A stretch of 33,876 bases of DNA from Patescibacteria group bacterium. GTDB taxonomy: Bacteria; Patescibacteriota; Patescibacteriia; UBA2591; JAQWAS01. The translations under genes and the position numbers were made by a program. Positions 1-33,876 of the stretch are shown here, piece after piece (position 1 is the first letter of the stretch; the number at the start of each line of letters is the position of its first letter). The notes beneath the pieces are model-generated. The model saw only the letters and a program-made list of their open reading frames with translations, searched no databases and was not told the origin of the DNA. Where the stretch lies: NCBI GenBank assembly GCA_028707495.1, contig JAQWAS010000007.1, forward strand, positions 1 through 33,876, given 5' to 3'.

Positions 1-45
1 GTCACTTGCTCCGGTTACAACGATGATTTTATTTTTGAGCTTCAT
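1..45 (-). CDS. SDR-family oxidoreductase, N-terminal fragment (runs off window)
   Basis: Reading leftward from the ATG at 45-43, the 15 visible codons give MKLKNKIIVVTGASD. A short basic start, a hydrophobic beta strand and TGAS at residues 11-14 form the first half of the NAD(P)-binding TGxxxGxG motif that opens classical short-chain dehydrogenases. Only this N-terminus is in the window, so the substrate cannot be named. No Shine-Dalgarno sequence precedes the ATG. The gene is co-oriented with the restriction-modification block to its right but separated from it by about 300 bases of hairpin-rich DNA. Confidence 0.6.
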   Translation of the reverse strand, partial: MKLKNKIIVVTGASD

Positions 46-131
46 AATATATGGTTATTGTAATAGATTTAAAACACTTTCTAAAGCGGGCTCTTCCTTA
101 AAGGCGAGGTTTTGAATTTCGCCTAACGTTT

Positions 132-214
132 CGGCATATCTGATGTTTGCCGTAGCGTAGCGAAGGCAAATATGGGTGGAGGCTTTTGTATAAAAGCCGT
201 AACCAGATATGCCG
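132..214. repeat. Composite palindromic element (outer stem with two inner hairpins)
   Basis: An 11-bp perfect outer stem (132-142 with 204-214) encloses TTTGCC-13 nt-GGCAAA (146-170) and GGCTTTT-gtat-AAAAGCC (181-198), giving a cloverleaf-like single-strand fold. The first inner hairpin carries CCGTAGCGTAGCGAAGG, a REP-like core that recurs in variant form at 2971-2995. The architecture resembles folded recombination sites or REP elements; its role is unknown. Confidence 0.6.
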
Positions 215-290
215 TGTTATATGATGTATGCTTTTCTTTTTGTCTCGCCTAAGCGAGACCACTTTTCTGTAATGAACGAATTTTATTTTT
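215..290 (+). repeat. Left arm of imperfect inverted repeat flanking the R-M block
   Basis: Bases 215-242 match the reverse complement of 3068-3095 at 25 of 28 positions, and 260-290 match the reverse complement of 3023-3053 at 29 of 31. Between these conserved parts both arms carry a short hairpin of different sequence (243-258 here; GGC-taac-GCC at the other end), so a stem is kept although its bases differ. The arms bracket the four-gene leftward operon at 348-2930. Confidence 0.75.
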
Positions 291-341
291 GTCTTGGCGT
301 AGGGGCAGAGGGGCTGGGGGTGAATGCCCCGAAGCCAAGAC
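291..341. terminator. Stem-loop just downstream of the SDH_sah gene
   Basis: GTCTTGGC (291-298) pairs perfectly with GCCAAGAC (334-341), and GGGGCA (302-307) with TGCCCC (325-330) inside it. It sits seven bases beyond the stop codon of the leftward protease gene, so a 3'-end or transcript-stabilising role is plausible. There is no U-tract on the leftward transcript, so it is not a textbook intrinsic terminator. Confidence 0.4.
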
Positions 342-347
342 TCCTTA

Positions 348-1265
348 TTATTTATTTGGTGCTGGAATTATTAAAGATTGCATTGATTGAATGTATGCTA
401 CTCCATTATGATTTTCAATAATTTTGAAAGCTGGCGTTGCTGTTAATGTGTGCATAAAAGCATGATGTATAGTTAATACCGCATCTTGAAACTCTTGACT
501 GTCTTCGAGCGATTCAATCACCAAACCAAGTTCTTTGCATTTCTCATCAGATAAATGCCGTCCATGCGACAAAGTGATAGAATGACTAGTCAATTCTTTA
601 AGAATTTTAGCAATTTTTTTCTTTTTATCGGGATCATCTTTAAGCATGCGTTTTTCTAATGCATTTTTGGCAATAACCTTTGACCATTTCACAGCTTTTT
701 GACATTCGCCAATCAAGGTTGGATGATATTTAGCGATAATTGGTTGCCAAACGGCTATTTTACTATTGTCTTTTTTTATTTCTTCATGAGCTTGTTTAAA
801 TTCTTCTAAAATTCCATGGGCGGGCAAACCATTAAATTGGGGATCGATCGGACCAAGACTAGATTGTTTTCCCATTACGATTTTATTTCCAGAACAAGCA
901 ATCATTGTTCCACCAGACATGGCAAGTTGAGGCACAATTATGCGAATATCATCAAATTTTTTAGTAAGATAATCAATTATTGATTCCGTTGCAGCAACTT
1001 CACCGCCAGGAGTATGTAAAATCAAATCAAGACCCTTTGAGGAGTCTAGCTTATGAATTGCGGTCATAAAGCCGTTTTTGTCATTGTCATTTATTCCAAG
1101 CTCGCCCTGAAGTTCACGAATTTTCTTTTGCAAAAACCCACTATAATAAGCAATTACATTCCTCTTAGTTAGTTTGTGCAACTCGAGAAGATATTTCCTT
1201 CTAATAATATCATGAGTACTGCCTTGTTCTCGCAATTCATCTAAAATGTCTTTCCAGTTAGGCAT
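348..1265 (-). CDS. SDH_sah family ClpP-fold serine protease-like protein
   Basis: 305 residues of the ClpP/crotonase-fold serine proteinase family known as SDH_sah (serine dehydrogenase proteinase), related to SppA. Visible motifs are LILHTPGG (81-88), which forms the oxyanion-side turn, AMSGGTMIACS (115-125) with Ser117 as probable nucleophile, and SLGPIDPQ (136-143). The C-terminal 150 residues are charged and helical. No membrane segment is evident, although many relatives are membrane associated. It is the last gene of the leftward operon and overlaps the small upstream gene by eight bases, implying translational coupling. Association with a restriction-modification pair suggests an accessory or defence context, which is inference; the protein target is unknown. 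Confidence 0.8.
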   Translation of the reverse strand: MPNWKDILDELREQGSTHDIIRRKYLLELHKLTKRNVIAYYSGFLQKKIRELQGELGINDNDKNGFMTAIHKLDSSKGLDLILHTPGGEVAATESIIDYLTKKFDDIRIIVPQLAMSGGTMIACSGNKIVMGKQSSLGPIDPQFNGLPAHGILEEFKQAHEEIKKDNSKIAVWQPIIAKYHPTLIGECQKAVKWSKVIAKNALEKRMLKDDPDKKKKIAKILKELTSHSITLSHGRHLSDEKCKELGLVIESLEDSQEFQDAVLTIHHAFMHTLTATPAFKIIENHNGVAYIQSMQSLIIPAPNK

Positions 1266-1458
1266 AGTTTTGATTATTAAAATTAGTAAACGAAGTTGAC
1301 GAGTCAGAAATTACCCAGACATCTTTTTGTTCAAGAGATGGATGATTATTTTCTTTTTCATAGGAGAACCCACAATATTTCTGAATTTCAGACTCTTGCT
1401 TTTTAATTTTTTTAAAAGTCTCAGAAATTTCTTTTTTTGATAAATTTTTTGTAGGCAT
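1258..1458 (-). CDS. Small hypothetical protein, coupled to the SDH_sah gene
   Basis: 66 residues, rich in Lys, Glu, Ser and Asn, with a predicted helical N-terminal half (residues 5-28, lysine/glutamate rich) and a polar tail ending in an Asn-rich stretch. No signal peptide, membrane segment or known motif is visible. It overlaps the start of the protease gene and lies 13 bases after the nuclease gene, so it is very probably cotranscribed. It could be a substrate adaptor or partner of the protease, but that is only a guess from position. Confidence 0.55.
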   Translation of the reverse strand: MPTKNLSKKEISETFKKIKKQESEIQKYCGFSYEKENNHPSLEQKDVWVISDSSTSFTNFNNQNYA

Positions 1459-1471
1459 AATTTTAAAAATA

Positions 1472-2116
1472 TTAACTAGCTATTTCAAAAATCTTTTTAA
1501 CTAAACTTGTTCTTGCATAAAATGCTCGAGTAATTGGTCGGCGTTTTCCTGTCCGAGGATTTATTCCGCCAGTTCCTTTTGTTCTCGCTTGTATCCATTT
1601 TCCGTCTTTGCCTGTTAAACTTTCAAAACCGTGTTTGATAAGTTTTTCTCGGATAAAATCATAATCGGCTTTTATCTCTTTGATAAGATCGTCATCTTCG
1701 GCAAAATCTAAACTGGCGACTTTTAACAATTCAGCACTTTCAGAATTTTGACCATGCCACATAACAGCACAAAATACGATTGATTTTAGTTTTGCCCAAC
1801 AATGACTTTCAAAAAATGAATGTTGTTTTAGTTCTTCTGGGTTAATCATCGTAATTGCCATTGTTTCTTTTGGAGTAAGTTTATTTTTTACTTCATGAAA
1901 ACTGACTGATTTTAACTCATATGAAAGTCCGTTTGGTGCTTTTGAAACATTATTTTCCAATCCTGCCAATCTTTCCAAAACCAAACCTTTCCAGCCCTTG
2001 TTTTGTTTTCCTGTTTCGTAAGTTGTAATTCCGTATTGCAAAGCAAGTTTTCGCAGATCTTTTCCGATATGCTTTTTTAAATTGTTTATTGCGGTTGTTC
2101 TTGTAACTATTTTCAT
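1472..2116 (-). CDS. MutH/Sau3AI-like type II restriction endonuclease
   Basis: 214 residues resembling the MutH/Sau3AI nuclease fold. GWKGLVLERLAG (41-52) matches the conserved helix of that family with Glu48, and YELKSVSF (66-73) supplies the Glu67-x-Lys69 pair of the PD-(D/E)xK active site; PKETMAITM follows. The first acidic residue of the DxnExK motif is not obvious: Asn62 or Pro61 lies where MutH has Asp70. MutH and Sau3AI act at GATC, and the neighbouring methyltransferase resembles the GATC enzyme DpnA, so cleavage at GATC is the natural prediction. Its start lies one base after the methyltransferase stop codon, the usual tight pairing in R-M operons. The missing Asp could mean a nicking, weakened or dead enzyme. 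Confidence 0.75.
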   Translation of the reverse strand: MKIVTRTTAINNLKKHIGKDLRKLALQYGITTYETGKQNKGWKGLVLERLAGLENNVSKAPNGLSYELKSVSFHEVKNKLTPKETMAITMINPEELKQHSFFESHCWAKLKSIVFCAVMWHGQNSESAELLKVASLDFAEDDDLIKEIKADYDFIREKLIKHGFESLTGKDGKWIQARTKGTGGINPRTGKRRPITRAFYARTSLVKKIFEIAS

Positions 2117-2117
2117 A

Positions 2118-2930
2118 CTATTTTTTAGAAAGTTTATTTTTTAAATTCTTGTCCAGTTCTTCAAATCTTTTGATAGATAAATCAAGATATTGTTTTTCAG
2201 TATCTATGCCAATAAAATTTCTACCATAAAGATAGGCGGCAAGACCTGTTGTTGAACTTCCAGTAAAAGGATCTAAAATTACATCACCTTTGTTTGTGCT
2301 TGCTAAAACAATTCTTTTAAGCAAATCAAAAGATTTTTGTGTTGGGTGTTTGCCAAATTTCTTTTCAATCGGTTTTGGGGTATTGATTGACCAAACAGAT
2401 CTCATTTGTAAGCCGGGTTTTTTCATTTGATCTTCTGACCAGTCGCCATTTTTCATTAGATCGTAATTGAAAGTGTGTTTGCCTTTTTTCTCTTTTCTCG
2501 CCCAAAGTAAAGTCTCATGACTGGCTGTAAAAAATCGGCATGACAAATTTGGCGAGGCATTCGGCTTAAACCATGCAACATCATTTAGAAAATGATATTT
2601 GTTAATTTCTAAAGCAAAACCGCATTGATAAATTGAGTGATAAGTTCCGCTAATCCAAATTGTTCCGTTTGGTTTCAAAACTCGGCGACACGCTTTTATC
2701 CATTCGTTATGAAATTCAAAATTCTTTTTTGTTCCATTAGTTAAATCCCAATCACCCTTTTTTACACTGACCATTTTGCCATTTTGGCAAGTAAAACTAC
2801 CACTTGATAAAAAATAAGGAGGATCTGCAAAAATCATATCTACCGAGTTTTCAGGCAGAGAATTCAAAAGCTCCAAACAATCTGCTTGGTATAGCTTAAA
2901 TCTCGGTTTTTCGTAAAAAGGTTTTTGCAT
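2118..2930 (-). CDS. DNA adenine N6-methyltransferase, DpnA-like (probable GATC)
   Basis: 270 residues, a complete beta-class N6-adenine methyltransferase: catalytic DPPYF at 36-40, the central target-recognition region (about 45-190), HPTQK at 195-199 and the AdoMet-binding FTGSSTTG loop at 222-229. Many segments, such as DMIFADPPYFLS, VLKPNGTIWISG, NLSCRFFT, ETLLWARK and HPTQKS, read like the DpnII-system methyltransferase DpnA as I remember it, which methylates adenine in GATC. It is the first gene of the leftward operon and protects DNA from the nuclease encoded one base downstream. A TATAAT lies about ten bases before the ATG, so the message would have almost no leader. Confidence 0.88.
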   Translation of the reverse strand: MQKPFYEKPRFKLYQADCLELLNSLPENSVDMIFADPPYFLSSGSFTCQNGKMVSVKKGDWDLTNGTKKNFEFHNEWIKACRRVLKPNGTIWISGTYHSIYQCGFALEINKYHFLNDVAWFKPNASPNLSCRFFTASHETLLWARKEKKGKHTFNYDLMKNGDWSEDQMKKPGLQMRSVWSINTPKPIEKKFGKHPTQKSFDLLKRIVLASTNKGDVILDPFTGSSTTGLAAYLYGRNFIGIDTEKQYLDLSIKRFEELDKNLKNKLSKK

Positions 2931-2939
2931 AGTATATTG

Positions 2940-2968
2940 ATTATACCCTAGAAAAAATTATAAATAAA
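2940..2968 (-). promoter_or_regulatory. Probable promoter of the R-M operon (near-leaderless)
   Basis: On the minus strand a perfect TATAAT (2945-2940) follows a weak -35 TTTATT (2968-2963) with a 17-bp spacer. Transcription would start only two or three bases before the methyltransferase ATG. A second TATAAT on the same strand lies at 3045-3040 inside the inverted repeat and could give a longer leader. Confidence 0.5.
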
Positions 2969-2970
2969 TC

Positions 2971-2995
2971 GTTTCCGTAGCGGAGCGGAGGAAAC
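2971..2995. repeat. REP-like hairpin (CCGTAGCGxAGCG core)
   Basis: GTTTCC (2971-2976) pairs with GGAAAC (2990-2995) around GTAGCGGAGCGGA. The core matches the hairpin at 146-170 in the same orientation (CCGTAGCG-T/G-AGCG-A/G-AGG), while the stem bases differ in a compensating way (TTTGCC/GGCAAA versus TTTCC/GGAAA). Confidence 0.6.
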
Positions 2996-3022
2996 ACCGT
3001 ATACCCCCCTCTTTAAAAAATT

Positions 3023-3095
3023 AAAAATAAAATTTGTTCATTATAGAAAAGTGTTAGGCGTTAGCCGTAAAAAGAAAAGCATATTTCATATAACA
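3023..3095 (-). repeat. Right arm of imperfect inverted repeat flanking the R-M block
   Basis: Reverse complement of the arm at 215-290, in two conserved parts (3023-3053 and 3068-3095) around a divergent hairpin. It contains a minus-strand TATAAT at 3045-3040 that faces the methyltransferase gene. The rest of the 2931-3222 gap holds a REP-like hairpin, a hairpin at 3092-3114 and AT-rich sequence. Confidence 0.75.
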
Positions 3096-3114
3096 GGGTT
3101 TATACAAACCTGTT
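3092..3114. repeat. Hairpin with one bulged G at outer edge of right arm
   Basis: AACAG-G-GTTT, loop atac, AAACCTGTT forms a nine-pair stem with a single extrahelical G. Its loop, read on the other strand, is GTAT, the same loop as the hairpin at 181-198 on the outer side of the left arm, so both outer edges carry a GTAT-loop hairpin in matching orientation. Confidence 0.5.
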
Positions 3115-3222
3115 GAATTAAGCTTTTATTTAAGCCAAAAAATGGCTCGAAATTTGTAATCATAAACGGGTTATGAAATAAAGCTTTTTTATATTATATT
3201 ATTTATTTTCTAGTTTTACAAC

Positions 3223-4449
3223 CTACGCCCCAAACATACTAGCCAAACCCATTAAATCAATCACAATTGGCATGACGTGTCGGCCTTGGATATGGCCTAA
3301 GCGGCCACGGGCGCATTCGCGTTCATTAAAGTGCTCGACATCATCATCGCGAATACCTTGGCTGTAAATAGTAATCGGTACGTCATCAGCACTGTGGGCT
3401 TTTAAGGCACAAGGCGTGGAATGGTCAGCAGTGACCACAATTAAAGAATTTTCTAAATCAAGTAAAGGCTTAAGAGCTGGATCAATTTTATTTTCAATAA
3501 AATCTTTTTTGCCTTGCCAATCCCCGTCTTCACCTAGGGTGTCAGTGCCTTTAAAATGTAATAAAAAGAAATCATAATCATTATAAATTTCTATTAACTT
3601 ATCAACCTTAACTTTTAAATTTGAATCTGGTTTGCCAGTGGCTTGCGGATCAAGGTCAATGACATCCATCCCCACAATTTTAGCAATACCGCGGTAAAGT
3701 GCGCCACCGGCAATACAAGCAGAGTTTAAATTATACTTTTGTTTAAAGCTTGGCATTTCAGGCATGATGCCAGCGCCACGGACTAAAAAATAATTAGCTG
3801 GCAAAAGGCCCTGTTCTTGGCGTTTTTTGTTGGTCGGTAGGTCTTTTAATCTTTGATAGGTCATATCTAAGAATTTATTCAAAACCTCAGCTGTTCTTTT
3901 GGCTTCGGGTGTGTCTTTGGTGGGTTGAGATAACTTAATTTTAGCATTTTCAATATGTGGATCACAGTCACTAATATCGCCACTTAAATTTTCACCGCGC
4001 ATGATCATGGCGACGCGATGACCAATTGAGCTTTTTAAAATAAATTCCACGCCGTCAATTTTAGTGCCATTGAACATGTCAGCAAATTCTGAAGTGTCAT
4101 CAATACGGCCGGCGCGTCGATCAACAACGTTTAAATTTTCATCCACCGTACCCATATTAACTCGAAAAGCCACATCACCGGTTTTTAATTCTAAACCAGC
4201 GCCAGCGACTTCGAATGGCCCACGGCCAGTGTAGTAAGTGTAAGGATCATAACCAAAAATAGCCAAATGGCTGGTGTCGCTACCTGGGCGGATACCAATG
4301 TCAACGGCGTGCATAGCACCGGATATGCCTTTTTGGACTAAATGGTCTAAATTGGGCGTTTTGGCGGCTTCTAACGGGGTTTGGTTGTTGAGTTCGGGGA
4401 TAGGTCGATCGCCTAAACCATCGCAGATTACAAAGATAACTTTTTTCAT
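3223..4449 (-). CDS. apgM: 2,3-bisphosphoglycerate-independent phosphoglycerate mutase, archaeal type
   Basis: 408 residues of the alkaline-phosphatase superfamily, of the archaeal-type iPGM subfamily common in candidate phyla. It interconverts 3- and 2-phosphoglycerate in lower glycolysis in the cytosol, using two metal ions. Visible motifs are ICDGLGDRP (8-16) with metal ligand Asp10, GIRPGSDTSHLAIFGYDP (52-69) with the phosphorylated serine in GSDTSH, the RGPFEVAGAG strand, the HFKGTDTLGEDGDW metal site and VTADHSTPC near the C-terminus. Length is typical. It is leftward and separated from uppP by a MITE-like repeat, so it is probably transcribed alone. Confidence 0.92.
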   Translation of the reverse strand: MKKVIFVICDGLGDRPIPELNNQTPLEAAKTPNLDHLVQKGISGAMHAVDIGIRPGSDTSHLAIFGYDPYTYYTGRGPFEVAGAGLELKTGDVAFRVNMGTVDENLNVVDRRAGRIDDTSEFADMFNGTKIDGVEFILKSSIGHRVAMIMRGENLSGDISDCDPHIENAKIKLSQPTKDTPEAKRTAEVLNKFLDMTYQRLKDLPTNKKRQEQGLLPANYFLVRGAGIMPEMPSFKQKYNLNSACIAGGALYRGIAKIVGMDVIDLDPQATGKPDSNLKVKVDKLIEIYNDYDFFLLHFKGTDTLGEDGDWQGKKDFIENKIDPALKPLLDLENSLIVVTADHSTPCALKAHSADDVPITIYSQGIRDDDVEHFNERECARGRLGHIQGRHVMPIVIDLMGLASMFGA

Positions 4450-4487
4450 AGATTTATGTTTTTTATAAATTTTTATTGATTTTATAT

Positions 4488-4692
4488 TGTCATGCTGAAT
4501 TTCTGCTCGTCAAATCGGCGGATGTTTCAGAATCTATTAACGCTAGAGATTGTCATTCCTGGCTTGACCAGGAATCCAGGATTGGTCGCTATTAACCTTT
4601 TTTTGAAAAAGTCTTTTAAATTTAACAAAGCTTATTCTAAAAAACAAGAATGCATATATTAACACTGGATCCTCGCCTACGCGAGGATGACA
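4488..4692. repeat. MITE-like / paired-palindrome intergenic repeat, copy A
   Basis: The core at 4551-4692 starts TGTCATTCCTGG and ends AGGATGACA, so its termini are inverted, and each end is itself palindromic (CCTGG-cttga-CCAGG; CCTCGC-ctac-GCGAGG). A further half-unit, TGTCATGCTGAA to CAGAATCT, lies at 4488-4534 and contains GGCGGAT. The right-hand part matches 14648-14681. Such TGTCAT/ATGACA elements are widespread non-coding repeats; no ORF is inside. Confidence 0.75.
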
Positions 4693-4705
4693 CTTTGGTA
4701 AGCTT

Positions 4706-5467
4706 CTATATTATATTTACCAAAACAATAATCAACCCCACAAACCAACAATAAAAACTAAAATACCAGAATTTATTATGTTGGATTAATTTTAATAACC
4801 AATTAATAACTAAATAAGAAACTAACATAGCCGTTAAGGTGGCAATTAAAATTGGTAGCCAATCAGCTTGAGCTAAGTGATTTATTTCTAAAATTGAAGC
4901 ACCTAAAATAGCTGGCAAAAAAATTAAAAAAGAAAAAGTCGTGGCAGTTTTTCTATCAACGCCTAAAATTAAACCTGTGCCGATAGTTGAGCCACTACGA
5001 GAGATGCCAGGAATAATTGCTATGCCCTGGGCCAAACCAATTAAAATAGATTTAGCGGGAGTTAATTTTTTATCGCCAGTTTTACGAGTTAAAAATAATA
5101 AGCTACCAGTCAAAATTAAGGCGATACCAACCATCAAAACATTAGAAAATAAACTTTCAATTAAATCTTTAAAAATTAAACCAATTAAGGCTGTGGGAAT
5201 GGAAGCTAAAATTATATAAATAATTAATTTAAATTTAGGATCGTGAACCTGCCAGGTAAACAAAATTTTTAAAAGTTGCCAAATTATTTTTCTAAAAATA
5301 AAAATTACCACCAAAGCCGTTCCAAAATGGAGCATCAGATCTAGCGGTAAAGGTTGAGAAATTTTAAACCAATTTTGAACAATAACTAAATGACCTGAGC
5401 TGGAAATTGGTAGCCATTCAGTTATACCTTGAATAAGGCCGAGGATAAATGCTTGATAAATAGGCAT
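4706..5467 (-). CDS. uppP: Undecaprenyl-diphosphate phosphatase
   Basis: 253 residues, almost entirely hydrophobic with about seven or eight membrane segments. It recycles the lipid carrier for peptidoglycan and other wall polymers by removing a phosphate from undecaprenyl diphosphate at the membrane. The family signatures are intact: GITEWLPISSSGHL (14-27) with the catalytic Glu17, Ser and His26, and PGISRSGSTIGTG (153-165) with Arg157. Length is normal for UppP/BacA. It lies downstream of the lipid-kinase-like gene and the bactofilin gene on the same strand, which makes a loose envelope gene cluster. No SD sequence is seen. Confidence 0.93.
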   Translation of the reverse strand: MPIYQAFILGLIQGITEWLPISSSGHLVIVQNWFKISQPLPLDLMLHFGTALVVIFIFRKIIWQLLKILFTWQVHDPKFKLIIYIILASIPTALIGLIFKDLIESLFSNVLMVGIALILTGSLLFLTRKTGDKKLTPAKSILIGLAQGIAIIPGISRSGSTIGTGLILGVDRKTATTFSFLIFLPAILGASILEINHLAQADWLPILIATLTAMLVSYLVINWLLKLIQHNKFWYFSFYCWFVGLIIVLVNII

Positions 5468-5544
5468 ATAGATTAGGTGTTAGTGTTTAGGTTGTAGCGA
5501 GTAGGGATTAGTTGTTGGTTGTCAGTTGTTAGTTACAAGTTATT

Positions 5545-6282
5545 TTAAAATAAGCGATTTTTACCCACGATGATATCAATTTTAGCTTTGGCAATATGAA
5601 TAGCTACGGGCGTTTTTAAGATTTTATTGGTTTCAGTTTTAAGCGGTAGATTTTTTTTACCTTGGCTTTTGATAATTAATTTTTTGACTAGAAATAAACT
5701 CCGGCGGTCAATTTTACTAAACAAAGATTTTTTTTGTGGCCAAAAAACAACTTCTAATTTATCATCAGCTGGATTAGATACCCAATTGTCAAAACTACCC
5801 AAATTAGTAATTAAAATGGTTTGTTGCGGATAGAGTGATTGAATTTCGTATTGGCCATCGCAATCAATAACAAAGTCAGTGCCAGATAAAGTAATAGAGC
5901 CCAAAAAATATTCATCGAGGATTCTAGCTAAATTAACTGTTTTTAATAAACGATTGGCGATTTGCAAGCAAGCTTTTTTGCCATTTTCTATGCCCAAGCC
6001 GTAGCTTAAATGAGTTTTATTAATTGGAATAAAACCGATTTTAACTTTTAAACTTGGTAGATTATTAATCAATTTATTTAAAGTGGCATCATCACCAACA
6101 GCAACAAAAGTTTGTACGCCTTTTTTATATGATTCGCGTAGAGCTTCTTTTAAATTGCGTAGAGGTGTAAGTTTAAAAAGTCGACCATCAATCCCGAGGT
6201 CAACTAGTTGAGTCTCTATTTCTTTTATTTGAGTAGAATATTTTTTTTGATTCAAAAACGAATCAAAGAAATAGAAATACAT
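5545..6282 (-). CDS. Diacylglycerol/lipid kinase-like protein (degenerate GGDGT loop)
   Basis: 245 residues resembling the catalytic domain of the diacylglycerol/sphingosine/YegS lipid kinases, followed by the beta-sandwich half of that fold. The nucleotide-binding strand reads FVAVGDDATLNKLINNL (59-75), where typical members have (V)GGDGTxNEVxN; the glycine-aspartate pair is kept but GGDGT is changed to VGDDAT. Later segments (GFIPINKT, a YGLGIENGKKA helix) follow the family pattern, where GxxPxGTxNDFA is usual. The changes suggest altered substrate use or loss of activity. It sits between bactofilin and uppP, consistent with an envelope role. Assignment rests on motif pattern only. Confidence 0.6.
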   Translation of the reverse strand: MYFYFFDSFLNQKKYSTQIKEIETQLVDLGIDGRLFKLTPLRNLKEALRESYKKGVQTFVAVGDDATLNKLINNLPSLKVKIGFIPINKTHLSYGLGIENGKKACLQIANRLLKTVNLARILDEYFLGSITLSGTDFVIDCDGQYEIQSLYPQQTILITNLGSFDNWVSNPADDKLEVVFWPQKKSLFSKIDRRSLFLVKKLIIKSQGKKNLPLKTETNKILKTPVAIHIAKAKIDIIVGKNRLF

Positions 6283-6329
6283 AATTTAAATCTTAAAACT
6301 TAAATGGAAAAATTTTAAAGTTAAAATGA

Positions 6330-6764
6330 TTATTTTTTGTTTTTGTCGTCCTTAATTACGATTGGTTTTTTGTCAATTTTTTCTGGAATTTTAGTTTTAT
6401 CTTCAGGTGTGCCTAAGGTACATTTGCCATTTAAAATTGCGCCCTCTTCAACTGATAAAATTAAATATTCAACATCACCTTTGACTTGAGCTGTTTTGGA
6501 TAAGGTTAATTTACCTTGAGCGCGGACGTTTCCCTTGACATTACCAGCAATTAAAATATTTTCTCCATAAATATTAGCTTCGACAACTGAACCATTACTA
6601 ACAACAATATCTTTTCTGGTTCGAACAGAACCATTAATTTTACCTTCAATGCGGATATTGCCCTTGCCGATAAAATTACCCTTAACATTAATAGACGAAC
6701 CAATGACAGTTTCAATTTCTTGTTTATTTTTATTATCTAAAGAGTCATGATGTTTGTTGAACAT
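6330..6764 (-). CDS. Bactofilin family polymer-forming protein
   Basis: 144 residues with the right-handed beta-helical bactofilin core at about 22-115: repeating short strands such as IGSSINVKGNFIGKGNIRIEGKI and ILIAGNVKGNVRAQGKL with glycine turns. Bactofilins self-assemble into nucleotide-free filaments beneath the membrane and organise cell shape or envelope enzymes. The flanking N-terminus (1-20, charged) and Lys-rich C-terminus (118-144) are typical disordered tails. It is first in a leftward run with the lipid-kinase-like gene and uppP, and has its own near-perfect promoter facing away from trxB. Confidence 0.88.
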   Translation of the reverse strand: MFNKHHDSLDNKNKQEIETVIGSSINVKGNFIGKGNIRIEGKINGSVRTRKDIVVSNGSVVEANIYGENILIAGNVKGNVRAQGKLTLSKTAQVKGDVEYLILSVEEGAILNGKCTLGTPEDKTKIPEKIDKKPIVIKDDKNKK

Positions 6765-6801
6765 ATATTTAATTTTTTAAAAATAAATAATCCATTAATA
6801 C

Positions 6802-6830
6802 ATTTTAATCTCTAAAAAAATGTTTGTCAA
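6802..6830 (-). promoter_or_regulatory. Promoter of the bactofilin gene
   Basis: Minus strand: perfect -35 TTGACA (6830-6825), 17-bp spacer, -10 TAAAAT (6807-6802). The start codon lies 38 bases below the -10. It is divergent from the trxB promoter, with the -35 boxes only two bases apart. Confidence 0.7.
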
Positions 6831-6832
6831 TT

Positions 6833-6861
6833 TTGATTTTTAATTTAGATTGGATTATAAT
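6833..6861 (+). promoter_or_regulatory. Promoter of trxB
   Basis: TTGATT (6833-6838), 17-bp spacer and a perfect TATAAT (6856-6861) lie 30 bases before the trxB ATG, giving a leader of about 24 bases with no SD sequence. Confidence 0.7.
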
Positions 6862-6891
6862 ACTAAAATAAGTTTTTAAAAAAATAATTTT

Positions 6892-7803
6892 ATGTCTCAA
6901 TACGATTTAATTATTATTGGCACTGGGCCTGCTGGCTTGTCGGCTGCTGTCTATGCAGCTCGTTACCAAATAAATTTTTTATTGATTGGTCAACTGCCGG
7001 GAGGTTTAATTACCGAATCACCCTTGGTTGAAAATTATCTTGGCATTCAAAGTATAAGTGGTTTTGAATTAAGCCAAAAAATGTTGGAACAAATCAAATT
7101 TTTAGGACATGAGCCGGTTTTTGATAAAGTCACGCAGATCACTCACCAGAACAAATTTTACCAAGTTAAAACCAGCCAACAAGATTATCAAGCCAAGAGT
7201 TTGATTTTAGCTATGGGCGCGCATCATCGTAAATTAAATTTACCTCGGGAAGAAGAATTAAATGGTAAAGGGGTAGCTTATTGTGCGACGTGTGATGGCC
7301 CATTGTATAAAGATAAAGTGGTGGCGGTCGCTGGTGCAGCTAATTCCGGTTTAGGCTCGGCTTTTATTTTAGCTAAATATGCCCAACATGTTTATGTAAT
7401 TGAAATGCTAGATAAAATTTTAGCTGATAAAAGCTGGCAATCTAAAATCGAAAAATTAAACAACGTAGATATAATTTTAAGCAATCAAATTACAGCATTA
7501 AAAGGTCAAGACAGACTAGAATCGATTGTTTTAAAAGAACCTTTTCAAGATCAAACGGAATTAAATGTAGCGGGCTTGTTTATTGAAATTGGTTTACAAT
7601 CCAATAGTCAATTAGCTCAAAATTTAAATATAGACTTAGATGAACGCGGTTATATTAAAATAAATATGCACGGTCAAACCAATTTACCTGGTGTGATGGC
7701 AGCGGGAAACGTGACGAGTGGTCAATATCAATTTGATCAAGTTATCACAGCGGCCGCCTCGGGCGCTATTGCCGCTGATTCGGCTAACAAATTTTTAAGT
7801 TAA
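6892..7803 (+). CDS. trxB: Thioredoxin reductase-like FAD/NAD(P) oxidoreductase
   Basis: 303 residues, the usual length for low-molecular-weight thioredoxin reductase. The N-terminal FAD Rossmann motif GTGPAGLSAA is at 10-19, the redox-active disulfide CATC at 131-134 is followed by Asp135, the second dinucleotide-binding loop is VAGAANSGLGSA (146-157), and a C-terminal FAD motif contains GVMAAGNVTSG. It would pass electrons from a pyridine nucleotide to thioredoxin in the cytosol. The NADPH loop differs from the usual GGGDSA (AGAANSG), so cofactor preference may be altered. It is transcribed from its own promoter and followed by the candidate structured RNA. Confidence 0.88.
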   Translation: MSQYDLIIIGTGPAGLSAAVYAARYQINFLLIGQLPGGLITESPLVENYLGIQSISGFELSQKMLEQIKFLGHEPVFDKVTQITHQNKFYQVKTSQQDYQAKSLILAMGAHHRKLNLPREEELNGKGVAYCATCDGPLYKDKVVAVAGAANSGLGSAFILAKYAQHVYVIEMLDKILADKSWQSKIEKLNNVDIILSNQITALKGQDRLESIVLKEPFQDQTELNVAGLFIEIGLQSNSQLAQNLNIDLDERGYIKINMHGQTNLPGVMAAGNVTSGQYQFDQVITAAASGAIAADSANKFLS

Positions 7804-7821
7804 GTTATTAACAGTTAGGTC

Positions 7822-7850
7822 TTGACTTTTTTAAAAAGATAAATTAAATT
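7822..7850 (+). promoter_or_regulatory. Promoter of candidate ncRNA
   Basis: TTGACT (7822-7827), 17-bp spacer, TAAATT (7845-7850). It starts 19 bases after the trxB stop and faces a region with no credible ORF, predicting an RNA start near 7857. Confidence 0.55.
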
Positions 7851-7856
7851 ATAGAT

Positions 7857-8157
7857 ATTGTTCTTTTCGAATATAATTTTTCAATTGAGAAAGGAGACTC
7901 AATTGTCTAAAGCCCTATCTGTTTTAGGACGTTTAGGAATTTCTCCACCAAGTGATCGTCAGTTTTCAATAACAATAGTCGCCCTGTGTGCCGATTGTAT
8001 CCAACCGTGTAAAATTCGCTCGATTCGAGCCACACCCATGGCACCCGACTAACAAATTTATGGCGACCACCACCACCCCGCGATCATAGAGTACATCGCC
8101 CAGCGATGTGTGGGTTTATACCCTTAAAAGCCCTTTATTCTTCGCGGGGGGTTTTTA
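7857..8157 (+). ncRNA. Candidate structured ncRNA of unknown family (~300 nt)
   Basis: This region is more GC-rich than its surroundings, has a promoter at its 5' end and an intrinsic terminator at its 3' end, and contains no convincing coding frame. Stems found by eye: CAATTGAG/CTCAATTG (7882-7889, 7898-7905); then a nested rod of TGATCG/CGATCA (7953-7958, 8081-8086), GTCGCC/GGCGAC (7978-7983, 8062-8067), GTGCC/GGCAC (7988-7992, 8040-8044), GTGT/ACAC (8007-8010, 8032-8035) and GCTCG-att-CGAGC (8018-8030); and a separate hairpin ACATCGC/GCGATGT (8093-8099, 8103-8109). I see none of the conserved words of tmRNA, RNase P or SRP RNA. A rod with internal loops is compatible with a 6S-like RNA, but that is only a possibility. 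Confidence 0.55.
8126..8157 (+). terminator. Intrinsic terminator of candidate ncRNA
   Basis: AAAAGCCC (8126-8133) can pair with GGGGTTTT (8148-8155) with one mismatch across a loop containing TTCG, followed by a T-rich tail. It separates the RNA from the methyltransferase gene at 8222, whose own AT-rich upstream holds a TATAAT at 8187-8192. Confidence 0.6.
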
Positions 8158-8221
8158 TTTTACTTTTGTTTATTTTATATTTATACTATAATAATATAAT
8201 TAGATTTTAATTTAATTTATT

Positions 8222-8779
8222 ATGTTTCAATCAAAAGTGCCAGGTGGCAACGAGCTTCTTGACCCACAAAAAGTTTTAACCGCAGTCGGCGTTATTCAAG
8301 GTTTGAAAATCGGTGATTTTGGTTGTGGTGGTCGGGGCTTCTTTAGCTTGCAGGCCGCCCGCATGGTTGGTCAGGATGGCGTAGTTTATGCTATTGATAT
8401 TTTAAAGCCAGTTTTAAAAAGCGTAGAAAACGAAGCTCACAGTTTAGGCTTGTACAATTTAAAAACAGTATGGTCAGATTTAGAAAAAAAAGATGCCACC
8501 AAAATTAAAACAGAATTGGATATCGCCTTAGTAATTAATTTATTGTTTCAAGTTGAAAAAAACGAAAATGTGATTTATGAAGTTAAACGTTTATTAAAAA
8601 CACAGGGCAAATTGTTAATTATAGATTGGAAACAAACCGGAGCTTTGTTTGGCCCACCAGTTGAAAAAAGAGTTGATATCGAACAAATTAAAAATTTAGT
8701 CATTAAAATAGGCTTTGAATTACAAGAAGAATTTGAAGCTGGTTCTTTTCATTTTGGTTTAATTTTTATAAAAAAATAA
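8222..8779 (+). CDS. Class I SAM-dependent methyltransferase (UbiE-like)
   Basis: 185 residues forming one Rossmann-type methyltransferase domain. Motif I is IGDFGCGGRGFFSLQAA (residues about 31-47), the acidic residue that binds the ribose hydroxyls is in VYAIDIL, and motif IV/V is ELDIALVINLLFQV followed by LLKTQGKLLIIDWK. The layout is that of UbiE/arsenite-methyltransferase-like proteins, but such stand-alone domains act on many substrates and quinone synthesis is not otherwise seen here, so no substrate is assigned. It is two bases from the downstream membrane-protein gene, suggesting one operon with yraN. Confidence 0.82.
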   Translation: MFQSKVPGGNELLDPQKVLTAVGVIQGLKIGDFGCGGRGFFSLQAARMVGQDGVVYAIDILKPVLKSVENEAHSLGLYNLKTVWSDLEKKDATKIKTELDIALVINLLFQVEKNENVIYEVKRLLKTQGKLLIIDWKQTGALFGPPVEKRVDIEQIKNLVIKIGFELQEEFEAGSFHFGLIFIKK

Positions 8780-8780
8780 T

Positions 8781-9176
8781 ATGGACTTTACTAAATTATT
8801 AAAATTAAAATATTGGTTTGATGTTCAACCCTTACTAATCCATGCTTTGCAAAGATGGATTTTAATTGCTATTTTTAGTTTATTAATTATAGCTGGCATA
8901 GTTTTAATTTTAATTGCTATGAAAAAGGATAAAATTTTGAAAATAGCGTTAAATAAAATTTCAAAAGCAGTTTTAATTATGGGTTTGTCGGGTTGGTTGT
9001 TGTTGTTTTTTCGTTGGGCAGGTGTTTATTTTTTGAGTGCACGTTTTTGGTTGGGGTTATGGTTGATCGGGCTAATTATTTGGGCTTGGCGTTTAATTCA
9101 TTATTTTAAAAAAATTTATCCAGTCAAAAAACAAGAATTAATTAAGCAACGCCAGCTTAAAAAATATTTACCATAA
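8781..9176 (+). CDS. Hypothetical membrane protein
   Basis: 131 residues with three probable membrane helices at roughly 25-48, 62-79 and 85-106, and short basic ends (KKIYPVKKQELIKQRQLKKYLP at the C-terminus is probably cytosolic under the positive-inside rule). No catalytic motif is seen. It begins one base after the methyltransferase stop and ends one base before yraN, so the three genes are cotranscribed. The family is not recognised. Confidence 0.7.
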   Translation: MDFTKLLKLKYWFDVQPLLIHALQRWILIAIFSLLIIAGIVLILIAMKKDKILKIALNKISKAVLIMGLSGWLLLFFRWAGVYFLSARFWLGLWLIGLIIWAWRLIHYFKKIYPVKKQELIKQRQLKKYLP

Positions 9177-9177
9177 A

Positions 9178-9552
9178 ATGGCTTTATCTAAGCGTGAGTT
9201 GGGTCGGTTGGGTGAAAAAATTGCATGCCAATTTTTAGTCCAACATCATTATCAGATTATTGAAACAAATTTTCAGACTCGAAGTGGTGAAATTGATTTA
9301 ATTTGTTATGACCAGGAAGGGGCAGTTGTCTTTATTGAAGTTAAGACGCGCAGTAATTTGAATTTAGGCTATCCTGAAGAAGCTGTTGGTAAAATTAAAC
9401 AAGCTAAAATGTTAAAAGTAGCTGAGGAATATATTTTAGATCGACCAGATCTATCCGATAAAAACTATTATTTTGATGTTTTAGCTTTAGAAATTAATTT
9501 TCAAACGCGTTTAGCTAAAGTTAAACATTTTAAGCATATTTTAAGTGGATAA
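9178..9552 (+). CDS. yraN: YraN/UPF0102 family nuclease-like protein
   Basis: 124 residues, the full length of UPF0102. The family pattern is clear: LGRLGEKIACQFL (8-20), then NFQTRSGEIDLICYD with GEID, and VVFIEVKTRS, which carry the Asp and Glu-x-Lys of a PD-(D/E)xK nuclease-like fold, and a helix with KIKQAKMLKVAEEYI. The family is widespread and often found near DNA maintenance or translation genes; its biochemical role is not settled. It is the last gene of a three-gene run that ends before the nusA promoter. Confidence 0.9.
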   Translation: MALSKRELGRLGEKIACQFLVQHHYQIIETNFQTRSGEIDLICYDQEGAVVFIEVKTRSNLNLGYPEEAVGKIKQAKMLKVAEEYILDRPDLSDKNYYFDVLALEINFQTRLAKVKHFKHILSG

Positions 9553-9559
9553 CTTGGGG

Positions 9560-9588
9560 TTGACTTTAAATTAAATTCAATGTATAAT
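9560..9588 (+). promoter_or_regulatory. Strong promoter of nusA
   Basis: TTGACT (9560-9565), 17-bp spacer, perfect TATAAT (9583-9588). The transcript would start near 9595 and run through the hairpin at 9603-9622 before reaching the nusA ATG at 9644. Confidence 0.8.
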
Positions 9589-9602
9589 GATTCATTAATG
9601 GC

Positions 9603-9630
9603 AGCTAGTATTTATACTAGCTATATTTTT
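9603..9630 (+). terminator. Terminator-like hairpin in the nusA leader (possible attenuator)
   Basis: AGCTAGTA-ttta-TACTAGCT (9603-9622) is a perfect 8-bp stem followed closely by ATATTTTTT, the form of a weak intrinsic terminator. It begins only about eight bases after the predicted start. Since NusA itself modulates hairpin-dependent pausing and termination, this could provide autoregulation; that is inference. Confidence 0.5.
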
Positions 9631-9643
9631 TAAACAAGTTTAT

Positions 9644-10924
9644 ATGACAAATCAAATTGTTTCAGCTATTAAACAAATCTGTGAGGAAAAAGGTATTTCC
9701 GAGGATTTAGTTTTAGAAGCTATTGAGCAAGCCTTAGCGGCTGCTTATCGTAAAGATTTTGGTGAAAAAGGCCAAAATGTTGAAGTTAAATTCGATCCGG
9801 AAACGGGTAAAATGCAAATGTTTGATGTTAAAAGTGTCGTAGACGTGGTCGAAAGAGAGGTTGAAAACGAAGAAGGTGAAATGGAAATGCGTTTATACGT
9901 GCCTTTAAGTCCAGAAGAAATTTCTGAAACTGAAGATGGTGAGGAAATCACTGAACGGCGTTTTAATTCTAAAAAAGATCTAACTCTAGACGAAGCCAAA
10001 GCGATTAAAAAAACCGCCAAGCTTGGTGATGAAATTAGGCAAAAATTAGATGTGCCATCAGAATTTGGCCGAGTTGCTGCTCAAGTCGCTAAACAAGTCA
10101 TTACCCAACGTTTAAATGAAATTGAAAAAGATGTGATTTATGAAGAATTTAAAAATCGCGAAGGTCAAATCGTGGTGGGTTTAGTTCAGAGAATTGAACC
10201 AACGCACATTGTGGTTGATTTTGAAAGAACGAGTGGTATTATTCCCAAGCAAGAGCAAATTTATAGTTTTCGCTATAGAATTGGTCAAAAAATTAAACTT
10301 TATGTTTTAGCTGTTGATAAAGCTAATCGTGGCCCTAAAATTTTACTTTCCCATATTCACCCAGCTATTGTAAAAGATTTATTTAATTCAGAAATTCCTG
10401 AAATTAATAATGGTAGCGTTGAAATCAAATCCATTGCCCGCGAAGCTGGATCTAGAACAAAAATCGCGGTTGAGTCCAAACAAGAAAATGTTGATCCGAT
10501 TGGTTCATGTGTCGGACAACGTGGAGCTAGAATTCAAGTGATTATTTCAGAATTAGGCGGAGAAAAAATTGATATTATTAATTATAATGAAAAACCAGAA
10601 ACCTATATTAGTAACGCTTTAGCGCCAGCCAAGGTTAGTAAAATTGAAATTAACGAAGAAACTAAAATAGCTAAGGTGATGGTTAAAAATGATCAATTGT
10701 CTTTAGCTATTGGAAAATCTGGCCAAAATGTGCGTTTAGCTGCTCATTTAACTGGTTGGAAATTAGCTATTGTGAGTGAGCATGGCGAAGAGGTTGGTCT
10801 TGATAATATTGAAACAAAGGAACCAGTAGACGAAAAATTAGAAACAGTGGAATCGGCTCCAAATCAAAACGAAGATGAAATAGAAAAAATAATCGAAGCT
10901 GAGCCAGTTGTTGATGAGGAATAA
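9644..10924 (+). CDS. nusA: Transcription termination/antitermination factor NusA
   Basis: 426 residues. The N-terminal RNA-polymerase-binding domain (1-about 125) contains SAIKQICEEKGISEDLVLEAIEQALAAAYRK-type helices and an acidic stretch; an S1 domain follows (about 135-205, VGLVQRIEPTHIVVDFERTSGIIPKQEQ), then two KH domains, with GSCVGQRGARIQVI and LAIGKSGQNVRLAAHLTGWKL as their GxxG loops. The final 50 residues are very acidic and probably disordered, replacing the repeat domains of proteobacterial NusA. It binds the elongating polymerase and nascent RNA. A strong promoter and a leader hairpin precede it. Confidence 0.95.
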   Translation: MTNQIVSAIKQICEEKGISEDLVLEAIEQALAAAYRKDFGEKGQNVEVKFDPETGKMQMFDVKSVVDVVEREVENEEGEMEMRLYVPLSPEEISETEDGEEITERRFNSKKDLTLDEAKAIKKTAKLGDEIRQKLDVPSEFGRVAAQVAKQVITQRLNEIEKDVIYEEFKNREGQIVVGLVQRIEPTHIVVDFERTSGIIPKQEQIYSFRYRIGQKIKLYVLAVDKANRGPKILLSHIHPAIVKDLFNSEIPEINNGSVEIKSIAREAGSRTKIAVESKQENVDPIGSCVGQRGARIQVIISELGGEKIDIINYNEKPETYISNALAPAKVSKIEINEETKIAKVMVKNDQLSLAIGKSGQNVRLAAHLTGWKLAIVSEHGEEVGLDNIETKEPVDEKLETVESAPNQNEDEIEKIIEAEPVVDEE

Positions 10925-10972
10925 TAAAACCAATTAGTCAGATAAAAATAATTTAATTATTTAGTTAAAATT

Positions 10973-12937
10973 ATGTCTTTAATTTGTTTTCCTATTGTTA
11001 TTGCGGTTTTAGGTTTAATTTTTAGTTTATTATTGAGTTGTTGGATTAAAAAGAAAGAAATTGGCCCGGCTGAAGTAAAGGAAATTTCTAATTCAATTCG
11101 TGAAGGCGCGATGGCTTTTTTAAATAAAGAATACAAACTTTTGGTTATTTTTGTTTTTATTGTTGCCGTTGTTTTATTCTTTTTTCGAGGATGGGAATTA
11201 AGCTTAACCTTTTTGGTTGGATCTTTATTTTCTGCAGTGGCTGGTAATGTTGGCATGCGTGTAGCTACTATGAGTAACGGTCGGACAGCCTGGGGAGTTA
11301 AAAGCAGCTTGTATAAGGGTTTAAAAATTGCTTTTTCTTCAGGGAGTGTTATGGGCATTACAGTTGTAAGCTTAGGTTTATTGGGAATAAGTGTCTTATA
11401 TTATATTTTTAAAGATCCAGAGATAATTTACGGTTTTGGTTTTGGTGCCTCTTCAATTGCTTTATTTGCACGTGTCGGTGGCGGAATTTATACTAAGGCG
11501 GCGGATGTGGGTGCTGATCTTGTCGGTAAAATTGAAGTTGGTATACCTGAAGACGATCCTCGCAATCCAGCTACTATTGCTGATAATGTGGGCGATAATG
11601 TGGGCGATGTCGCCGGTATGGGCGCTGATTTGTTTGAGTCTTATGTTGATTCTATTATCGTTGCTATGGTTTTAGGGACTTTAAGTTTAGCAACCCTTGG
11701 ACATCAGGTAGTTATTTTACCCTTACTTTTAGCTGGTTTAGGTATAGTTGCTAGTTTGTTTGGCAATTTAGCTATTAAATTACGTCACAAAGGTAATCCG
11801 CATAGTATTTTAAATAGTGGTATTTATACGGCCGCAGTTTTAATGATTATTGGGAGTTATTTTATTATACGTTATTTGGCTGATAATAATTTAAATTTAT
11901 TTTGGAGTGTAATTGTTGGTTTATTTTCTGGCTTAGCTATTGGGTTATTAACAGAATATTATACTTCGGCTCGTTTTAAACCAACGAAAAATTTAGCCAA
12001 AACATCAGAAACTGGTTCGGCTACCAATATTATTTCAGGTTTGGCCTTGGGTATGAATAGCACGGCTATACCTATTTTAATCGTATGTTTAGCTATTTTT
12101 TTATCATTTAAATTCGCTGGTTTGTATGGGATTGCGATTGCTGCGGTCGGGATGTTATCAACCTTGGGAATTACTTTAGCGACAGATACTTATGGTCCAG
12201 TGGCTGACAATGCGGCAGGAATAGCTGAAATGGCTAAGTTGGGCGATGAAACTCGCAAGGGTTGTGAAGAATTAGACTCTGTAGGCAATACGACAGCTGC
12301 CATTGGAAAAGGCTTTGCAGTTGGTTCGGCTGCTTTAACAGCTTTGGTTTTGTCAGTTAGCTATTCGCAACTTGTCGGGTTGGATGTTTTAAATTTAAAT
12401 AATCCACAAGTTTTAATTGGTTTGTTTTTGGGTGGTTTGTTACCGTTTGTTTTTTCAGCTTTAGCTATGCAGGCTGTAGGTAAGGCAGCTTATTCCGTTG
12501 TTCAGGAGGTTAGAAGACAGTTCCGTGAAATTAAGGGTATTATGTTAAAAGAAAATAAACCCGATCATGCTGAATGTGTTAAAATTGTAACCAGTGGTGC
12601 ATTAAAACAAATGGTTTTGCCTGGTTTGTTGGCAGTTTTATCACCGGTGGTTGTGGGCTTTTTACTCGGTAAAGAGGCCTTGGGTGGTTTGTTGATTGGC
12701 GCCATTGTAACTGGATTTTTATTAGCGATTATGATGGCTAATGCTGGTGGCGCCTGGGATAACGCTAAAAAATATATTGAAGAAGGTCATCATGGCGGCA
12801 AGGGATCTGATTCTCATAAAGCAGCTGTTGTTGGTGATACGGTTGGTGATCCATTTAAAGATACGGCGGGTCCCGCTCTCAATATTTTGATTAAGTTAAT
12901 GTCGATTGTAGCCTTGATTATAGCTCCGCTTTTATAG
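10973..12937 (+). CDS. hppA: Membrane-bound ion-pumping pyrophosphatase, K+-dependent type
   Basis: 654 residues with about 16 membrane helices, the normal size for the family. It couples PPi hydrolysis to H+ or Na+ export across the cytoplasmic membrane. The substrate site is intact: [14 protein letters not shown] (173-186), [20 protein letters not shown] (193-212) and a C-terminal [12 protein letters not shown] with [16 protein letters not shown]. The loop [10 protein letters not shown] (438-447) has alanine and glycine where K+-independent enzymes have lysine and threonine, so K+ dependence is predicted. Whether it moves H+ or Na+ cannot be judged safely by eye. Such pumps fit a fermentative cell with little respiratory capacity. 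Confidence 0.95.
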
Positions 12938-13035
12938 TGAGTAGTTTGTAGATTATAGTGAATAGTGAACAGTGAGTAGATAAAGGGAGATGGATTTATA
13001 AATAAATTTTAATTAAGTTAAATACATTTTTTATT

Positions 13036-14319
13036 ATGCAATTATTAAATCAAAATAAATTAGACAAAGGTTTGGTTGAATTAGAAATTGAAGTCGAGGC
13101 CAAAGAATTAACTGAATTTATTGATGATACAATTCAAACCATCATTAAAGAAGAAAAATTTTCAGGCTTTCGCCAAGGCAAAGCTACAGTTGAAATGGTT
13201 AGAAAAAAATATTCTGAGATGGATTTATTGCAAAAATCTTTAGAAAAAATTATCACCGTGACATATTATGAAATTTTAATGAAAGAAAAATTATTATCAG
13301 TTGGTCAGCCAGAGATCCAAGTGATTAAAATGATACCAGGCAATCCTTTTGTTTATAAAGCTAAAGTCGCTTTATTACCAACGGTTAAGATTGCTGATTT
13401 AACACAAATTAAAATTGTTAAAGAACCAATCAAGGTTGAAAATGAGCATCAAGAGAAAATTTTGAAAGAATTGCAAATGGCTCGATCACAAGAAAAAATA
13501 GTCGAACGCGAGGCTAAAAAAAGTGATAAAGTTATGTTGGATATTGAGATGTCGATTAACAAAGTACCTCTTGATGGTGGTCAAACTAAAAATACAGCCA
13601 TCATGTTGGGAGACGATTTTTTTCTGCCGGGTTTAGATAAAGAAATAATTGGTTTAAAGAAAAATGATCAAAAAGAATTTACCTTAACCTATCCGCAAGA
13701 TTATCATGATAAAAAATTAGCCAACAAAAAAGTTGATTTTAAAGTTAAAGTTAATGAAATTTATGAAATGACTTTACCGGAAATTAATGATGAATTTGCT
13801 AAATCTTTAGGTAAATTCAATAATTTAGCTGAATTAAAAAAACAATTAGCCGAGAATTTACAACAAGAAGCTGAAGCTAAACAAAACCAAGATTTAGAAA
13901 ACGAAATGTTTGATAAACTTATCCAAGTGTCTAATTTTGGTGAAATTCCTGAAGTTTTAATTGAAAACGAAAAAGATGTTATGCTTAAGGAAATGGAAAG
14001 TTTTATTCAACAACAAGGCATGAAATTTGAAGATTATTTAACTCATCTACAAAAAGATAAAGCTGGGCTTAAAAAGGGCCTAGAAAGCCAAGCCTTAAAA
14101 AGATTAAAAGTTTCTTTAATTATTAGAGAAATAGTTAAACAACAAGATATTCAAGTGACTGATGAAGAATTACAAAAAGAAATTGATAAAATCTTAGAGC
14201 ACAATACTGATCAAGCTGTTAAAGAGCAAGTAGCAGATGAGCGGTATAAAAGTTATTTGCGTAATGCCTTGACATCCAAAAAGGCGTTAGATTATTTAAA
14301 AGACAAAGTTATAAAATAA
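13036..14319 (+). CDS. tig: Trigger factor, ribosome-associated chaperone
   Basis: 427 residues. The N-terminal ribosome-binding domain has the signature FSGFRQGKA (about 42-50, usually GFRxGKxP); a FKBP-like peptidyl-prolyl isomerase domain follows at about 155-240 (DKVMLDIEMSINK, FFLPGLDKEIIGLKKNDQKEFTLTYP); the C-terminal helical arm domain, rich in Lys, Glu and Gln, completes the protein. It binds near the exit tunnel and shields nascent chains. The 98 bases before it contain a decayed GTGAGTAG-type simple repeat. The gene is followed four bases later by a small membrane-protein gene. Confidence 0.93.
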   Translation: MQLLNQNKLDKGLVELEIEVEAKELTEFIDDTIQTIIKEEKFSGFRQGKATVEMVRKKYSEMDLLQKSLEKIITVTYYEILMKEKLLSVGQPEIQVIKMIPGNPFVYKAKVALLPTVKIADLTQIKIVKEPIKVENEHQEKILKELQMARSQEKIVEREAKKSDKVMLDIEMSINKVPLDGGQTKNTAIMLGDDFFLPGLDKEIIGLKKNDQKEFTLTYPQDYHDKKLANKKVDFKVKVNEIYEMTLPEINDEFAKSLGKFNNLAELKKQLAENLQQEAEAKQNQDLENEMFDKLIQVSNFGEIPEVLIENEKDVMLKEMESFIQQQGMKFEDYLTHLQKDKAGLKKGLESQALKRLKVSLIIREIVKQQDIQVTDEELQKEIDKILEHNTDQAVKEQVADERYKSYLRNALTSKKALDYLKDKVIK

Positions 14320-14323
14320 AAAT

Positions 14324-14551
14324 ATGGTTTTTTTAGGAATAATTTTTGTAATAATAGGTTCATTTCTAGTAATTAAAACAGCTTGGTTTAGGAATTTTTT
14401 TGGTCCTATCCCCTGGTTTGATAAGCATTTGGGTTATGAGGGTGGAACCACTTTTGGTTATAAAATTATTGGTATCATTTGTATTATTTTGGGTTTTTTA
14501 CTAATTTTTGATATGTTTGAGGGGATTATTTTAGCGATTTTTCGACGTTAA
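14324..14551 (+). CDS. Small two-helix membrane protein
   Basis: 75 residues with membrane helices at about 2-20 and 47-71, joined by a conserved-looking loop with the aromatic sequence WFRNFFGPIPWFDKHLGYEGGTTFGYK. No enzymatic motif is visible. It starts four bases after the trigger factor stop codon and has no SD sequence, so it is probably expressed from the tig message. The family is not recognised and the function is unknown. Confidence 0.7.
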   Translation: MVFLGIIFVIIGSFLVIKTAWFRNFFGPIPWFDKHLGYEGGTTFGYKIIGIICIILGFLLIFDMFEGIILAIFRR

Positions 14552-14588
14552 TTTGGTTGGCTTATAGTTTATAGCTTGTAGTTTGTCT

Positions 14589-14681
14589 TGTCATCCTGAA
14601 CTTGATTCAGGATCTAGAGTTGGCTTAGAATAAATGTTTATTTAGAGTTAACACTGGATTCCCGCCTGCGCGGGAATGACA
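14589..14681. repeat. MITE-like / paired-palindrome intergenic repeat, copy B
   Basis: Starts TGTCATCCTGAA with palindrome CCTGAA-cttga-TTCAGG and ends with CCCGC-ctgc-GCGGG-AATGACA. The right part (TTAACACTGGATTCCCGCC and onward) matches the right part of the copy ending at 4692, while the central 30-60 bases differ in length. It is non-coding and lies between the tig operon and the tRNA-Ala relic. Confidence 0.75.
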
Positions 14682-14722
14682 AATAGTTATTTGTTAATTG
14701 TTAAAAGTTAATTGTTATCCGT

Positions 14723-14802
14723 GGGCCTGTAGCTCAGTTGGTAGATCCGCCAGCTGGCGGATTTGCAAGCAGAAGGTGATCGGTTTTAGTCAGATTGTGT
14801 CC
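14723..14802 (+). pseudogene. tRNA-Ala(TGC) relic carrying an 18-bp palindrome
   Basis: The first 20 bases equal the intact tRNA-Ala at 14835 (acceptor strand and D-arm). The 5' side of the anticodon arm is then replaced by ATCCGCCAGCTGGCGGAT (14745-14762), a perfect palindrome, after which TTTGCAAGCAG, an anticodon loop with TGC, resumes. The T-arm has decayed (GGTTTTAG in place of GGTTCGAG) and the 3' acceptor strand TGTGTCC no longer pairs. It cannot fold as a tRNA. Confidence 0.8.
14745..14762. repeat. Perfect 18-bp palindrome inside tRNA-Ala relic
   Basis: ATCCGCCAGCTGGCGGAT equals its own reverse complement. Its arms TCCGCC/GGCGGA recur at 33571-33587 in the T-arm of tRNA-Gly, so a mobile palindrome family may be involved. 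Confidence 0.85.
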
Positions 14803-14834
14803 TTTGTTATAGGTTATTAGTTATTAGTTATTTT

Positions 14835-14908
14835 GGGCCTGTAGCTCAGTTGGTTAGAGCACCACATTTGCAATGTGGGGGTCAGGAGTTCGAGTCTCCT
14901 CAGGTCCA
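14835..14908 (+). tRNA. tRNA-Ala (TGC)
   Basis: Full cloverleaf: acceptor GGGCCTG/CAGGTCC with the G3:U70 pair that marks alanine tRNAs, D-arm with AGCTCAGTTGGTTAGAGC, anticodon stem around TTTGCAA (anticodon TGC), T-arm GGAG-TTCGAGT-CTCC and discriminator A. CCA is not encoded. A tract of TTAGTTATTAG-type simple repeat precedes it. Confidence 0.95.
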
Positions 14909-14926
14909 TTTTTTTATTATGAAAAT

Positions 14927-14958
14927 AAAAGCCCCGTGTTGTTGTGCGCGGGGTTTTT
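14927..14958. terminator. Bidirectional intrinsic terminator
   Basis: AAAAGCCCCG (14927-14936) with CGGGGTTTTT (14949-14958) forms a G+C-rich stem with A- and T-tracts on the two sides. It serves the tRNA-Ala transcript on the plus strand and the membrane-protein gene on the minus strand, which ends at 14965. Confidence 0.8.
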
Positions 14959-14964
14959 GTTAGG

Positions 14965-15504
14965 CTATTTTTTATCTGTGAGTCCACATATAGACTCTAA
15001 TATATATCCAATTTTTGTACCAATTGCCTTATATCGTGCATATTTATAATGATATATGTAACAATATCCATGCACTTCATAGCAATGTTCTGAGTATGCC
15101 ACAGTTTTTCGCCTAATAATTACATCTGCCGTAGCTAGGATTAAACCGATAGTAATACCCAAGACTACTGGGATAATAAAGTCTTCTCTTGGTGTTGGCA
15201 GAAATAGACTAGGTCTCGTCAATATTCTACTTAATAGATTGTAAGTTAAATAGAGACAAAGAGTTGATAGGGTTGTGTAAATTGGATAATTCGTAATAAA
15301 GCTTATCTGCGTTGCTTGATCTGCATCGAACCATTTTTTACCAACCAGATCTTGGAAGCCGTATTGAATCTTGGCACTCAAGTTGCCAACGATTGGATAG
15401 GTGATGACTTTGAATAGAAACATGCCTACGAACGTAGCGACTTTGACAATTAGCTTGCCAGCGTCGAGCGCGATCTGTTTAACCATTCTTGACTTGATTC
15501 CCAT
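14965..15504 (-). CDS. Hypothetical membrane protein with consensus promoter and strong SD
   Basis: 179 residues, basic N-terminus, hydrophobic segments near 14-38, 72-93 and 107-128, and a Tyr/Cys-rich stretch SEHCYEVHGYCYIYHYKYARYK near 137-158. No family is recognised. Unlike most genes here it has a strong Shine-Dalgarno sequence (AAAGGAG about eight bases before the ATG) and a perfect consensus promoter (TTGACA, 17 bp, TATAAT). Codon use is also less A/T-biased. A 25-bp operator overlaps the -35 box, and a TrmB-type regulator is encoded divergently, so this gene is the likely regulated target. High expression and possible horizontal origin are inferences. Confidence 0.7.
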   Translation of the reverse strand: MGIKSRMVKQIALDAGKLIVKVATFVGMFLFKVITYPIVGNLSAKIQYGFQDLVGKKWFDADQATQISFITNYPIYTTLSTLCLYLTYNLLSRILTRPSLFLPTPREDFIIPVVLGITIGLILATADVIIRRKTVAYSEHCYEVHGYCYIYHYKYARYKAIGTKIGYILESICGLTDKK

Positions 15505-15548
15505 TGTGTATCTCCTTTGTTTTAAATTGTCAAATTACATTCCTTGTA

Positions 15549-15577
15549 TTGTTATTAACATTATAGTATGATATAAT
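15549..15577 (+). promoter_or_regulatory. Promoter of the TrmB-family gene
   Basis: TTGTTA (15549-15554), 17-bp spacer, perfect TATAAT (15572-15577). Its start site would fall inside the 25-bp palindrome, suggesting autoregulation, with a leader of about 100 bases. Confidence 0.6.
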
Positions 15578-15588
15578 AGAATTGTCAA
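15560..15588 (-). promoter_or_regulatory. Perfect consensus promoter of the 14965-15504 gene
   Basis: Minus strand TTGACA (15588-15583), 17-bp spacer, TATAAT (15565-15560), both hexamers exact. The -35 box lies within the left arm of the 25-bp operator. Confidence 0.85.
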
Positions 15589-15605
15589 CCAAATTTGTTG
15601 ACAAT
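15581..15605. promoter_or_regulatory. 25-bp palindromic operator between divergent genes
   Basis: ATTGTCAAC (15581-15589) and GTTGACAAT (15597-15605) are perfect inverted arms with a 7-bp AT-rich spacer. The site overlaps the -35 of the leftward promoter and the start site of the rightward one. Related AGACAAT words occur at 15611 and 15663. The adjacent TrmB-type protein is the obvious candidate ligand. Confidence 0.7.
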
Positions 15606-15683
15606 AATATAGACAATGTTTTAGCTTAAATACTAGCTTAAACTTAATTAATCAAATATTTTAGACAATCAATTTTTAAAAAT

Positions 15684-16445
15684 ATGCAAAAAGAACTAAA
15701 ACAATTAGGATTTTCTGATAACCAAATTAAAGTTTATTTAGCGCTTTTGGGTTTAGGATTAACTCGAGTTGGACCAATTATTACTCAAACGCAACTCCCC
15801 CGCCAAACGGTTTACAATACCTTAGGTGAATTAGAAAATCAAGATTTAATTTTTCAAGTTATTCAATCCGGTCGTAAACATTGGCAAACAGCTGAACCTG
15901 AAGTTATTTTAAAAAAAATGAAATCTAAATTTCAACTAGCTCAAGAATTAATTCCTCAAATTATTAATCAGCGAGATCAGTCAAAACATTTAGCTGAAAT
16001 AAAAGTCTATGCCGGTTTGGATGGATTTATGACTATGCATATTAACAACTTACAAAATCAACCTAAAAAGACGCAAGTTAATATTATTGGGGCTGGTGGT
16101 CAGCAATGGGTTGAGCTAGCAAAAGAAACGGGAATTTTAAATAAATATGAATCTTTAAGAATTAATAAAGAAATAGGTCAAAATATTATTGCCTATGAAA
16201 ATCAACGTTCGGAAACTCAAAAATTTATAGATCAATATTATTTACATCAATTGCCTTCAGAACGTAAAAAATTCAAATTTTTACCGCAAGAATTTTATTC
16301 GCCCGTGGGTATTCAAATTTGGCACGATAAAATAGATTTAATTATTTATTCTCAAGATCCAATCATTTTTGAAATAAAAAATAAGGATTTAGTTAAAAGT
16401 TTTACCAATTATTTCAATTTACTCTGGAAAATGGCTAAAAAGTAG
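15684..16445 (+). CDS. TrmB-family transcriptional regulator
   Basis: 253 residues. The N-terminal winged helix-turn-helix (about 1-75) reads LKQLGFSDNQIKVYLALLGLGLTRVGPIITQTQLPRQTVYNTLGELENQDLI, a TrmB/MarR-like pattern. The rest (from about 105) resembles the ligand-sensing C-terminal half common in TrmB-like proteins of candidate phyla, with no recognisable sugar-binding motif. It probably dimerises on the perfect 25-bp palindrome upstream and controls itself and the divergent membrane-protein gene. The effector is unknown. Confidence 0.82.
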   Translation: MQKELKQLGFSDNQIKVYLALLGLGLTRVGPIITQTQLPRQTVYNTLGELENQDLIFQVIQSGRKHWQTAEPEVILKKMKSKFQLAQELIPQIINQRDQSKHLAEIKVYAGLDGFMTMHINNLQNQPKKTQVNIIGAGGQQWVELAKETGILNKYESLRINKEIGQNIIAYENQRSETQKFIDQYYLHQLPSERKKFKFLPQEFYSPVGIQIWHDKIDLIIYSQDPIIFEIKNKDLVKSFTNYFNLLWKMAKK

Positions 16446-16799
16446 TCTTTGATTAAAAATAATATAAAAAGTAAGTTTTATTGACAATTTTTATATAAAA
16501 AGAGACAAATTAGAATTAAAAACAGGCGAATGTTCCACGTGGAGCAAATTATAACATAAAAAATCTTATAAGTCAAAAATAGACAATATTTTTATAAAAT
16601 ATTTATAAAATTGGCTTATAATATAAATTAAATAGTGTCGTAAAATGAATATTAACGTTGATGATATTAATAAAGTTAAAATATAACATGAATAAAGCTA
16701 ATTTAATGCCAATGATACAAATATTTTGAATTTTGATATGAAAATTTTGGATTTATATGGGATTTATAATTTTAAATTTTGAATTTTACAAAAAGGGTC
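16446..16799. other. AT-rich gap with a parS-like site
   Basis: About 350 bases with no credible gene, very high A+T, containing scattered TTGACAAT and AGACAAT words and the palindrome at 16531-16546. No DnaA-box cluster is evident. Confidence 0.6.
16531..16546. promoter_or_regulatory. parS-like ParB-binding site
   Basis: TGTTCCACGTGGAGCA matches the palindrome TGTTCCACGTGGAACA at 15 of 16 positions and the known Bacillus parS (TGTTCCACGTGAAACA) at 14 of 16. It stands out as a G+C-rich island in very AT-rich intergenic DNA. Chromosomal parS sites recruit ParB for segregation and usually lie near the origin. No parA or parB is in the window. Confidence 0.6.
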
Positions 16800-16828
16800 T
16801 GGACAAAAAATTTTTAAAAGTATATAAT
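16800..16828 (+). promoter_or_regulatory. Promoter of tRNA-Arg
   Basis: TGGACA (16800-16805), 17-bp spacer, perfect TATAAT (16823-16828), 23 bases before the tRNA. Confidence 0.7.
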
Positions 16829-16851
16829 AATTTAAGTTTAAAATTTAATTT

Positions 16852-16926
16852 GCCCCTGTAGTTCAATGGATAGAACACCAGCCTTCTAAGCTGGTTATGC
16901 AGGTCCGATTCCTGCCGGGGGTACCA
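16852..16926 (+). tRNA. tRNA-Arg (TCT)
   Basis: Acceptor GCCCCTG/CGGGGGT, D-arm with TTCAATGGATAGAA, anticodon stem CCAGC/GCTGG around CTTCTAA (anticodon TCT), T-arm GCAGG-TCCGATT-CCTGC, and an encoded ACCA end. The T-loop has C at position 55, where almost all tRNAs have U (pseudouridine). Confidence 0.93.
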
Positions 16927-16948
16927 GAATAACTGACAACAGAAAACT

Positions 16949-16976
16949 AACAACCAACAACCAACAACCAACAACC
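16949..16976. repeat. Tandem heptanucleotide (AACAACC)4
   Basis: Four copies of AACAACC follow tRNA-Arg. Related low-complexity tracts (GTTAGTTATTAG, GTTGTAGGTTG) lie at 5470-5540, 14555-14585, 14685-14715, 14803-14833 and 17020-17078, all intergenic and mostly beside RNA genes or repeats. Confidence 0.8.
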
Positions 16977-17080
16977 GATAATCACCATTTGGGCGGGATT
17001 AATAATTAATATTTATAATCTATAAGTTGTAGGTTGTAGTAGGTTGAGAGTTGTAAGTTGTTAGTTATTAGTTATTTCGT

Positions 17081-17155
17081 GGTGGCCATAGTTCAATGGT
17101 AGAACAGCGGGTTGTGGTCCCGTTAACGAGGGTTCGATTCCCTCTGGCCACCCCA
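17081..17155 (+). tRNA. tRNA-His (GTG)
   Basis: The extra G-1 (17081) opposite C73 that identifies histidine tRNAs is present, with acceptor GTGGCCA/TGGCCAC, anticodon loop TTGTGGT (anticodon GTG), T-arm GAGGG-TTCGATT-CCCTC and an encoded CCA at 17153-17155. Its 3' end is the apparent integration target for the island to the right. Confidence 0.95.
17136..17154 (+). repeat. att-like direct repeat, left copy (tRNA-His 3' end)
   Basis: GATTCCCTCTGGCCACCCC, covering the 3' half of the T-arm and the acceptor strand of tRNA-His, recurs exactly at 18420-18438. This is the classic mark of site-specific integration at a tRNA 3' end. Confidence 0.75.
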
Positions 17156-17159
17156 AAAA

Positions 17160-17187
17160 AACGTCTCTCTTGTGAGAGGTGTTTTTT
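17160..17187 (+). terminator. tRNA-His intrinsic terminator
   Basis: ACGTCTCTC (17161-17169) with GAGAGGTGT (17174-17182) makes a nine-pair stem including two G-T wobbles, then a T-run. With the preceding ACCCC and A-tract it recurs at 20108-20145 with one base changed in the loop. Confidence 0.8.
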
Positions 17188-17199
17188 GTTTCATAAAAA

Positions 17200-17333
17200 A
17201 TGTCTAATTTTAAGTGAATTTATTAAAATTAAAAATGTCCAACTTTAAAACAAGTTTGGCTTAAAATAAGGATTAAGACGTGTGAAAATGTCCAATTTTG
17301 TTAAAAAATACTTGCCAAAAAATGTCCAATTTG
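17200..17333 (+). repeat. Four direct repeats ATGTCCAATTTT upstream of the HTH-ATPase gene
   Basis: Copies: ATGTCTAATTTT (17200-17211), ATGTCCAACTTT (17235-17246), ATGTCCAATTTT (17288-17299) and ATGTCCAATTTG (17322-17333), with start-to-start distances of 35, 53 and 34. All are on the same strand, preceded by A-runs. The last lies exactly inside the 17-bp promoter spacer. They look like regulator-binding sites for the MerR-like protein encoded next, or iterons. Confidence 0.8.
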
Positions 17334-17340
17334 ATATATT
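17312..17340 (+). promoter_or_regulatory. Promoter giving a leaderless mRNA for the HTH-ATPase gene
   Basis: TTGCCA (17312-17317), 17-bp spacer, TATATT (17335-17340). The expected start is at 17347, the A of the ATG itself. The spacer is filled by the fourth direct repeat, the position where MerR-family regulators bind. Confidence 0.7.
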
Positions 17341-17346
17341 AAATAT

Positions 17347-18069
17347 ATGTTAGATATAAACAAAACAGCAAAAATGCTTGGTCTAAATCCTAAGACTCTT
17401 CGTCGTTGGGATAATTTGGGTAAGTTAAATTCTGTGAGAGAAAAAAAGGGGGCACATCGCTATTACAATTCCAGTGATGCCGTTGATTTTTTAAGAAAAG
17501 ATTATAAATATATGTTTAAGGTTGCTTATAGATGGACTTTAGCAAAAAACCCACCTGAGACATTTGATGAACTTTATTGTAGAGATAAATTTGTTTTTAA
17601 AGCACGACTTTCATCTTTAGCAAACTTATTACAGAAACAAGACGATCCTCAATATAAGTTTCCACTATTGATTGCTATGATTGGTGAAATTGGTAATAAT
17701 TCTTTTGATCATAATATTGGGAATTGGCCTAATCTTCCTGGAATATTTTTTGGTTATTGTTTGAAGTCAAAAGAAATTATTATTGCTGATCGAGGGCGTG
17801 GTGTTTTAAAAACATTAAAGGTTGCTAGGCCAACACTGAAAAATGACGCTCAAGCATTAAAAGTGGCTTTCACTGAAATTATTTCTGGTCGTCAACCTGA
17901 AAATAGAGGTAATGGACTAAAGTTTGTTAGAAGGAATATCGTATCACAAGATATGTGTCTTGTTTTTCAATCAGGCGTAGCTCAAGTTCAAATTGACAAG
18001 AAGAATGATTTAAAAATAGTTGAAACAAAAAAGAATCTAAAAGGTTGTTTAGCCACAATAAAATATTAA
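17347..18069 (+). CDS. MerR-like HTH fused to GHKL-type ATPase domain
   Basis: 240 residues. Residues 1-50 form a MerR-like DNA-binding head: AKMLGLNPKTLRRWDNLGKL (8-27) followed by the wing HRYY (37-40). Residues about 105-240 form a GHKL ATP-binding domain of the histidine kinase/anti-sigma type: N-box EIGNNSFDHN (114-123), G1 box DRGRG (148-152), G2 box RGNGL (187-191) and a final LKGCLATIKY strand. No phosphorylatable dimerisation histidine domain is evident, so it resembles an anti-sigma-like switch tethered to DNA. It lies ten bases before a STAS-like gene, mirroring SpoIIAB/SpoIIAA partner switching. It is preceded by four direct repeats and sits in the tRNA-His island. The trigger and output are unknown. 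Confidence 0.8.
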   Translation: MLDINKTAKMLGLNPKTLRRWDNLGKLNSVREKKGAHRYYNSSDAVDFLRKDYKYMFKVAYRWTLAKNPPETFDELYCRDKFVFKARLSSLANLLQKQDDPQYKFPLLIAMIGEIGNNSFDHNIGNWPNLPGIFFGYCLKSKEIIIADRGRGVLKTLKVARPTLKNDAQALKVAFTEIISGRQPENRGNGLKFVRRNIVSQDMCLVFQSGVAQVQIDKKNDLKIVETKKNLKGCLATIKY

Positions 18070-18079
18070 GTTAAAAAAT

Positions 18080-18364
18080 ATGATTATAAAATTAGAAAAA
18101 TTTGGCGATGTTCTCACCTCTCGCGATGATGGACGTGAAGCTTATAAAGCAATTCAGCCAGAAATAAACAGTAGATCAAAAGAAGAAAAAATAATTTTAG
18201 ATTTTACTGGGGTTTTTAGTTTATCTCCATCTTGGGCTGATGAATTTGTGACTAATTTAAAAAAAGATTATGGGGATAAACTTGAGTTAAAAAATCTCAG
18301 TAATCCTTCGGTTAAGGAGACATTAAAAATGCTTGAAAAGATTGAAGATTTAGGTTTAATTTAG
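18080..18364 (+). CDS. STAS-like (DUF4325-type) protein
   Basis: 94 residues of a small alpha/beta domain resembling STAS-like DUF4325 proteins: strand KIILDFTGVFSLSPSWADEFVTNL (37-60), then YGDKLELKNLSNPSVKETLKMLEKI (64-88). The first strand and following helix occupy the place of the anti-anti-sigma D-S/T-G loop of classical STAS proteins, with Ser47, Ser49 and Ser51 as possible phosphorylation sites; none is proven. It is the direct partner gene of the HTH-GHKL protein, with the same orientation and a ten-base gap. The pair probably works as a kinase/phosphoprotein or bind-and-release switch (inference). Confidence 0.72.
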   Translation: MIIKLEKFGDVLTSRDDGREAYKAIQPEINSRSKEEKIILDFTGVFSLSPSWADEFVTNLKKDYGDKLELKNLSNPSVKETLKMLEKIEDLGLI

Positions 18365-18419
18365 ATAATTTTGATATAGTAGCGCCCCTTAGCTTACCCC
18401 ACGAGTGGTAAGTGTAAAT

Positions 18420-18438
18420 GATTCCCTCTGGCCACCCC
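18420..18438 (+). repeat. att-like direct repeat, second copy (tRNA-His 3' fragment)
   Basis: Exact 19-bp copy of 17136-17154, with no tRNA 5' half before it. It lies 55 bases after the STAS-like gene, so it bounds a segment of about 1.28 kb that holds only the two-gene system and its repeats. A hairpin (CTTACC...GGTAAG, about 18393-18412) lies just before it. Confidence 0.75.
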
Positions 18439-18457
18439 TTGAATTATCAATTTAAAA

Positions 18458-18481
18458 TAGCCCCGTAGGGGCTGTTTTGTT
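18458..18481 (+). terminator. Intrinsic terminator
   Basis: AGCCCC-gta-GGGGCT (18459-18473) followed by GTTTTGTTTT. It closes the two-gene operon or the inserted segment. Confidence 0.8.
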
Positions 18482-18510
18482 TTGACAAGGGGGGTAAAGT
18501 ATAATAAAAT
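18482..18510 (+). promoter_or_regulatory. Promoter of the thermonuclease gene
   Basis: TTGACA (18482-18487), 17-bp spacer, TAAAAT (18505-18510). An overlapping TATAAT at 18500-18505 is too close (12 bp) to this -35. Confidence 0.6.
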
Positions 18511-18556
18511 GGCATTAAGATAATAAATAATTTTATGTCTGAGAATATAAATATGA

Positions 18557-19774
18557 ATGTTTAAGAAAAATAAAAACAAAAAACCTTTTTGGAAGAAATG
18601 GTGGATTTATACGCTAGCTTTTATAATTTTTATTATAGTAATTGGTTCTGTCGTTTCACAAGGTAAACCGATGTTTAGAGGTGTTGAAAGAATATTTTAT
18701 TCGACACCCGTAAATATAGAGGGATATAATGTTGATCCTAATGCGGCCGTTAATATTATATTAAATAACGAAAAAGTGGAAACCGTAAAATCAGATGAGG
18801 GAGGAAATTTTTATTTTTCACTTAATCTAATTGAAGGTGAAAATACTTTTAAAGTAAACACAACTACATCAAAGGGTAAGTTTAAGGAAAGCTTAATAGA
18901 AAAAATAAATTATATAATAGAAAGACCAGAAGAAATAGAGGGAGCCGATCTATTAGAGGATACAGATAATAATGATAACAATTTAAACATTAAGGGAATA
19001 AATGAGAGTGAAGACAAAAATAAGGGTAAAATAAATGTTGACCCAGAAAACGAAAACCAATATCAAGAAGAGGATACTAATCAAACACAAACAGGTGAAG
19101 AATTAGGGGAAGATGAGGAAATCAATAATGATGATCAAACACAATATTATCCAGTTGTTAGGGTGGTTGATGGAGATACAGTAGTTGTAAAGATAGATGG
19201 AGTAGATGAAACCTTAAGATTAATTGGTATAGACACTCCGGAAACAGTTGATCCAAGAAAGCCCGTTCAATGTTTTGGAATCGAAGCCAGCAATAAAGCC
19301 AAGGAGTGGCTCTCGGGTAAAATGGTCGAATTAGAAAGTGATCCAAGTCAAGACGAAAGAGATAAATATGGGAGACTTTTAAGATATGTTAGGATTCAAG
19401 AGGGTTTATTTTACAATTTAGAAATTATAAAGCAAGGTTATGCTCACGAATATACTTATATCATTCCTTATAAATATCAAACTGAATTTAAAAACGCCGA
19501 AGATTACGCCAGGGAGAATGAATTAGGGTTGTGGCATCCCGATGCTTGTCAGGAGGACACAGTGGCTCCCGAGGAGGCTGGAAATGAACAGGAAGTAGAG
19601 GATGACCAACCAACTGATCAGACCTATAATTGTTCAGAAAATGTATATAATTGTGGTGATTTTGCGACACGTGCAGAAGCTCAAGTGGTTTTTGATTATT
19701 GTGGAGGAATTAGTAATGATATTCATAGATTAGATAGTGATGGTGATGGGATAGTTTGCGAGAACTTACCCTAG
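18557..19774 (+). CDS. Membrane-anchored thermonuclease with C-terminal excalibur domain
   Basis: 405 residues. A basic start and one membrane helix (about 15-34) are followed by a beta-rich Ig-like segment (about 48-120), an acidic Asn/Glu-rich linker (125-196), a staphylococcal-nuclease domain (199-328) and an excalibur calcium-binding domain (358-405, ending DSDGDGIVCENLP). The nuclease residues are visible: VVDGDTVVV, RLIGIDTPE and DKYGRLLRYV. It would cut extracellular or cell-surface nucleic acid in a Ca2+-dependent way, plausible for a cell that scavenges nucleotides or takes up DNA. The ATG at 18557 has no SD. A 9-codon ORF from a better-looking ATG at 18535 overlaps it, so a one-base frameshift in a longer N-terminus is possible. 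Confidence 0.88.
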   Translation: MFKKNKNKKPFWKKWWIYTLAFIIFIIVIGSVVSQGKPMFRGVERIFYSTPVNIEGYNVDPNAAVNIILNNEKVETVKSDEGGNFYFSLNLIEGENTFKVNTTTSKGKFKESLIEKINYIIERPEEIEGADLLEDTDNNDNNLNIKGINESEDKNKGKINVDPENENQYQEEDTNQTQTGEELGEDEEINNDDQTQYYPVVRVVDGDTVVVKIDGVDETLRLIGIDTPETVDPRKPVQCFGIEASNKAKEWLSGKMVELESDPSQDERDKYGRLLRYVRIQEGLFYNLEIIKQGYAHEYTYIIPYKYQTEFKNAEDYARENELGLWHPDACQEDTVAPEEAGNEQEVEDDQPTDQTYNCSENVYNCGDFATRAEAQVVFDYCGGISNDIHRLDSDGDGIVCENLP

Positions 19775-19889
19775 ATTAAATATAACCATATGATAATTTA
19801 AAACGGCTCAATTAGAACTGTTTTTTGTTTTTGGGATGTGATATTATGAAATATACACCGTTTATAATATTGAATTAGATTTACTTAAG

Positions 19890-20041
19890 ATGTCTAAATT
19901 AATACACAATCAAAAAAATCATTAGTTAAACAATTGTGTATATGTTGTGGTGGAAAAAATAAAAAAACAAATAAAGAACATCTTTTTCCTGCTTGGTTGT
20001 TAAAAAAAAACAAAAATAAACTAAAACGAGTTAATTTATAA
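19890..20041 (+). pseudogene. HNH-like CxxC...EHLFPAWL protein, frameshifted N-terminal fragment
   Basis: Adding one A to the seven-A run at 19912-19918 joins the ATG at 19890 to a frame reading LCICCGGKNKKTNKEHLFPAWLL and ending at TAA 20039-20041. CxxC followed by (T)KEHxFPxWL is the start of a family of HNH-type nucleases, normally much longer. About 50 codons remain. The rest of 19775-20193 holds AT-rich sequence, a terminator-like CGGCTCAATTAGAACTG-T-run near 19804, and the tRNA-tail repeat at 20108. Confidence 0.6.
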
Positions 20042-20107
20042 ACAAAAATTAGGAACGGAAATACCCTTCACTCCCACCAAACAGGTTCTAAGTTGTTCCC
20101 CTATCAG

Positions 20108-20145
20108 ACCCCAAAAAAACGTCTCTCTTGCGAGAGGTGTTTTTA
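20108..20145 (+). repeat. Duplicate of tRNA-His tail and terminator
   Basis: ACCCC, seven A, then the hairpin CGTCTCTC-ttgc-GAGAGGTG and T-run match 17150-17187 with a single loop change (T to C). It acts as a terminator and marks the probable original right side of tRNA-His before insertions separated it from the gene. Confidence 0.75.
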
Positions 20146-20154
20146 TTTATAAAT

Positions 20155-20187
20155 AAAAAAAAAACCGGCCATATAGCCGGTTTTGAA
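20155..20187 (-). terminator. Terminator of the 20194-20424 gene
   Basis: AAAACCGGC (20161-20169) and GCCGGTTTT (20176-20184) form a perfect 9-bp stem, followed on the minus strand by a long T-run. It sits directly after the stop of the leftward gene. Confidence 0.85.
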
Positions 20188-20193
20188 ATTGAG

Positions 20194-20424
20194 TTATTCT
20201 TCCAGCTCTTTCAGACGTTGGTCAAGAATTAGCTTGAATTTGTCAGGAGTTGAAACCCAAAGGTCGTTGAGCATTCCTGAGTCATGGACGCCAGAAACGA
20301 ATTTCTCGAAAGAATTCTTAATGTCTTTTTCCAGGAGTTCTCTACTGAAAAAGTCTGGGGGAACAAATTCCCAGAATTTGAATAAACCTTGGATATCTTG
20401 GAGAGTTGGTGTCCTGTTGGGCAT
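20194..20424 (-). CDS. Small hypothetical protein with strong SD, promoter and terminator
   Basis: 76 residues, soluble, mostly helical by composition: PTLQDIQGLFKFWEFVPPDFFSRELLEKDIKNSFEKFVSG then a short C-terminal LDQRLKELEE helix. No known motif is recognised. The gene is a self-contained unit: TTGACA-17-TAATAT promoter, a strong AAGGAGG Shine-Dalgarno about eight bases before the ATG, and a perfect terminator. This SD-driven style matches the gene at 14965-15504 and differs from almost every other gene here. The plus-strand ORF over the same bases is a shadow. Confidence 0.75.
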   Translation of the reverse strand: MPNRTPTLQDIQGLFKFWEFVPPDFFSRELLEKDIKNSFEKFVSGVHDSGMLNDLWVSTPDKFKLILDQRLKELEE

Positions 20425-20481
20425 AATTTACCTCCTTGGAGTAATTAATTTGATGTTTTAAAAATGAAAGAGCAATATTCT

Positions 20482-20510
20482 ATATTAGATTATTTTATTT
20501 TTAATGTCAA
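20482..20510 (-). promoter_or_regulatory. Promoter of the 20194-20424 gene
   Basis: Minus strand: perfect TTGACA (20510-20505), 17-bp spacer, TAATAT (20487-20482). Confidence 0.65.
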
Positions 20511-20532
20511 CGTTTTTTTAAATTTTAAAAAG

Positions 20533-20541
20533 TGATATAAT
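20533..20541 (+). promoter_or_regulatory. Extended -10 promoter for the secreted coiled-coil gene
   Basis: TGATATAAT (20533-20541) is an extended -10 (TGn-TATAAT) with only a T-run at the -35 position. It lies 20 bases before the ATG at 20562. Confidence 0.55.
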
Positions 20542-20561
20542 AAAAACATAAAATTAAATAT

Positions 20562-22076
20562 ATGAAATTTAAAAACAAGTTTTTAACAATTTTTATTGCT
20601 TTAGTTTTTGTTTTAACTGAAGTAAATGTTTTATGGGCCCAAACTTTACCCAATATCCCATCCGATATTAAAGAAATAGTAGATGAACGAGATATGATTG
20701 AAATTTATTGTTTAATGACTAAATATGAGTCAGGTGAATTTATAGCCAGCTTAGAAGCTTTAAACACAATTTTAGTTCCAGCGGTTAGTCAATTAAAAAA
20801 TATGGGGTTTGAAGCTGAAGTGCCGGATATTACTCAATATCAGTTTAATGCTCAAACTAAAATAGACGAAGTATGCACGACTCAAAGTTTAACTGAGGCA
20901 CAAAATAGAGTTCAGGATTTAATGGCTTATAGTCAACAAATTAAAAACGATTTAGCTGGTTTAAGAAATTCTTTAGGCGTAGAATTAAAATCCCAAGGGC
21001 AAGAATTAAAAGAAATTATTGAAACGGAGAACAAAAAAATTGAGGAAGAATTGGGCTCGCAAATTCAGCCTAAAGTTGAAGAGTTTGGCGCAGATTTGGG
21101 TGCACGTTTGCAAATAGAATTAGAGCACGAAATGGCCTCAGCGGGTTTTACAGATGCTGGTTCAGCTCAAGCTTATGCACAACGTCGCGTAGCTGAAAAT
21201 CAAAATCGGATTAAAACAGAAATTGAAAATTATAAAAACCAATTACAGACTGAATTTGAAAACGAAATGGATGCACGTGCATCAGAGGTAGCTGGTTTTA
21301 ATATAAAAGAATTTAGAGAGTTGGGAGATGGTTTGGCTAATATTGAGCAAACTATAAACGACGTTGTTCAACAAAATTTAGGACAATATGAAGAATATAA
21401 AATTCAAGCTATGATAAAAAGAAAGGAATTAATTTTAAAAATTTTTGATCAACAATTTAATCAAGCTATCGAGCAAATTAAAGAATACGAAGATTTACTT
21501 TTAGAATTAAAAGTTCAAGATCCGAGTGTTTTAACGGCTAATGAATTAATTGCCGAATTAAATCAAGACAAACAAATTTTAGCCGAACAAATTCAGACAG
21601 CCATCGAGGCGGGTGATGATAGTGGTTTTCAAATAGCCATTCAGGAAGTAGAAAATAAATGGTTAGCCAAAAGAACCATTTTAGAATCTAATTTAGCTAA
21701 ACGTCAGTCGCCATGGGAAGTTTGTCAACAAGTCGATTTTCAAATTCAAAAGGCCAAAACAACAATTGAAGATGGTCTCCAACAAATTCAAATAGGTTTA
21801 GAACAAATTGAAATCAATAAAATTGATTGTGCTTTAAGTGAAAAACCTTTGTGTCAAACCATTGATCAAATTTACAACAATTTAAAGTCAACTCAGTCGA
21901 TTGGTCAAACATTGTTAAATAATTTAAATTTAACAATAGATAAATGTAGCCACGTTAGCCCGCAAGATAATTGGCAGTCTGATTTTTTACAATCAATGTT
22001 AAGTTTACGGGAAGCTGGTCCAGCCTGGAATAAGGAAATTGTTAATTTAAAAAATCAGTGGTTGAGTCAAAAATAA
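20562..22076 (+). CDS. Secreted coiled-coil protein, cut by in-frame TAA
   Basis: 504 residues up to TAA. A signal peptide (MKFKNKFLTIFIALVFVLTE..., cleavage plausible after residue 26, LWAQ) precedes a long, Gln/Glu-rich, strongly helical body with heptad-like stretches at about 110-175 and 190-330, so an extended extracellular or periplasm-like coiled coil is likely. Cysteines occur in spaced pairs. From about residue 385, WEVCQQVDFQ...KIDCALSEKPLCQTI...IDKC forms a cysteine unit that is repeated after the stop codon in the same frame. The function is not recognised. It is followed by a remnant of its own C-terminus and a small membrane protein. Confidence 0.75.
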   Translation: MKFKNKFLTIFIALVFVLTEVNVLWAQTLPNIPSDIKEIVDERDMIEIYCLMTKYESGEFIASLEALNTILVPAVSQLKNMGFEAEVPDITQYQFNAQTKIDEVCTTQSLTEAQNRVQDLMAYSQQIKNDLAGLRNSLGVELKSQGQELKEIIETENKKIEEELGSQIQPKVEEFGADLGARLQIELEHEMASAGFTDAGSAQAYAQRRVAENQNRIKTEIENYKNQLQTEFENEMDARASEVAGFNIKEFRELGDGLANIEQTINDVVQQNLGQYEEYKIQAMIKRKELILKIFDQQFNQAIEQIKEYEDLLLELKVQDPSVLTANELIAELNQDKQILAEQIQTAIEAGDDSGFQIAIQEVENKWLAKRTILESNLAKRQSPWEVCQQVDFQIQKAKTTIEDGLQQIQIGLEQIEINKIDCALSEKPLCQTIDQIYNNLKSTQSIGQTLLNNLNLTIDKCSHVSPQDNWQSDFLQSMLSLREAGPAWNKEIVNLKNQWLSQK

Positions 22077-22448
22077 ATTTTAGAAAAAGAATTAATTAAA
22101 AAACCAACACCAGAAAAATTTTGTCAGCAAATTAATCCGAGTGGATTAGAGCAAGAATTAAATCAAAAATTAAATGAACTCCAGGAGCGCTTAGAACGTT
22201 GTGAAAGGCCATGTGTGGGCACACCTCAGGCATGTTCACTCCAAGCAGAAACCTGCGCTCTTTATAACCAACGGAGCGTTGATTTTATATCAACCCAACA
22301 ACAAGGACAAGAGTTATTAATTCAAATTAAAAATTTAAAATCAAAATGTCAGACAATAGACAATTTAAGAGATTTGATAAATTCAGCTCAAAATTTAAAA
22401 ATTACGCGGGATAATTTTTTACAAAACTATAATCAAGTTTTAAAATAA
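22077..22448 (+). pseudogene. In-frame continuation of the coiled-coil gene after the nonsense codon
   Basis: The same reading frame stays open for 123 codons after TAA 22074-22076 and ends one base before the next gene. It encodes KFCQQINPSGLEQ...ERCERPCVG...ACSLQ...KSKCQTID, which parallels the CQQ...C...C cysteine unit before the stop, so it is genuine coding sequence rather than chance. Most simply a CAA codon became TAA. Separate translation from GTG 22215 is possible but has no SD. Readthrough is the other option. Confidence 0.7.
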
Positions 22449-22449
22449 T

Positions 22450-22686
22450 ATGTCTAAAAAATCATTAATTGTTGTTTTAATTATTCTAATTTTAATTGCA
22501 ATTGGCGTAGCAACTTATTTTATATTCTTTAATCAATCTAAATTAAGTAGTAATTTAGATAATTTGGAAACCATTGAAACTGATATGCCATTTGCTAGTC
22601 AAATACCCGATTTAAAATTAGATGATTTTAATATTCAGGGGACAGTTTTGCCGAGTGATTTGTTTTCTAATATAGAGGTTGAATAA
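22450..22686 (+). CDS. Small membrane-anchored protein
   Basis: 78 residues: one membrane helix at about 5-27 (SLIVVLIILILIAIGVATYFIFF) and a 50-residue acidic outside tail (DNLETIETDMPFASQIPDLKLDDF...). The ATG begins one base after the stop of the broken coiled-coil gene and is followed by a good terminator, so both belong to one transcript. It may anchor or accompany the coiled-coil protein; no motif gives a specific function. Confidence 0.65.
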   Translation: MSKKSLIVVLIILILIAIGVATYFIFFNQSKLSSNLDNLETIETDMPFASQIPDLKLDDFNIQGTVLPSDLFSNIEVE

Positions 22687-22696
22687 AAATTATAAT

Positions 22697-22721
22697 AAAA
22701 AAGGAGCTAAGCTTCTTTTTT
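22697..22721. terminator. Intrinsic terminator
   Basis: AAAAAAGGAGC-taa-GCTTCTTTTTT pairs along 11 positions including one G-T wobble, with A- and T-tracts. It closes the coiled-coil operon. Confidence 0.85.
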
Positions 22722-22792
22722 ATTTTAAAAATTAAATTATGTGCTATAATAAATAATGAATAATTTAATTATTTTTTAAATACTAATTTTAT

Positions 22793-24700
22793 ATGAATTT
22801 TGAAAATTTAAATTTTATAGAAAATTATATGATTAACAAAGAAAAATTACAAGTAAAAGAAAAAGAATGTCCAAAAATAGAAGAGGATGTTCGTTTAAGA
22901 TTAGATCGTAATTTGGAGACAGCAAAAATAATTGAAAATCTCGCCATTGATAAGGTTATAAATGAGAGTGATAAAGAAGAATTAATTTCATTACAGGAAC
23001 GTCGAGATTGGAGTAAAATGTTAAATAGTTTAGAAAACGATGATGTAGTTATTACAGTTTTAACTCCGACAGCTCGTTGTTTGTCTATAAAAAATTTAAA
23101 TGATGTAGTTTTTGGACCTCAGTTAACCGATAGTATTATCGCTAAACGTCGCGAATTGTCTCAAAAATATTTTTTTGAAAATTTAATAGATAAAAATGTT
23201 AATATTAAACCAGATAATTTAGATTTAGAGCAAAATTATAAATATGGAGTTTTTAAATTACCTGGCGAAATAGTTGAAACAATTGGTAGTGTTAGTGAAT
23301 TTATGAATAATGTTTGCACACAAGTTGATCAAGAAATGACAAAGTATGTTTTAGAAGAAGCTTCTAAATTACCGCAAGAGCCAAAGATTATTGATTTTAT
23401 TAAAGAATTTACAGCTCATGGTTTTAGGTTAAGTTATGGAATTTCTGAGGTTAAAGATAATCAAACGGTTCAGGATTCATTATCTAATAAATTTTTAACA
23501 TTAGCTCAATCCTTTCAATCTGCTAGATTGGCTGGTTTAAAACATGGACTTGCTCATGAAAAATTTGGTTATGGTCAAGAATATTCAGAATCAGACATTG
23601 AAAGTGAACTAATAGAATTTGATAGATTACACCAGAATTTATCTGGTGAAATTATAACGAATGCTTCAGGCATTCAATTTGAAATTATTCAAGATGGTGT
23701 TTTTAATAGGGATGTTTTACGAGATATTAGAAAAGGTAAATTTGAGATTTCGGAAGGTGATGACAAAAGTCAAGCGCTTTTAGAACAAGCTCAGGCATAT
23801 ATTAAAATTTTAAATTTATTAGATTTTGTTAAACCTTGCACTAATGATGAACTTATTGATAATAGTTTTGATAAGAAGTTAAAAAAACATCAAGAATTAG
23901 CTATTGATTTAGTAAATAATAGTAATTTTGACCAAGCAAGATTAAAAACTGAATTAGAGTATAATGAAAAAGATCGTAATTTTACAAGTGAAGCCATATT
24001 TCATAAACGTGCTCTAGAAATTGAAAGAGCGGCTTATTTAAGCTTAGATGTTTTGGATGTTGGAGTTGATCAATTATTAGAATATGAACAACTTTTGAAA
24101 AAAGTAAACAAAAAGGATGACGGATTAACATTTGCTCAAGCATCTTTAATGGCCGGTGATTCTATGACTAAACAACTAAGAGAAATTCGTCAAAAAGTTT
24201 TTAATGTATTAGAAACACATGATTTAGTAAAGGATGGGGAATTAGCTACTGGTTTAGTTGGAGGCGATGAATTAACCTTAGTGGTTGATTTAGATAAACT
24301 TGGTTCAGATGATAAAATGAATAGATTAATGTTTGATTTGAAAAGAGCGACTAACATTCGTCTTATTAAAACAGTGGTTTCTAAAAGTGATCGTTTAGAG
24401 AACGAACAAGTCAATCGCGAAGATCAACATTTATTATCTTTGAAACGAGCTGAACTAGGAGCTACTCAAGCTAAAGAAATAGAAGCTATTTTAAGAAAAG
24501 TAAGATTAAAGCATGGAAGAGAAAAAATTGATCAATTAATAAGAACAGAAGGTTTTGATAGTTTAGTGGTAATTGAAGATACTGCGATAGCTGATGGTTT
24601 TAAATTTAGAATTGAGAATGATCAAAAACTATTAATAGAATTAACCAAAGATAATTTGTTGGATAAATTAAGAGTGCTAATTGGTGAAACGGTTTATTAA
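22793..24700 (+). CDS. Large soluble protein with GGDEF-like domain(s)
   Basis: 635 residues, no signal peptide or membrane helix. The clearest feature is GLVGGDELTLVVDLDKL (487-503), a GGDEF-type catalytic turn, preceded by YLSLDVLDVGVDQL (415-428) and MAGDSMTKQLREI (453-465), the expected places of the metal-binding D-x-D/F and of the G-D-x-x-L helix. A second, more decayed copy may lie at about 85-255, since FRLSYGISEV and SARLAGLKHG resemble the C-terminal half of such domains. The fold would be a nucleotidyl-cyclase palm; cyclic-di-GMP synthesis is possible but canonical residues are incomplete. The gene stands alone behind a terminator with a TATAAT at 22745-22750. The protein family is not otherwise recognised. 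Confidence 0.65.
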   Translation: MNFENLNFIENYMINKEKLQVKEKECPKIEEDVRLRLDRNLETAKIIENLAIDKVINESDKEELISLQERRDWSKMLNSLENDDVVITVLTPTARCLSIKNLNDVVFGPQLTDSIIAKRRELSQKYFFENLIDKNVNIKPDNLDLEQNYKYGVFKLPGEIVETIGSVSEFMNNVCTQVDQEMTKYVLEEASKLPQEPKIIDFIKEFTAHGFRLSYGISEVKDNQTVQDSLSNKFLTLAQSFQSARLAGLKHGLAHEKFGYGQEYSESDIESELIEFDRLHQNLSGEIITNASGIQFEIIQDGVFNRDVLRDIRKGKFEISEGDDKSQALLEQAQAYIKILNLLDFVKPCTNDELIDNSFDKKLKKHQELAIDLVNNSNFDQARLKTELEYNEKDRNFTSEAIFHKRALEIERAAYLSLDVLDVGVDQLLEYEQLLKKVNKKDDGLTFAQASLMAGDSMTKQLREIRQKVFNVLETHDLVKDGELATGLVGGDELTLVVDLDKLGSDDKMNRLMFDLKRATNIRLIKTVVSKSDRLENEQVNREDQHLLSLKRAELGATQAKEIEAILRKVRLKHGREKIDQLIRTEGFDSLVVIEDTAIADGFKFRIENDQKLLIELTKDNLLDKLRVLIGETVY

Positions 24701-24770
24701 TCAAGTTTATAATAAATACTAAGTCAATATTTAATTATTAAAAATATTTTTTTTGATTTAATATATTACA

Positions 24771-24899
24771 ATGAAAAAAATAGTTATTGCATTAGGCGGT
24801 AATGCGTTAGGGACTACTTGCGAAGAACAATTAAAATTAGTTAAAAATACCGCTAAATCATTAGTAAAAATAGGTATTTTAAATTTAAATCAAAGGTAA
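24771..24899 (+). pseudogene. arcC: Carbamate kinase N-terminal relic
   Basis: A 42-codon ORF reads [14 protein letters not shown]...[18 protein letters not shown] and then ends. This is the N-terminal strand and glycine-rich ATP loop of carbamate kinase and other amino-acid kinases ([11 protein letters not shown]), but the remaining roughly 270 residues are absent. The stop codon is immediately followed by the ATG of the PIF1-like helicase gene, which probably replaced the rest. The ORF is too short to be functional. Confidence 0.75.
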
Positions 24900-26573
24900 A
24901 TGACACAACAAGAAGCTTTGGATATTTTAAAAATGGGTCAAAATGTTTTTTTAACTGGGCCTCCAGGAAGCGGGAAGACTTTTTTATTAAATAAATATAT
25001 TAATTATTTAAAAAATCAAGGCAAAGATGTTGGTATAACCGCCTCAACTGGAATTGCGGCGACTCATATGAATGGCGTGACGATTCATTCTTGGTCGGGA
25101 CTAGGGATTAAAGAAAAATTGACTAGCAAAGACATGCAAAGTCTTTTGAAAAAATTTTATCTTAAGAAAAAATTTGCCACGACTAAAGTTTTAATTATTG
25201 ATGAAGTTTCAATGTTACACGCTTTTCAATTTGACTTATTAAATCAGATTTGTCAGGCGTTTCGGGGAAGCTTAAAGCCTTTCGGCGGGTTGCAAATTAT
25301 TTGCTCAGGAGATTTTTTTCAATTACCACCAGTTGAAAAAAATGGTCAGCCTAAATTTATTACTCAAGCCGATATTTGGCAAAAAATGGATATAAAAATT
25401 TGCTATCTTCATGAACAATATCGTCAAATTCAAAACGATAAACTCCTGACTTTATTAAATTATATTCGTCAAAATGAAGTTGAAAAATCTCGAGAAATTT
25501 TAACAAATCTAAGTGATAGTTTTAATTCATCTTTAACTACTTTAACTAAACTTTATACCCATAATTTAGACGTGGATGCAATTAATAATCGTGAGTTAGC
25601 TAAAATAAATGGACCAGAATTTGTTTATTATATGCAAACTAGGGGTAATAAAAAAGTTGCTTCAGCCATGATAAAAAGTTGTTTAGCTCCAGAAAAGTTA
25701 GTTCTTAAAAAAGGTGCGCAAGTGATGTTTGTTAAAAATAATTTTGAACAAGGGTATGTGAATGGAACGCGGGGCGTGGTGATTGGTTTTAATGAAAGCG
25801 ACGCACCGATTATTAAAACTTTTAATGGTCAAGAAATAATCGTTAAACCAATGAGTTGGGTCATTGAAGAAGATAATTTTATTAAGGCCGAGATTCAACA
25901 AATTCCTTTGCGGTTGGCTTGGGCGATTACTGTTCATAAAAGTCAGGGGATGAATCTTGATGCAGCCGAGATTGATCTTTCAAAATGTTTTGTTGAGGGG
26001 ATGGGCTATGTGGCTTTATCACGATTAAGCTCACTTCAGGGGTTAAAACTAAATGGATTAAATGAGTTGGCACTTTCGGTGAATAAAGATGTTTTAGAGT
26101 TAGATAAAAAATTTGAAAAACTTTCACGAGATTTGGCAGAAGATTTACAGAAAATGAATAGTCGAGAAAAAGAGAAGCAACAAAGAGATTTTTTAACTTC
26201 TTTGCCTCAAGTTGGTTCAAGGAAAAAAAATAAAAACGCCAAAGCTTTAAAATCCGCCTTGAAAGGTGCTAAAAAATCAACTTATAAAAAAACCGAGGAA
26301 CTTGTTTTGGAAAAAATGTTGCTTAGAGAAATGGCTCGACACAGAGGACTGACGGAAGATACGATTTTAAGTCATTTGGAAAAGTTAATTCAAGATAATT
26401 TTGATCTTGATATTGAATATTTAAAACCAGCTAATAAAGACTTGGAAAAAATTAAAATGGCTTTTTATCAACTTGATACTCGGCAATTAACCCCGGTGAA
26501 AGAATTTTTAAATGATCAGTTTTCGTATAAGGAATTAAGGTTAGCGCGTTTGTTTTTAGATAAAGATAGTTGA
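24900..26573 (+). CDS. PIF1-like 5'-3' DNA helicase with C-terminal helical domain
   Basis: 557 residues of superfamily 1B. Walker A GPPGSGKT (20-27), ASTGIAA (48-54), Walker B LIIDEVSML (98-106), GDFFQLPPV, and the C-terminal AWAITVHKSQGMNLD and YVALSRLSSLQGL motifs are all intact. It unwinds DNA 5' to 3' and is involved in replication and G-quadruplex or R-loop handling in relatives. Residues about 455-500 (ELVLEKMLLREMARHRGLTEDTILSHLEKLI) resemble the RQC/HTH-like C-terminal domain found on many bacterial PIF1-like and RecQ proteins. The ATG directly abuts the carbamate kinase relic and there is no SD. It ends in TGA, confirming that TGA is a stop here. Confidence 0.9.
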   Translation: MTQQEALDILKMGQNVFLTGPPGSGKTFLLNKYINYLKNQGKDVGITASTGIAATHMNGVTIHSWSGLGIKEKLTSKDMQSLLKKFYLKKKFATTKVLIIDEVSMLHAFQFDLLNQICQAFRGSLKPFGGLQIICSGDFFQLPPVEKNGQPKFITQADIWQKMDIKICYLHEQYRQIQNDKLLTLLNYIRQNEVEKSREILTNLSDSFNSSLTTLTKLYTHNLDVDAINNRELAKINGPEFVYYMQTRGNKKVASAMIKSCLAPEKLVLKKGAQVMFVKNNFEQGYVNGTRGVVIGFNESDAPIIKTFNGQEIIVKPMSWVIEEDNFIKAEIQQIPLRLAWAITVHKSQGMNLDAAEIDLSKCFVEGMGYVALSRLSSLQGLKLNGLNELALSVNKDVLELDKKFEKLSRDLAEDLQKMNSREKEKQQRDFLTSLPQVGSRKKNKNAKALKSALKGAKKSTYKKTEELVLEKMLLREMARHRGLTEDTILSHLEKLIQDNFDLDIEYLKPANKDLEKIKMAFYQLDTRQLTPVKEFLNDQFSYKELRLARLFLDKDS

Positions 26574-26597
26574 TTTTGATATTAGAAATGTTATAAT
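26570..26597 (+). promoter_or_regulatory. Promoter of the AhpD-like gene
   Basis: TTGATT (26570-26575), 16-bp spacer, perfect TATAAT (26592-26597), 26 bases before the ATG. The -35 overlaps the stop codon of the helicase gene. Confidence 0.65.
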
Positions 26598-26623
26598 ATT
26601 AAAAATCAATAAATTTTAACAAT

Positions 26624-27148
26624 ATGACTGTACAACCTCTAGTTAAACAGGTGACTGACCAAGAAGTTCAGGGTCAAGCTAAAGAATTGTTTGAACAAAT
26701 TAAACAATCAACTGGTAGCGTGCCAAAGTGGATGCGAGTCATGGCTAACTGCGAAGATATCATGGTTGGCTTTTTTTCTTTATTTAAGGCTGTTATGGAT
26801 GATACGCCTCTAGATAGATTATTAAAATGGAAAGTGGCCTACAAAATTTCCGAGATGAATAAATGTGAGTTTTGCGTAAGTGTTTCAAAACAACAATTAA
26901 AACAATTTGGTTTGAAAGATGAACAAATTGATAAAATTGATCAACCACAAAATAAAAGGGAAGAATTAGTCTTAAAATATGCCGAAGCCGGCACTTGCCA
27001 TGCTTATAATATTGATCCAGAAGTTTTCAGGCAGATTAAAGAAGAATTTACGGACGAAGAAATTGTTGAGTTGACCAGTGTGATTGGTTTATTTAATTTT
27101 ATTAATCGATTTAATGATGCATTGGGTATTCTGCCTGATGTAAAATAG
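26624..27148 (+). CDS. AhpD/carboxymuconolactone decarboxylase-like protein
   Basis: 174 residues, all-helical, with the family pattern KWKVAYKISEMNKCEFCVSVS (68-88): Glu77, Cys81 and Cys84 form the E-x3-C-x2-C redox centre of AhpD-like peroxidases. The histidine usually found four residues after the second cysteine is replaced (Ser88), so peroxidase activity may be weak or altered. The N-terminal half (VPKWMRVMANCEDIMVGFFSLFKAVM) matches the helices that shape the substrate pocket. It has its own promoter and a terminator. A role in peroxide defence is likely but inferred. Confidence 0.8.
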   Translation: MTVQPLVKQVTDQEVQGQAKELFEQIKQSTGSVPKWMRVMANCEDIMVGFFSLFKAVMDDTPLDRLLKWKVAYKISEMNKCEFCVSVSKQQLKQFGLKDEQIDKIDQPQNKREELVLKYAEAGTCHAYNIDPEVFRQIKEEFTDEEIVELTSVIGLFNFINRFNDALGILPDVK

Positions 27149-27173
27149 TATCAAAGTATCTGAATTTTCGACC

Positions 27174-27202
27174 AAAACAACTTATAAAAAGTTGTAGTTT
27201 TT
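27174..27202 (+). terminator. Intrinsic terminator after the AhpD-like gene
   Basis: ACAACTT (27177-27183) and AAGTTGT (27189-27195) form a perfect 7-bp stem followed by AGTTTTT. Confidence 0.75.
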
Positions 27203-27231
27203 AATTACTTAAATAAATAATCTTAAAAAAT

Positions 27232-27810
27232 ATGCAAAAACAAACACGTAGTTACATTTTTCTCTTAATTTTTCTCTTAATCGCTATTGGCACCTTTGTA
27301 TTGATTGATTATTTAGCTAATCGATCGGATGGGATTGAACCAGGTGCATATACTAAAATTGAGCAGGATATAATCAAAATCACCGAATACGAAGATCGTA
27401 AAGTGGTTAAAAATGAGACGCAGGGAGTAGAATTTACTATTCCTAAGGATTGGGAGATGGATAAAAACAAGGGGAGTTTTTATAGTAATTTAGATAAAGA
27501 TAGTGGTTGTAAATTAAGCACATATATAAGTAATAGAGAATTAAATTTAGATGATTTGGAACAAAATTTAAGAGAAAATATAATCAGTGAAGGTTCAACT
27601 GTAAAAAGCTTGGAATATAGTAGGATTAAGGTTGACGACTTAGACGCTTTAAAACAGGAACTAGAAACTGAGGAATTTGGAAAGTCTGTGAGTGTGTATA
27701 TTCCGAAGGGTGATAAGGTTTTTGGGTTTGTGATGTATATTTTTTCTCAAGATGACCTAGTTTATTGTAATAATAAAATGGAGTCGATATTAGGAAGCGT
27801 ATCTTTTTAA
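27232..27810 (+). CDS. Membrane-anchored hypothetical protein
   Basis: 192 residues with one N-terminal membrane helix (about 7-29) and an extracytoplasmic alpha/beta domain. The pattern VEFTIPKDWEM (75-85) followed by alternating strands and helices resembles PsbP-like or DUF-type 'GxxFxxPxxW' domains that occur on many bacterial lipoproteins, but the similarity is weak. Two cysteines (SGCKL, VYCNN) may form a disulfide outside. It lies eleven bases before the giant surface-protein gene and is probably cotranscribed with it. Confidence 0.65.
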   Translation: MQKQTRSYIFLLIFLLIAIGTFVLIDYLANRSDGIEPGAYTKIEQDIIKITEYEDRKVVKNETQGVEFTIPKDWEMDKNKGSFYSNLDKDSGCKLSTYISNRELNLDDLEQNLRENIISEGSTVKSLEYSRIKVDDLDALKQELETEEFGKSVSVYIPKGDKVFGFVMYIFSQDDLVYCNNKMESILGSVSF

Positions 27811-27821
27811 AATATAATTAT

Positions 27822-30800
27822 ATGTGTTTTAAAAAAAATAAATTCTTATTCATTGTTTGTATATTTTTTTTAGGGTTTGTTACCGTTGTTTCTGCTGCTG
27901 ATATTTTTTTGAAATTGCCATATAAACAGGGAGAAAAATTTTTAGTCACTCAGGCTTATAATACTACATTTACCCATAAAAGCGGAGGTAAAGATGCTTT
28001 TGCTTTAGATTTTGCACTTAATGGTTGTGAAATTTATGGTAAAGAAGTCCTGTCAGTATATAAAGGGAATGTTTTAAAAGTTAATAATATTGAAGAATAT
28101 TATTCTGATTATGGCAATTATGTAGATTTAATGCATAATGGTATTGTTAGTAGATATGCGCATTTAGAAAGTTTTGTAGTTAAAAAGGGACAAGATATTA
28201 AACAAGGACAACTAATTGGTTATGTTGGGGATACGGGATTTGTCAAAGGCCAAGCTTGTCCAGAACATCCGGGAGCACACTTGCATTTTGCGATGTATCA
28301 ACAACAAGGAGATAAATTAGTTGCCTATAAACCCGAGCCAATGTCGGGCTATACAGATTTTCAGGCAGGAAATTGGTATACGTCAGACAATGAATTATAC
28401 GAAGAGGAAAATATTGAAAATTTAGAATCCAAAGATGCAGGTGAGCAAGAAAATCAAAATCAGGATCAAAATCAGGATGAAAATCAACCAATCTCTTGGT
28501 GGTCTAAAATAAGTAATTTTTTTAAAAATTTATGGGGAGATGTAGAAACATTTTTTACAGATTTAGATATCGATTTTAGCCCAGAAGAAGAATATCCACA
28601 AGATGAAAATAGTGAAGTTGATTCGAGTGAGAGCGATCAAGCCCAAGATCAGCTCGGCCAAGAAACAGATGACGAAGATGTTGAAATAGTCGGTGATTAC
28701 AATTATGAATTAATAAGTCAGGGAGATCAGGATTTAATTTTACAATCAGAGCAGATGACGGAAGTTAAATTAGAGATAAAAAATATCGGTCAACAAGTGT
28801 GGCAACAAGATTTAATTTCTTTAAATTTAGATTTATATAAAAGCTCTGATGCGAGTTTATTTTATAACTCAACTTGGTTAACTTTTTTGCGACCGACCAA
28901 GTTAGATCAAAATGAAATTGCTAGCGGTCAAATTGGCAGTTTTACTTTTCAAATTCAAGCACCGGAAAATTTAACCCAACAAACTCAAAATTATACTCTT
29001 TATTTTAGACCAGTTTATCAGGCTGGTGGTGGTTTTTATTGGCTAGGCAGTGATATTAATTTACACTGGAATGTTGCGGTTGAACCAGAAGTTGAGGAGG
29101 TAGATGAAGAATCGGAAGATGCGCTCATAGACGAAGAAAATTTAACGCAAGATCAAGAACAAAATCAAGATTTGAATAATGACCAGGCACAACAAGACGA
29201 ACAAGAACAAGATGAGCCAGAAGAAGAAAATCAAGACGTAGCTGGAGATGAAGAAGAATATAATAATCAAAACGAAGAAGAAAGTCAAAGTGAAGATGAT
29301 CAAGATCAAGAACAAGATGGAGAAAATCAAGATCAAAACAATGATCAAAATCCTTATTATCCGCGACGGGGTGATAGTATAGAGCCGGAAACTAGGATTT
29401 TAACTTATCCGGCCAACCCGACTGAATTAACCCAAGCCGAATTTACTTTTGAGGCTAACGAAACGGCTGGTTTTGAATGTAGTTTAGATGGAGCTAATTT
29501 TGATGAATGTTTTAGTCCTCAGATTTTTACTGACTTAGTTGCTGGTCAACATATTTTCAAAGTTAGAGCAACAGATTCTTCAGGTAATCAAGAAGATCCA
29601 GCCCAAGAATATATTTGGGAAATTATTCAACCAGAACCAGAAATAGCCATCAATGAAATTGCTTGGATGGGGACGCCAGCTGATGCCAATGACGAATGGA
29701 TTGAATTATATAATCCCAACATTGAACCAATCGATTTAACTGGCTGGACATTGACGGCAGTTGATGGCACGCCGACAATTGATTTAGAGGGATATATTTT
29801 GGGTTATGAATATTTTATTTTAGAAAGAATGGATGAAACCACCTTAAAAAATATCAGTGCTGATCAAATTTATACCGGCGTTTTGAGTAATACGGGTGAA
29901 AACTTAGAATTGAAAGACGCTGATGGTAATTTAATTGATTCGGTGGATTGTTCTGGGGGTTGGTTTGCTGGCGATAATGATACTAAAGCTTCGATGGAGC
30001 GCGTTGATTTTCGCGCTGCGGGTAGTCAAGCTGGGAATTGGTTAAGTAATGACGGGGAGTTAGAAACCGGCAAAGATTTAAATAATCAAGTTTTTTCTGC
30101 CACGCCTAAATATGTTAATACGGCACACGGGTTGCAAGATTCTGCCACTTTGACTACACTTCCAGCACAAATATCAGTAGATACAACTTTAACTTTAGCC
30201 GAAAGTCCCTATTTTGTTTCGGGTTATAATGGATTAAGAATTGATTCTGGAGCCATTTTAACAATTGAACCAGGCGTTGTCGTTAAATTTAACACGCCGG
30301 GACGCGGTTCTGCCTGTGATGCCAGCGAAGTCAAAATTTATGGTCAATTAATTGCCCGTGGAACACCGGAGGCGCCAATTGTTTTTACCTCGGCCTTTGA
30401 CCCAGATTATTATCCACTTAACCAGTGGTCCAGTTTTTGTTCAAAACAGTCGTGGGGCGGCATTGATGTTTACGGACAAGCCGATTTTGAAAATGTTATT
30501 TTTAAATATGGGCAAGCCTTTACTTCGGCTACCGGTTTTTTAAAAGTTAACGACCCCGCCAGAATCAGTTTGCTTTCGACTAAATTAGGAGCCGTCAGTG
30601 GCACGCAAATTTATTTAAAAACATCTGCCACGATAGATTTAGAAAATAATCAAATTGTCGGACAAATAGATTCGTCAACCGGCATTAAAATTGACGACCC
30701 AACAATTTTAAATTTAACTGGTAATAATTTAAAATATCTATCGACTACCATAGATATAAGGGGTGAGGCGGTTGTCGAGGCGAAAAACAATCTTTTTAGC

Positions 30801-32387
30801 CATAACAATAAGCCACTTTACAAAACAGTCAGTAGCACCTTAAATTTAGAAAATAATACTTATGAAGAAAACACCAATAACGTGGTTTGGCTGGCAGGCA
30901 GTGATGATGATTTATGGATGACCAATCAGCAGACTTGGTCTGATGAGCTACCTTATTATTTATTTAATGGCTTAGGAATTAGAAGTGGGGCTGAGTTGAC
31001 TTTATTACCTGGTGTTATTATTAAATTTGGGCCACGAAAGTATGAGTGTATGTTGGGGAGTTGTGGTTGTAATCCTGCTCAGTTGATAGCCAATGGAAAA
31101 TTAATTGCTCAGGGCACGTCTGACCAACCGATTATTTTTACAAGTTTTGACGACACTGACTATGCTGGTGAGGTTGACACGGTTGCAAATAGCCATTGCG
31201 CTAGTAATAGCCATTGGGGACAGATGAAAATTTCTGCCGGACAGGGGTCAATTTTAGAAAATGCGGTTATAAAAAACGGTGGCAATACTTCGGCGACTTT
31301 TTTCTCGTCTTCTGGTAGCGCCGCGCTAGAAATTAAAAATGAATCGTCGTTATTAAATATCAGCCATATTAGCTTTATTAATAATGAAAATCCGTTATAT
31401 TTATACGGCAATGGTGATCTTAATTTGGATAGTTGTGTTTTTGAAAATAATGATAAGCCGATTCATATTGAAAATTCTGTCGGCAAGGTAGTTAATAATC
31501 AGTTTGTTAATAATCCGCAAGCGATGACAATCCATAATAATTCTGGATTAGATATTTCAAATAATACCAGCGATCAACCGGCAATTATTAATTATTTGAC
31601 AAATTTTACTTCTCATGGTGACCCTGAGCCAAGTCAAATTGTAGCTCCAACTCATTGGGGTTTTAATACTAATATGGTTTATTTAATCAAAGGTCATTTG
31701 GATGTACATGATAAATTAACAATTGATCCGGGCGTAGTAGTAAAATTAACAAATTCGGGTAGTAGAAAGGGATCGATTTATGTTTTAGAAGATGAAATTT
31801 TAGGTAATGGTCAGATCTTGGCGCAAGGCGCGGTTGGTAATGAAATTGTGTTTACTTCTTATTATGATGATGAATATGGCGGGGATACTAATGGCGATGC
31901 TGACGCGACTTTACCCAATCCGGCTAATTGGGGTAGTTTATATTCTTACACCGATGGTAATATTTTTGATTATGTTAAAGTGCGTTACGGCGGTAATGCT
32001 GATGGCCGGAACAACAGCCGTAGCCTAATTACAGCTTATAATTCTACGCCACAAATTAGCAATAGTTTGATTGAAAATTCAGATATTTATGGTATTAAAG
32101 CTTCTGGCGACGCCTTGAATCAGATGATAATTCAAAACAACACTATTCAAAACAATGAATATGGAATTTATCTTGGTTCGACAATACCGGAAGTTATCAT
32201 CAATCAAAATAATATTGTAAATAACACCAGTTATGGTGTTTATAATCGCAGTGGTAAGCTGGTAAACGCCCAAGAAAATTGGTGGGGCGATACTACCGGG
32301 CCACGACACGATAGTAATTCCGAAGGCTTGGGTGACAAAGTCAGCGATAATGTTGATTTTTCTAATTGGTTAACAGAAGAATTATAA
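27822..32387 (+). CDS. Giant surface protein: M23 peptidase, Ig-like, lamin-tail and beta-helix modules
   Basis: 1521 residues. After a signal peptide (1-25) comes an M23/LytM-like domain (about 30-185) with the terminal GAHLHFAMY motif (HxH near 150) and RYAHLESF; the first metal site reads DAFALDFAL, lacking the usual HxGxD histidine. Then an acidic linker, an Ig-like domain resembling the NBR1 central domain (about 285-420), a 100-residue Asp/Glu/Gln/Asn linker, an Ig-like domain (523-605), a lamin-tail domain (609-735, INEIAWMG...DEWIELYNP) and three parallel-beta-helix modules starting near 779, 1046 and 1286, each with LTIEPGVVVKF-like and GxLIAxGTxxxPIxFTS motifs, ending in ENWWGDTTGP. 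It is a probable adhesive or host-contact protein; peptidoglycan cleavage is doubtful. Confidence 0.85.
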   Translation: MCFKKNKFLFIVCIFFLGFVTVVSAADIFLKLPYKQGEKFLVTQAYNTTFTHKSGGKDAFALDFALNGCEIYGKEVLSVYKGNVLKVNNIEEYYSDYGNYVDLMHNGIVSRYAHLESFVVKKGQDIKQGQLIGYVGDTGFVKGQACPEHPGAHLHFAMYQQQGDKLVAYKPEPMSGYTDFQAGNWYTSDNELYEEENIENLESKDAGEQENQNQDQNQDENQPISWWSKISNFFKNLWGDVETFFTDLDIDFSPEEEYPQDENSEVDSSESDQAQDQLGQETDDEDVEIVGDYNYELISQGDQDLILQSEQMTEVKLEIKNIGQQVWQQDLISLNLDLYKSSDASLFYNSTWLTFLRPTKLDQNEIASGQIGSFTFQIQAPENLTQQTQNYTLYFRPVYQAGGGFYWLGSDINLHWNVAVEPEVEEVDEESEDALIDEENLTQDQEQNQDLNNDQAQQDEQEQDEPEEENQDVAGDEEEYNNQNEEESQSEDDQDQEQDGENQDQNNDQNPYYPRRGDSIEPETRILTYPANPTELTQAEFTFEANETAGFECSLDGANFDECFSPQIFTDLVAGQHIFKVRATDSSGNQEDPAQEYIWEIIQPEPEIAINEIAWMGTPADANDEWIELYNPNIEPIDLTGWTLTAVDGTPTIDLEGYILGYEYFILERMDETTLKNISADQIYTGVLSNTGENLELKDADGNLIDSVDCSGGWFAGDNDTKASMERVDFRAAGSQAGNWLSNDGELETGKDLNNQVFSATPKYVNTAHGLQDSATLTTLPAQISVDTTLTLAESPYFVSGYNGLRIDSGAILTIEPGVVVKFNTPGRGSACDASEVKIYGQLIARGTPEAPIVFTSAFDPDYYPLNQWSSFCSKQSWGGIDVYGQADFENVIFKYGQAFTSATGFLKVNDPARISLLSTKLGAVSGTQIYLKTSATIDLENNQIVGQIDSSTGIKIDDPTILNLTGNNLKYLSTTIDIRGEAVVEAKNNLFSHNNKPLYKTVSSTLNLENNTYEENTNNVVWLAGSDDDLWMTNQQTWSDELPYYLFNGLGIRSGAELTLLPGVIIKFGPRKYECMLGSCGCNPAQLIANGKLIAQGTSDQPIIFTSFDDTDYAGEVDTVANSHCASNSHWGQMKISAGQGSILENAVIKNGGNTSATFFSSSGSAALEIKNESSLLNISHISFINNENPLYLYGNGDLNLDSCVFENNDKPIHIENSVGKVVNNQFVNNPQAMTIHNNSGLDISNNTSDQPAIINYLTNFTSHGDPEPSQIVAPTHWGFNTNMVYLIKGHLDVHDKLTIDPGVVVKLTNSGSRKGSIYVLEDEILGNGQILAQGAVGNEIVFTSYYDDEYGGDTNGDADATLPNPANWGSLYSYTDGNIFDYVKVRYGGNADGRNNSRSLITAYNSTPQISNSLIENSDIYGIKASGDALNQMIIQNNTIQNNEYGIYLGSTIPEVIINQNNIVNNTSYGVYNRSGKLVNAQENWWGDTTGPRHDSNSEGLGDKVSDNVDFSNWLTEEL

Positions 32388-33352
32388 TGCTTAAATGTCT
32401 CTTACTTTTTTCCGGTGGACTAGATTCAATTCTAGCAGTTAAAGTTTTAGAAAAACAAAAGATTAAAGTAACTCTGATTTTTTTTAAGAGTTATTTTTTT
32501 GATGCGCAAAAGGCCAAAAAAGTAGCACAAGAATTAGGTTATAAATTAAAAGTCATTGATTTCGGTGATGAACATTTTAAAAAAGTTAAAAAACCACAAC
32601 ATGGTTATGGAAAAAATATGAATCCATGTTTAGACTGTCATTTGTTAATGCTTAAAAAAGCTAAAGAATTAATGCAAAAAGAAAAATATGATTTTATAGC
32701 CACGGGCGAGGTTTTGGGTCAACGACCAATGACACAAACCAAACATAATTTACAATTTTTAACCGATAAATCGGATTTAAAAAATAAATTATTACGTCCA
32801 TTATCAGCACAACTCTTAGAACCGCTTGATTTAGAGAAATCGGGCCACATTGATCGTTTAAAATTATTAAATTTTCAAGGTAGAACGCGTAAGCCACAGA
32901 TGCGACTGGCTAAAGAATCAAAAATTAAAAATTATCCTCATCCGGCGGGTGGTTGTTTATTAACCGATGAAAAGTTTTCAGGGCGTTTGAAAAATTTATT
33001 AAAAAATAAAAATAAAATTACAAAAGATGATATTGAATTATTAAAATATGGACGACACTTTTGGCTAAATAAAAATTTAATTGTAATCGGTCGACACCAA
33101 GAAGACAATCGGCACATTTTAAAATTAGCTCAACTGCAAGATTGGGTTTTACAATTAAAAAATTTTAAAGGACCGATTGGTTTAATTAGGGGGAGTAAAA
33201 TTAATCAACAAATTTTAAAGTTAGTTAGTCAAAGTTTGGCTTGGTATCATACTCAAGCTAGGCAAAAAAAAGAAGTTAAAGTTCAAATTAGAAAAGATGA
33301 CAAAATAAATATTATAATAATTAATCCACACCAAAGCTTGACTTTAAAATAA
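32387..33352 (+). CDS. PP-loop ATPase related to ThiI/MnmA tRNA thiolases
   Basis: 321 residues from the ATG at 32387, which overlaps the stop codon of the surface-protein gene (TAATG); the longer frame from 32366 would add seven residues before the PP-loop strand and is less likely. SGGLDS (9-14) is the PP-loop that adenylates the tRNA, NPCLDCH (79-85) supplies a CxxC pair, and TGEVLGQRPMTQ (106-117), LRPLSAQLLEP and PAGGCLLTD follow the pattern of stand-alone MnmA/ThiI-like proteins. It probably installs sulfur in tRNA; which position is not evident. The C-terminal 100 residues are basic and may bind RNA. Confidence 0.82.
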   Translation: MLKCLLLFSGGLDSILAVKVLEKQKIKVTLIFFKSYFFDAQKAKKVAQELGYKLKVIDFGDEHFKKVKKPQHGYGKNMNPCLDCHLLMLKKAKELMQKEKYDFIATGEVLGQRPMTQTKHNLQFLTDKSDLKNKLLRPLSAQLLEPLDLEKSGHIDRLKLLNFQGRTRKPQMRLAKESKIKNYPHPAGGCLLTDEKFSGRLKNLLKNKNKITKDDIELLKYGRHFWLNKNLIVIGRHQEDNRHILKLAQLQDWVLQLKNFKGPIGLIRGSKINQQILKLVSQSLAWYHTQARQKKEVKVQIRKDDKINIIIINPHQSLTLK

Positions 33353-33383
33353 AATTTATTTAATATAGAATATAGATTTTGAA

Positions 33384-33510
33384 AAATTAATTTATTATGA
33401 ATCTTATTTAAACGAACAAGATGCTAGACAAAGAGAGAAGTTTTTAAAGTCCGGGCGTGGTCGAGAAATAATCAATAAACAGTTGGAAAAGACTTTGAAA
33501 AATATAAAAA
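33384..33510 (+). repeat. 127-bp exact direct repeat, first copy
   Basis: Identical to 33750-33876 (offset 366 bases). The match begins abruptly at 33384, and the second copy ends with the last base of the window. Confidence 0.95.
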
Positions 33511-33515
33511 TATGA
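33384..33515 (+). pseudogene. 3' fragment of GIY-YIG nuclease gene
   Basis: Bases 33384-33510 are identical to 33750-33876, the 3' part of the GIY-YIG gene, and the frame ends at TGA 33513-33515 (last residues LKNIKI). The first 46 codons are missing and are replaced by unrelated AT-rich sequence. It shows how the full gene probably ends just beyond the window. Confidence 0.8.
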
Positions 33516-33522
33516 TTAACTA

Positions 33523-33599
33523 GCGGGCGTCGTATAGTGGCTATTATACCTCCTTGCCAAGGAGGTGACGTCCGCCGACTCGGCGGATCGCCCGCACCA
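33523..33599 (+). tRNA. tRNA-Gly (GCC)-like gene with palindrome in place of T-arm
   Basis: Acceptor GCGGGCG (33523-33529) pairs with CGCCCGC (33589-33595), ACCA is encoded, and the anticodon arm CCTCC-TTGCCAA-GGAGG gives anticodon GCC. The T-arm, however, is TCCGCCGACTCGGCGGA (33571-33587), a 7-bp stem with loop ACT that lacks the TTCRANY loop of all normal tRNAs, with one extra base before the acceptor. Its arms equal those of the palindrome in the tRNA-Ala relic. It may be non-functional, or the T-arm may tolerate the replacement. Confidence 0.75.
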
Positions 33600-33611
33600 C
33601 ATAATTTAAAA

Positions 33612-33876
33612 ATGAAATTTTATTACGTTTACATATTATTAAGTTTAAAAGATAAACGTTTTTATAAAGGATTTACTACGGATTTAAAAGACAGATTAGA
33701 ACATCATAATAAGGGATTAAACGAATCTACTAAAAACAGAAGACCATTGAAATTAATTTATTATGAATCTTATTTAAACGAACAAGATGCTAGACAAAGA
33801 GAGAAGTTTTTAAAGTCCGGGCGTGGTCGAGAAATAATCAATAAACAGTTGGAAAAGACTTTGAAAAATATAAAAA
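33612..33876 (+). CDS. GIY-YIG family nuclease (3' end beyond window)
   Basis: The 88 codons visible read MKFYYVYILLSLKDKRFYKG...DLKDRLEHHNKG...RRPLKLIYYESYLNEQDARQREKFLKSGRGREIINKQL: the UvrC/YhbQ-like single-domain GIY-YIG fold with YVYILL, FYKGFT in place of YIG, Arg28, His31-Asn33, Tyr-Glu and the RE-xx-LKSGxGR end. The family nicks DNA; small stand-alone members are common in candidate phyla. Judging from the duplicated 3' fragment it ends in KI-TGA at 33881, giving 89 residues. It starts 12 bases after the tRNA-Gly-like gene. The duplicated 3' end and tRNA neighbour are reminiscent of mobile, homing-type contexts (inference). Confidence 0.85.
   Translation, partial: MKFYYVYILLSLKDKRFYKGFTTDLKDRLEHHNKGLNESTKNRRPLKLIYYESYLNEQDARQREKFLKSGRGREIINKQLEKTLKNIK
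33750..33876 (+). repeat. 127-bp exact direct repeat, second copy (window end)
   Basis: Second copy of 33384-33510. It contains the 3' half of the GIY-YIG gene, and the window stops exactly at its end. Confidence 0.95.

Follow-up and report, generated by a model that had tools for sequence, protein, structure and literature searches.

What is a segment of about 1.28 kb that lies between two copies of a tRNA end and carries only two genes, and how did it come to lie there? The segment is found in a stretch of 33,876 nucleotides from a Patescibacteria genome (hereafter the window, meaning the whole stretch that was analysed). A sequence-only reading had claimed that exact 19-bp copies of the tRNA-His 3′ end bound it, that it holds a MerR-like HTH fused to a GHKL ATPase followed by a STAS-like protein, and that no integrase or toxin is present; the pair, it proposed, could be an undescribed signalling, immunity or element-maintenance switch. 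These claims were followed up computationally.

The segment and its boundaries

The features of the segment and its immediate flanks are as follows.

17082..17155, + strand: tRNA-His(GTG), the insertion target, whose 3′ end is the upstream repeat copy (ARAGORN)
17136..17154, + strand: upstream 19-bp att-like copy of the tRNA-His 3′ end (exact repeat)
17155..17190, + strand: hairpin A, terminator-like, after tRNA-His (RNA fold −14.4 kcal/mol, z −6.3)
17347..18069, + strand: ORF1, 240 aa, MerR/BldC-type HTH (residues ~1-51) fused to a GHKL ATPase/kinase-like domain
18080..18364, + strand: ORF2, 94 aa, DUF4325 STAS-like protein
18420..18438, + strand: downstream 19-bp att-like copy of the tRNA-His 3′ end (exact repeat)
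18453..18485, + strand: hairpin B, terminator-like, after the downstream copy (fold of 18440-18495: −19.6 kcal/mol, z −3.6)

The direct repeat (GATTCCCTCTGGCCACCCC, 19 bp) is exact and its two copies lie 1284 bp apart, start to start, confirming the boundaries that had been read. No other copy exists in the whole genome (857 kb, 19 contigs), even allowing 2 mismatches, and a reversed control pattern gave 0 matches in the same 857 kb. Between the copies lies a single operon, ORF1 then ORF2, and the repeat-bounded segment contains neither an integrase nor a toxin gene, as had been claimed. By itself, the flanking repeat is only marginally above the chance repeats of such segments (35.6 bits, compared with 34.6 for the best of 258 controls, in which the repeated sequence is not a tRNA end). 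It is the duplication evidence from the wider family, presented below, that makes it convincing.

Hairpin A is probably element-borne and hairpin B is probably the earlier terminator of tRNA-His. The sequence of hairpin A (17151-17179) recurs once in the genome, at 20109, past a nuclease-domain gene. The stretch beyond the downstream repeat (18439-20150) comprises this SNase/Excalibur nuclease-domain gene (18557-19774) and an HNH-like gene fragment (~19940-20010), ending at the 20109 terminator copy. This layout fits two successive insertions at tRNA-His, the ORF1-ORF2 unit being perhaps the later.

The two proteins

The N-terminus of ORF1 is a MerR-type HTH (Pfam, 2.7e-7), which also matches the NCBIfam family HTH_BldC at 1.6e-6, under that family's curated cut-off. 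A Pfam search of ORF1 did not detect the GHKL domain. An alignment of 59 relatives revealed that the N-box (114-122; E114, N118, H122), G1 (148-152; D148, G150, G152) and G2 (187-190; R187, G188, N189, G190) are invariant or nearly so. The AlphaFold2 model (pLDDT 93.7) resembles the ATPase domains of GyrB, TRAP1 and PDK (Foldseek probability up to 1.0, best E 1.4e-3, the E-values for both proteins being modest). ORF1 thus has both the boxes and the fold of a GHKL (Bergerat) protein, and the claimed fusion, a kinase-like half with its own DNA-binding head, is upheld. In the model only helices lie between the HTH and the GHKL sheet, with no STAS fold inside ORF1. The HTH also resembles the phage transposase/excisionase families phrog_6620 and phrog_66, and IS607. 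Matches to PADLOC mad1 were discarded, the HTH alone accounting for them, and profile searches found no toxin family in ORF1 or ORF2.

ORF2 is a DUF4325 protein (Pfam PF14213, 5e-10; 39.3 bits, cut-off 23), in agreement with the earlier reading. Its model (pLDDT 94.7) is a single STAS-like fold, with no wHTH in its 94 aa, and is similar to RsbS and stressosome STAS subunits (TM ~0.6, Foldseek significance low). The best profile match among solved chains is VapS (9z7o), although this is weak (E 0.16). S51, within a PSW motif, is invariant in 53 sequences and sits at a helix start in the model. Judging from the folds, this invariance and the precedent of the serines phosphorylated in CapS (S54) and VapS (S48) (PMC13373217), Ser51 is the candidate phosphoacceptor.

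Distribution and linkage

Of 380 genomes sampled from the phylum, ~47 contain homologues at the level of the GHKL domain (counted from rows with E < 1e-19). A named collection contributed 11 loci, from Uhrbacteria, Kazan, Lloydbacteria, Moraniibacteriota, other Patescibacteria and one Izemoplasmatales bin. In 72/72 homologue loci examined (70 non-redundant), the next gene downstream, in the same orientation, is DUF4325-like. This constant linkage, together with the GHKL and STAS-like folds, supports a pairing that resembles partner switching. Neighbour clustering of the homologue loci revealed no recurrent effector or immune operon beside the pair, and no linked sigma factor was seen.

A repeat array at the promoter

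Upstream of ORF1 the window contains the following.

17199..17211, + strand: putative operator repeat 1 (AATGTCTAATTTT)
17234..17246, + strand: putative operator repeat 2 (AATGTCCAACTTT)
17287..17299, + strand: putative operator repeat 3 (AATGTCCAATTTT)
17312..17340, + strand: predicted sigma-70-like promoter, TTGCCA-17 bp-TATATT (pattern scan, putative function)
17321..17333, + strand: putative operator repeat 4 (AATGTCCAATTTG), in the spacer of the predicted promoter

Only 6 bases separate the end of the predicted −10 box from the ATG (window 17335-17347), and therefore the operon transcript may be leaderless.

HTH-bearing homologues carry 2-4 direct repeats similar to TTTGCATAGATTTA upstream of the start codon. 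Scored with a leave-one-out matrix, 53 such loci contain 112 sites, compared with 8.5 after dinucleotide shuffling and 14 when the reverse strand is scored. Spacings of 10, 20, 21 and 41 bp predominate, placing the repeats on the same face of the helix. The 17 HTH-less loci have 5 sites, confined to 3 loci, two of which (L114, L074) are apparent remnants of HTH-bearing genes. Moreover, residue 16 of the recognition helix covaries with repeat bases 4-6 (32 loci; z 8.8, permutation p 2e-4, a statistic inflated by the relatedness of the loci). D16 occurs with GCA, Q16 or M16 with GTA or TTA, and N16 with GGG or GTG, a pattern which makes the DNA targets of the HTH predictable. Residue 16 ranked top and residue 20 second among the HTH positions scanned, and both are in the recognition helix. 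Given this covariation and the lack of an array in HTH-less homologues, it is very likely that the HTH of the kinase-like protein binds the repeat array.

The motif is ~25 times denser upstream of the operons (99 matches in 15.4 kb) than elsewhere (236 in 911 kb). The array of the window, whose ORF1 has K at position 16, consists of four copies similar to TGTCCAATTTT (17199-17333, spacing 35/53/34), which depart from the family consensus and phasing. The rest of its genome holds one further single exact site (contig C5) and no other array; a match to the canonical motif at window 4442 was judged to be chance. Because the motif is dense upstream of the operon and has only one further site in this genome, autoregulation appears to be the only well-supported target of the HTH. 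Locus L063 is an exception: 1.9 kb from its operon, on the upstream side, a Fic-family gene is preceded by a nearly identical array. AbiE-like genes and a nucleotidyltransferase-like gene are found near this Fic-family gene, which is possibly an effector under the same switch or the scar of an older insertion.

Flanking duplications and an empty site

About a dozen loci show the unit between duplicated ends of a neighbouring gene, the copies being ~1.1-1.5 kb apart start to start (~2.2 kb in L063, where one extra gene, a third, is enclosed). Flanking duplications of at least 36 bits were found for 10/65 operon segments and for 0/258 control segments of equal length from the same loci (Fisher 6e-8), and were extended by gapped and protein-level comparison. 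For roughly four fifths of the homologue loci a flanking duplication is undetectable. The duplicated ends are as follows.

Window: tRNA-His 3′ end
L101: tRNA-Ser with its terminator, 84% identity
L056: HU 3′ end, 222 bp
L061 and L060: polA 3′ end
L106: opposite-strand stretch, interpreted as the 3′ end of a gene
L088: RNase HI-like C-terminus, at protein level
L068, L086, L108 and L065: further flanking repeats
L097: promoter/5′ end

Two candidates, both with HTH-less homologues, were set aside: L120, a repeat-rich promoter and start of a transposase-like gene, and L071, two related neighbouring genes. The differences between the two HU copies are mostly synonymous (7 vs 2 of 57 codons), as expected if the unit brought the functional gene end of another lineage; L061 and L088 are uninformative in this respect. 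An empty site is also seen, since polA abuts mutM in genome G186, whereas the unit and a polA fragment lie between polA and mutM in G081 and L060. Hence the view of the segment as mobile and tRNA-bounded gains support from both the duplications and the empty polA-mutM site. Both predicted folds were found, and across the family the pair is not confined to ordinary, immobile chromosomal positions.

In 8/70 loci a same-strand tRNA gene (four times His, four times Ser) is found no more than 350 bp upstream, compared with ~0.7 of 70 expected from tRNA density (a hand calculation). Units of the same genus, with ORF1 76-85% identical, are found in non-syntenic places (L077/L082, L083/L089), and one same-genus pair (L078/L081) is syntenic. 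When the duplicated ends were compared between loci by eye, no common core was obvious, a finding that speaks against a single dedicated integrase. The unit of the window has no recombinase, and a search with one Xer-like query (from L146) found relatives in only 3/72 loci, none within a bounded unit. Thus, of the hallmarks of an integrative element, target-end duplication and an empty site are present and an integrase of its own is absent. No excised circle of the unit was seen. In L053, upstream of the operon, the tRNA-His 3′ end is duplicated (13 bp) ~100 bp downstream of the tRNA, suggesting that this tRNA has undergone more than one round of insertion and loss.

Phage relatives and alternative explanations

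Plasmid and phage collections searched with ORF1 yielded only distant Streptococcus GHKL proteins (~27%). In Streptococcus phages a GHKL ATPase and a DUF4325-type protein occur beside lysin/integrase genes (L122 3677-4866, L123 2677-3866, L157 1555-2833). These phages were rejected as the source and are regarded as cousins; DUF4325 adjoins GHKL in LYGO9 and Javan140, the two loci inspected. A viral scan with a single sequence found nothing, and the same scan with an alignment found one phage-like contig, L159 (IMGVR_UViG_3300022555_001665). This IMG/VR contig carries, at 1032-5708, terminase genes, a large serine recombinase and, directly after the recombinase, an HTH-GHKL gene, and so a phage of Patescibacteria may carry the switch. 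The Streptococcus pairs near lysin/integrase genes and the position of the L159 gene make control of lysogeny or excision a live rival. In its most specific form, ORF1 would be mainly an excisionase/RDF-like accessory, with the array as a recombination arm (cf. Xis, RdfS) and the GHKL/STAS pair timing excision by a recombinase acting in trans. Besides the phage arrangements, the resemblance of the HTH to excisionase families and IS607, and the position of the array between the upstream insertion end and the operon, are consistent with this. However, the repeats have the position of an operator, overlapping the predicted promoter immediately ahead of the start codon, and the two-gene units contain no recombinase. 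Moreover, HTH-less homologues without arrays retain the pair, which therefore has a role without the array. We regard an excisionase-like ORF1 as unlikely. There is a modest chance that the pair is instead what remains of larger prophages or islands after loss of the integrase, and that the two-gene unit is not itself mobile. The terminase and serine recombinase beside the operon in L159, and the third gene between the duplications in L063, point in this direction, and the second copy of terminator A at 20109 makes a larger or nested island possible at the window. Yet just this pair is enclosed by duplications 1.1-1.5 kb apart in about twelve loci. Had each locus decayed independently, the remnants should differ, and so the recurrent short spacing argues against a leftover.

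That the pair is a CapKS-like defence regulator, or one of toxin-antitoxin type, acting on unlinked or neighbouring effectors seems improbable. CapK-CapS and VapKSC are immune switches (PMC13373217), and the array before the L063 Fic-family gene would suit such a role, but neighbour clustering gave no recurrent effector and the genome of the window has no second array, only the one extra single site. Finally, it is highly improbable that this is an ordinary chromosomal regulator pair beside a chance repeat or decayed tRNA fragment. The score of the window flanks just above the best control and the synteny of L078/L081 would be compatible with it. Against it stand the occurrence of the exact 19-bp tRNA end only twice in the genome, the family-wide duplications, the empty site and the non-syntenic positions, with independent insertions at different sites in close relatives partly seen.

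A probable self-regulating mobile switch

On balance, and with some reserve, we favour reading the segment as a minimal two-gene switch that regulates itself and moves horizontally. Through its MerR/BldC-type HTH, ORF1 would bind the direct repeats at the promoter of its own operon, as the comparison of loci strongly supports, and would repress that operon. The folds, the invariant residues and precedent suggest that its GHKL domain is a serine kinase of the CapK/SpoIIAB kind that acts on ORF2. The phosphorylation state, and so operon expression, may shift in response to a signal, which as with CapK is perhaps single-stranded DNA. The unit lies behind the ends of tRNA or housekeeping genes and brings its own copy of the target end, so that the target stays functional, as the duplications show. 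Since no recombinase is encoded, movement would need a recombinase in trans or homologous exchange through the duplicated ends, and the payload would be the switch itself. We hold more tentatively, as a rather doubtful extension, that these units are a new minimal class of mobile element, in which a kinase/STAS switch is its own sole payload and spreads between Patescibacteria with the end of the adjacent gene, the HTH head serving as both repressor and control of excision or exchange.

If the favoured reading holds, a kinase/partner switch of a type recently tied to the control of phage immunity has been pared down to two genes, has had its DNA binding transferred to the kinase, and moves independently among ultra-small bacteria, in which gene exchange is poorly understood. 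Inserted repeatedly next to tRNA and housekeeping genes, and apparently controlling only itself, it would rank among the smallest mobile regulatory units known. Duplications without a recombinase also pose the concrete question of how such small units move.

Comparison with known systems

The earlier description of the switch as new has to be narrowed, since the general pairing of a GHKL kinase with a STAS protein is already known. In CapK-CapS ("controller of associated pathways") and VapKSC, GHKL kinases phosphorylate STAS proteins; CapK is activated by ssDNA and phosphorylates its partner at a conserved serine (PMC13373217, EMBO J, June 2026). CapK-CapS and the pair described here share adjacent genes, an HTH-bearing GHKL kinase or kinase-like protein followed by a STAS protein, and an invariant serine on a STAS helix. 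CapK-CapS is autoregulated, as ORF1-ORF2 probably is. However, CapK has an internal STAS domain which ORF1 lacks, and CapS has a wHTH that binds palindromes, whereas ORF2 is bare and the HTH of ORF1 itself is matched to direct repeats. CapK-CapS precedes an immune operon; nothing of the kind follows ORF1-ORF2, which forms a mobile unit by itself. VapKSC likewise combines a GHKL kinase with a STAS protein, to which ORF2 is weakly similar, but includes a VapC-type toxin that is missing here. The logic of GHKL kinase and STAS substrate is also that of SpoIIAB-SpoIIAA, RsbW-RsbV and RsbT-RsbS, and the ORF2 model resembles RsbS and stressosome STAS folds, although here there is no linked sigma factor and the DNA-binding head is on the kinase.

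BldC is a MerR-like wHTH without a coiled coil, a lone domain of 68 residues that binds closely packed direct repeats of variable number (PMC5859096). In the present family, by contrast, the HTH belongs to a larger protein with a GHKL ATPase domain, and the repeats are spaced at 10, 20, 21 or 41 bp. Integron cassettes and CIMEs, the latter cis-mobilisable, integrase-less and att-flanked, are likewise short, lack a recombinase and have recombination sites or target-end duplications at their boundaries. CIMEs derive from ICEs and vary in content, whereas in the present family one gene pair is found again and again beside unrelated target genes, with no obvious common core site. Taken together, these comparisons point to a known GHKL/STAS switch in a new form, with putative kinase activity and a presumed signal and mobilisation route: only the kinase-like protein bears a DNA-binding domain, its STAS partner lacks a wHTH, no effector is attached and the whole is a minimal mobile unit.
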